A DNA stretch of 36,294 nt from a virus. The notes beneath the pieces were generated by a model. That model was not told the origin of the DNA and searched no databases. It saw nothing but the letters and a program-made list of their open reading frames with translations. Position 1 is the stretch's first letter. Every line of letters starts with the position of its first letter. Shown one piece after another: positions 1 to 36,294 of this stretch. The position numbers were made by a program, and so were the translations under genes. The stretch covers positions 1 through 36,294 of the IMG/VR virus record IMGVR_UViG_3300045996_001279; one strand, written 5' to 3'.

Positions 1-48
1 GTCGCTTTTTCTATCTACCCGAGTTTTTTTGACCGGAGGTGAGCTCAG
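1..48. other. left genome end and terminase leader, candidate cos region
   Basis: Non-coding leader with two T-runs (positions 6-10 and 24-30), followed by GGAGG at 35-39, which is the ribosome binding site of the terminase small subunit. The other end of the window (36254-36294) is also non-coding and follows an HNH endonuclease gene. Joining the ends gives the HNH-TerS-TerL order typical of cos-packaging actinophages, so the cohesive end is probably at this junction. The exact overhang cannot be read from the sequence. Confidence 0.45.
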
Positions 49-339
49 ATGGCGTCAAAGCAGCTCAGGGCGGTCAAGGCTGGCGAGAAGCCGGCGCAGA
101 ACAAGCCGAAGTCGCTCGCGGAGGCGGTCGAGGGGGAGGATTACCTCGAGATCTTGCTAGCGCAGCGCCGCGAGATGATCCGCGACGTGCGCGAGGTGAA
201 CGGACCGGCGAAGGCGGCACTGCACAGGCAGATCGCGCTCCACTCGAAGGAGATCGCGGCGCTCCAGGCGGCAGCGAAGCAGGCGGCTGCAGAGGAGTCA
301 GAGGCGGATGACGAGTCCCTCGACGCCTCGGCTGTCTGA
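49..339 (+). CDS. terminase small subunit (probable)
   Basis: A 96-aa protein rich in Lys, Ala and Glu, directly upstream of and overlapping the large terminase gene by 32 nt. Residues 30-85 look like two charged helices (ILLAQRREMIRDVREVNGPA and the following HRQIALHSKEIAALQAAAKQ), as in actinophage small terminases. The role would be recognition of the packaging site and recruitment of the large subunit to viral DNA. The start at 49 is supported by GGAGG nine nt upstream. The call rests on position, size and helical character; no diagnostic motif is visible, so the family is inferred. Confidence 0.65.
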   Translation: MASKQLRAVKAGEKPAQNKPKSLAEAVEGEDYLEILLAQRREMIRDVREVNGPAKAALHRQIALHSKEIAALQAAAKQAAAEESEADDESLDASAV

Positions 340-1741
340 GCTTGCCCGTCACGTTGTAGTTCCCCCGGCCACCAGGACGACCGGCTTCCCAGCGGTCAGG
401 CAGAAGTGCTCGGAGTTGGGAATCTCGTTCCGCCCGTGGCAGCACGGGGCCGGGAAGATCATCCTGGCGAAGCGGGACGATGGGAAGTACGCGGCGACCA
501 TTGGCGGCACGGGCCTCTCGATCCCCCGCCAGGTCGGCAAGACGTTCCTCGTCGGCGCGATCACGTTCGCGCTGTGCCTGCTGCGTCCGAAACTCACCGT
601 GATCTGGACGGCTCACCGGCTGCGTACGGCCGAGGAGACGTTCGAGAAGATGAAGGCGTTTGCGCAGCGGAAGAAGATCGCGCCGCACGTCCTGAAGGTG
701 GTCCTCGGGTCGGGCGAGGAGGAGATCCAGTTCCGCAACGGGTCGCGGATTCTGTTCGGCGCCCGTGAGCGTGGGTTCGGGCGTGGGTTCGACGAGATCG
801 ACGTGCTGGTGTTCGACGAGGCGCAGATCCTGACCGAGGCCGCGCTGGACGACATGATCCCGGCGACGAACCAGTCCCGGCAGTCCTCCGGCGTGCTCCA
901 GCTCTACATGGGGACGCCCCCGAAGCCAACTGACCGCTCCGAGGTGTTTCGCCGGATGCGCTCGGAGGCGCTGTCGGGTGAGGACGAGGACACGGCGTGG
1001 ATCGAGTTCGGGGCAGATGAGGGCTACGTGCCCACTGCGCCACCGGCTCCACTGACGGCGGCGGACTGGCGGCAGGTCTCGAAGGCGAACCCGTCCTACC
1101 CGGACGACACCCCGCGCGAGGCGATCCTGCGGATGCGGAAGAAGCTCGGCCCGGAGTCGTTCACCCGTGAGGGCCTGGGGATCTGGGACGCCGAGGTGGT
1201 CCGGGTGCTGGTGATGCCCCACTGGCCGGCGTGTGCGACGACGAACCAGCCGCCCCCGGTGGCTGCGCTCGGCGTCGCGGTCGACGAGGACCGCGTTTGG
1301 GTGTCGGTGGGCGCGTCGTCGCGTGGCGAGTCCCCGCACCTCGGCTCTGTGCTGCGGCGTCGCCTGGACAAGGACCGGGCGCTGGTGATCTCGGAGGTTG
1401 CCCGCATCCAGCGTGAGACGGGCTGCGATGTGGTCGTGGACCGCAAGGGGCCGGCTGGGTCGCTCGAGGATGAGCTGGTCGAGGCGGGCGTGCGTGTCAC
1501 GCCGGCTGGGCTGGACGACTACGTGACCGCTTGCGCGCTGCTGTTCGACGCGGTGGACGCGAAGCAGGTCGAGCACGGCGACTACGAGGACCTGAACACG
1601 GCTGTCGAGGTGGCTGAGAAGCGCCGGGTGGGAGACCGCTGGGCGTGGTCACGGCGCAACGGCGACGTGTCGATGCTCGAGGCGACCACCCTCGCCTACT
1701 GGGGCGCCCGTCAGGGCACCGGAACTTTCAACGTGTGGTGA
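308..1741 (+). CDS. terL: terminase large subunit
   Basis: A 477-aa DNA-packaging motor. The ATPase half has a Walker A variant SIPRQVGKTF (residues 71-80), Walker B VLVFDEAQ (166-173, with D170 and E171) and a coupling motif YMGTPP (200-205). The C-terminal half contains Asp-bearing strands (GVAVDEDR, DVVVDRKGP, LLFDAVD) that fit the RNase H-like headful or cos nuclease. The enzyme pumps DNA into the procapsid through the portal and cuts the concatemer. Length is normal for siphovirus TerL. The start overlaps the end of the small subunit gene, which suggests translational coupling. Confidence 0.95.
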   Translation: MTSPSTPRLSELARHVVVPPATRTTGFPAVRQKCSELGISFRPWQHGAGKIILAKRDDGKYAATIGGTGLSIPRQVGKTFLVGAITFALCLLRPKLTVIWTAHRLRTAEETFEKMKAFAQRKKIAPHVLKVVLGSGEEEIQFRNGSRILFGARERGFGRGFDEIDVLVFDEAQILTEAALDDMIPATNQSRQSSGVLQLYMGTPPKPTDRSEVFRRMRSEALSGEDEDTAWIEFGADEGYVPTAPPAPLTAADWRQVSKANPSYPDDTPREAILRMRKKLGPESFTREGLGIWDAEVVRVLVMPHWPACATTNQPPPVAALGVAVDEDRVWVSVGASSRGESPHLGSVLRRRLDKDRALVISEVARIQRETGCDVVVDRKGPAGSLEDELVEAGVRVTPAGLDDYVTACALLFDAVDAKQVEHGDYEDLNTAVEVAEKRRVGDRWAWSRRNGDVSMLEATTLAYWGARQGTGTFNVW

Positions 1742-1751
1742 GGAGGCCGGC

Positions 1752-1940
1752 GTGAACCGCAACATCGTGGAGGCCGTGGGCCTCGCCCTCGCTGCCCTCG
1801 GGTGGGGTGTCATCTGCGGTGCCGCCGCGCTGATCTCGGTGCCGCTGTGTGTGCTGCTCGCCGGGATTGGGCTGCTGTTCACGGGTGGGCTCGCTGCCTA
1901 CGCGGCGAACGCGAAGCCGACTGAGAGGCCGCGGACGTGA
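1752..1940 (+). CDS. small membrane protein between terminase and portal
   Basis: A 62-aa protein starting at GTG with AGGAGG directly upstream. Two hydrophobic segments (about residues 7-27 and 31-50) and a basic tail (AANAKPTERPRT) predict two membrane helices. The stop overlaps the portal start in a GTGA arrangement. Small membrane proteins at this position occur in actinophages, but no function is recognised. It could affect portal assembly at the membrane; that is speculation. Confidence 0.7.
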   Translation: MNRNIVEAVGLALAALGWGVICGAAALISVPLCVLLAGIGLLFTGGLAAYAANAKPTERPRT

Positions 1941-3184
1941 CGCTCCTGGCTGGCGTTTTCCGCAACTCCATCGAGAACCCGGCCGTGCCGCTGACCTCGG
2001 ACTCGCTGCTGACCGTCCTCGGTTCCGGCGAGGCCACGGCCGCGGGCATAGCGGTCTCTGAAAAGACATCCCTCGGGCTGCCCGCCGTGTGGCGGGCGGT
2101 CAACCTGATCGCGGGCACCGTCGCCTCGCTCCCACTTCACGCCTACCGCGCCGATGGGGACACCAAGACGAAGGTGACCACTGGGCAGGCTGCGGCGCTG
2201 CTCGACAACCCGCATCCCGATATGACCCCGTTCGAGTTCTGGGAGACGGTCGTCTCCCACATGCTGCTGTGGGGCAACGCCTATCTGTGGATCGGGCGCA
2301 ACCAGCTCGGCCAGGTGACCGAGTTGTGGCCGATCCACCCGGCGCGGGTGAAGGTCGGGCGCACCTCGGAGATGGGCACGAAGATCTACGACGTGGACGG
2401 CGGCAAGGCCGCGTACACGGATCGGACGATGCTGCACCTGCCGGCGTTCGGGTACGACGGCATCTGCGGCGTGTCCCCGATTCGTGCGGCTCGTCAGGGG
2501 CTGGCGCTGGCGCTGGCGGCCGAGCAGTACGGCGCGACGCTGTTCGGGTCGGGGTCGCTCGCTACGGGCATCCTCCAGACCGAGCAGCGCCTGGACGCAC
2601 AGCAGGCCGACGCGATCCAGAAGCGGTGGGCAGCGAAGCGGTCTGGCCTGGACTCGGCGCACTCGACCATCGTCCTCGACTCGGGTGCGAAGTTCCACCA
2701 GCTCTCCATCCCGCCCGAGGACGCCCAGTTCCTCCAGTCGCGGTCGTTCCAGATCTCCGAGGTCGCACGCATGTTCGGTGTTCCGCCGCACATGCTGATG
2801 GACACCGACAAGTCGACGTCGTGGGGCACCGGGATCGAGCAGCAGTCAATCGGGTTCGTGGTGTTCACGCTGCGCCCGTGGCTGACCCGCATCGAGCAGC
2901 GGGTGACGCGCCTGGTGCGTCCGCAGCCCGTCTACGCGAAGTTCGTCGTCGAGGGTCTCCTGCGTGGGGACTCGGCGCAGCGTGCCGCGTTCTACAAGAC
3001 GATGCGCGAGATCGGCGCGTTCAACGGCAACGAGATCCGCGAGCTCGAGGAGCGCGGCCCGGTCGAGGGCGGCGACATCTACTGGCAGCCGCTGAACTTC
3101 GGAGAACTCGGCGCCGAATCCGACCCCACCCCCACGCCGGCAGAGCCGGAAACCGAACCTACGGAGGTTCCCGCTGATGCGTGA
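1937..3184 (+). CDS. portal protein, HK97 type
   Basis: A 415-aa protein with the typical portal core: VWRAVNLIAGTVASLPLHAY near residue 55, and an ISEVARMFGVPPHML segment about residues 273-287. It should form the dodecameric ring at the capsid vertex through which DNA is packaged and ejected and onto which the connector docks. The C-terminus is Pro/Glu-rich, as is usual. GTG start coupled to the preceding gene; the end overlaps the protease gene by 8 nt. Confidence 0.92.
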   Translation: MTLLAGVFRNSIENPAVPLTSDSLLTVLGSGEATAAGIAVSEKTSLGLPAVWRAVNLIAGTVASLPLHAYRADGDTKTKVTTGQAAALLDNPHPDMTPFEFWETVVSHMLLWGNAYLWIGRNQLGQVTELWPIHPARVKVGRTSEMGTKIYDVDGGKAAYTDRTMLHLPAFGYDGICGVSPIRAARQGLALALAAEQYGATLFGSGSLATGILQTEQRLDAQQADAIQKRWAAKRSGLDSAHSTIVLDSGAKFHQLSIPPEDAQFLQSRSFQISEVARMFGVPPHMLMDTDKSTSWGTGIEQQSIGFVVFTLRPWLTRIEQRVTRLVRPQPVYAKFVVEGLLRGDSAQRAAFYKTMREIGAFNGNEIRELEERGPVEGGDIYWQPLNFGELGAESDPTPTPAEPETEPTEVPADA

Positions 3185-4055
3185 CACCCGCTACCGCTTC
3201 CACGGCAACGCCAAGCCCGTCCGGCGCTCCACACTGGAGAACCGCGTACCCGAGAACGCCGGGTCGAAGCAGGTCGCCACCCTGCGCCTCTACGACCCGA
3301 TCGACTCGTGGGGCGGTGACTGGGGGGTCTCCGCGAAGGAGTTCACCGAGGCACTCGACGCCCTCGACCCCAAGACCAAGGAGATCCGGCTGCACCTGAA
3401 CACCCCGGGCGGGGAGGTGTTCGAGGCCGTGACCATCCTGAACGCGCTACGCCGCCACGACGCCCGCGTGGTGGCCGTGATCGACGGACTGGCGGCCTCC
3501 GCGGGGTCGTTCCTCGCCGCTGGCGCGGACGAGACGCTGATGGGCCGCAACAGCCAACTGATGATCCACGACGCCTGGGGGCTGTGTGTCGGCAACGCCA
3601 CCGACATGCGCGACCTCGCAACCCGCCTCGACCAGCTCTCCGACAACATCGCGGACATCTACGCCGCGAAGGCGGGCGGCTCCACGATGCAGTGGCGCGA
3701 GGCGATGCTGGCCGAGACGTGGTACTCCGCGGACGAGGCCGTGAAGGCGGGGCTGGCCGACGACGTGGAGGGTGAGGCGCAGGCCGACCCGGAGAACGCC
3801 TTCGACCTGTCGGTGTTCCAGCACGCCGGCCGCTCCGATGCCCCGGACCCGACACCGCTCACCCCCACCGTGAACGCGACCTGCAAGTGCGGGCCGAACA
3901 ACGGACCCGCCCTTCCGGGGTGCGAGCACAAGCAGGAGTGCCCCGAGGACGCCACAGAATCGCCTGTGAGCGCCGAACAGGCCCCCGAGGGTATGTCGGC
4001 ATGGTCCGAGCGGCACCACCGCCTCGTGGCCCGCAAGCACGGCCTGTCGGCCTGA
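3177..4055 (+). CDS. prohead protease, ClpP-like
   Basis: A 292-aa serine protease of the ClpP/crotonase fold used by many HK97-type phages to mature the capsid. The nucleophile is in DGLAASAGSF (Ser108) and the histidine is in MIHDAWG (His131). LHLNTPGGEVFEA (residues 73-85) is the strand and loop that form the oxyanion region. The C-terminal 90 residues are a variable tail with four Cys and two His (about residues 236-255), possibly a small zinc-binding or scaffolding segment. A ribosome site (GGAGG) lies 13 nt before the ATG. Confidence 0.9.
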   Translation: MRDTRYRFHGNAKPVRRSTLENRVPENAGSKQVATLRLYDPIDSWGGDWGVSAKEFTEALDALDPKTKEIRLHLNTPGGEVFEAVTILNALRRHDARVVAVIDGLAASAGSFLAAGADETLMGRNSQLMIHDAWGLCVGNATDMRDLATRLDQLSDNIADIYAAKAGGSTMQWREAMLAETWYSADEAVKAGLADDVEGEAQADPENAFDLSVFQHAGRSDAPDPTPLTPTVNATCKCGPNNGPALPGCEHKQECPEDATESPVSAEQAPEGMSAWSERHHRLVARKHGLSA

Positions 4056-4070
4056 CCCACCCACAACTGT

Positions 4071-4145
4071 CCCCACGTCTACCCGTGGGGCAAGGCGGCG
4101 CGTAAGACGCGCGTCCGTCGCTAGCCCGCCGCGTCCGCGTGCGGG
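4071..4145 (+). promoter_or_regulatory. three consecutive stem-loops before the capsid gene
   Basis: Within the 123-nt gap before the capsid gene are three inverted repeats: CCCCACG/CGTGGGG (4071-4077 and 4084-4090), GCGCGT/ACGCGC (4098-4103 and 4107-4112) and CCCGC/GCGGG (4125-4129 and 4141-4145). None is followed by a T-run. They may be RNA-processing or stability elements, or weak terminators that adjust capsid expression. Confidence 0.5.
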
Positions 4146-4178
4146 ATGTCCGCTACGCGGAAGAAGGGAACAACGGCT

Positions 4179-5408
4179 ATGCCCACCACGGAACTGCGAG
4201 AGCAGCGCGCGAACGTCTGGTCACAGATGACCGAGATCATGGACCGAGCGCACCAGGAGAAGCGCGACCTCACGGTCGACGAGCAGACCACCTACGACAA
4301 GGCCGAGGCCGACCTCGACAGCCTCTCGGCGCGCATCGAGCGCGAGGAGAAGCACGAGGCCCGCGCGGAGGCGTTCAACCACGTCGACCGCCGCGGCGTC
4401 GTCCCCACGGACGGCCCCGCCCGGGAGTCCGACGAGCCCACCTACGAGGAGTCGTTCAACAACTACCTCAAGGGCGGCATCGGCTCCCTGCGCGCCGACC
4501 AGCGCAAGGTCCTCCAGGACGGTCACTCCGACGCCCTGAAGAACGCCCTGTCGGTCGGCACCAACTCGGCCGGTGGCTACCTCGTCCCGCCCGGGTACCG
4601 CCAGGAGTTCATCGTCCAGATGAAGGACTTCGGCGCGGTACGTGAGGTGGCGCAGGTCATCTCGACCGACTCGGGCAACCCGCTCCAGTGGCCGACGATG
4701 AACGACACCGCCAACGTGGGCCGGCTGCTGGCCGAGAACACGCAGATGACCGAGACCGACGTGGTCGTGGGCACCGCCACCCTGAGCGCCTACGTCTACT
4801 CCTCGGACCTGACGCGGGTCTCGCTCCAGCTCGCCAACGACGCCGCGTTCGACGTGGGCAACCTCGTCCGCACGGCGCACGCGGAGCGCATCGGCCGGAT
4901 CACCAACCAGCACTTCACCACCGGCACCGGCACCGCCCAGCCGCAGGGCATCGTCACGGGCGCGACCAACGGCAAGACCGCCGCTGGCGTGGCCGCGATC
5001 ACCGCCGACGAGATCATCGACCTGACGCACTCCGTGGACCCGGCCTACCGCCGCTCCCCGCGTGCCCAGTTCATGCTCTCCGACACGGCCTTGTCGCTGC
5101 TCCGGAAGCTCAAGGACAGCAACGGGATGTACCTGTGGCAGCCCAACGTGCAGGCCGGCGCCGCCGCGACCCTGTTCGGCTACGGCTACGTCATCAACCA
5201 GGACATGGCGGTGCCGGCGACCGGCGTCAAGTCGGTCCTGTTCGGTGACTTCCAGGCGGGCTACGTGATCCGCGAGGTCACCGACCTCCAGGTCATCACG
5301 TTCACCGAGCGCTACCTCGACTACCTCCAGGTCGGGCACTCGTCCTACCTGCGGGCGGACGGCAAGGTCCAGAACGCCTCGGCGTACAAGGCCCTCACCC
5401 AGGCGTGA
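4179..5408 (+). CDS. major capsid protein, HK97 fold
   Basis: A 409-aa capsid protein. Residues 1-110 are a charged coiled-coil delta domain (ELREQRANVWSQMTEIMDRA and onward) that serves as internal scaffold and is normally removed by the upstream protease. The shell domain begins near SVGTNSAGGYLVPPGYRQEF, the classic start of HK97-type capsid domains. An in-frame ATG at 4146 lies upstream, but the start at 4179 is preferred because AAGGGA lies ten nt before it. Long stem-loops on both sides of the gene suggest its dosage is set separately. Confidence 0.95.
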   Translation: MPTTELREQRANVWSQMTEIMDRAHQEKRDLTVDEQTTYDKAEADLDSLSARIEREEKHEARAEAFNHVDRRGVVPTDGPARESDEPTYEESFNNYLKGGIGSLRADQRKVLQDGHSDALKNALSVGTNSAGGYLVPPGYRQEFIVQMKDFGAVREVAQVISTDSGNPLQWPTMNDTANVGRLLAENTQMTETDVVVGTATLSAYVYSSDLTRVSLQLANDAAFDVGNLVRTAHAERIGRITNQHFTTGTGTAQPQGIVTGATNGKTAAGVAAITADEIIDLTHSVDPAYRRSPRAQFMLSDTALSLLRKLKDSNGMYLWQPNVQAGAAATLFGYGYVINQDMAVPATGVKSVLFGDFQAGYVIREVTDLQVITFTERYLDYLQVGHSSYLRADGKVQNASAYKALTQA

Positions 5409-5440
5409 GCCGCAACCAACCCACCGAGAAGGAGCCTGTC

Positions 5441-5800
5441 ATGGCTGAAGCACAGAAGAAGGCAGAAGCGGCATCCGTCAACGTCCCGGCGTCGGCTGTG
5501 CCGCACGACCGGGTCGTGGGTCTCTCGCTGCGAAGCGACGGCACCCCCGACCAGAACAACCCCGAGATCATCGGGGACAAGGAGGCCGCCGTCGAGGCGA
5601 CCAAGGAGCAGTTCCGGCAGTTCGCGGTCTCGGCCACGGACGCCGAGAAGCGCCGCGAGCTGGGCCTGACCCGCGAGGACGACAGCGACGGCGACACCTC
5701 CGACGCCGTCATCGACAAGCTGAAGGCCGAGCACGACAAGACCGCCGAGGCTGCCGAGAAGCAGGCCGAGTCGGTCGTCAACAGCCTCCACAAGGGCTGA
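5441..5800 (+). CDS. hypothetical head-region protein
   Basis: A 119-aa acidic, Ala/Glu/Asp-rich protein directly downstream of the capsid gene, preceded by AGAAGGAG with proper spacing. The C-terminal third (DAVIDKLKAEHDKTAEAAEK) is predicted helical. Proteins of this size often sit between capsid and connector genes in actinophages; some are head decoration or assembly factors. No family motif is recognised here, so no role is assigned. A reading extended to 5405 would overlap the capsid stop but lacks a better ribosome site. Confidence 0.75.
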   Translation: MAEAQKKAEAASVNVPASAVPHDRVVGLSLRSDGTPDQNNPEIIGDKEAAVEATKEQFRQFAVSATDAEKRRELGLTREDDSDGDTSDAVIDKLKAEHDKTAEAAEKQAESVVNSLHKG

Positions 5801-5811
5801 CCACTGTGGAC

Positions 5812-5844
5812 GCGCCCGGCTGTGGAGAACCCGCAGCCGGGCGC
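5812..5844 (+). terminator. strong stem-loop downstream of capsid block
   Basis: A perfect 11-bp inverted repeat, GCGCCCGGCTG (5812-5822) and CAGCCGGGCGC (5834-5844), with an 11-nt loop, in the gap between the 119-aa gene and the connector gene. There is no T-run, so it is more likely a pause, partial terminator or 3' stabilising element than a full terminator. Confidence 0.5.
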
Positions 5845-5868
5845 CGTCCCTCGCAGAGAGGGTGACCC

Positions 5869-6435
5869 GTGCCTGAATACTTCACCCTCGACGAGCTCAA
5901 GGCGCTGCCGGATCTCGAGGCGGCGCGCTACGACGACGAGACGATGGAGCGCGCCGCGGCCTACATCGAGGCCGTGATCGAGCGTGTCGTGGGCACCTCG
6001 TTCGTGCCGCGTACCAAGACCGTCACGCTGAACGGCACGGGCGCAGACCTCGTGCTGCCCGACGCCTACGTGCTGTCCGTGGTGGGCGTCACCGTGAGCG
6101 AGGTCGCCGGGGCAGATCCGACGTCCTTCGACAACGGCGTGCTGACGGGCACCTGGGCCTCAGGCACCCGCAACGTCGTCGTCGAGTACACGACGGGCTA
6201 CTCCGAGACACCGCCCGCAGACATCAAGGAAGCGGCGCTGGAGGGCACACGGGCACGCCTGCTGGACACGGCCTCCAACGCGAAGGTGAACGACCGCACC
6301 ACCTCGACGACGAACGACGTCGGGGGAACCACCTCCTACGTCCTCGCAGGGGTGGACCGGCCCACCGGCTACCCCACCGTCGACGCCGTGATCCTCGGGT
6401 GGCGTGACAAGCTCTCGGGGCTCGGGTTCGCCTGA
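5869..6435 (+). CDS. head-tail connector (gp6-like adaptor)
   Basis: A 188-aa protein in the connector slot after the capsid. The N-terminal helices (LDELKALPDLEAARYDDETM, then AAAYIEAVIERVVGTSFVPR) resemble the HK97 gp6 / SPP1 gp15 adaptor that binds the portal ring. A middle beta-rich part (VTLNGTGADLVLPD, NVVVEYTTGY) follows. GTG start with GAGAGGGTG upstream. The stop overlaps the next ATG (TGATG). The adaptor role is inferred from gene order and helix pattern. Confidence 0.75.
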   Translation: MPEYFTLDELKALPDLEAARYDDETMERAAAYIEAVIERVVGTSFVPRTKTVTLNGTGADLVLPDAYVLSVVGVTVSEVAGADPTSFDNGVLTGTWASGTRNVVVEYTTGYSETPPADIKEAALEGTRARLLDTASNAKVNDRTTSTTNDVGGTTSYVLAGVDRPTGYPTVDAVILGWRDKLSGLGFA

Positions 6436-6875
6436 TGGGCTACTCGCCCGCCGTGGCCGTACGCAAGGCCGCTATCGCAGCCCTCGATGCCTTGATCGAC
6501 GACGACGAGGTGCTGGTCAACTACTACTGGAAGCCGGACGCCCGCGACCGGCGCCAGGTGTTCACCCAGCGCAGCCGCGCGGACGTGACTCCGGCCGCGA
6601 TGAAGGCGGGTCGGCTGCACCGCAATGAGGCTGGCCGGTTCGAGCTCGTCGTGCACCTCGAACACGTGGGCGAGGACCAGGAAGCCGCCGACGAGGAAGT
6701 CCTCGACGCCTACGCGGAGATCGTCGAGGAGTATTTCGCGGACACCAAGCGCCCCGACGTGGAGGGCGTCAACTGGTGGCTGATCGCGTCGTGGGAGCTG
6801 GCCGGTGGCCCTTCCGACCGCGGCTCCATATCCCAGCTCATCTACACGATCACCTACGACGCCCGCGTCACCTGA
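6435..6875 (+). CDS. tail terminator or head-tail joining protein (probable)
   Basis: A 146-aa protein located between the connector and the tail tube gene. It has an N-terminal helix (RKAAIAALDALIDDDEVLVN) followed by alternating beta strands and a conserved-looking WWLIASWELAG segment. This helix-sheet order and size fit tail terminator or tail completion proteins that cap the tail tube and join it to the head. Translationally coupled to the connector gene. The exact role (terminator or stopper) cannot be decided from sequence. Confidence 0.6.
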   Translation: MGYSPAVAVRKAAIAALDALIDDDEVLVNYYWKPDARDRRQVFTQRSRADVTPAAMKAGRLHRNEAGRFELVVHLEHVGEDQEAADEEVLDAYAEIVEEYFADTKRPDVEGVNWWLIASWELAGGPSDRGSISQLIYTITYDARVT

Positions 6876-6884
6876 GGAGCAGCC

Positions 6885-7094
6885 ATGTCCCGCAAGTTCA
6901 AGTACGTCGGCCCCCACGATGCGGTCGACATCCCCGGAGTGGGCACCGTCGAGCACGGCCATCAGGTCGAGGTGGAGTCGGATGTGGCAGCCGGTCTCGA
7001 CGGGCAGGCCGACTGGGAGCACGTACCCGACCCGAAGCGCGTCAAGGCGGGCAAGAAGGCCGCTGCGTCCAACCCTGAGACCAAGGAGTCCTGA
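6885..7094 (+). CDS. small hypothetical tail-region protein
   Basis: A 69-aa protein with a beta-rich N-terminal part (FKYVGPHDAVDIPGVGTVEH) and a Lys/Ala-rich C-terminus. GAGGAG lies six nt before the ATG, and the stop overlaps the tail tube start (TGATG). Small proteins of this type commonly precede the tail tube gene in actinophages; the function is unknown. Confidence 0.75.
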   Translation: MSRKFKYVGPHDAVDIPGVGTVEHGHQVEVESDVAAGLDGQADWEHVPDPKRVKAGKKAAASNPETKES

Positions 7095-8074
7095 TGGCTG
7101 CCCTCGACCAACAGATCGGGTTCGTCGATGAGGTGACCTACGGGACGCCCGTCACGGTGACCAAGTTCTTCGAGTTCAACAGCGAGTCCATCGAGGACTC
7201 GTTCGGCCGCACCGAGGGTGACCCCCTGCGGGTCGGCACGTTCGTCAAGCGCAACGACCGCTTCACCCCGTACTACGAGGGCGCGGCCGGCGAGATCGAG
7301 TTCGACGTGATGACCAAGGGCTTCGGCTTCCTGCTCAAGCACATGCTCGGCAACGTCGCCACCACGGGTCCCGCCGAGACCACCGTCTACACGCACACGG
7401 CGACGATGGCGGACCTGCTCGGGAAGTCGTTCACCTGTCAGGTGGGGCGGCCGTTCCACTCGGCGGGCACCGTCCAGCCGTTCACGTTCGAGGGCGGCAA
7501 GATCACCGAGTGGGAGCTGTCGAACTCGGTCGAGGACAACCTCGTGCTGTCGGTCACGACGGACTTCCAGCAGGTCGCCACCGGGACCGCCCTGGCGACC
7601 GCCTCCTACCCCTCGGGCATGGAGAACTTCACGTGGGTCGGCGGCACGGTCACCATCGGCGCCGTGCAGACCGACATCACCGAGATCAGCATCTCGGGCA
7701 ACAACGGCCTGAACACCGACCGCCGCTTCATCAAGGGCAGCGCGGACAAGAAGGAACCCACCGGGGGCCGCCGCGAGGTGTCGTTCTCGCTGTCGGCTGA
7801 CTTCGAGAGCCTGACGCAGCGGACCCGGGCGGCATCAGCGACCCGGGCCGGCGCGCTGGCCGAGATCAAGGCGACTTGGCTCGGCCCGACCCTGCTCGGG
7901 ACGACGATCTACCCGACGTTCGAGGTCACCATCCCCGCTGCCCGGTTCGACGAGTTCTCCGCGACGAACACCGAGCCCGAGGGCCTGTCGCAGGAACTGT
8001 CCGGGGTTGGCCTGTACGACGGCACCAACTCGCCCGTGACCATCGTCTACAAATCCTCCGAGTCCAGCATCTAG
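7094..8074 (+). CDS. major tail tube protein
   Basis: A 326-aa beta-rich protein with few helices, in the tail tube position. The N-terminus (QQIGFVDEVTYGTPVTVTKF) matches the start pattern of siphovirus tail tube proteins (an E-x-x-Y-G-T motif). Later strands (FTFEGGKITEWELSNSVEDN and EVTIPAARFDEFSA) fit the same family. It should form stacked hexamers around the tape measure. Translationally coupled to the preceding 69-aa gene. Confidence 0.88.
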   Translation: MAALDQQIGFVDEVTYGTPVTVTKFFEFNSESIEDSFGRTEGDPLRVGTFVKRNDRFTPYYEGAAGEIEFDVMTKGFGFLLKHMLGNVATTGPAETTVYTHTATMADLLGKSFTCQVGRPFHSAGTVQPFTFEGGKITEWELSNSVEDNLVLSVTTDFQQVATGTALATASYPSGMENFTWVGGTVTIGAVQTDITEISISGNNGLNTDRRFIKGSADKKEPTGGRREVSFSLSADFESLTQRTRAASATRAGALAEIKATWLGPTLLGTTIYPTFEVTIPAARFDEFSATNTEPEGLSQELSGVGLYDGTNSPVTIVYKSSESSI

Positions 8075-8081
8075 GCCCACC

Positions 8082-8510
8082 GTGGCCTCGAAGAAGATCC
8101 GCACGGGCGACGTCGTCGTCCACGGACTGCCGGAGCTGTCCCGGGCGCTGAAGGCCATCGGCCCGGAGGCGCAGCGCGAGCTGCGGGACTCCTCCAAGGA
8201 CGTCGCCCGGTTCGTCGCCACGGACGCGGCGGGGATGGCTCGAGCCCTGGGTAGCACCGCCGCACGCGTGGCGGGCACGATCCGCCCGGTTGGCGGTGTC
8301 TCGGGTGCGGGCGTTTCCTTCGGTGGCGCGGCGAACCCGGAGGCGGGCGGCGCTGAGTTCGGGTCCAACCGGTTCAAGCAGTTCAAGCCGTGGCGTGGTT
8401 CCGGCTCCGGTGCGGGTTACTTCCTGTACCCGACGATCCGCCGTGACATGGATCGGGTCGTGGAGGAGTTCACCGAGGCCGTCGACCGCATCATCAAGAA
8501 GAGGTTCTAG
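8082..8510 (+). CDS. HK97 gp10-like tail/head-closure protein
   Basis: A 142-aa GTG-start protein with the gp10-type layout. It has a short strand (VVVHGLPELSRALKAI), a helix of alternating charges (EAQRELRDSSKDVARFVATD), then a Gly-rich loop and a FGSNRFKQFKPWRG...YFLYPTIRR segment typical of this family. It probably acts in tail completion or head-tail joining. It normally precedes the tail tube gene but here follows it. The last base is shared with the chaperone gene start. Confidence 0.75.
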   Translation: MASKKIRTGDVVVHGLPELSRALKAIGPEAQRELRDSSKDVARFVATDAAGMARALGSTAARVAGTIRPVGGVSGAGVSFGGAANPEAGGAEFGSNRFKQFKPWRGSGSGAGYFLYPTIRRDMDRVVEEFTEAVDRIIKKRF

Positions 8511-8893
8511 TGAGCAACGCCAAGCGTCCCGCCCTCGCCAAGAAGCAGACCGCCAAGACCGAGGCCAACCGCCGCGAGGCGCTCGACGAGGGCGTGAAGC
8601 TCACCCTCGATGGCGAGGAGTACGTGCTGCGGGTGGGCGACGTGACCCCGGCGCTGGCGCGTGAGGTCCGGAACGTCACCGGCCACTCGTTCATGCGGCT
8701 CATCAGCATGTTGGGCGAGGACCCCGACATCGACGTGATCGCGGAGGCCATCTGGGTGGCGCGTCGTGTGCGCGGTGACGAGGTCGATCTGGACGACGTC
8801 ATCGTGGACTACGGGCTGATCGCAGGCGAGGGCTTCGACATCGAGACGGCCGGCTCCTCCGAGGGTGAGGTGGACGGCTCCCCGGAAGCATGA
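8510..8893 (+). CDS. tail assembly chaperone, first protein
   Basis: A 127-aa protein directly upstream of the tape measure gene, the position of lambda gpG-like chaperones. It has a basic N-terminus, a strand pair (VKLTLDGEEYVLRVGDVTPA) and helices (ALAREVRNVTG, DVIAEAIWVARRVRGDEVDL), and an acidic, Ser/Gly-rich C-terminal tail. It should bind the tape measure protein and recruit tube subunits. The gene ends in ATGA, where a second short reading frame begins (8890-9060). Confidence 0.75.
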   Translation: MSNAKRPALAKKQTAKTEANRREALDEGVKLTLDGEEYVLRVGDVTPALAREVRNVTGHSFMRLISMLGEDPDIDVIAEAIWVARRVRGDEVDLDDVIVDYGLIAGEGFDIETAGSSEGEVDGSPEA

Positions 8894-9060
8894 GGCGGGC
8901 GCTCCTGACCGAGCTCCCGCTGCTTTCGCGTTTCTACGGCCTCTCCCCGGCTGACATTGACCAGATGAACTTCCGCGAGATCGACGAGTACCGGTCCATC
9001 CTGCGACAGATCGAGGCGAAGGGCGGTGACCCGTGGCAGGTAGTGGTCGCCGGATCGTAG
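8890..9060 (+). CDS. tail assembly chaperone, second (T-like) protein
   Basis: A 56-aa frame, too short for many gene finders, starting in the ATGA overlap with the preceding chaperone. It contains LSRFYGLSPADIDQMNFREI followed by DEYRSILRQIEAKGG, the pattern of the T-domain of gpGT-type chaperones in actinophages. It lies in the -1 frame relative to the first chaperone. It could therefore be made as a separate coupled protein or as a -1 frameshift extension. The gene overlaps the tape measure start by 28 nt. Confidence 0.7.
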   Translation: MRRALLTELPLLSRFYGLSPADIDQMNFREIDEYRSILRQIEAKGGDPWQVVVAGS

Positions 9061-10655
9061 TTGAGTTCTTAGGGCGTGATACGTCTCTCTCCAAGACCGC
9101 CCGGAACGCGGACACCACGACGTCGCGCCTAGGGGCCACCTTCAAGAAGGTCGGCAAGGCCGCCGCCGTAGGTCTCGGCGTCGGACTCGCTGCCGCTGGG
9201 GTGGGCCTGTTCAAGGCGACGAAGGCCGCGATGGCGGACGAGGCGGCACAGAAGCAGCTCGCCAAGACCCTCCAGACCGCAGCCGGCGCCACCAGGGGTC
9301 AGATCGCGGCCACCGAGTCGTGGATCACCAAGCAGGGCCGCGCGCTGGGTGTCACCGACGACGAGCTACGCCCTGCGTTGCAGCGCCTTGCGGTTGCCAC
9401 AGGGGATGTCGGCAAGGCGCAGAAGCTCGCGGCGCTCGGCATGGACGTCTCCGCAGGCACCGGCAAGTCGCTCGAGGCTGTGACGACCGCACTTGCGAAG
9501 GCGCAGAACGGGTCGGTTGGTGGCCTCGCTCGCCTCGGCATCGCCACGAAGGACGCCAGCGGCAAGACCAAGACGTTCGCGCAGATCACCGAGGATCTGG
9601 GCAACAAGTTCCAGGGCGCCGCGTCGACCAAGGCGAACACGTTCCAGGGCAAGATGCAGCGGCTCAAGGTCGTGTTCGATGAGACCAAGGAAGCCATCGG
9701 TGCGCGCCTGTTGCCGATCCTGACGAAGATGGCGACGTGGTTCCTCGAGAAGGCGTTGCCGGCCATCGACAAGTTCTTCAAGGGCATGAAGTCCGGGCAG
9801 GGCACCGCGGGTGCGTTCGGCAAGATCCTCAACGCCGTTGGGACCGTCGTGAAAGCGGTCGCGGGCTGGATCAGCCGCGAGCTGGTGCCGTTCATCAAGG
9901 ATCTGGTGAAGCGGTTCAAGGACGCATCTGGCGGCACGTCCGGGTTCAAGAAGACCCTGAAGGATCTCAAGCCCGCAATCGACGTGGTGAAGGCCGTCCT
10001 CAAGGTGCTGTGGGCGGGGCTGAAGCTGGCGGCGAAGGTCATCATTCCTATCGTCGTGACGCAGCTCAAGATCGCCGCGAAGGTGATCGGGGCGCTCGGC
10101 AGGGTCGCCAAGTGGCTGTGGAACAACGCCTTCCAACCGCTGTTCAAGTTCCTTGCCAAGGGTGTTGCGCTGGCGCTGAACTTGTTCGGCAAGCTGTTCC
10201 GCGCCCTGAGCCGCGTCCCCGGCTTCGGGTGGGCGAAGAAGGCCGCAAACGCGCTGGAGAACGCGGCTCGGGGAGCGAACAGGTTCGCCAACGCCATCCG
10301 CGACATTCCCTCGAACAAGAGGGTCAACGTGACCACGACGTACTGGTCAACCAGGGGAGGCGTGAAGCGTCCACACGGGGACCACGGCGTGCCCCGTGCC
10401 CGGGGTGGCCCGATGACCGGTCGGCGCGCGCACCCGGTTGGTGAGCGTGGCCCGGAGATCTTCCGCCCCTACCAGTCTGGGGCGATCATGCCCAACGCCG
10501 CGGCGCGGAGGATGGCGAACAACGGCTCCGCGCCGGGTGTGACGATCAACTTCAACGGGCTGGTGACGGACCCGAAGGCGACGGCGCGTGAGGTCCGCAA
10601 GGTGCTGCTCGACCTGAAGCGCGGCAACGGGGGCGCCGCCCTGGGGCTCGCCTGA
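9033..10655 (+). CDS. tail tape measure protein
   Basis: A 540-aa Lys/Ala-rich protein with long amphipathic helices and hydrophobic segments near residues 45-65 (VGKAAAVGLGVGLAAAGVGL) and 335-350. The C-terminal VGERGPEIFRPYQSGAIMPN is the hallmark tape-measure ending. It sets tail length and helps deliver DNA through the envelope. At about 0.15 nm per residue this predicts a tail near 80 nm, which is short for an actinophage siphovirus. GTG start inside the end of the second chaperone frame; the gene ends in a TGATG overlap. Confidence 0.9.
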   Translation: MAGSGRRIVVEFLGRDTSLSKTARNADTTTSRLGATFKKVGKAAAVGLGVGLAAAGVGLFKATKAAMADEAAQKQLAKTLQTAAGATRGQIAATESWITKQGRALGVTDDELRPALQRLAVATGDVGKAQKLAALGMDVSAGTGKSLEAVTTALAKAQNGSVGGLARLGIATKDASGKTKTFAQITEDLGNKFQGAASTKANTFQGKMQRLKVVFDETKEAIGARLLPILTKMATWFLEKALPAIDKFFKGMKSGQGTAGAFGKILNAVGTVVKAVAGWISRELVPFIKDLVKRFKDASGGTSGFKKTLKDLKPAIDVVKAVLKVLWAGLKLAAKVIIPIVVTQLKIAAKVIGALGRVAKWLWNNAFQPLFKFLAKGVALALNLFGKLFRALSRVPGFGWAKKAANALENAARGANRFANAIRDIPSNKRVNVTTTYWSTRGGVKRPHGDHGVPRARGGPMTGRRAHPVGERGPEIFRPYQSGAIMPNAAARRMANNGSAPGVTINFNGLVTDPKATAREVRKVLLDLKRGNGGAALGLA

Positions 10656-12703
10656 TGGCGTCGCCGCAGATCAAGGTCGAGATCGCGTTCGACTCGGGGT
10701 TCACCACGCCCGAGGGCTCCCGCACCTGGACCGACGTGACGGACTACGCGGAGGACGAGGCCGAGATCACCTACGGGCGCTCCGACGAGCTCGCGGTGCC
10801 GGACCCTAACCAGGCGTCGTTCACGCTCGACAACCGCGACGGCCGGTTCACCCCTGAGCTGGCATCGTCGCCGTACTACCCGAACGTGAAGAAGGGCAAG
10901 CCCGTCCGGTTGTCGGTGCGGGACGATCCTGCGGAGTCGTATTCGGTGCGGTTCGTCGGCTACATCGACGAGTGGCCGCTGCGGTGGCCGGACGGTTCGT
11001 CGGCGGCGTCGACGATCACGATCTCGGCGTCGTCTCGTCGGGCGCGCCTGAGTCGGGGTGCGGCGCTCACGATGTCTCCCATCCGCGCCGCCTACATGCT
11101 GCCTGATGAGCCGCAGGCGTACTGGGCCATGAACCGCACGTGGATTGCGTGGGACGGGCAAGAACAGTTCTTCGACGAGACCAACCTTGGGGCGGACAAC
11201 GAGCTGACGCAGAACCGCATCGCGGTCTTCTCGGACACTGACGCGCTCTACCCATCGTTCATCACCAACCCCCGCCCGGGGCCGGTTGATGAGAACAACG
11301 AGAACGCGGACGGCCAGCCCATCGGCCTGCTGATGTTTCCGAAGTACACGGACAGCAGCCTCACCGGCACCTATCCCCACTACGTGGGGGCGGGGAACGC
11401 CTGCCGTATCGGCACGGCGGGCGAGCTGACGATTGAGTTCGTGGCACGGATCGACGCACTCGTGGAGGATGGCGTCAATGCCTTCGCCCAGTTGGCCCGG
11501 CTCGTGTCCACGACCGGCGACCACATCATCGTCATTGAGGTCGCAGCTTGGGGTGCGTTCGGCACAGGTCTGACCAATGTTTCGTGCGGGATGTCCGAGG
11601 CCACCACGACGGGCGTCCGACATTGGGAGGACTCGTCCTATGCGTCCGGGTTCACGCAGCCTGCCGAGTTCGAGATTGCCAACGACGGCGAGATCCATCA
11701 CTACGCCTTCACCCTGACGTCCGCTGGCACCGTGGGGACGTTGTACCTCGACGGTGCGGTGTCTGCGACTGTCGCCTTCTCGGGGTCGTACGTGTTCTCC
11801 GAGGACTTCACCGGCTTGGTTCTCGGTGCCGATACGCACAACACGACCGTATGGATGGGCCACGTCGCAGTTCGGGACGAGGCACTGACGGCTGGCGAGA
11901 TCCTCGACCACGCCCGCGCTGCGACCACGCCGGATGAGACCATCGAGGAACGCATGGAGCGGGTGTTCGGGTATACGGGGATTCCTGCTGCGGAGATCAC
12001 AGCGGAGACATCCGTGGCTCTCGCTGTCGGTGACCAGTCGCAGAAGGGCCGCGCGCCGGCCGACGTCATCGACGAGTTGGCCGAGGGTACGGGCGGCATC
12101 CTCTACGACAAGCGCGACGGCACCCTCACGATGCAGGCGCGCAACCACCGGTACAACCAGACGGCCGCGTTCAGCCTGAACGCCACCACGCAGGAGATCG
12201 AGGGCGACCTGACGGCGGTCTTGGACGACCGCTACCTTGTGAACTACGTCGAGACCAAGCGGACCAACACCGACGACCTGCCGTGGTTCATGCGCGACTC
12301 GACCTCCATCGCCGCATACGGCACGTACAACGCGGGCACCATCGAGCTTCCCACGACCTCGTGGGAGGAGGCGCAGGCGGCGGCGGTCTCGCTGGTTTAC
12401 CGCTACGCCGAACCAAAGGTGCGTATCAGCACCGTCACGGTCGATGTGGTGAACCTGTCCACCTCGCAGCGGGCGCTCGTCCTCGCTGCTGACATCGGGA
12501 CGCTGTTCACCATCGCCAGCCTCCCGGGGCAGGCACCGTCCTCGTCGATGCCGCTCTACCTTGAGGGCTATTCCGAGACCATCACACCCACCGGCCACGT
12601 CATCTCCATGAACACGACCCCCGGTGGCTGGGACACGAACGTAGCCGTGCTCAACGACGCCGCGCACAACGTGCTCGGCTCCGGCATCACGACCGCCTAC
12701 TAG
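10655..12703 (+). CDS. minor tail protein with LamG-like lectin domain
   Basis: A 682-aa tail-tip protein. Residues 1-130 form a beta-rich N-terminal part (TDVTDYAEDEAEITYGRSDE, FTLDNRDGRFTPE) typical of actinophage minor tail proteins that follow the tape measure. Residues about 249-425 look like a LamG/concanavalin-type domain (GELTIEFVARID, GEIHHYAFTLTSAG, GTLYLDGAVSA), which may bind cell-wall glycans. The C-terminal 250 residues resemble a baseplate hub region (DVIDELAEGTGGILYDKRDG). It probably combines tail-tip assembly and receptor contact. Confidence 0.8.
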   Translation: MASPQIKVEIAFDSGFTTPEGSRTWTDVTDYAEDEAEITYGRSDELAVPDPNQASFTLDNRDGRFTPELASSPYYPNVKKGKPVRLSVRDDPAESYSVRFVGYIDEWPLRWPDGSSAASTITISASSRRARLSRGAALTMSPIRAAYMLPDEPQAYWAMNRTWIAWDGQEQFFDETNLGADNELTQNRIAVFSDTDALYPSFITNPRPGPVDENNENADGQPIGLLMFPKYTDSSLTGTYPHYVGAGNACRIGTAGELTIEFVARIDALVEDGVNAFAQLARLVSTTGDHIIVIEVAAWGAFGTGLTNVSCGMSEATTTGVRHWEDSSYASGFTQPAEFEIANDGEIHHYAFTLTSAGTVGTLYLDGAVSATVAFSGSYVFSEDFTGLVLGADTHNTTVWMGHVAVRDEALTAGEILDHARAATTPDETIEERMERVFGYTGIPAAEITAETSVALAVGDQSQKGRAPADVIDELAEGTGGILYDKRDGTLTMQARNHRYNQTAAFSLNATTQEIEGDLTAVLDDRYLVNYVETKRTNTDDLPWFMRDSTSIAAYGTYNAGTIELPTTSWEEAQAAAVSLVYRYAEPKVRISTVTVDVVNLSTSQRALVLAADIGTLFTIASLPGQAPSSSMPLYLEGYSETITPTGHVISMNTTPGGWDTNVAVLNDAAHNVLGSGITTAY

Positions 12704-12711
12704 GAGGACGA

Positions 12712-13200
12712 ATGGCTTGGGTTCCACCGCGCACCTGGGGGACCAGCGAGACGCTGACCGCCGCGAAGATGAACGAGATCAGCGCGTCCCTCGATGTGGT
12801 CGGCGGCACCACTTGGCAGACCTACACCCCCACATGGGGTGGAGCGACAAACCCAACGTTGGGTAACGGGTCAATCGCGGGCTGGTATCTCGAGGCGGCC
12901 GGCTGGTGTGACGTTGAGTTTGTCCTCACCATCGGTTCGTCCACGACGGTTGGGACGGGCTCTTACACGATCTCTATACCTGTTGCGGCGGCTTCGGCTG
13001 CAACGGTCGCTATGGGGTCCGGGCTGGTGTTCGACGCGTCTGCGGCCACCCCGAACAACCTGTTCTCGCAGACTGTTTACCGTTCATCCGTTAACACTCT
13101 GGTGGCGCTGACGGGTGCTGGTGGGCGCTGGACGGCCGCGCACCCTACGGTCCCGGCCACGGGTGACATCATCTCCGGCAGATTCAAGTACCGCATATGA
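12712..13200 (+). CDS. minor tail / receptor-binding protein (probable)
   Basis: A 162-aa protein starting WVPPRTWGTSETLTAAKMNE, an N-terminal signature common to actinophage tail-tip and fibre proteins. The rest is Gly/Thr/Ser-rich beta structure (QTYTPTWGGATNPTLGNGSI). A perfect AGGAGG lies five nt upstream of the ATG. It probably attaches to the tail tip and exposes a small beta domain, perhaps for receptor binding; the specificity is unknown. Confidence 0.7.
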   Translation: MAWVPPRTWGTSETLTAAKMNEISASLDVVGGTTWQTYTPTWGGATNPTLGNGSIAGWYLEAAGWCDVEFVLTIGSSTTVGTGSYTISIPVAAASAATVAMGSGLVFDASAATPNNLFSQTVYRSSVNTLVALTGAGGRWTAAHPTVPATGDIISGRFKYRI

Positions 13201-13427
13201 GCGAGGAGCGTCCGGGTCTCTCGGTGGCGCAGCAGCGCATCCTTGAGTATGCGGCAGCGCATCCACAACCCGACCTGGAGCCCTCGGTCGACGAGAAGCT
13301 GGCCGAGGTGCTCGATCGCCTGGAGGGCCTTGAGAGGGGTCACGCCGCGCTCGCCTCCAACGTGGAGGCCATCAGCGGCGGGCTGGTCCTAGAGGGCAAC
13401 CCAGACGGGGAGCAGCCAGCAGGCTAG
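13197..13427 (+). CDS. small coiled-coil tail-region protein
   Basis: A 76-aa protein starting in an ATGA overlap with the preceding tail gene. The middle (PSVDEKLAEVLDRLEGLERG) shows heptad spacing and predicts a coiled coil. It may be a small tail accessory protein or an oligomerisation module. No family is recognised. Confidence 0.7.
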   Translation: MSEERPGLSVAQQRILEYAAAHPQPDLEPSVDEKLAEVLDRLEGLERGHAALASNVEAISGGLVLEGNPDGEQPAG

Positions 13428-13548
13428 GACGAGTGCGTACATGCGGACCTCCGAGCGCGTCATGCGGATATCTGACGCCCTCGCTGTGCAGATTGCAAGG
13501 CCGGGAACATTTGGACTAGACAAGTTGACCAGCAGGGGGGGGTTCGCG
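13428..13548. other. probable intergenic region upstream of the glycosidase-like gene
   Basis: This 121-nt stretch can be read as an N-terminal extension of the next gene from ATG 13441. Its codons (ATA, TTT, GGA, CTA, ACA, AGG) are unlike the GC-ending codons of its neighbours, so it is more likely non-coding. It contains a run of eight G (13535-13542), which may be the ribosome site for GTG 13549, and TTGCAA (13493-13498), a weak -35-like match. Confidence 0.45.
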
Positions 13549-14760
13549 GTGGCTACCCTCGCTGAACAGCGGCTCCTAGCGTGGCGGACCTTCGACTGCG
13601 ACACGTGCGGGCAGCCGGTGAACCGCCGTTGCCGCGCCACGTCCACGGGCGCCCTGACCGTCCCGCACGCACCGAGGATGCGGCGCGCCGCTGACTTCAT
13701 CCTCGGCCGGGACGAGCAGGCCGTCCTCACCCGGCTGGCCGAGGAGTCCCGCGACGCCGCCCAGCGCCGGGTCGGTGAGTTGGTGACTGAGGTCGAGCAA
13801 CTGACGCAGAACAACGTCCGGCTCGGGTTCGAACTGCGCGACGTACGTATCGAACTGGCCGAGATGACCGAGCGCGCCACAGCGGCAGAGCAGCAGCGCG
13901 CGGAAGTTGAGAACCAGTACGCCGAGCACATGGCGACCCATGAGCCGCCACCGCCGCCGTCCCGGATGCTGGTCGGAGCGGCGGTCGGCGGCAACAGCGA
14001 CCCCGCCCCGCTCGAGCAGGCGCTGGGTCGCCCACTGGCCCTGCGCCGCACCTATTACGGCTCATCTGCCGAGCAGGCGGACAGCGCACTCGCCCGCGTC
14101 ACGGCCGACCACAAGGCCGGGCGGATCCCGTTCATCTCGTTCAAGCTCCCGTGGTCGTGGGCCGACATGGCTGCCGGCCGTGGTGACGAGTGGTGCCGCA
14201 ACCGCGCCGACCGCCTGCGGGCGACTGGTGGCCTCGTGTGGCTGGTCCTGCACCACGAGCCCGAGGGTGACGGCGACGCTGCCGCGTGGACGGCGATGCA
14301 GCAGCACTGCCTCCCGATCTTCGCGGGCGAGAACGTGCGGCCCGGGATCTGCCTCACCGGCTACAACCAGGTGCGTCCCACGGCGGGCTCACCGTGGACG
14401 TTCGAGAAGCTGTGGCCCGGCGACGTCGCGGAGTTCCTCGCCGTGGACCTTTACCAGCGTTACGGCACCACTGACGCCGGGCTCAAGTGGACCCCGCTCG
14501 ATGAGTTCTACGGGCTCGTCGCTGCGTTCGCCGCCAGCGTCGGTGTGCCGTGGGGGACCGGGGAGACCGGCGTCACGGACGAGGCGTTCGCGGCGGACCC
14601 CGGCAGCATGGCGCACCTGTTCGAGATGCACCGCAAGCACGGCGCGGAGTTCCTGACCTACTTCAGCAGCAGCCTGAACAGCAAGGGCTCGTGGCCGCTG
14701 GCAGGCGACAAGCTCGCCGCGTTCGCTGTCCAGGCGGCACAAACCGGGGGAACCGCATGA
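13549..14760 (+). CDS. zinc-finger, coiled-coil, glycoside-hydrolase-like tail protein
   Basis: A 403-aa protein from GTG 13549 (439 aa if ATG 13441 is used). Residues 17-40 form a zinc finger (CDTCGQPVNRRC then PHAPRM; C17, C20, C28, H40) of a type common in actinophage proteins. Residues 60-130 are a coiled coil. Residues 145-395 look like a TIM-barrel glycosidase related to GH26/GH39-like tail hydrolases, with candidate acid-base Glu237 (VLHHEPEG) and nucleophile Glu339 (PWGTGETG). It probably trims surface polysaccharide or wall glycan during adsorption. Confidence 0.65.
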   Translation: MATLAEQRLLAWRTFDCDTCGQPVNRRCRATSTGALTVPHAPRMRRAADFILGRDEQAVLTRLAEESRDAAQRRVGELVTEVEQLTQNNVRLGFELRDVRIELAEMTERATAAEQQRAEVENQYAEHMATHEPPPPPSRMLVGAAVGGNSDPAPLEQALGRPLALRRTYYGSSAEQADSALARVTADHKAGRIPFISFKLPWSWADMAAGRGDEWCRNRADRLRATGGLVWLVLHHEPEGDGDAAAWTAMQQHCLPIFAGENVRPGICLTGYNQVRPTAGSPWTFEKLWPGDVAEFLAVDLYQRYGTTDAGLKWTPLDEFYGLVAAFAASVGVPWGTGETGVTDEAFAADPGSMAHLFEMHRKHGAEFLTYFSSSLNSKGSWPLAGDKLAAFAVQAAQTGGTA

Positions 14761-15197
14761 TTTACCTCAAGGGCGACCCCCTCGGCGTCCCCCGCAACCC
14801 GCTCGCCATCTACCTGCTGTTGCTCGCCGCCGTGTCCGGCCTCGGGACCGTCGTCGGCATCACGACCTCTGGCGTCGTGGAGGACAACACCCCCACCGCC
14901 GCCGCGCTGGCGTGGGGCACCATCCTGTGCCTCGGCTCGACCGCAACGCTGGTCGGGATGTTCTGGCAGGGCGACGACCGCACCGGCCTCGTCCTCAAGC
15001 GCTCCGGCATGTTCTCCGTAGCCGCTGCCGCGTTCATGTACGGCGGCATCCTCGCCCTCGGCATCGGCACCGCGGGGCTGTTCGCCGGCGGTGTGGTCAT
15101 CGGGTTCGGGCTCGCCTGCGCGGTCCAGTTCCACCTCATCAACAAGCGCATCCACGCGATCATCAAGCTCACCCGCGAACAGGCCAACGGCTCGTGA
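14757..15197 (+). CDS. membrane protein, four predicted helices
   Basis: A 146-aa protein starting in an ATGA overlap with the glycosidase-like gene. Four hydrophobic stretches are visible: AIYLLLLAAVSGLGTVVGIT, AALAWGTILCLGSTATLVGM, FSVAAAAFMYGGILALGIG and LFAGGVVIGFGLACAVQF. It is followed by a basic tail (NKRIHAIIKLTREQANGS). It lies directly upstream of the lysis genes and could be a holin-like or regulatory membrane protein. No family assignment is certain. Confidence 0.75.
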   Translation: MIYLKGDPLGVPRNPLAIYLLLLAAVSGLGTVVGITTSGVVEDNTPTAAALAWGTILCLGSTATLVGMFWQGDDRTGLVLKRSGMFSVAAAAFMYGGILALGIGTAGLFAGGVVIGFGLACAVQFHLINKRIHAIIKLTREQANGS

Positions 15198-15631
15198 GCG
15201 GCCCGGAGATCGCCGGCTACCTCGTCGCCTTCGGTGTCGGCGCGGTTGTCCTCGAGATTGCCCGATCCATCCTGAACCGCAAGCAGATGGGTGCGGACGC
15301 GGCCAAGGTACTCACGGATACGGCGGTTCAGCTACTCATGCCCCTACAAGCCCGCATCAAGGAACTCGAGACGAAGCTCGCCACCACGGAGAACAAGCTG
15401 GCCGAGGCGCACGCCACGCTCGAGGCCACCATCGAACGGCTCGAGGCCGCCACCGCCGAGCTCGAACACCTGCGCCAGCGCGTCATGGAACGCGAGGACC
15501 AGATGGACGCCCGCGACGCGCAGAACGTCGCCCGGGAAGGACGCGAGGAGCGGCGCGAGGTCCGCGACGAGGAACGCGAGGTCCGCGACGAGGCCCGGGA
15601 GGCGCGCGACGTGGAACGGGAGCAGCCGTGA
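15194..15631 (+). CDS. membrane-anchored coiled-coil protein in lysis cassette
   Basis: A 145-aa protein with one N-terminal membrane segment (GYLVAFGVGAVVLEIARSIL), a long coiled coil (about residues 45-105), and a highly charged tail of Arg/Glu repeats (REVRDEEREVRDEAREARDV). GTG start and GTGA overlap at both ends place it in a tight operon with the endolysin. The layout of one membrane helix plus a long coiled coil could span to the wall, as in spanin-like or holin-partner proteins; this is inference. Confidence 0.7.
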   Translation: MSGPEIAGYLVAFGVGAVVLEIARSILNRKQMGADAAKVLTDTAVQLLMPLQARIKELETKLATTENKLAEAHATLEATIERLEAATAELEHLRQRVMEREDQMDARDAQNVAREGREERREVRDEEREVRDEAREARDVEREQP

Positions 15632-17013
15632 CCGAGCACAAGATCCCCCGCCAGATCATCGGCGGACGCGTCTACCACAAGCCGAAGGGGTTCCCGTACG
15701 CCTACGGGTCCACCCTCGACGCCGTGAAGCGGGCCGTCCGGCGCCGCAAGGACGGCATAGACATCGACTACCGCGTGTCCAAGGACGGGACCGGCTGGTG
15801 GTGCCACCAGGCGAACCCGACAAAGCGCGACGGGTGGCGCGACCCTGAGGGCCACATCAACGACAGCCACGCGCTGATCAAGCTCACCGACGCGCAGGTC
15901 TCCCGGCTCCAGTACCGGGGGCGGCGCATCCTGAACGACGAGCAGTTCCTGCGGGCGTGCAAGGCCGCTGGGCTGGTCCCGTGCGTGGAGGACAAGACCT
16001 ACCGTGGGCACTCGGTCGCGCACTGGCGCGAGTTCAAGCGGCTGGCCGACAGCATCGGCGTGGTCCCCATAGTCATGTCGCTGCCCGGCACGGCCTCGGT
16101 CCCCGGCACGCGGAAGCTCAAGGCCGCGCACGACGCCGGACTGGTCACGATGTGGCTGTGGCGCAAGGGCTCGAGGGTGCCTGCGTTCGTGGACCTCATC
16201 AAGTCGAAGCCCCGCAAGGGCATCCACCGCGTCTCCGACAGGCCCGTCAGCGGGACGACGCCCGCGCCGCCGACCACTCCCCGCCCGGAGGTACCCGTGT
16301 CCAAGCTCCCCGCAGACCTGCCCGACAAGCTCCGCGCCGCTGGGCTCAAGGTCATCGAGCACGATGGCTGGCGTGACCGTGGCCGACCCGGTTCGTTCAA
16401 CCCGGTCGGCGTCCTGTGCCACCACACCGCCACCCGCAAGACATCCTCGGACAGCGACGTGGTGAGCCTGCTCATCCGGGGCCGCTCCGACCTCCCCGGC
16501 CCGCTGTGCCAGATCGGACTCGACCGCGACGGCAGGGTGCGCCTGATCGCCGCCGGACGGGCCAACCACGGCGGCAGGGCTCGAGCGTCCGGCTCCGTGG
16601 CAGCCGGCGACGCGAACAGCATCTACATCGGGATCGAGGCGTTCAACGACGGCGTGGGTGAGCCGTGGCCGAGTGAGCAGATGAACGCCTACGGCGTCCT
16701 CGCCGCCGTGCTGTGCAAGGAGGTCACCGGCAACTCGGTGCGCACCGTCCGCGGCCACAAGGAAACGTCGGTCACGGGCAAGATCGACCCGCGGTTCAGC
16801 ATGGACGAGTTCCGCGCGCGGGTCGCCGCGCGCCTCAAGGCTCTGGGTGCGCCGACACCGACGCCCGATAAGCCTGACAACCACGTCCAGAAGGGCCGCG
16901 CGCTCATCCGCCTCGGACTCGCTGAACTACGCAAGGCACCCGCCTCCCGCGAGGTGGTCCACCAGCGCGCGGACCAGATCGCAGCCATCCTCAAGAAGGG
17001 ACCATCCTCGTGA
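15628..17013 (+). CDS. endolysin: GDPD-like domain plus N-acetylmuramoyl-L-alanine amidase
   Basis: A 461-aa two-domain lysin. Residues 15-200 resemble a glycerophosphodiester phosphodiesterase barrel: YGSTLDAVKRAV aligns with the family ENT-L motif, GIDIDYRVSKDGTGWWCHQ supplies D45/D47 and H60, but the usual N-terminal HRG is absent. Residues 225-400 are an Amidase_2-type domain with ligands H265 (LCHHTATRK), H377 (VRGHKETS) and D387 (GKIDP), plus K385. A C-terminal helical tail follows. It cuts the stem-peptide amide of peptidoglycan at lysis. Followed immediately by the holin. Confidence 0.88.
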   Translation: MTEHKIPRQIIGGRVYHKPKGFPYAYGSTLDAVKRAVRRRKDGIDIDYRVSKDGTGWWCHQANPTKRDGWRDPEGHINDSHALIKLTDAQVSRLQYRGRRILNDEQFLRACKAAGLVPCVEDKTYRGHSVAHWREFKRLADSIGVVPIVMSLPGTASVPGTRKLKAAHDAGLVTMWLWRKGSRVPAFVDLIKSKPRKGIHRVSDRPVSGTTPAPPTTPRPEVPVSKLPADLPDKLRAAGLKVIEHDGWRDRGRPGSFNPVGVLCHHTATRKTSSDSDVVSLLIRGRSDLPGPLCQIGLDRDGRVRLIAAGRANHGGRARASGSVAAGDANSIYIGIEAFNDGVGEPWPSEQMNAYGVLAAVLCKEVTGNSVRTVRGHKETSVTGKIDPRFSMDEFRARVAARLKALGAPTPTPDKPDNHVQKGRALIRLGLAELRKAPASREVVHQRADQIAAILKKGPSS

Positions 17014-17291
17014 CCGTCTACCTAAAGGCGCTGTTCGGCGCCGCCGCCGCAGGGCTCGGGTCGCTGTACCAGGCGCTCGACAACGACGTGGTGACCGCGC
17101 AGGAGTGGGTGGCCGTGGCAATCGCGGTCGTCGCCGCTGGTGGCGTCGTGTGGGGGGTTCCGAACAAGGACCCTGACGGCACCCACCAGGACCTCTCGGT
17201 GCAGCCGCCCGAGGGTGACAGCCGCGTGCTCATCAAGGATCTCGACGGCGACGACGAGCCGCTCGAGGATGACCACGAGGCACGCGAGTAG
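17010..17291 (+). CDS. holin
   Basis: A 93-aa protein in GTGA overlap with the endolysin. It has an N-terminal weakly hydrophobic helix (KALFGAAAAGLGSLYQAL), the actinophage holin signature DNDVVTAQEW, and a clear membrane helix (VAVAIAVVAAGGVVWGVPN). The C-terminus is acidic and soluble. It would form membrane lesions that release the endolysin. Confidence 0.82.
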   Translation: MTVYLKALFGAAAAGLGSLYQALDNDVVTAQEWVAVAIAVVAAGGVVWGVPNKDPDGTHQDLSVQPPEGDSRVLIKDLDGDDEPLEDDHEARE

Positions 17292-17294
17292 CCC

Positions 17295-17429
17295 ATGCCC
17301 CCGCTTGAGGTCCGCGTCTGCTACGCCGCGCTGTTCCTCGCCACGTGGGGCATCGGCGCCGTCGTGGGCGCGATCGACCTCGCCGCCTACGCCTACCGAC
17401 TCCACCGCAACCTCACCCGCCCCGCATAG
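17295..17429 (+). CDS. tiny single-helix membrane protein after holin
   Basis: A 44-aa frame with one membrane segment (YAALFLATWGIGAVVGAIDL) and a basic tail (AYRLHRNLTRPA). It starts four nt after the holin stop and ends eight nt before the next start. Its position suggests an accessory lysis protein, for example a second holin or antiholin. Confidence 0.6.
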   Translation: MPPLEVRVCYAALFLATWGIGAVVGAIDLAAYAYRLHRNLTRPA

Positions 17430-17437
17430 GAGAGCCC

Positions 17438-17581
17438 ATGTCGCAGATGTACGAGGTCACGTTCAGCGCCCAAGGCGAGGTCCGCGACATCGACGGCAAC
17501 CTCGTCTCCTCCGAACCCATCGAGATCAAGCAGACCATGACCGCGGAGCAGGTCGCCGCACTCACTGAAGGAGAGCAGTAA
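17438..17581 (+). CDS. small hypothetical protein
   Basis: A 47-aa protein preceded by TAGGAGAG six nt from the ATG. It reads as a short beta segment (MYEVTFSAQGEVRDIDGNLV) followed by a helix with a TAEQVAALTEGE ending. Its stop overlaps the next ATG (TAATG), suggesting coupled translation with the following tail-type gene. No family is recognised. Confidence 0.65.
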   Translation: MSQMYEVTFSAQGEVRDIDGNLVSSEPIEIKQTMTAEQVAALTEGEQ

Positions 17582-17955
17582 TGGCAGTAGGACTCGCGGC
17601 CTCGGTCGTCAACGGCTGGCTCGACGGCACGTTCGCGACCGCGACGTGCTATGTGAAGCTACACACCGCCGACCCCGGCGCATCCGGCGCCACCGCCGCA
17701 GCGGCGGGTGACACCACGAGGAAGCAGGCCACGATGGCTGCCGCCTCCGCTGGGTCGAAGGCCATGACCGGCTCGGCCGGCCCGTGGACCAACGGCGGCA
17801 CTAGCGAGACGCTGTCGCACATCTCGCTGTGGACCGCCTCGGCCGCTGGCACGTTCCAAGGCTCCGCGGCGCTCACCGCTTCGCAGGCGTGGGTGAACAC
17901 CAACACGTTCACCCTGACGTCGCTGTCCATCGCTGTGACACCGATCGCCGCCTGA
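17581..17955 (+). CDS. minor structural (tail-type) protein
   Basis: A 124-aa Ala/Thr/Ser/Gly-rich beta protein. The pattern CYVKLHTADPGASGAT followed by TTRKQAT is found in actinophage minor tail or fibre-associated proteins. A second half (TSETLSHISLWTASAAGTFQ) continues the same beta style. Located after the lysis genes, with the other tail-fibre-like genes, so it is probably a virion surface component. Confidence 0.65.
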   Translation: MAVGLAASVVNGWLDGTFATATCYVKLHTADPGASGATAAAAGDTTRKQATMAAASAGSKAMTGSAGPWTNGGTSETLSHISLWTASAAGTFQGSAALTASQAWVNTNTFTLTSLSIAVTPIAA

Positions 17956-18009
17956 CCCCTCGGCGGGCGGCTGACCCTAGACCGCCTCGTAGCAGATTAG
18001 GCGGCACTG

Positions 18010-19596
18010 ATGGCGCTCGGCACACCGACCAACCTGATCGCCGCAAACGGGTCGGCGACTGACGCCTCGTCCTACACGACCGCGTCAGCCTCACCCTCGG
18101 CGGAGGCGCTGCTGCTGCTGTTCGTCGACAGCGGCCACGCGACTGCAGCCAACGTCGCAGCCCCCACCAGTATTACCGGCACGCTGGGCCTGACGTGGAC
18201 CCAGATCATCCACGCCAAGGATACGAGCGGCGTGCTCGGCGGTACGTGGTACTGGGCCAAGACCACTGCCTCGCCGCCCACCGGCACCATCACGATCAAC
18301 TTCGGGGCGACCCAGAGCTCGTGCCACTGGCACGTCCACCAGATCACTGGGGCCGACCTCACCAGCCCGATCGTCCAGTCCGGCTCGAACAACCTCCAGA
18401 ACCTCGACAACCCATCGGTCACGTTGGCGGCGCTGCAGTCGGGCAGCATGACGCTCGGTGCCTGTGTGTGGAACTCGACCAGCGTCGTCCCGGCGGGGTC
18501 CACCTATACGGCCCTCTCCGATGCCCCCTCGGCCACGACCCCGACCATCCGGTCCTCGACGGAGTACAAGAACCCCGGCTCGACCACCGTCGGATGGACG
18601 TTGACGCAGAACCTCGTCAAGGTCTACTTCGGCATCGAGGTCCGGGAAGCGCCTAGCGGCTTCAACGGCACGTCCGCTATCGCCGCCTCGAACACGCGCA
18701 CCGCTTCCGGCACGGTCGACAAGAACACTGGCGCCAGCATCGCCGCCACTGGCACCCTCACGGCGGCTGGCACCGCAGCAGCAGCCGGGTTCAGCGGCAC
18801 GGCCACACTCGCGGCCACCGATGCCATCGCGGTTACCGGCCTGGTCGACAAGTCCACGGGCGCCTCCTTGGCGGCCACGGGGACCGTCACGACGGCGGGC
18901 GTCGTGGCCCGCTCCACCGGGGCGACGCTCGCCGCCACCGCGACCATCACCGCCGCGGGCACAGTCGCGCTGTCCACCGGGGCGACGCTCGCCGCGACCG
19001 GTACCCTGACCGCTGGCGGCATTGTCGGCCTCTCCACCGGGTCAAGCCTTGCCGCAACCGGGACCATCACCACGACCGGCACGGTGGCATCCTCGACGGG
19101 CGCCGCACTGACCGCCTCTGGCGACATCACGGCTGCGGGCACCGCCAGCGCTGGGGGCGGCACTGCCTCCGGCGCCTCCGTCTCTACCACCGCAACCATC
19201 ACCGCTTCCGGCACAGTCGGCGTCACAGCAGGCGCCGCGCTCTCCTCCACGGTGACGCTCACCGCTGCTGCTGCCGTAGCGGCGGCATCGACAGCGTCGC
19301 TCACCGCTCTGGGCGTCCTGCTCGCTGACGGCGCCCTCGCCGTGGGCAGCGGCGCAACACTCGCCACCACGGCGACCCTCACGGCCGGCGGTCAGCTCAC
19401 CGCTATCACTGACGGCACGCCCGTAACCACGCCGGTCCTCACCCTCACTGGGCAGCGGTCAAGACTCGCCCTGACCACAGAGGCTGGCGTCCTCACCCTC
19501 ACCACGACGCCGCCCCGGCTCACCCTCGACGAGCCCACCGCGCCCACGCTCACTCTCGACCCCCTGCCCGCACTCGAGATGATCGGAAGCCCATGA
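18010..19596 (+). CDS. tail-fibre-like protein with 20-aa tandem repeats
   Basis: A 528-aa protein. Residues 1-215 form a beta-sandwich-like head (LGTPTNLIAANGSATDAS, WHVHQITGADLTSPIVQSGS). Residues about 220-460 are a Thr/Ala/Gly repeat array with units such as STGATLAATGTITAAGTVA. The C-terminal 60 residues are Leu/Thr/Pro-rich strands. It probably forms an extended fibre or spike at the tail. A GGCGG-type ribosome site precedes the ATG. Composition differs sharply from other genes because of the repeats. Confidence 0.7.
   Translation: MALGTPTNLIAANGSATDASSYTTASASPSAEALLLLFVDSGHATAANVAAPTSITGTLGLTWTQIIHAKDTSGVLGGTWYWAKTTASPPTGTITINFGATQSSCHWHVHQITGADLTSPIVQSGSNNLQNLDNPSVTLAALQSGSMTLGACVWNSTSVVPAGSTYTALSDAPSATTPTIRSSTEYKNPGSTTVGWTLTQNLVKVYFGIEVREAPSGFNGTSAIAASNTRTASGTVDKNTGASIAATGTLTAAGTAAAAGFSGTATLAATDAIAVTGLVDKSTGASLAATGTVTTAGVVARSTGATLAATATITAAGTVALSTGATLAATGTLTAGGIVGLSTGSSLAATGTITTTGTVASSTGAALTASGDITAAGTASAGGGTASGASVSTTATITASGTVGVTAGAALSSTVTLTAAAAVAAASTASLTALGVLLADGALAVGSGATLATTATLTAGGQLTAITDGTPVTTPVLTLTGQRSRLALTTEAGVLTLTTTPPRLTLDEPTAPTLTLDPLPALEMIGSP
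18841..19140 (+). repeat. 60-bp tandem repeat inside the fibre gene
   Basis: Five consecutive 60-nt units in register encode 20-aa repeats. The shared core is TCCACCGGGGCGACGCTCGC at 18913-18932 and again at 18973-18992, with diverged copies at 18853, 19033 and 19093. More degenerate units flank the block on both sides (from about 18720 to 19400). Confidence 0.8.
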
Positions 19597-19901
19597 CCCT
19601 CACCCTGACGACCGGGGACACCGCGCCCGCACTCACGGGCACCGTCAACGCCGACCTCACTGGGGCCACCGCCGAGGTCCACATCAAGCGCCCCGACCGG
19701 ACCGTGCTCACCAAGGCCGCGACCATCACCGACGCCGAAACCGGCGCGTGGTCAATCGAGTGGGACGGCGCCGACCTGGCCCAGTCCGGCCACCACTACG
19801 TCGAGGTCGAGGTCACCTTCGCCTCGGGCGATATCCAGACCTTCTCCGCGAACAGCCGCGGGGAGGCGACCCGCTTCTCAGTACGCAGCCAGTACGCCTG
19901 A
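19593..19901 (+). CDS. baseplate/BppU N-terminal-like protein
   Basis: A 102-aa protein in ATGA overlap with the fibre gene. The pattern TLTTGDTAPALTGTVNADLT then AEVHIKRPDRTVLTK and GAWSIEWDGADLAQSGHHYV matches the small immunoglobulin-like N-terminal domain of BppU-type baseplate proteins. It probably bridges the fibre to the tail tip. Last gene of the rightward structural operon. Confidence 0.7.
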   Translation: MTLTLTTGDTAPALTGTVNADLTGATAEVHIKRPDRTVLTKAATITDAETGAWSIEWDGADLAQSGHHYVEVEVTFASGDIQTFSANSRGEATRFSVRSQYA

Positions 19902-19914
19902 CCCGACAACAGCG

Positions 19915-19950
19915 AAGCGCCCCCTGACCTACGGGTCGGGGGGCGCTTTC
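19915..19950. terminator. intrinsic terminator between convergent operons
   Basis: A 15-bp stem with one T-G wobble: AAGCGCCCCCTGACC (19915-19929) and GGTCGGGGGGCGCTT (19934-19948), with a four-base loop and a short T-run. It lies between the end of the structural operon and the end of the leftward operon, and its symmetry allows use from both sides. Confidence 0.88.
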
Positions 19951-19951
19951 G

Positions 19952-20455
19952 TCATGCCCGCTTCTTCGCCGCATTGTCGCGCACCCGGTGGCAATCCCGA
20001 CACCTCGGCGTGATCTTGTCCCGGTCCCGGTGGAACTCGCCGCGCGGCTTGTTCACCCCACAGCCGGTGCAGACCTTGTGCGTGGCAGCCTGCCGGATCG
20101 GCACCACGACACCCTTGCGTGCCTGGCGCCGGTCGTGCTCGGTGAGGCCGGCCCAGATCCCGTACTTGGTGGCCTCAGGGTTGGCGAGTGCGTAGTCGAG
20201 GCACTCCTGCCGCACGGGGCAGCGGGCACACACCTTCTGCGCGTCCCGCGGCGAGTGGCCCTTCTCGGGGAACCACGCCTCCGGGTCGGCCTGCCCACAC
20301 AACCCCTGCTCCTGCCAGTCGAGGCGCTGGTCGAACAGGTCGAACCCGGTCCAATCGGACGGCATCCCACTGTCGGTTCGACTGTCGGTGACCCCCTCGG
20401 GCGACTGTCGGTCTGACTGTAGGCCGACAGTCGGTTCGGTGGTTTCCACGCTCAC
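19952..20455 (-). CDS. WhiB-family regulator with extra C-terminal zinc ribbon
   Basis: A 167-aa protein from GTG 20455, which overlaps the FtsK stop (GTGA). The WhiB core has four Cys (C53, C76, C79, C85; C-x22-C-x2-C-x5-C) that would hold a 4Fe-4S cluster, and the GIWAG turn (99-103). Beyond it, C129, C132, C152 and C155 (VCTGCGVNKPRGEF and RCRDC) form a second, zinc-ribbon-like site not found in ordinary WhiB proteins. ATG 20365 is an alternative start giving 137 aa. It probably binds the host sigma factor and redirects transcription. Confidence 0.85.
   Translation of the reverse strand: MSVETTEPTVGLQSDRQSPEGVTDSRTDSGMPSDWTGFDLFDQRLDWQEQGLCGQADPEAWFPEKGHSPRDAQKVCARCPVRQECLDYALANPEATKYGIWAGLTEHDRRQARKGVVVPIRQAATHKVCTGCGVNKPRGEFHRDRDKITPRCRDCHRVRDNAAKKRA
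20369..20436. repeat. cluster of ACTGTCGGT repeats at the WhiB start
   Basis: Three exact copies of ACTGTCGGT (20369-20377, 20381-20389, 20404-20412), two near copies (20416-20424, 20428-20436) and an inverted ACTGTCGG (20424-20431) forming the palindrome CCGACAGTCGG. If WhiB starts at ATG 20365 this is a leader or operator; if it starts at 20455 it encodes a low-complexity peptide. Confidence 0.6.
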
Positions 20456-22014
20456 ACGCCCCCTGCCGACAGATCTGCGGTCTCCGAGAGCCGCCACGCG
20501 CGGCTGCTCCCGCTCCACCCGCGCGTGAACGCGCGCTGCTGACCGAGCAGTACGCCCAGGTCGCGCTCGGACCCGACCGCCTCCCGCGTCTGCTCGGACA
20601 GGTGGCCGTGGATCTTCGCAGCAGGTGACGGGCCATGCGTCCGCAGGATCGCGGTCACCTCATCCACCAGCCACTCCCCCGCCGCGTTGGGGGAGGGGAG
20701 CGCTACGAGCGTCGGGCGAAACGGACCGCGCAACGCCGCCGCCCGCTTGCACACCTTCCGCCACGCCTCGTCGGTCAGCCGGTCGAGCTCCAGCCCCGCG
20801 ACCGGCCCACCGTCCGTGAACAACGCCTGCCCCCTGCGCTTCGGCAACGCGAGCTGCGGCGTCGTGCCCAGCACCAGCGCCGCGTCCTGCCCGTTGCGGA
20901 GCATCAGCGCGATCCGCTGGGAGAGCAGGTTCCGCGTCCCCGCCGGCAGGTCGTCCGTCGTGGGGCGCTGCGTGGAGACGAGCACATGCACCGACACCGC
21001 GCGGCCCATGCGGACGATGCGGCCCAGCGTCGCGTCGAGCCGGTCGCGGGCGTCCCGGTGAGCGGCGGCGCGCACGTCCTGGAACTCCTCGAGCAGCAGC
21101 AGGACGCCGGGGTGGTCACCGCCTGCCGCGTTGCGCTGGCGTACGAGGTCGAGGACGGTGGTCATCATCGCAAGCGTCTCCGTGACCGCGTTGTCGTCGG
21201 TGCCCGAGACGAACTGCGCGCACATCGGACGGGCTGCGCCGTAGTCGTCGACGGACCCCTTGCCGTCGAGCAGGTAGATCGCGGTGGCCGGGTCGAGCAG
21301 GTAGTGGCCGAGGATGATCCGTGACAGCGACGTCTTGCCCGAGCCGGGCCGACCCGCAACGAGCGTGTTGTGCTCGCTGGTCTCAAGGGTGACCGGCTTG
21401 CCGAGCACGTCGTGGGCTATCTGGATCGGAGTGGACCACTCAACCCGCGAGGCCGACGCCACCACTGCGGGGATCTGCTTACGGTCACGGGGCTTGCTCA
21501 CGTAGATGTTGACCACGTTCGCCGGGTCGCCCTCTACGTGGTAGATGTGCAGGCTGCTCTCAGGCACCTGCAGCTCAGCGGCAATGTCACCGATCTTGCC
21601 CACGGCGGCACGGTGGTTGCGGTGCGGCATCCCGACGACGACCGTTGTCCCCGAGTCGTCGTGCTGGGGCTTCCCGCGATAGGAGAGAGTCGGCAACTTC
21701 TCGCCGTCGCGCTTGAGTACGCCCGCGTCAACCAGCGCCGTAGAGAGGGTGTCGTGGTCCCACCAACCGCGCTTCCTGCCCGGCCTCCACTTCATCGCCG
21801 CGTACACGCCGCCCGCCAGGACGAGCGCGAGCACCATCGACCCCGACCACGCCCACAGCAGCACCGTGAGCAGCACCGCGCACACGCCGCGCCAGTGAGC
21901 CCACAGCCACATCGCCCCCGCCACCGGCAGCGCGACCTTCCATCCCTTGAGGGAGATGGTCGTGTCGGCCAGCCAGTGAGGGGTGAGGGGCGCCTTGCGC
22001 CTGCGCTTGGTCAC
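20452..22014 (-). CDS. FtsK/TraB-like membrane-anchored DNA translocase
   Basis: A 520-aa motor ATPase. Two or three membrane helices lie at residues 27-73. The P-loop domain has Walker A GRPGSGKTS (221-229), Walker B GVLLLLEEFQD (303-313) and the family segment VSTQRPTTDDLPAGT (346-360). The C-terminal 90 residues look like a winged-helix gamma domain (VDEVTAILRTHGPSPAAKIH). It resembles the Tra proteins of Streptomyces plasmids and integrative conjugative elements, which move double-stranded DNA between cells. In a phage it could aid DNA segregation, packaging or transfer. GTG start, coupled to the upstream gene. Confidence 0.88.
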   Translation of the reverse strand: MTKRRRKAPLTPHWLADTTISLKGWKVALPVAGAMWLWAHWRGVCAVLLTVLLWAWSGSMVLALVLAGGVYAAMKWRPGRKRGWWDHDTLSTALVDAGVLKRDGEKLPTLSYRGKPQHDDSGTTVVVGMPHRNHRAAVGKIGDIAAELQVPESSLHIYHVEGDPANVVNIYVSKPRDRKQIPAVVASASRVEWSTPIQIAHDVLGKPVTLETSEHNTLVAGRPGSGKTSLSRIILGHYLLDPATAIYLLDGKGSVDDYGAARPMCAQFVSGTDDNAVTETLAMMTTVLDLVRQRNAAGGDHPGVLLLLEEFQDVRAAAHRDARDRLDATLGRIVRMGRAVSVHVLVSTQRPTTDDLPAGTRNLLSQRIALMLRNGQDAALVLGTTPQLALPKRRGQALFTDGGPVAGLELDRLTDEAWRKVCKRAAALRGPFRPTLVALPSPNAAGEWLVDEVTAILRTHGPSPAAKIHGHLSEQTREAVGSERDLGVLLGQQRAFTRGWSGSSRAWRLSETADLSAGGV

Positions 22015-22310
22015 GGTCGCTCCAACTGTGCCTTGCGGGCGACTGGGTCAGTCAACGGGGCGCCGCGCATGAGCCGGTTCAGCGCGTACCCAGCCCCTTG
22101 TGCCGGGTCATAGCCGCGAATCCCCACGACCAGCCGGATCAACTCGGGCAGCGCATCGTAGGGATGCACGTCCACGGGTGGAAGGTGACCACCTTCGAGC
22201 GCCCCGACGAAGTCCGACGCTTCTTGCAGCGTCAGTTCGGTCATCAGTGCAAGGTCTTTGACCACCATCGTCCATGTGTAGTCCTCGCGGCCCACGTCCC
22301 TGTCACTCAC
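22011..22310 (-). CDS. hypothetical protein upstream of FtsK-like gene
   Basis: A 99-aa protein with GTGA overlap to the translocase and ATGA overlap to the preceding membrane gene. It looks soluble and helical (MVVKDLALMTELTLQEASDF; ALPELIRLVVGIRGYDPAQG). No motif is recognised. The tight coupling suggests it works with the translocase. Confidence 0.75.
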   Translation of the reverse strand: MSDRDVGREDYTWTMVVKDLALMTELTLQEASDFVGALEGGHLPPVDVHPYDALPELIRLVVGIRGYDPAQGAGYALNRLMRGAPLTDPVARKAQLERP

Positions 22311-22510
22311 ATGTGCTCCTTCACGGCGCTACTCGACGACTGCACGAGGTCCACGACCCCGCCGATCACGAACGAGATGGTCCCGATGGCCTTCGCCCTC
22401 ACGTGGCCGGCGTCCTCCGGGGCCACGATGAACACTAGGCCCGTGATGACCGCGAACGTCACGACCACCTTCACCACGAGCGCGACGGCCGAGCTCAACA
22501 GGCCACCCAT
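22307..22510 (-). CDS. small membrane protein (Spd-like position)
   Basis: A 67-aa protein with a hydrophobic helix (SAVALVVKVVVTFAVITGLV) and a second weaker one (IGTISFVIGGVVDLVQS). ATG 22510 is preferred over a longer reading because it overlaps the previous stop (ATGA). Small membrane proteins next to an FtsK-like Tra gene are typical of the spread (Spd) genes of actinomycete conjugative elements; the comparison is by context only. Confidence 0.7.
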   Translation of the reverse strand: MGGLLSSAVALVVKVVVTFAVITGLVFIVAPEDAGHVRAKAIGTISFVIGGVVDLVQSSSSAVKEHM

Positions 22511-22725
22511 CACGCCACCCGGCCGATCTCGTAGGTCAGCACGGACACCAGCCACAGCGGCCCGAGCACGCACAGGGCGGCGCGGATGATGCGGGTTAAA
22601 CGGGTGGTCCCTGGCGCTGGAGCGACCTGCTGCTGCATCCTCGTGGGCGGGGTTGCCCTTGGGACAGCGGTCGCACAGGGACCACCCGGGATCGGGGGGG
22701 TTCGGGTTTCGCTAGAGTCCTGCAT
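22510..22725 (-). CDS. small membrane protein
   Basis: A 71-aa protein with a Pro/Thr/Gln-rich soluble N-terminus and one C-terminal membrane helix (RAALCVLGPLWLVSVLTYEI). AAGGTGAA lies seven nt before the ATG. The stop overlaps the next start. It belongs to the same membrane-translocase gene set. Confidence 0.7.
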   Translation of the reverse strand: MQDSSETRTPPIPGGPCATAVPRATPPTRMQQQVAPAPGTTRLTRIIRAALCVLGPLWLVSVLTYEIGRVA

Positions 22726-22758
22726 GGATTCACCTTCCAGAGTTAGGTGGGTCAAGTC

Positions 22759-22786
22759 CTGCGGCGAGGTTCGCCCCTCGCCGCAG
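22759..22786 (-). terminator. stem-loop within the leftward operon
   Basis: A perfect 11-bp inverted repeat, CTGCGGCGAGG (22759-22769) and CCTCGCCGCAG (22776-22786), with a six-base loop. It lies in the only sizeable gap of the FtsK operon and has no T-run. It may attenuate transcription or protect the upstream mRNA end. Confidence 0.5.
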
Positions 22787-22790
22787 GGCG

Positions 22791-23039
22791 CTAGGTCTGC
22801 TCCCGCCCCATGATCTTGAGGAATCGGGCGCGGGCTGCGGGGTCGAGCTCGCGGATTCGCTGCTCCTGGTCGACGGTGGCGCGCACGGGGTAGTTCTCCA
22901 CCGTGATCGTGTAGCGGTCTCGGCGCTGCACGACGTCTGCGTCCGTGGCCGGGCGCGGCGGCGGGGACGTCTCCTCGCGCTGGATGTTGGCAGATGCCAA
23001 CTGCTCGGCGTCCGCTGCGCTGGTCCACTGGTCGCTCAC
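22791..23039 (-). CDS. hypothetical protein
   Basis: An 82-aa protein starting in a GTGA overlap with the GIY-YIG gene. The N-terminal part is polar; the C-terminal half has a short strand (DRYTITVENYPVRATVD) and a basic helix (PAARARFLKIMGREQT). No family is recognised. Confidence 0.72.
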   Translation of the reverse strand: MSDQWTSAADAEQLASANIQREETSPPPRPATDADVVQRRDRYTITVENYPVRATVDQEQRIRELDPAARARFLKIMGREQT

Positions 23040-23476
23040 GATTCCTCCCGCACGTATCGCTCGAGCGCCTCACGCAGCACGTCGGACAGGTTCTCCTGCC
23101 GCTCTGCGGCCTTCGCCATCGCCGCCTCGTACAGCTTCGCCGGGTAGCGGTGGGAGCGCATGACGAGAGCGGGCTTGTGGTGAGTCGCCTGCTTCCACGT
23201 GGCGACGTTGTACAGCGGGCGCTCAGCCGCGATCATCACTGCCTCGTGCTCAGCGGCAGCGTCGTGGGACGGCCACGTGGTGAACGTCGTGCGCGCGGGG
23301 TCAACCTCCGGCCACCAGTCCTTGTCGAGAGCGTGCTGCGCTAGGCGCATCTTGAGAACGCGGGTCATCCCTGTATAGAGGAGTACCCCTTGGGTGTCGA
23401 ACAGGTGATAGACGACGTGTGGCCGTGCACTGACGCGCCCTATTTCTGCAAGCGCCTCTCGCGTGCTTCCATCCAT
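23036..23476 (-). CDS. GIY-YIG nuclease-like protein with ribbon-helix-helix tail
   Basis: A 146-aa protein. Residues 18-95 fit a GIY-YIG domain: HVVYHLFDTQGVLLYTGMT (GIY read as VYH, YIG as YTG), R44 and H48 in LKMRLAQHAL, E78 and N90 (ERPLYN). Residues 104-144 (LVMRSHRYPAKLYEAAMAKA, then LSDVLREALERYV) match a ribbon-helix-helix DNA-binding unit. The fusion suggests a site-directed nuclease or nuclease-like repressor. Its GTG start lies within the preceding HTH gene (37-nt overlap). Confidence 0.72.
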   Translation of the reverse strand: MDGSTREALAEIGRVSARPHVVYHLFDTQGVLLYTGMTRVLKMRLAQHALDKDWWPEVDPARTTFTTWPSHDAAAEHEAVMIAAERPLYNVATWKQATHHKPALVMRSHRYPAKLYEAAMAKAAERQENLSDVLREALERYVREES

Positions 23477-23637
23477 GCCTTCACCTCCTCGGTCTTCCAG
23501 ACCTTCCCGCCTGCCAGAACTGCGTCCGGTGCTGGGAAGTCCTTGCGGCGGGTGAGCTGGGTGACTCGCTGACGTGAGACCCCGAGCATTTTCGCGATCT
23601 CCTGAGCGCCGACTAGGTGGTGCATGCCAGCTATCAT
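23440..23637 (-). CDS. excisionase-like winged-helix DNA-binding protein
   Basis: A 65-aa protein with a MerR/AlpA-type helix-turn-helix (AQEIAKMLGVSRQRVTQLTR) followed by wing and helix (GGKVWKTEEVKAWMEARERR). It resembles small excisionases (Xis) that bend attachment sites and repress their own promoter. ATG 23637 is chosen because a good promoter ends seven nt before it; ATG 23625 is an alternative. First gene of the FtsK-WhiB operon. Confidence 0.75.
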   Translation of the reverse strand: MIAGMHHLVGAQEIAKMLGVSRQRVTQLTRRKDFPAPDAVLAGGKVWKTEEVKAWMEARERRLQK

Positions 23638-23644
23638 AGGGGTG

Positions 23645-23673
23645 AGCCTAGTTGTCACGTGCCTAGTGGTCAA
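23645..23673 (-). promoter_or_regulatory. promoter of the excisionase-like/FtsK operon
   Basis: On the minus strand, TTGACC (23673-23668) and TAGGCT (23650-23645) are 17 nt apart. The ATG at 23637 begins seven nt after the -10, so the mRNA would be leaderless. Confidence 0.6.
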
Positions 23674-23691
23674 GTACCTAGTTCGGGATCG
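23647..23691. repeat. 15-bp direct repeats over the promoter (operator candidate)
   Basis: CCTAGT occurs at 23647, 23662 and 23677, exactly 15 bp apart. The first two 15-bp units agree at 12 positions (CCTAGTTGTCACGTG and CCTAGTGGTCAAGTA); the third keeps only the start. The -35 lies in unit two and the -10 touches unit one, as expected for an autorepressor site. Confidence 0.6.
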
Positions 23692-23767
23692 CTCGCCTTT
23701 GCCTGCAACGTCGGAGCATGGGTGCAGGGGCTCGGGTTGTGGGCAATGTCGGATTGGAGCGTTCAAA

Positions 23768-24433
23768 TCACGCGACCTGCAACCTCTGGCACAGCGCGCG
23801 CACGGTAGACGCGTGCCACTGAGCCCCGCCCTGCGCGGTCGGCAGGCCCTCCGTGTTCAGTGCCTTGGCAACCGCGCCGTACGACGCGCCCTGGCGACGC
23901 ATCACCCGGACGACAGCCTCGGCGTCAGGCGCCGTAGAGGCAGGGCGGCCGAGCCTGCCGCCCTGAGCGACCACCTCCGCGAGCGCGTCCTTGGTCCGCG
24001 CGCCGATGATCCGCCGCTCCCACTGGGCCAGCGCCATGATGATGTTTGCGACCAGCTCGCCGTTGATCGTGGACGTGTCCACGCCGATGTCCAGCGCCAC
24101 GATGCCCCACCCCTGCTCCTGTGCGGTCGCCATGAGGCCGGCGAAGTCGAGCAGCGAGCGGGAGAGCCGGTCCAACTTGGCGACGATGAGCACCTGGGCG
24201 TGCCCCGCCTCGAGCTCGAGGAGCGCCCTCGCCAGTTCGGGCCGCCGCCTGGTCGTCTTGCCTGAGGCCACGTCCACGTAGCACTCAGCCAGATCCCACC
24301 CCTGCTTTGCCACCTCGGCGTCGATGACCTCCCGTTGCGCGGCCAGCCCATAGCCGCGCTCTCCCTGCCCATCGGTGGAGACCCGGCAGTAGCCGACTGC
24401 GGTAGTTGTTGTACGGATTTCCTGGTCGCTCAT
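23768..24433 (-). CDS. serine recombinase (resolvase/invertase family)
   Basis: A 221-aa recombinase. The catalytic domain has GYCRVSTDGQ (Ser19 as nucleophile, R17) and VAKLDRLSRS (R89, R92), then a long E-helix (ELVANIIMALAQWERRIIGA). The C-terminal part (RPASTAPDAEAVVRVMRRQG, ASYGAVAKALNTEG) is a helix-turn-helix of resolvase type. The size is that of a resolvase or invertase, not of the large phage serine integrases. It stands beside a tyrosine integrase, so its job may be dimer resolution or a second recombination reaction. Confidence 0.9.
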   Translation of the reverse strand: MSDQEIRTTTTAVGYCRVSTDGQGERGYGLAAQREVIDAEVAKQGWDLAECYVDVASGKTTRRRPELARALLELEAGHAQVLIVAKLDRLSRSLLDFAGLMATAQEQGWGIVALDIGVDTSTINGELVANIIMALAQWERRIIGARTKDALAEVVAQGGRLGRPASTAPDAEAVVRVMRRQGASYGAVAKALNTEGLPTAQGGAQWHASTVRALCQRLQVA

Positions 24434-24453
24434 GGCCTACACCTTTCGGGCGT

Positions 24454-24484
24454 TTGTTGTACGAGTACCTGAGACCATACAACA
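24454..24484. other. symmetric site between the two recombinase genes (res/att candidate)
   Basis: An imperfect inverted repeat of about 30 bp: TGTTGTACGAG on the left (from 24455) and TGTTGTATGG on the opposite strand (from 24484). A third copy of TTGTTGTACG sits at 24406-24415, inside the start of the serine recombinase gene. Size and place fit a resolvase crossover site, an integrase arm or core site, or an autoregulatory operator. Confidence 0.5.
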
Positions 24485-24496
24485 TGCGGTGAGCGC

Positions 24497-25273
24497 CTAA
24501 CCAGTGAGACTGCGGATCGCGTTCAGCTTGTCCGCCTCATCCACGCCGAGGTAGCGGACGGTCGTCGCCATGTCCGCGTGACGCATCAACGCCTGGACGG
24601 TTCGGATGTTCGCGCCGTTGCGCAGGAGCTCGGTCCCGAACAGGTGCCGGTTGCGGTGGCTCGAGCCGAGCCGGGCAAAGTGGCGAGAGACCCGCATCGT
24701 GACCGCGTGTGGCGTCACGTGGCCCGATGCGGACCTCTCGGAGGGGAACCAGAACCCCTGGCGCGGGTAGGTGCCCGCCAGATCCCACAGTGCCGGATGG
24801 GTCGGCAGCACCTGCCCCTGCGCCCCCTTCCCGAAAACGTAGAGCCAGTCAGGGTCGATGTCCTCGCCTCTGAACTTCGCGATCTCGTGGGCGCGCAGGC
24901 CGGCGAACCTGCCGAGCAACAGGTAGGCGCGCAGGTCACCCTCGGCGTGCAGTAGGACACGGGTGGCGTCGTCCCGAGTCAGCGGTCGAGGCCGAGGCTT
25001 GGGGGTGGGTGGGCGCCGTACGCCGCTCATGGGGGAGGCGTCGAGCTGGCCGGACTCGACCAGCCACCGATACATCGCCACGGCGTGGTCGTAGTAGGTG
25101 CGCTTGGTGTGCCCCGCGTAGGCCGTGAGGAAGTCGGCTATCCGTTCCGGTGGCTGGTCGAGGTCGCCCCAGTCTGCAAGCCTTGCGCGGGCGAACGCCT
25201 CGCGCTGGGCGATGGTGCGAGCGCTAAAACCCTTGCGGGTCATGTAGGTCCGATATTCCCCGAGGTTCGTCAT
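24497..25273 (-). CDS. int: tyrosine integrase
   Basis: A 258-aa tyrosine recombinase with an N-terminal SAM-like domain (TYMTRKGFSARTIAQREAFA) and a catalytic domain carrying R127 (GLRAHEIAKF), K149 (FGKGAQGQVLP), H206 and R209 (SSHRNRH), H232 (LMRHADMATT) and the nucleophile Y241 (VRYLG). It should integrate the phage at a host attB. It is short for a phage integrase and seems to lack a separate arm-binding domain. Only 37 nt separate it from the upstream repressor gene, so the two are probably co-transcribed. Confidence 0.9.
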   Translation of the reverse strand: MTNLGEYRTYMTRKGFSARTIAQREAFARARLADWGDLDQPPERIADFLTAYAGHTKRTYYDHAVAMYRWLVESGQLDASPMSGVRRPPTPKPRPRPLTRDDATRVLLHAEGDLRAYLLLGRFAGLRAHEIAKFRGEDIDPDWLYVFGKGAQGQVLPTHPALWDLAGTYPRQGFWFPSERSASGHVTPHAVTMRVSRHFARLGSSHRNRHLFGTELLRNGANIRTVQALMRHADMATTVRYLGVDEADKLNAIRSLTG

Positions 25274-25310
25274 GATGCGGGAAACGTCCGAAAACGCCGG
25301 AAGTCACGGT

Positions 25311-25616
25311 CTAGGCTGCGACGGGGAGCCGATACGACCTCACTAGGGTCCTGGGTGGACCGTCGTCAGGCGGCGTCGCCTCCCCGAACAGCACGCTCGG
25401 TGAAACCCCGAAGTGATGGGCCAGGACGCCGATCTCGTCGGCGTCGAACGGGGTGATTCCCCGCAGGCGCTTGCTGATCCCCGTCTGAGACACGCCTAGG
25501 ACCCTAGTGAGATCCATCTGCGTGACGTTGTAACGCCCCATGAGTGCCCGAACCTCTGCGGCGACGCGTTCGGAGGTTCGTGGCCTCCCGCTCCCCGGCA
25601 ATGATGTAACGCTCAT
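25311..25616 (-). CDS. immunity repressor, HTH type, ssrA-like C-terminus
   Basis: A 101-aa protein with a lambda-type helix-turn-helix (MDLTRVLGVSQTGISKRLRG) and the following helices (PFDADEIGVLAHHFGVSPSV). It is probably the lysogeny repressor. Its C-terminus ends LPVAA, which resembles the degradation signal of ssrA tags. It is followed at once by int and faces the Cro-like gene. It shares the R-L-x-G-x-TPFD core with the Cro-like protein, which suggests a common origin. ATG start with no Shine-Dalgarno; probably leaderless. Confidence 0.82.
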   Translation of the reverse strand: MSVTSLPGSGRPRTSERVAAEVRALMGRYNVTQMDLTRVLGVSQTGISKRLRGITPFDADEIGVLAHHFGVSPSVLFGEATPPDDGPPRTLVRSYRLPVAA

Positions 25617-25623
25617 GGCGGGG

Positions 25624-25653
25624 AACCTACCCTGTGGATAAGCCTGTGCACAA
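25624..25653 (-). promoter_or_regulatory. repressor promoter (leaderless)
   Basis: On the minus strand, TTGTGC (25653-25648) and TAGGTT (25629-25624) are 18 nt apart. The repressor ATG starts seven nt after the -10. The -35 match is weak, so activation may be involved. Confidence 0.45.
25633..25653. promoter_or_regulatory. two DnaA-box-like sites in the switch region
   Basis: TGTGGATAA (25633-25641) is a perfect match to the DnaA box TTATCCACA read on the other strand. TGTGCACAA (25645-25653) differs from the actinobacterial form TTGTCCACA by one base. They are 12 bp apart and overlap the repressor promoter. Confidence 0.6.
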
Positions 25654-25695
25654 CCCTAGAGAATAAAGAACACGCGTGAAACTTTGCCCTAGTGC

Positions 25696-25731
25696 TTGAC
25701 GCTATATGTCCTCAGGCTATAGAACTGAGTC
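25696..25731 (+). promoter_or_regulatory. early rightward promoter (Cro operon)
   Basis: TTGACG (25696-25701) and TATAGA (25718-25723) are 16 nt apart. The GTG start at 25732 lies eight nt after the -10, giving a leaderless mRNA. GCTATA is repeated at 25701 and 25716 (15 bp apart), and CCCTAGTG (25687-25694) adjoins the -35; both are operator candidates. Confidence 0.7.
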
Positions 25732-25968
25732 GTGAGCACTACCACCCCCTCAGAGCGGATCGGCAGCAACGTACGCGCCGAGATGGCCCGCCGACGTGTT
25801 TCCCAGACCACCCTCGGTGCGCACATGGGCCTCAAGCAGGCATCTGTCAGCGCCCGCCTGACCGGCCGTACGCCCTTCGACATCAACGAGCTGCACGCGG
25901 TCGCTGACTTCCTCGACGTGCCGCTGGCCGTGCTTCTCAAGGATGGCGTTGAGGCGGCGGCGTCATGA
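25732..25968 (+). CDS. Cro-like HTH regulator
   Basis: A 78-aa protein with a lambda-type helix-turn-helix (SQTTLGAHMGLKQASVSARL) and the TGRTPFDINELHAVADFLDV helices. It is divergent from the repressor and heads the early operon, the usual place of Cro. GTG start at the predicted transcription start. It would repress the repressor promoter and favour lytic growth. Confidence 0.8.
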   Translation: MSTTTPSERIGSNVRAEMARRRVSQTTLGAHMGLKQASVSARLTGRTPFDINELHAVADFLDVPLAVLLKDGVEAAAS

Positions 25969-26291
25969 GCATCGCCCACCTCCGCACCCGCGACGGCTCG
26001 CTCTGTGGTCGCCCGATCTACACGTTCAACCACAGCGCCGACCTCCAGGACATCGACTGCAAGTTCTGTAACCGCAAACTGCGGGCGCTGGCGATCACCG
26101 AAGCGGACGCGGCCGACGAACGTAGGCGCCTAGCCCGTGTCACCGCCGCGTGCGACGCCCTCGGGGTGAGGCACCTGTGGGACGAGCTGACTGCCATCGA
26201 CACCAGCCACGGACGCCTACTGCGCGGCACCCTCGCGGCCGTCGTCCTCTACATCGCTGAGACGCGGGATGTCGGGAGGGCCGTCGCATGA
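25965..26291 (+). CDS. hypothetical early protein, possible zinc site
   Basis: A 108-aa protein in ATGA overlap with the Cro-like gene. The N-terminal part has LCGRPIYTF and DIDCKFCNRKLRA, so C14, C32 and C35 with a nearby His may bind zinc. The rest is helical (DAADERRRLARVTAACDALG). No function is recognised. Confidence 0.72.
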   Translation: MSIAHLRTRDGSLCGRPIYTFNHSADLQDIDCKFCNRKLRALAITEADAADERRRLARVTAACDALGVRHLWDELTAIDTSHGRLLRGTLAAVVLYIAETRDVGRAVA

Positions 26292-26632
26292 GCGCCGACC
26301 AGCAGCTCGCCCTCGACCTGCAACCCCTCGTCCACCGCCCCGTCGACGCGCGCATGTCGCTCCCCGAGCGGTTCGCGCAGTTCCACGCGGACAACCCGCA
26401 CGTCGCGGACGCGCTGGAGGCCCTCGCGGCGCAGTGGTTCGCGGCGGGCAACGAGCGCGGGTCCACCAAGGCGTTCATCGAGCGCCTCCGGTGGGAGTCC
26501 GGCATCCGCACGCAGGGCGGCGAGTACCGCCTAGACAACTCCCTGACCGCGTTCTACTCGCGGCTGCTTCTGGAGCGGCGGCCTGAGTGGGCCGGGCGCA
26601 TCCTGACGCGGGTTCAGAGGGCAGCCGCGTGA
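26288..26632 (+). CDS. conserved-type phage early protein
   Basis: A 114-aa protein in ATGA overlap. The pattern LPERFAQFHADNPHVADALE, IERLRWESGIRT, then YRLDNSLTAFYSRLLLERRP and WAGRILTRVQRAA is that of a small helical protein widespread in phages (NP...RW...N...R...P spacing). The function is not known; it often lies near replication or regulatory genes. Confidence 0.78.
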   Translation: MSADQQLALDLQPLVHRPVDARMSLPERFAQFHADNPHVADALEALAAQWFAAGNERGSTKAFIERLRWESGIRTQGGEYRLDNSLTAFYSRLLLERRPEWAGRILTRVQRAAA

Positions 26633-26913
26633 GCGCCCCGCACGGCTACATCGCATACACCAACGGTTGTCGGTGCGAGGTGTGCCGCACTGCGAAGGCC
26701 GACTACATGCGCGAGAAGCGCGCACGCGCCCGCCAGTACGCCGCGACCGGCGCCGAGCGCGGGCCCAACTTCATACCTGAGATCACGCACGGCATCAGCG
26801 GATATCAGAACCACTACTGCCGCTGCGACGTGTGCGTCACCGCCAATCGGAGCAACAACCGCCGACAACTACGAGCAGCCCGGGCCGCTCGTAGGGAAGG
26901 CGGTGCCGCATGA
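26629..26913 (+). CDS. double zinc-knuckle protein
   Basis: A 94-aa protein with two related motifs: HGYIAYTNGCRCEVCRTAKA and HGISGYQNHYCRCDVCVTAN. Each has a CxCxxC cluster plus His, typical of small actinophage zinc proteins that may bind nucleic acid. The internal duplication is clear. GTG start in a GTGA overlap. Basic C-terminus (RRQLRAARAARREGG). Confidence 0.78.
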   Translation: MSAPHGYIAYTNGCRCEVCRTAKADYMREKRARARQYAATGAERGPNFIPEITHGISGYQNHYCRCDVCVTANRSNNRRQLRAARAARREGGAA

Positions 26914-27188
26914 CCCCCCTAGAACCTCCCGAGCAATCGGGCGGGCTGGTCGCCGTCACACGTGCCGGGGAAGAGGCCAGCGCAACACCTGAGTCCAGCA
27001 GAGGGCCAGGACAAAAGAATCCGGCAGGCGCGGTCAACACCCCCCCAGGGCCGCGACCTGCCACCAAGCCCCTCGGACGGATGGCTCCCTCCGAGGTCGC
27101 GGCCACCTTGCAAGGGAAGGCGAGGCAGAGCCGCGCGGCGGGAGGGCGGCTGAGCCACCAGCGCCCCGCCCTCCCGCACTCGACCTAG
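26910..27188 (+). CDS. doubtful reading frame in a structured region
   Basis: A possible 92-aa frame beginning in ATGA overlap with the zinc-knuckle gene. Its codons (CTA, GAA, CAA, ACA, AGA, GGA, AAT) do not follow the strong GC-ending bias of neighbours, its composition is Pro/Gly/Ala/Arg without pattern, and it holds long inverted repeats. It may well not be translated. Confidence 0.25.
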   Translation: MTPLEPPEQSGGLVAVTRAGEEASATPESSRGPGQKNPAGAVNTPPGPRPATKPLGRMAPSEVAATLQGKARQSRAAGGRLSHQRPALPHST

Positions 27189-27253
27189 CACAAGCAAGAC
27201 CCGCCGCTCCGGTTGGCGACAAAGCGGCGGGACTCACAGAGAGGTTACCGCAA
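26914..27253 (+). ncRNA. structured, probably non-coding region
   Basis: About 340 nt with four inverted repeats: GGCCGCGACCT/AGGTCGCGGCC (27049-27059, 27094-27104); CCTCGGA/TCCGAGG (27071-27077, 27090-27096), which overlaps the first by three bases and so competes with it; GCGGGAGGGCGG/CCGCCCTCCCGC (27138-27149, 27166-27177); and CCCGCCGCT/AGCGGCGGG (27200-27208, 27223-27231). It ends just before the ribosome site of the next gene. It could be a regulatory leader, a small RNA or an origin. Confidence 0.45.
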
Positions 27254-27637
27254 ATGCAGACCAGCGAAGTGCTCAACAAGGCCGCCGACCAGATCCAAGA
27301 GCGGGGGTGGAAGTCGGGCGCCGGCTGGGTGGTCACCCGTGGCTCCGAAGCCAGCCCGGATGACGCACCCCTTTGCCTCGAAGGCGGCATCATGGCGGCG
27401 CTCGGCATGAGGATCACGGTTCCCGAGGGCGACGACGTGACCGACGAACACTTCGAGCCACTATGGAAGTGCCCGGCCTACCTAGCGGTGCAGCGCTACA
27501 TCGACACCGACGATCCTCGCCTGTACTACTGGAACGACCGGCCGCACCGCACAGCCGATGAGGTCATCGCTGCCCTCCGCGCTACAGCCGTCATCGAGGC
27601 CGCGCGTGAGCAGGAGTACGCCGAGGTCTCGGTATGA
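27254..27637 (+). CDS. DUF6197-like phage protein
   Basis: A 127-aa protein with the order LNKAADQIQERGWKSG, LCLEGGIMAALG, YYWNDRPHRTADEVIAALRATA. This pattern (helix with GW, C-x-x-G-A-like segment, W/YND then TADEV helix) fits the DUF6197 family seen in actinophages and their hosts, of unknown function. AGAGAGG lies upstream of the ATG, after a long structured leader. Confidence 0.75.
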   Translation: MQTSEVLNKAADQIQERGWKSGAGWVVTRGSEASPDDAPLCLEGGIMAALGMRITVPEGDDVTDEHFEPLWKCPAYLAVQRYIDTDDPRLYYWNDRPHRTADEVIAALRATAVIEAAREQEYAEVSV

Positions 27638-27870
27638 CCGCCGAGGATGTCGTCGTCCACACCGTCCCCGCCATCTGGGTGGACATCATTGCCGACTCCT
27701 ACGGCACGGCGTCGGTCGTCGTCGACGGGCAGGCGTTCTGCGTGGTGGCGAACGAGGCCACGGGCGCGGTCGTCCGCTTTGAGTCGCCGCGGGTGCCCCA
27801 GCAGCGCATCCCCGCCGGCGAGGAGTGCCCCAAGTGTGGCCGCGACCATTGGGGGAGGTGCCCCGCATGA
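27634..27870 (+). CDS. small protein with C-terminal zinc site
   Basis: A 78-aa protein in ATGA overlap. It is beta-rich (PAIWVDIIADSYGTASVVVD) and ends in EECPKCGRDHWGRCPA, a C-x2-C-x3-H-x3-C arrangement like a zinc knuckle. Function unknown. Confidence 0.72.
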   Translation: MTAEDVVVHTVPAIWVDIIADSYGTASVVVDGQAFCVVANEATGAVVRFESPRVPQQRIPAGEECPKCGRDHWGRCPA

Positions 27871-27938
27871 GCGAGATGGAGCGGTTCGCAGCCGAGCTCA
27901 TCCTGACCTGCCTCGGCACGTTCCTCGTCGGCGCGTGA
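27867..27938 (+). CDS. 23-aa hydrophobic micro-protein
   Basis: ATGA overlap upstream and TGATG overlap downstream support translation. The C-terminal half (ELILTCLGTFLVGA) is hydrophobic. It could be a micro-membrane protein or only a coupling peptide. Confidence 0.4.
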   Translation: MSEMERFAAELILTCLGTFLVGA

Positions 27939-28150
27939 TGATCCGCCGCCAGCAGACCAAGCGCGCCCGCCGTGACGCCGACACCGACGCCCGCATCCTC
28001 GCCGTCGCCCAAGCCGCTGCTCGCGACGACCTGGAGCGCGCCGGGGACAGCATGGTCGCCGCGTTCACCGCCGCCGTGGAGGCCGAAGCGGACCTCACCG
28101 ACGAGCACATCGCGGCTGTGCTGGAGCACTGGCGGGAGAGCGAGCGATGA
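27938..28150 (+). CDS. small helical protein
   Basis: A 70-aa protein: basic N-terminus (MIRRQQTKRARRDADTD), then helices (ARILAVAQAAARDDLERAGD, then MVAAFTAAVEAEADLTDEH). No motif is recognised. TGATG overlap upstream, ATGA overlap downstream. Confidence 0.68.
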   Translation: MIRRQQTKRARRDADTDARILAVAQAAARDDLERAGDSMVAAFTAAVEAEADLTDEHIAAVLEHWRESER

Positions 28151-28233
28151 AAAACGCACCCATTTGGCACGTCCTCGCACCCACGGCGGCGTTCTTCATC
28201 GGCCTGTTCCTCGCGGCGGTGGTGGCGCGATGA
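28147..28233 (+). CDS. 28-aa membrane micro-protein
   Basis: A single predicted membrane helix (WHVLAPTAAFFIGLFLAAVV). ATGA overlaps at both ends, with GAGCG upstream. Too short for most gene finders, but in a continuous chain of coupled genes. Confidence 0.5.
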   Translation: MKNAPIWHVLAPTAAFFIGLFLAAVVAR

Positions 28234-28424
28234 GGAACGGTATCGAGCGCCTCCTAGACAGCCTCGTCGTGATCGACCCCGAAGATCCCGAGCAAGTCGT
28301 TGCACTCCTGCACGCGCTCATCGACCACGCCAACGACGCCGGGATCAGCGCCTACCTGCGCGACTACCCCCTACGCCACGCAGCAGAGGCGCTCCGGTCA
28401 CTCACCCCGGAGGGCAAGCCATGA
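28230..28424 (+). CDS. small helical protein
   Basis: A 64-aa acidic helical protein (IERLLDSLVVIDPEDPEQVV, ALLHALIDHANDAGISAYLR). ATGA overlaps with both neighbours. Function unknown. Confidence 0.68.
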   Translation: MRNGIERLLDSLVVIDPEDPEQVVALLHALIDHANDAGISAYLRDYPLRHAAEALRSLTPEGKP

Positions 28425-28537
28425 TCCGGCGCCTGCTCACCGCCCTCATCGGCCACCGCTGCCGCTACTGCCGCGAACGCACCCGGCACCTCGTCGCCCA
28501 CACGTACGTCAACCACACCGAGGCGGACCCGCGATGA
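28421..28537 (+). CDS. 38-aa basic protein
   Basis: Basic protein with HRCRYCRERTRH (two Cys and several His), possibly a small metal site. ATGA overlaps at both ends place it just before the methyltransferase gene. Confidence 0.55.
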   Translation: MIRRLLTALIGHRCRYCRERTRHLVAHTYVNHTEADPR

Positions 28538-29274
28538 GGTGCCACATCTGCGACAAGCCCCGCCTGCTCGACGCCTTCGCAGGCGAGGGCGGCGCCGGGT
28601 TCGGCTACATGCGGGCCGGGTTCTGTGTCGACGCCGTGGACATGTCCGCGTCGCGACTCACCCGCTACCCGCAAGAGTGCCCCGGTGCCGTCACGTTCGG
28701 CGGTGACGCGATCAAGTTCATCCTCGACAACGGCCACGTCTACGCCGCGATCCACGCCTCCCCGACCTGCACGGGCTACTCACGCGGCACCGCCGCCATC
28801 CCCGACCGGGTAGCCCGCTACGACCGACTCATCCCCGCCGTACGTGAGGCGTTGCAGATGGTCGGTCGGCCGTTCGTGATCGAGAACGTGGCCGACGCTA
28901 GGCCCGAGCTCCGCAACCCCGTGCTCTTGTGCGGCCGGCAGTTCGGCTTGTCCGCCATCGACACGGACGGCACGCCGCTGGTCATGGACCGGCACCGGCT
29001 GTTCGAGTGCTCCGGGTTCCCCGTCATGGCGCCCGAGCACGTCCCCCACGACCCGACCGTCCAGGTGGCCGGCGCGTACGGGGGCGCCCGGCGCGACAAG
29101 GTGGAGGCCCGCGAGGTCCGAGGCGGCGGCTACGTGCCCGCCTCCCTTGACGTCCTGCGCGAGCTCCTGGGCACGCCGTGGATGACGGAGCGCGGCTGCT
29201 TCCTGTCCATCCCGCCCGCGTACACGGAGTTCATCGGCGGGCAGCTCCTCGCATCCCTGGAGGTGGCCGCATGA
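28534..29274 (+). CDS. DNA (cytosine-5)-type methyltransferase
   Basis: A 246-aa enzyme of the C5-methyltransferase fold. Motif I is LLDAFAGEGGAGFGYMRAGF (11-30), followed by the acidic DAVDMS. Motif IV is SPTCTGYSRG, with Cys79 as candidate nucleophile in place of the usual PCQ. Motif VI is IENV (E117). RHRLFE (153-158) corresponds to motif VIII, and PAYTEFIGGQLL near the end to motif X. A small N-terminal CHIC pair precedes motif I. It is short, so the target recognition part is reduced. A role in protecting phage DNA from host restriction is likely. Confidence 0.85.
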   Translation: MRCHICDKPRLLDAFAGEGGAGFGYMRAGFCVDAVDMSASRLTRYPQECPGAVTFGGDAIKFILDNGHVYAAIHASPTCTGYSRGTAAIPDRVARYDRLIPAVREALQMVGRPFVIENVADARPELRNPVLLCGRQFGLSAIDTDGTPLVMDRHRLFECSGFPVMAPEHVPHDPTVQVAGAYGGARRDKVEAREVRGGGYVPASLDVLRELLGTPWMTERGCFLSIPPAYTEFIGGQLLASLEVAA

Positions 29275-29594
29275 GCCTCACCAGCGACCAGCGTTACGCG
29301 CTCGAGGAGTGCGGCGACTGCACCCACCACCGCGACGACCACCGGGAAGCCCCGGACGGGACGCGGATCGGCTGCCGGTTCTGCGCCTGCGAGCACGGCC
29401 CGCGGGAGGCGCTACAGACCGCGGTGGAGCGCATCCTGGCACGCGCGCAGGACGACGGCGTTCGGCAGGCAATCGAGTGGTTACGCGCCGGCTACGAGTA
29501 CGGCACCGGCCCCGACTGGCGCGAACGTGGCGCCGAGTGGATCGCGGAACGGGCCGCCGAGGAGCGCCTTACCCGGCAGGAGGCCCGCCAGTGA
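29271..29594 (+). CDS. Cys/His-containing hypothetical protein
   Basis: A 107-aa protein. The N-terminal part has ECGDCTHHRDDHREAPDGTR and IGCRFCACEHGP, a Cys/His-rich zinc-type motif. The C-terminal part is helical (LQTAVERILARAQDDGVRQA). ATGA overlap with the methyltransferase. Function unknown. Confidence 0.72.
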   Translation: MSLTSDQRYALEECGDCTHHRDDHREAPDGTRIGCRFCACEHGPREALQTAVERILARAQDDGVRQAIEWLRAGYEYGTGPDWRERGAEWIAERAAEERLTRQEARQ

Positions 29595-29716
29595 ACCGCC
29601 GCCTGATGCCGCTGGGCACCGCGCCCGTGGTCTCCATCCTGTACGAGCGCCCCGACCTGAGCGACGTGCTGCCCTTCGCGGCTGTGGTCGATACCAGCGT
29701 GAGGTGGAGCGCGTGA
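29591..29716 (+). CDS. 41-aa hypothetical protein
   Basis: GTGA overlap upstream and TGATG overlap downstream. The sequence (APVVSILYERPDLSDVLPFA) shows no motif. Supported mainly by the coupled arrangement. Confidence 0.5.
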   Translation: MNRRLMPLGTAPVVSILYERPDLSDVLPFAAVVDTSVRWSA

Positions 29717-29883
29717 TGGCCCGCGACGCCTGCCCGGACTGCTTCGTCTGCGACGAGTGCGAGCGCAAGGTGTGCCACTACGCCCCGATGTGCGAGCACC
29801 AGCGGGTGTGTGACACCTGCTACCCGAACGGGTGCGCGGACTGCGTGGCGCAGGTCGAGGCCGACGAACTGGCTGTGCCATGA
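29716..29883 (+). CDS. Cys-rich zinc protein, 55 aa
   Basis: Contains ten Cys in repeated C-x2-C pairs (DACPDCFVCDECERKVC, EHQRVCDTCYPNGCADC), so at least two zinc sites are likely. It resembles small treble-clef or RING-like proteins. Coupled at both ends. Confidence 0.65.
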   Translation: MARDACPDCFVCDECERKVCHYAPMCEHQRVCDTCYPNGCADCVAQVEADELAVP

Positions 29884-30002
29884 GCGCCCCCGAGTGGTGG
29901 GAGCCCGTGCCCGACCCCGACCCGTGGCCCACGTGGGCCGACGACCTCGCTGCCATGCGCGCACGCGGCCCCGTACCCCTCCCACCCGAGCCCCCTTTCT
30001 GA
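29880..30002 (+). CDS. Trp/Pro-rich micro-protein
   Basis: A 40-aa acidic frame (APEWWEPVPDPDPWPTWADD) in ATGA overlap, ending 13 nt before the annealing protein gene. Function unknown. Confidence 0.5.
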   Translation: MSAPEWWEPVPDPDPWPTWADDLAAMRARGPVPLPPEPPF

Positions 30003-30015
30003 CCAGGAGCACGCA

Positions 30016-30738
30016 ATGACAGACAAGCACCCAAACCTCGCGGCGGCCCTCGCTGCGTTTCAGGCTGAGATGCCCACGGTAGCCAAGTCCAAGAAGGCGA
30101 ACCTCGGCCAGTACGGCTACACGTACGCCGACCTAGCGGACGTCACTGAGGCCGCGACTCCCATCCTTTCGAGGCACGGCCTCGCCTTCGCTGGCTCCAG
30201 CCGCCATGTCGAAGGTGGCCGCTACGAGGTGGTCGGCATCCTCTCCCACGAGTCCGGCGAGGAGCGCGAGGGGGCGCTGCCCATCCAGGGGGGCAACGCC
30301 CAGCAGCTCGGCTCCTCCATCACCTACATGCGCCGTTACCTCTACGGCGTGATGACCGGCATTGTCACCGACGACGACGACGACGGGCGGCTCGCACGAC
30401 AGGCTCAGGAGCGCGAGCAGCAGGAAGCCGAGCAGCGGCGGCAGCACGCCACCGAGCCACCGCAGCACTTCGACCACGGCGGCCACCCCGTAGACACCAA
30501 CGCCCAGCCTGCGATGGAAGCGAACTCCGAGAAACGCATGTACGCCCTGTTCGGGAAGGTGAAGGTCAAGGACAAGGAAACGCAACTAGAGACGATCAAC
30601 TACGCCACCGGCAAGCGGGGCACACCCGCGGCCTACACGAGCCGCAAGGACCTCACTGAGGCGGACTGCCGGACGGTGATCCGCTACCTCGAGCAGCGCG
30701 AACGCGAGCTGGCATCAGGCGAGGCGGTGGCGTCGTGA
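30016..30738 (+). CDS. erf: ERF-family single-strand DNA annealing protein
   Basis: A 240-aa recombination protein. The N-terminal domain has LAAALAAFQAEMPTVAKSKK, YTYADLADVTEAATPILSRH and SSITYMRRYLYGVMTGIVTD, the ERF signatures. A Gln/Glu-rich linker (residues 130-170) separates it from a C-terminal helical part. It anneals single strands for recombination-dependent replication or genome circularisation. CAGGAG lies upstream of the ATG. No partner exonuclease is seen. Confidence 0.88.
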   Translation: MTDKHPNLAAALAAFQAEMPTVAKSKKANLGQYGYTYADLADVTEAATPILSRHGLAFAGSSRHVEGGRYEVVGILSHESGEEREGALPIQGGNAQQLGSSITYMRRYLYGVMTGIVTDDDDDGRLARQAQEREQQEAEQRRQHATEPPQHFDHGGHPVDTNAQPAMEANSEKRMYALFGKVKVKDKETQLETINYATGKRGTPAAYTSRKDLTEADCRTVIRYLEQRERELASGEAVAS

Positions 30739-30866
30739 CCGCCCGCGAGCGCATCGCGCAACTCAAGGCCGAGCGTGACCAGGCGCGCACCATCGCCGTC
30801 GCGCTGGAGGGTGAGGTCGCCGTCCTGAGCAGCCTGCTCGGTGGCGTGCTGGAGGGGGACGTATGA
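30735..30866 (+). CDS. 43-aa coiled-coil protein
   Basis: Helical heptad pattern (ERIAQLKAERDQARTIAVAL). GTGA and ATGA overlaps with neighbours. Function unknown. Confidence 0.58.
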   Translation: MTARERIAQLKAERDQARTIAVALEGEVAVLSSLLGGVLEGDV

Positions 30867-31216
30867 CCTGCGCGACCCCCGGCTGCAACCGCCCCGACCG
30901 CGTCAAGCGGCTCCGCCTGTGCCGCCGCTGCTACCAGCGCCACCGGCGCCACGGCACCCTGCGAACGCTCCCCACCTACCCCGTCCCGTGGAAACCGCGC
31001 CACGTCGTGCATCCGCCCACCGACACGCTCGAGGATTTACGCCTGCTCGACGAGGCCCATGTGGGCGCGAACGAGGCAGCCCAGCGGACAGGGTTCCCTA
31101 CCGCGCACGCGATGGAGAGGTGGCTGTACCGGCACGGACAGAACGAACTCTGGCTGCGGCTTGAGCACCGCGACCCGGTGGGCACCCACAGCAGCAAGCG
31201 GAGGCGGGCGTCGTGA
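30863..31216 (+). CDS. zinc-finger DNA-binding protein (probable)
   Basis: A 117-aa protein starting TCATPGCNRPDRVKRLRLCR then RCYQRHRRHGT, a four-Cys zinc finger (C3, C8, C20, C23) common in actinophages. A helix-turn-helix-like segment (VGANEAAQRTGFPTAHAMER) follows, then a basic tail. It probably binds DNA; targets are unknown. Confidence 0.72.
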   Translation: MTCATPGCNRPDRVKRLRLCRRCYQRHRRHGTLRTLPTYPVPWKPRHVVHPPTDTLEDLRLLDEAHVGANEAAQRTGFPTAHAMERWLYRHGQNELWLRLEHRDPVGTHSSKRRRAS

Positions 31217-31371
31217 AGGTGACAGTCGCGTTGGGGTTCAAGCTCAAGCCAAGGATCTGCGGCAAGTGGGACGACCCGCGAGGCGGACGTGACACGCACG
31301 TCTGCCGCCTGCCACGCCGTCACGCCGCAGTGCTGCACGAGTGCAAGTGCGGGGCGAGGTGGCGCACATGA
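31213..31371 (+). CDS. small Cys/His-rich protein
   Basis: A 52-aa protein in GTGA overlap, with ICGKW, HVCRLPRRHAAVLHECKCG. It has one probable zinc site (four Cys and three His). Function unknown. Confidence 0.58.
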   Translation: MKVTVALGFKLKPRICGKWDDPRGGRDTHVCRLPRRHAAVLHECKCGARWRT

Positions 31372-31384
31372 CCGGGGCGATCGC

Positions 31385-31504
31385 ATGAAGCTCGGCTGGT
31401 GCATGACAGGCCACCACAAGGACTGCCGCGTCGCCGTCTACGGCCACGAATGCGACTGCCCCTGCCACGGAACAGCCCAACTACCAGGGGAGGACGCCGC
31501 CTAA
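31385..31504 (+). CDS. 39-aa Cys/His-rich protein
   Basis: Contains WCMTGHHKDCRVAVYGHECD then CPCHG, likely one zinc site. It ends in a TAATG overlap with the replication gene. GGGGCGA precedes the start. Confidence 0.58.
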   Translation: MKLGWCMTGHHKDCRVAVYGHECDCPCHGTAQLPGEDAA

Positions 31505-31866
31505 TGGCACGCATCCGCACCATCAAGCCAGCGCTTTTTACGTCGCGCACGGTCAATAACTGGCCGGTCGGTGTGCGCTGGACGTTCGCCGGCCTGTTCA
31601 CCTTCCTCGATGACAAGGGCCGCGGGCTCGACGAGGCGCGCCTAGTCAAGGCCGAGGTGTACCCACTCGACGACAAGATGACGCCCAAGAAGGTCGAGGA
31701 GCACCTTGACCTCATCGCCAAGGAAGGTCCGCTTTGTCGCTATAGCGTGGGCGGTTTGCGGTACATGCACATCATTTCGTGGCGCGAACACCAGCGCGTC
31801 AACCGCCCGACTCCCTCCAAGGTTCCGCCCTGCCCCAACCATGAGGAAGAAGGGAGCGAGGCATGA
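31504..31866 (+). CDS. replisome organiser-like protein (N-terminal winged-helix part)
   Basis: A 120-aa protein with RIRTIKPALFTSRTVNNWPV, WTFAGLFTFLDDKGRGLDEA, VEEHLDLIAKEGPLCRYSVG and SWREHQRVNRPTPSKVPP. This is the N-terminal winged-helix pattern of phage replication initiators of the DnaD/replisome-organiser group. Such proteins normally continue through a Gly/Lys/Arg/Glu-rich linker into a C-terminal domain. Here the frame stops, and the linker-like sequence is found in the next, overlapping frame, so the gene looks split or shortened. Confidence 0.75.
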   Translation: MARIRTIKPALFTSRTVNNWPVGVRWTFAGLFTFLDDKGRGLDEARLVKAEVYPLDDKMTPKKVEEHLDLIAKEGPLCRYSVGGLRYMHIISWREHQRVNRPTPSKVPPCPNHEEEGSEA

Positions 31867-32030
31867 CGCCTCACTGCATCCTCACTGAGCCCTCACGGAG
31901 TGAGTCACGCCTTACTCACGACAGGAAGGGAAGGGAAGGGAAGGGAAGGGAAAAGGAAGTAGGTCATCCATGCCGTGAGTCTCACTGTGGGCGGCGAGTC
32001 CGACCGCTGATGGATGGATGCATCCAATGA
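31863..32030 (+). CDS. linker-like fragment of the replication protein (possible)
   Basis: A 55-aa frame starting in the ATGA overlap, in the -1 frame relative to the preceding gene. Its sequence (HCILTEPSRSESRLTHDRKG, then REGKGREKEVG) looks like the linker that follows the winged-helix domain in phage replisome organisers. It could be the remains of a longer gene or be reached by frameshifting. ATGA overlap with the next gene at 32027. Confidence 0.45.
   Translation: MTPHCILTEPSRSESRLTHDRKGREGKGREKEVGHPCRESHCGRRVRPLMDGCIQ
31870..31987. other. candidate replication origin: iterons and purine tract
   Basis: CTCACTG occurs at 31870, 31881 and 31981, with near copies at 31892 and 31915. The inverted form AGTGAG is at 31899, and the palindromes GTGAGTCAC and GTGAGTCTCAC are at 31900 and 31975. 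Between them is a run of five AAGGG units (31926-31950). Iterons inside an initiator gene followed by an asymmetric tract recall the lambda origin. Confidence 0.4.
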
Positions 32031-32449
32031 CCACCAACGACCAGGATCTCCGCGCCCTCACCTACCTAGCCCGTCGCCTCCGCGACGAAACCAGCGGCTG
32101 CCGACAGTGGGACGAGGCTGGCACCTACGCCTGCCTCAAGGACGCGCTCGCCGGCCAGAACCTGCTCATCGCCACCCAGCGCGTTCTCGGCCACGCCACC
32201 GACCCGGAAGCCAAGACGCCGGGCGCGATCAAGCGGCCATTCACGCCTGAGCCGACCGTTGACGTGCCACGTCGGGAGCGGTTCGACCCGCGCAAGGTCT
32301 GCCACGTCTGCTCCCAACCCGAGGTCGGCCACCAGGACGACGACCACCCGTTCCGCTCCGTCGAAGCTGCCCGCGCTGTCCGCTCCGTGCCCCCACCCGA
32401 CACCATCCGCGCCGCCCTGCACACCACGGAGGAGACCGACCATGCCTGA
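32027..32449 (+). CDS. hypothetical protein with possible zinc site
   Basis: A 140-aa protein; ATG 32027 is preferred because it overlaps the previous stop (ATGA). It is helical at first (LRALTYLARRLRDETSGCRQ), with an alternating middle and VCHVCSQPEVGHQDDDHPF near residue 92, a C-x2-C plus His motif. It often follows replication genes in actinophages; function unknown. Confidence 0.68.
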   Translation: MTTNDQDLRALTYLARRLRDETSGCRQWDEAGTYACLKDALAGQNLLIATQRVLGHATDPEAKTPGAIKRPFTPEPTVDVPRRERFDPRKVCHVCSQPEVGHQDDDHPFRSVEAARAVRSVPPPDTIRAALHTTEETDHA

Positions 32450-32660
32450 GACCGAGCGGCGAGAGGTCATCCAGTCAGTGTTGAACACGCCGCCCGACAG
32501 TGACGAACGAAGGGCGCTCAAAGCCAAGTGGGCGAATCATCACGGCCACGACGGAACGATCCACCCGACCATCACAACAGGTTGCCGATTCGGGTCTGGG
32601 CTACGCGACGACGTGTGCCGCGCCGCCCTGCACGGCCGAGACGAGGAGACGCCCGCATGA
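32442..32660 (+). CDS. small hypothetical protein
   Basis: A 72-aa protein with GGAGGAG nine nt before the ATG. Contains KAKWANHHGHDGTIHPTITT, then GCRFGSGLRDDVCRAALHGR; several His and two Cys suggest metal binding. It overlaps the previous gene by eight nt. Confidence 0.65.
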   Translation: MPETERREVIQSVLNTPPDSDERRALKAKWANHHGHDGTIHPTITTGCRFGSGLRDDVCRAALHGRDEETPA

Positions 32661-32836
32661 GTGAGTCGTACGAGTCGATTGCCCTCCGCGCAACGCAGGA
32701 CGAGGCATATCGAGAGGGACTGTTGGCCGCCGCGCTTGTGTGCCGCTCGCAGGGGCAGGACCCAACCAGACCGCCGTGCCCTTCACGCATGGCCGCTGTC
32801 TACATCGAGCGGCTGGCCGAGGGTGAGATGCCGTGA
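32657..32836 (+). CDS. small hypothetical protein
   Basis: A 59-aa protein in ATGA overlap, helical (ESIALRATQDEAYREGLLAA, SRMAAVYIERLAEGE). No motif is recognised. Confidence 0.65.
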   Translation: MSESYESIALRATQDEAYREGLLAAALVCRSQGQDPTRPPCPSRMAAVYIERLAEGEMP

Positions 32837-33009
32837 AGAAGCCCAAGCCCCACGACTGCCCCGCCTGCCAGATCACCCGCGAGCTCGAGCACCACCGCGA
32901 CTACACCGCCGAGCGCGGCACCTGGCGCTGGTGGGCGCTCAACTGGCCGGTGGTCATCGCGCGGGCGGCGTGCCCGGCGTCAGCAACGACAGGAGACCGT
33001 GATGAGTGA
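32833..33009 (+). CDS. 58-aa protein with N-terminal CxxC
   Basis: GTGA overlap upstream. It has HDCPACQITRELEHHRDY, then a Trp-rich hydrophobic segment (WRWWALNWPVVIARAA). It may be a small membrane-touching or zinc protein. Confidence 0.55.
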   Translation: MKKPKPHDCPACQITRELEHHRDYTAERGTWRWWALNWPVVIARAACPASATTGDRDE

Positions 33010-33100
33010 GCGTCGAACCTGCCCATGCGGCCTGCGCGGCGAATGTTGGGCCGAGACGTGCGTCAGACCACCCCGCAACGACGACAGGAGCTCACGATGA
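33002..33100 (+). CDS. 32-aa Cys-rich micro-protein
   Basis: Reads MSERRTCPCGLRGECWAETC and a basic tail; four Cys could bind one zinc. Preceded by AGGAG and ending in ATGA overlap with the Dam-like gene. Confidence 0.5.
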   Translation: MSERRTCPCGLRGECWAETCVRPPRNDDRSSR

Positions 33101-33600
33101 GCGAGCATCTGTTCGCGCTCCCGAGTGATTCCTTCGCGGTGACCTCGGATGATTGCTACACGCCGCGGTGGGTGTTTGATGCGATGGACCTTCACTTCGA
33201 CCTGGACGTCGCCGCGCCTCTTGGTGGGCCGTGGCACGTTCCCACCGAGCGTTATTACACCGCCGAGGATGACGGACTCTCGCAGCAATGGGAGGGGTTG
33301 GTCTGGTGCAACCCGCCATTCAGCGGCTTTCGGCCGTGGGCTGAAGCGTGGGCACAGCATGACCGGGCTGTGTTGGTCGGTCTGATGATTAGTTCCAGTT
33401 GGCTCGGTGAAACACTTGCGCGGGCAGAGGTGGTTTGCGTCTTGCCTAGGTTGCGGCGCTTCCTTTCCCCGAATGGGAAAGGCCCCGATTTTCGACAGGT
33501 TCCGTTCGTCGCCTTCCGTGGCGTTGGCACCGAGCCCGCCGAACGCCTCGCCACAGCCGACCCCTACGGCGCGGCCCTCTACGGCGGGAGCATCGCATGA
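33097..33600 (+). CDS. Dam-type phage N6-adenine methyltransferase
   Basis: A 167-aa enzyme of the phage Dam family: DDCYTPRWVFDAMDLHFDLD at the start, LVWCNPPFSGFRPWAEAW with the catalytic NPPF (72-75), and later strands VLVGLMISSSW and VVCVLPRLRRFL. It methylates adenine in DNA, probably to evade restriction. AGGAG lies eight nt before the ATG. Confidence 0.88.
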   Translation: MSEHLFALPSDSFAVTSDDCYTPRWVFDAMDLHFDLDVAAPLGGPWHVPTERYYTAEDDGLSQQWEGLVWCNPPFSGFRPWAEAWAQHDRAVLVGLMISSSWLGETLARAEVVCVLPRLRRFLSPNGKGPDFRQVPFVAFRGVGTEPAERLATADPYGAALYGGSIA

Positions 33601-33668
33601 CCACCGAAACGGAAGCGCACGTTGCGACCATCTTGGGTCCGTCGTTCATCGACAGGAGACCGCGATGA
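33597..33668 (+). CDS. 23-aa micro-protein (weak)
   Basis: ATGA overlaps at both ends, but no recognisable sequence. It may only be a coupling peptide, because the next gene has its own AGGAG. Confidence 0.3.
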   Translation: MTTETEAHVATILGPSFIDRRPR

Positions 33669-33856
33669 GTGAGACGCTGGATGAGAAGTTGCTGCGGTTG
33701 AGGATCGACGCGGACCGCGCCGATGCAGCGCTTTACGAGGCGGTCAAGGACGCCTGCGCGGGTCCACATTCACCCATCCAACATCGAGACGGTAAGCCTC
33801 CGTGGTGCCGCCGTTGTGGACGCGATGAAGTCGGCATGCAGTGGAGACGCGCATGA
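33665..33856 (+). CDS. small protein with C-terminal zinc-like site
   Basis: A 63-aa protein with a helical N-terminus (LDEKLLRLRIDADRADAALY) and HSPIQHRDGKPPWCRRCG near the end. AGGAG precedes the ATG. Function unknown. Confidence 0.65.
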   Translation: MSETLDEKLLRLRIDADRADAALYEAVKDACAGPHSPIQHRDGKPPWCRRCGRDEVGMQWRRA

Positions 33857-33930
33857 CCGACACCGCCGCCTGCGTCCGCGGCTGCTCGCTGTACCGGCGC
33901 CACCTGAGCGACTGCGAGGGGGAGCGATGA
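33853..33930 (+). CDS. 25-aa Cys-containing micro-protein
   Basis: Reads ACVRGCSLYRRHLSDCEGE with three Cys and a His, a possible single zinc site. ATGA overlaps at both ends. Confidence 0.45.
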   Translation: MTDTAACVRGCSLYRRHLSDCEGER

Positions 33931-34187
33931 CGGACCTCGAACGGCAGCGGATGGTCGAGCTGGACGCGGCTGTGGGTGCGCTAGTCAAGGACATGCGGGT
34001 GGTGCTCGGCTGGGTACAGACCGCGATGGCCCTGCTGATCCTCGTGACGCTGCTCCAGGCGTGGGAGCGGTTCGACCAAGGCGCACCTTTCGCTGGCTCC
34101 CTAGCGCTGGCTTGTGCCGCACTCCTCGCGAGGGCGTGGTGGGAAGCGAACCGCCGCCAGAGCAAATACGGCGAGGGGGTTGCGTGA
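33927..34187 (+). CDS. membrane protein with two helices
   Basis: An 86-aa protein: helical N-terminus (ERQRMVELDAAVGALVKDMR), two membrane helices (VLGWVQTAMALLILVTLLQA and AGSLALACAALLARAW), basic tail. Gly/Glu-rich GAGGGGGAG upstream. Function unknown; it could act in superinfection exclusion or regulation. Confidence 0.68.
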   Translation: MTDLERQRMVELDAAVGALVKDMRVVLGWVQTAMALLILVTLLQAWERFDQGAPFAGSLALACAALLARAWWEANRRQSKYGEGVA

Positions 34188-34981
34188 GCACGACCTGCCG
34201 CTTCAACCACGAAACAGGCGACTACCGCACGCCGGACGGCGACCCGTGCAAGACCGACGACTACGGCGACCCGACGTTCCACTGCACCGCCCGCCGCTCC
34301 TGCTCCAACCACGTCGGCCGCAATGAGCTCACCTGCGCCCGCTGCATCGGCCGGACCCGCCGCGACATCCGGCAGATCGTCGAACGCGCGCCGCTCCTGC
34401 TGGCCGCCGCCATCGAGTCCGGCGTCGACTCCGAGGCGGCGGACCTCGCCGGCCCCGCGGCTGACCCAGTGGCATGGATGTGGCACCGCCTCGCCAGCGT
34501 CGACCGACTCAGCGACCTACCCACCGATGACGACGAGCCGCACCCCTACACCGTGCTCGCCACTTGGGACATGATGATCCGCGAGGACTACGGCCACCCC
34601 TCGGACGTGCCGGTAACCGTCACCAACGCGGGCGCCTACCTCGACTCCCACCTCGCCCGGATCGCGCACGACCCGAACCAGGACTTCGGCCTATTCGCCC
34701 GCGAGATCCGCAACTGCCGCAACCGCCTCGAGCTGGTGCTGCGTACGGCGTCGTTCAACCACCGTGGCGCACCGTGCCCTGACTGCACCAGCGAGGAGAC
34801 CGGCGTCGGGCCGCGCCTGGTCCGCGAGTTCGGGCACTGGTGCGAGGACGAGGACTGCGAGCGGCTCCACTACGCCGACGACCGCGAGGACCGCTGGGTC
34901 TGCCCGCGGGACCGCGACCACTGGTGGGACCACGAGACCTACACGCGGTGGGTCGAGGAACGACGCAAGGCGCGGGCGTGA
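34184..34981 (+). CDS. zinc-binding phage protein, 265 aa
   Basis: Residues 1-55 hold a Cys/His cluster (CRFNHETG, FHCTARRSCSNHVGRNELTC, ARC). The middle is helical (DIRQIVERAPLLLAAAIESG; HPYTVLATWDMMIRE). Residues 205-262 hold a second cluster (PCPDCTSEETG, HWCEDEDCERLHY, RWVCPRDRDHWW). Proteins of this two-ended zinc type occur near the right end of actinophage genomes, with unknown role; a DNA-binding function is plausible. GTGA overlap upstream. Confidence 0.72.
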   Translation: MSTTCRFNHETGDYRTPDGDPCKTDDYGDPTFHCTARRSCSNHVGRNELTCARCIGRTRRDIRQIVERAPLLLAAAIESGVDSEAADLAGPAADPVAWMWHRLASVDRLSDLPTDDDEPHPYTVLATWDMMIREDYGHPSDVPVTVTNAGAYLDSHLARIAHDPNQDFGLFAREIRNCRNRLELVLRTASFNHRGAPCPDCTSEETGVGPRLVREFGHWCEDEDCERLHYADDREDRWVCPRDRDHWWDHETYTRWVEERRKARA

Positions 34982-35202
34982 AGTACCGGCATCCTTGCGC
35001 CGCCGTGGTATACGCTACGAACAGCGCGCTTCATCGCACCTGTCCTACAAGCGCGCCCTCATGCCGCCCGCCGACCCTCACCCATCGGCGGGCGTTCTGC
35101 ATCCCGAGAGTCGCCCGGCCTGCGTGGTGCAAGGCGACGAACCCCTGCGGTTGCGCGGACTCCCGGCGCCCCCACTCCGCGCAGCCGTTCAGGGAGGCTG
35201 GC
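34982..35202. other. gap before the 72-aa gene with a terminator-like stem
   Basis: A frame from GTG 34978 runs through this 221-nt stretch into the next gene but has no coding bias, so it is treated as non-coding. It holds a perfect nine-bp hairpin, GCCCGCCGA (35066-35074) and TCGGCGGGC (35085-35093), followed by GTTCT. It may end early transcription. GGTATACGCTAC (35007-35018) is a weak extended -10-like match. Confidence 0.45.
35066..35093 (+). terminator. terminator-like hairpin
   Basis: Nine-bp perfect stem with a ten-base loop, followed by a short T-containing stretch. Placed after the 265-aa gene. Confidence 0.5.
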
Positions 35203-35421
35203 ATGGCCGTCGAATACCTGCTCGAGCCTGAGCTCGAGGACGACGAGCGAGTGGTCGCCCGCGTGTTCTGCTACCGCGTCATGGACGAGGACGGCGGGAT
35301 GCGGACCGAAGTCCTCACCGACGACGGCGAGGGTGGCGACAACGACGTGGCCGCGGCCCAGCTCGCCGTGGCCCAGCACGTGCTCGTGTGCGAGCGGGAC
35401 GACGATGACGATGAGGACTAG
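35203..35421 (+). CDS. acidic 72-aa protein
   Basis: Reads MAVEYLLEPELEDDERVVAR, VFCYRVMDEDGGMRTEVLTD, ending in a run of Asp/Glu. GGGAGG lies seven nt before the ATG. The strong negative charge could mimic DNA, as do some anti-restriction or anti-repressor proteins; this is only a suggestion. Confidence 0.68.
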   Translation: MAVEYLLEPELEDDERVVARVFCYRVMDEDGGMRTEVLTDDGEGGDNDVAAAQLAVAQHVLVCERDDDDDED

Positions 35422-35430
35422 GGTGTGAGC

Positions 35431-35586
35431 ATGTATCCACCAACCACGCTATGCGCCAAGTGTGGACACACCAAGGCCAAGCACCCGGACTACTGCCCCC
35501 GCCCCATTGCCTGTGACGCCAAGGGTTGCCAGTGCTCCTGCTTCTTCGCTGAGGTTCCAGCAGCCGGGATCGTCTACTCGGGCTAG
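35431..35586 (+). CDS. Cys-rich zinc protein, 51 aa
   Basis: Contains LCAKCGHTKAKHPDYC, ACDAKGCQCSCFF: seven Cys and two His in zinc-ribbon style. Codons include TAT, CTA, ATT and GGT, less biased than neighbours. An upstream in-frame GTG at 35425 is possible. Confidence 0.6.
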   Translation: MYPPTTLCAKCGHTKAKHPDYCPRPIACDAKGCQCSCFFAEVPAAGIVYSG

Positions 35587-35613
35587 ACCCCGACGTGAGC
35601 ACACCGCTACCGT
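35584..35613 (+). promoter_or_regulatory. promoter of lipoprotein gene (leaderless)
   Basis: TAGACC (35584-35589) and TACCGT (35608-35613) are 18 nt apart. The GTG start at 35621 lies seven nt after the -10, the same spacing as at the repressor and excisionase-like genes. Confidence 0.45.
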
Positions 35614-35620
35614 CAACCCC

Positions 35621-35971
35621 GTGCGTACCTTCCTCACCGCGCTAGCCCTGGTCACCCTCACCGCATGTGGCGGCAGCGGTGACGACAAGGACTACGACAG
35701 CCTCAAGGACGTGGGCCAAGCCGCAGGCTGCGACCCCTACACCGACGTGGCCGAGCCCATGATGTACGCCACCGAGACCGCCGAATGCACGCTGCCATCC
35801 GGTGACGTCACCCTCAACTGGTTCAACGACAACCAGGCCCGAGACCAGTACGTCGACCTCGGCACCAACAACGGCGCGGTGTACGCCATCGGTGACAACT
35901 GGGCAGCCGAGTGCCAGACCGAGAAGCAACAGGCCGAGGTAGCCGAAGCGACAGGCGGCACCAAGCCCTAG
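35621..35971 (+). CDS. predicted lipoprotein
   Basis: A 116-aa protein with a signal peptide (VRTFLTALALVTLTAC) and lipobox LTAC, so the mature chain starts at Cys16 followed by a GGSGDD linker. The mature part has a pair of Cys (GCDPYTDV and ETAECTLPSG) and a third (AAECQTEK). It should be anchored on the outer face of the cell membrane. It has its own promoter, so it may be expressed in lysogens and act in superinfection exclusion or host surface change. Confidence 0.75.
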   Translation: MRTFLTALALVTLTACGGSGDDKDYDSLKDVGQAAGCDPYTDVAEPMMYATETAECTLPSGDVTLNWFNDNQARDQYVDLGTNNGAVYAIGDNWAAECQTEKQQAEVAEATGGTKP

Positions 35972-35989
35972 CCCCACAGTGGAGGCGCC

Positions 35990-36253
35990 GTGCCCACCAC
36001 CAGCCAGCGGGGCTACGGCGCACAGCACGTGGCACAGCGCAAGGCGTGGGTGCCACGAGTGCAGGCCGGCACCGTGCTGTGCCACGCCAAGGTCTGCCTC
36101 ATGCCGAACAGGACCATCGTGCCCGGCACACCCTGGGATCTCGGACACACCGAGGACCGCACCGCATGGACCGGACCCGAGCACAGGCGCTGCAACCGGG
36201 CGGACGGCGGACGCCGACGCGGTCGACGCTCCCGAAAAGTTTGGAAGTTGTGA
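35990..36253 (+). CDS. HNH endonuclease
   Basis: An 87-aa nuclease with the HNH layout: LCHAKVCLM (zinc Cys), PWDLGHTEDRTAWTGPEHRR (D-x-G-H and the E-H-x-x-C part) and CNRADGGRRR. HNH proteins beside the terminase are needed for cos cleavage in many phages. GTG start. It lies just before the right end, so it would be next to the terminase when the ends join. Confidence 0.85.
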   Translation: MPTTSQRGYGAQHVAQRKAWVPRVQAGTVLCHAKVCLMPNRTIVPGTPWDLGHTEDRTAWTGPEHRRCNRADGGRRRGRRSRKVWKL

Positions 36254-36294
36254 CGGGGGCGGGCGAAAAGTTCACGCGAAACGCCGCGCCAGAC
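36254..36294. other. right genome end
   Basis: A 41-nt non-coding G/C-rich tail (GACGGGGGCGGGCG, then AAACGCCGCGCCAGAC). It is the probable right cohesive end. No direct repeat with the left end is visible. Confidence 0.4.

What the first reader, a model, noticed from the sequence alone, without database searches (positions are those of the whole stretch)
24497..25968. Repressor-integrase-Cro cassette resembling integration-dependent immunity
The order is repressor (leftward), integrase directly downstream, and a Cro-like gene divergent. The repressor ends in LPVAA, similar to an ssrA degradation tag. In mycobacteriophages such as BPs and Brujita, attP lies inside the 3' end of the repressor gene. 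The virion form of the repressor carries the tag and is unstable, and integration removes the tag and establishes immunity. The same logic would work here if attP lies near 25311-25370. The tag and order are seen; the mechanism is inferred.
Basis: partly seen in the sequence, partly recalled or inferred. Interest (0 to 1): 0.75.

Follow-up and report, generated by a model that had tools for sequence, protein, structure and literature searches.

The report
Phage repressor activated by chromosomal integration
This soil-type bacterial virus appears to carry its chromosomal docking site inside the last codons of its own repressor gene, so that inserting into the host chromosome cuts off a predicted destruction tag and switches the virus into dormancy; this is a known kind of switch, seen here in a new lineage (Nocardioides) with an unusual docking site in a DNA-ligase gene.

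Summary
In detail: leftward Rep (25311-25616, 101 aa, ends ...SYRLPVAA) and Int (24497-25273), with a divergent Cro-like HTH gene (25732-25968). (1) Two Nocardioides prophages with 55-56% identical integrases were mapped at both ends. In each, Rep runs to the attachment core and stops at once on a host-supplied TAG/TAA, while the int side keeps the severed in-frame remnant YPAALALAA* or YPPLLTLAA*. The host tmRNA tag ends ALAA. (2) The window's own site was found. Window 25333-25349 matches, with at most 1 mismatch, the 3' end of a LigC-type ATP-dependent DNA ligase gene in four Nocardioides species (best 25/27 over 25333-25359); a reversed-pattern control gave none. Integration there would end Rep as ...RTLVRS*, removing YRLPVAA. 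It would also restore the ligase reading frame from phage DNA lying antisense to rep. (3) Six named actinophages with related integrases, Charlie among them, have the same order and -AA repressors. Not shown: a lysogen of this phage, degradation of the LPVAA form, immunity. It is a new member of integration-dependent immunity, with a protein-gene attB instead of the usual tRNA.

The parts
24497..25273 (-). Small tyrosine integrase (258 aa; PF00589), with no room for a lambda-type arm-binding domain; ends ...IRSLTG, so no ssrA-like tail of its own
   Evidence: 51-56% identical to L002, L018 and L019
25311..25616 (-). Repressor (101 aa, HTH_31/HTH_3); virion form ends ...RTLVRSYRLPVAA
   Evidence: 58% identical to the L003 repressor over residues 15-90
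25333..25359 (.). Proposed attP core TACGACCTCACTAGGGT(CCTGGGTGGA) inside rep; 17 bp (25333-25349) to 27 bp shared with the 3' end of Nocardioides ligC
25311..25332 (-). 3' end of rep severed by integration (with the last two core bases it encodes YRLPVAA*), predicted ssrA-like degradation tail; stays beside int in a lysogen
   Evidence: equivalent severed tails seen in L018 and L019
25333..25416 (+). Phage-supplied replacement C-terminus for the host DNA ligase (YDLTRVLGGPSSGGVASPNSTLGETPK*), antisense to rep
   Evidence: translation in the ligase frame
25617..25731 (.). Divergent rep/cro control region; by eye a rightward sigma-70-like promoter TTGACG (25696) - 16 bp - TATAGA (25718)
   Evidence: inspection only
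25732..25968 (+). Cro-like HTH gene, divergent from rep

Best explanation
The window is the unintegrated (virion-form) genome of a temperate siphophage of Nocardioides or a close relative, with an integration-dependent immunity cassette. In the virion form Rep is made with the tail YRLPVAA, inferred to send it to ClpXP-type proteolysis as an ssrA mimic, so lytic growth is the default. When Int recombines attP (25333-25349, up to about 25359) with attB in the last codons of the host ligC-type ligase gene, the tail-coding 3' end stays next to int. Rep then reads into host DNA and meets TAG at once, giving a 94-aa Rep ending ...RTLVRS, inferred to be stable and to repress the early promoter. The same crossover gives the ligase a replacement C-terminus from the phage strand opposite rep. 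Shown from sequence: gene order, the attP/attB match, predicted stop and ligase frame, and the real junctions in two relatives. Inferred: degradation, activity difference, immunity, and that ligC is the site actually used.
For: Gene order and C-terminus. Integrase relatives include Charlie, Purky, Hedwig, Clown, TillyBobJoe and Dogfish with the same cro/rep/int order, and all six repressors end in -AA; cluster N (Charlie) and cluster P phages are published users of this system (PMC4557955). Two Nocardioides prophages (L018, L019) have both ends mapped against empty sites of other Nocardioides: Rep side ...GAVTGP* and ...PATHP*, int side remnants YPAALALAA* and YPPLLTLAA* in the same frame; tmRNA tag of both genomes ANTNRSSFALAA. 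Window core found in 220 Nocardioides genomes: 5 hits, 0 in the reversed control, 4 of them at one locus, the end of an ATP-dependent DNA ligase (NCBIfam PRK08224, 519 bits against cut-off 296); L141 25/27 identical. Predicted prophage Rep ...LVRS* and open ligase frame in all four. Same codon phase as the two prophages (CGTA then host G or A gives TAG/TAA). A relative with 59% identical portal (G717) has a repressor ending NAVAA with a partial tRNA-Lys sequence inside its 3' end.
Against: No lysogen of this phage was found and its host is unknown. The attB rests on a 17-27 bp match in related species, and the exact 17-mer was not seen in any of the 220 genomes (all five hits have 1 mismatch). 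The tail is VAA, not LAA. Two relatives with tRNA sequence in rep have no -AA end (L003 ...DDAKE, L025 ...APAGD). Nucleotide similarity between the window's rep-int junction and L018 or L019 is not significant by itself (147/2000 and 1355/2000 shuffles as good).
Confidence: 0.88

Rival explanations
1. attP does lie in rep and integration trims Rep, but LPVAA is not a degradation signal; truncation is only a side effect of where the core sits, and lysogeny is decided by ordinary Rep/Cro competition.
For: -AA ends are not rare in this genome (3/34 other ORFs). The L003 and L025 repressors carry tRNA sequence near their 3' ends but no -AA end. The tail is VAA rather than the LAA of the tmRNA tag.
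Against: 6/6 repressors of named phages with related Int end in -AA. The severed tails of L018 and L019 both end LAA although the residues before it have largely diverged. G717's repressor independently ends NAVAA.
Confidence: 0.08
2. The cassette integrates at a different place: the ligase match is chance or a shared peptide motif, and attP is elsewhere in rep or in the rep-int gap, so the host site is unknown.
For: The same peptide DLTRVLG occurs in the HTH of this very Rep as a 14-bp inverted repeat (25498-25511), so the motif can arise in a repressor. No occupied ligase site was seen.
Against: Four of five genus-wide hits fall at one orthologous gene end with no hits for the reversed control. 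25/27 identity in L141. The match starts exactly where both mapped prophages cross over (CGTA), yields an instant TAG for Rep in all four, and keeps the ligase frame open. A scan of 2.9 million viral contigs with the 17-mer gave only two unrelated hits.
Confidence: 0.1
3. The small serine recombinase at 23768-24433 is the real integrase and the tyrosine recombinase does something else.
For: It lies directly downstream of int with an HTH_17 (excisionase-like) gene next to it. TillyBobJoe and Clown also carry both kinds.
Against: It is only 221 aa; its best phage match (52.7%) is annotated as a DNA invertase, whereas large serine integrases are usually far longer (own knowledge). The window Int's closest relatives sit at mapped prophage ends. 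In the Gordonia phages Wizard and Twister6 the extra serine gene is reported as defective (PMC5559632).
Confidence: 0.04

Closest known systems
Integration-dependent immunity of mycobacteriophages BPs, Brujita and Charlie (Broussard et al. 2013, cited in PMC4557955; clusters G, I, N, P)
   Same: cro/rep/int order, attP inside rep, -AA tail removed by integration, short tyrosine integrase of the same family (35% identical to Charlie Int)
   Different: Different repressor sequence; the tail removed is only 7 residues (33 in BPs); proposed attB in a protein gene; Int lacks the -AA tail. In BPs the repressor tag was tested experimentally; here nothing is tested
Gordonia phages with predicted integration-dependent immunity (PMC5559632: Hedwig, Wizard and others)
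   Same: Same order, repressors with ssrA-like ends, related integrases (34-36% identity)
   Different: 10 of their 13 predicted attB sites overlap tRNA genes; Hedwig uses tRNA-Thr. Here the proposed site is the 3' end of a DNA-ligase gene
Bifidobacterium prophages Bb423phi2 and 689b-1 (PMC6109161) and M. abscessus MabB/MabN prophages (PMC9934374)
   Same: Repressor truncated at one prophage end and a remnant coding an ssrA-like tag left at the other, as in L018 and L019
   Different: Different hosts and tRNA sites; the Nocardioides prophages use the region just 5' of a TPP-enzyme (acetolactate synthase-type) gene

Membership tests
Integration-dependent phage immunity (features as listed in PMC9934374 and PMC4557955) | Leftward rep and int with a divergent cro-like gene | tested here: met
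Integration-dependent phage immunity (features as listed in PMC9934374 and PMC4557955) | Core of attP lies inside the coding sequence of rep, near its 3' end | tested here: met
   Window 25333-25349(-25359) matches host attB candidates; mapped directly in relatives L018 and L019. No lysogen of the window phage itself
Integration-dependent phage immunity (features as listed in PMC9934374 and PMC4557955) | Prophage repressor is shorter because bacterial sequence at the junction supplies a stop | tested here: met
   Predicted for the window with four attB sites (...LVRS*, 94 aa); observed in two relatives (...GAVTGP*...PATHP*)
Integration-dependent phage immunity (features as listed in PMC9934374 and PMC4557955) | Virion-form repressor ends in an ssrA-like tag with two C-terminal alanines | tested here: met
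   LPVAA in the window; host-genus tmRNA tag ends FALAA. Sequence only
Integration-dependent phage immunity (features as listed in PMC9934374 and PMC4557955) | Virion form is degraded, prophage form is stable and confers immunity | not testable with these tools
   needs protein decay and superinfection assays
Integration-dependent phage immunity (features as listed in PMC9934374 and PMC4557955) | Integrase also carries a C-terminal degradation tag (seen in BPs; not required) | tested here: not met
   Window Int ends RSLTG; not universal, since Hedwig ends LVA and Charlie AVS
Integration-dependent phage immunity (features as listed in PMC9934374 and PMC4557955) | Short arm-less tyrosine integrase | tested here: met
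   258 aa, catalytic domain 101-245, aligned with the Charlie and Purky integrases; arm-lessness judged from length only

The most novel reading that the evidence does not exclude
One crossover re-ends two overlapping genes at once. The roughly 80 bp at 25333-25416 are read on one strand as the C-terminus of the phage repressor and on the other as a replacement C-terminus for the host's ligC-type DNA ligase. Integration thus stabilises the repressor with a stop lying antisense within ligase while phage DNA antisense to rep repairs the ligase. This would be integration-dependent immunity with a protein-coding attB and two-strand coding at attP, which I did not find described in the papers read.
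Probability: 0.6. Interest if true: 0.55.

Novelty: new member of a known kind. Interest (0 to 1): 0.48.

Why it matters
It extends a switch described in Mycobacterium, Gordonia and Bifidobacterium phages to Nocardioides and to at least two further repressor types, and gives two natural lysogens with the severed tags still readable. It shows that the switch does not need a tRNA attachment site. Because the core must satisfy the integrase, the repressor's C-terminus and the host gene's C-terminus on the opposite strand, it is a compact test case for how such overlapping constraints evolve. It also names a concrete host site (ligC 3' end) and an exact predicted lysogen junction that can be checked by PCR.

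Tried and rejected
tRNA-type attP: no tRNA in the window and no Rfam match at 25200-25750; rejected. TPP-enzyme site used by L018 and L019: the window core does not match it; rejected. Significance of the window-L018/L019 junction alignment alone: not significant, so not used as proof. BLAST of the window's rep 3' end against 298 Propionibacteriales genomes: background of GC-rich chance hits. Class-wide pattern search: one hit, G108 upstream of a cyanophycinase-like gene, not repeated elsewhere; treated as chance. 17-mer in viral contigs: two unrelated genes. IMG/VR relative L002 starts exactly at the int start codon, as a provirus cut at that edge would, but has no flank to map. Operator idea from the clustered CACTAGGG octamer: only marginally above simulation, left as unexplained. 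Phage-wide host inference from the capsid was uninformative.

Full report
WHAT IS THERE. The window is a 36.3-kb virus record with a large terminase, portal, head protease and capsid near its left end, tail genes and an endolysin. Leftward genes at 25311-25616 (Rep, HTH) and 24497-25273 (tyrosine integrase) are separated by 37 bp; a divergent HTH gene lies at 25732-25968. Rep ends ...GPPRTLVRSYRLPVAA. rep and int are joined in the record, so if attP lies in rep this is the unintegrated form. The -AA end by itself is not striking in this genome (3 of 34 other gene-like ORFs).

RELATIVES WITH THE SAME ORDER. tblastn of Int against named phages gave 401 records, mostly phages of Mycobacterium and Gordonia. 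Six were opened (Charlie, Hedwig, TillyBobJoe, Dogfish, Purky, Clown). All have the cro-rep-int arrangement, though Hedwig and TillyBobJoe have one small gene between rep and int. Their integrases are 34-37% identical to the window's. All six repressors end in -AA, against 2 of 71 neighbouring genes. Charlie's cluster (N) is listed among the users of integration-dependent immunity (PMC4557955; that Charlie is cluster N is own knowledge).

TWO INTEGRATED RELATIVES, BOTH ENDS MAPPED. The one scan of bacterial genomes found two Nocardioides contigs with integrases 55-56% identical to the window's (L018 and L019). In both, int starts about 60-90 bp from the start of a TPP enzyme (acetolactate synthase-type, NCBIfam PRK05858). 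The same region in other Nocardioides without the element reads ...GGTTACTCACCCGTAG.... Aligning empty-site sequence to the two genomes located the far ends, giving elements of about 40 and 49 kb. At the far end a small HTH repressor (Pfam HTH_31, just below its cut-off; not recognisably related to the window's Rep by search) runs into the core and stops at once on host sequence...GAVTGP* (GGCCCGTAG) and ...PATHP* (CACCCGTAAG). At the int end the same reading frame continues from the core as YPAALALAA* and YPPLLTLAA*. Joining the frames gives virion repressors ending ALALAA and LLTLAA. The tmRNA tag of both genomes is ANTNRSSFALAA. These are severed ssrA-like tails, the signature of integration-dependent immunity as defined in PMC9934374.

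THE WINDOW'S OWN SITE. Reading the window in the phase of those prophages predicts a crossover at ...AGG TCG TA|T CGG..., inside rep. The 17-mer TACGACCTCACTAGGGT (+ 25333-25349) was searched with at most one mismatch in all 220 held Nocardioides genomes. There were five hits and none for the reversed pattern. Four of the five (L138-L141) are at one place, the last codons of an ATP-dependent DNA ligase gene (Pfam PF01068 and PF04679; NCBIfam PRK08224, 519 bits). In L141 identity extends to 25 of 27 bases. Three consequences follow without further assumption. Reading Rep through the core into the host gives TCG TAG in all four, a 94-aa Rep ending RTLVRS. The ligase frame continues through phage DNA to a stop after 27 codons (YDLTRVLGGPSSGGVASPNSTLGETPK). 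The phage 3' end left beside int encodes RLPVAA*. The fifth hit (L129) lies upstream of an unrelated gene and is probably chance.

OTHER RELATIVES. G717, a viral contig with a 59% identical portal, has a similar repressor ending NAVAA with a partial tRNA-Lys sequence inside its 3' end (Rfam 25.5 bits, just under the gathering score). L003 has a 58% identical repressor over residues 15-90 with what I read by eye as a tRNA-Lys 3' half inside rep, but it ends DDAKE. L025 likewise appears to carry tRNA-derived sequence in rep and ends APAGD. So attP in rep may be more general in this group than the -AA end. Whether the L003 and L025 tails are unstable, or those phages are different, is open.

MECHANISM AND CONFIDENCE. 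Shown: order, core position by attB match, predicted junctions, real junctions in two relatives. Inferred: degradation of the VAA form, stability and repression by the 94-aa form, use of ligC as the site. I put 0.88 on integration-dependent immunity with attP in rep, and about 0.6 on the ligC site with two-strand coding being real and used.

NOVELTY. The switch is known (PMC4557955; Gordonia PMC5559632; M. abscessus PMC9934374; Bifidobacterium PMC6109161). A full-text search for the exact phrase returned 19 papers, and a search combining it with Nocardioides listed no paper that mentions Nocardioides. Most attB sites in the papers read are tRNA genes; a protein-gene attB with antisense overlap was not seen there. 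It is therefore a new member of a known kind, with a distinctive attachment site.

Noticed in passing
window 25339-25352 and 25498-25511: A 14-bp inverted repeat: the attP core sequence CTCACTAGGGTCCT recurs inverted in the HTH codons of rep (peptide DLTRVLG in both). CACTAGGG occurs only three times in 36 kb, at 25341, 25502 and 25687, the last beside the likely rightward promoter. Operator, second Int site or chance is undecided.
   Followed up: partly
window 20452-24433: Leftward block beside the immunity cassette with an FtsK/SpoIIIE-domain protein (520 aa, no match in 50,697 phage records at E<=1e-5), a GIY-YIG-like protein just under cut-off, an HTH_17 protein and a small serine recombinase 52.7% identical to a DNA invertase of Arthrobacter phage 1191A; FtsK-type genes are more typical of actinobacterial conjugative elements than of phages.
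   Followed up: partly
L003 4953-5336 and L025 about 4850-5360: Repressors with tRNA-derived sequence near the 3' end that do not end in -AA (DDAKE, APAGD): possible variants of the switch without an ssrA-like tail.
   Followed up: no
L128 (IMG/VR 3300043594_000015) about 2023-2078, minus strand: The attP-like stretch in rep resembles the 5' half, not the usual 3' half, of a tRNA-Lys gene in the sense orientation of rep; the repressor ends NAVAA.
   Followed up: partly
L018 about 6760-6771, L019 about 6760-6771: The integrases of both Nocardioides prophages end in LVA, which resembles the ssrA variant tag LVA; the window Int ends LTG.
   Followed up: no
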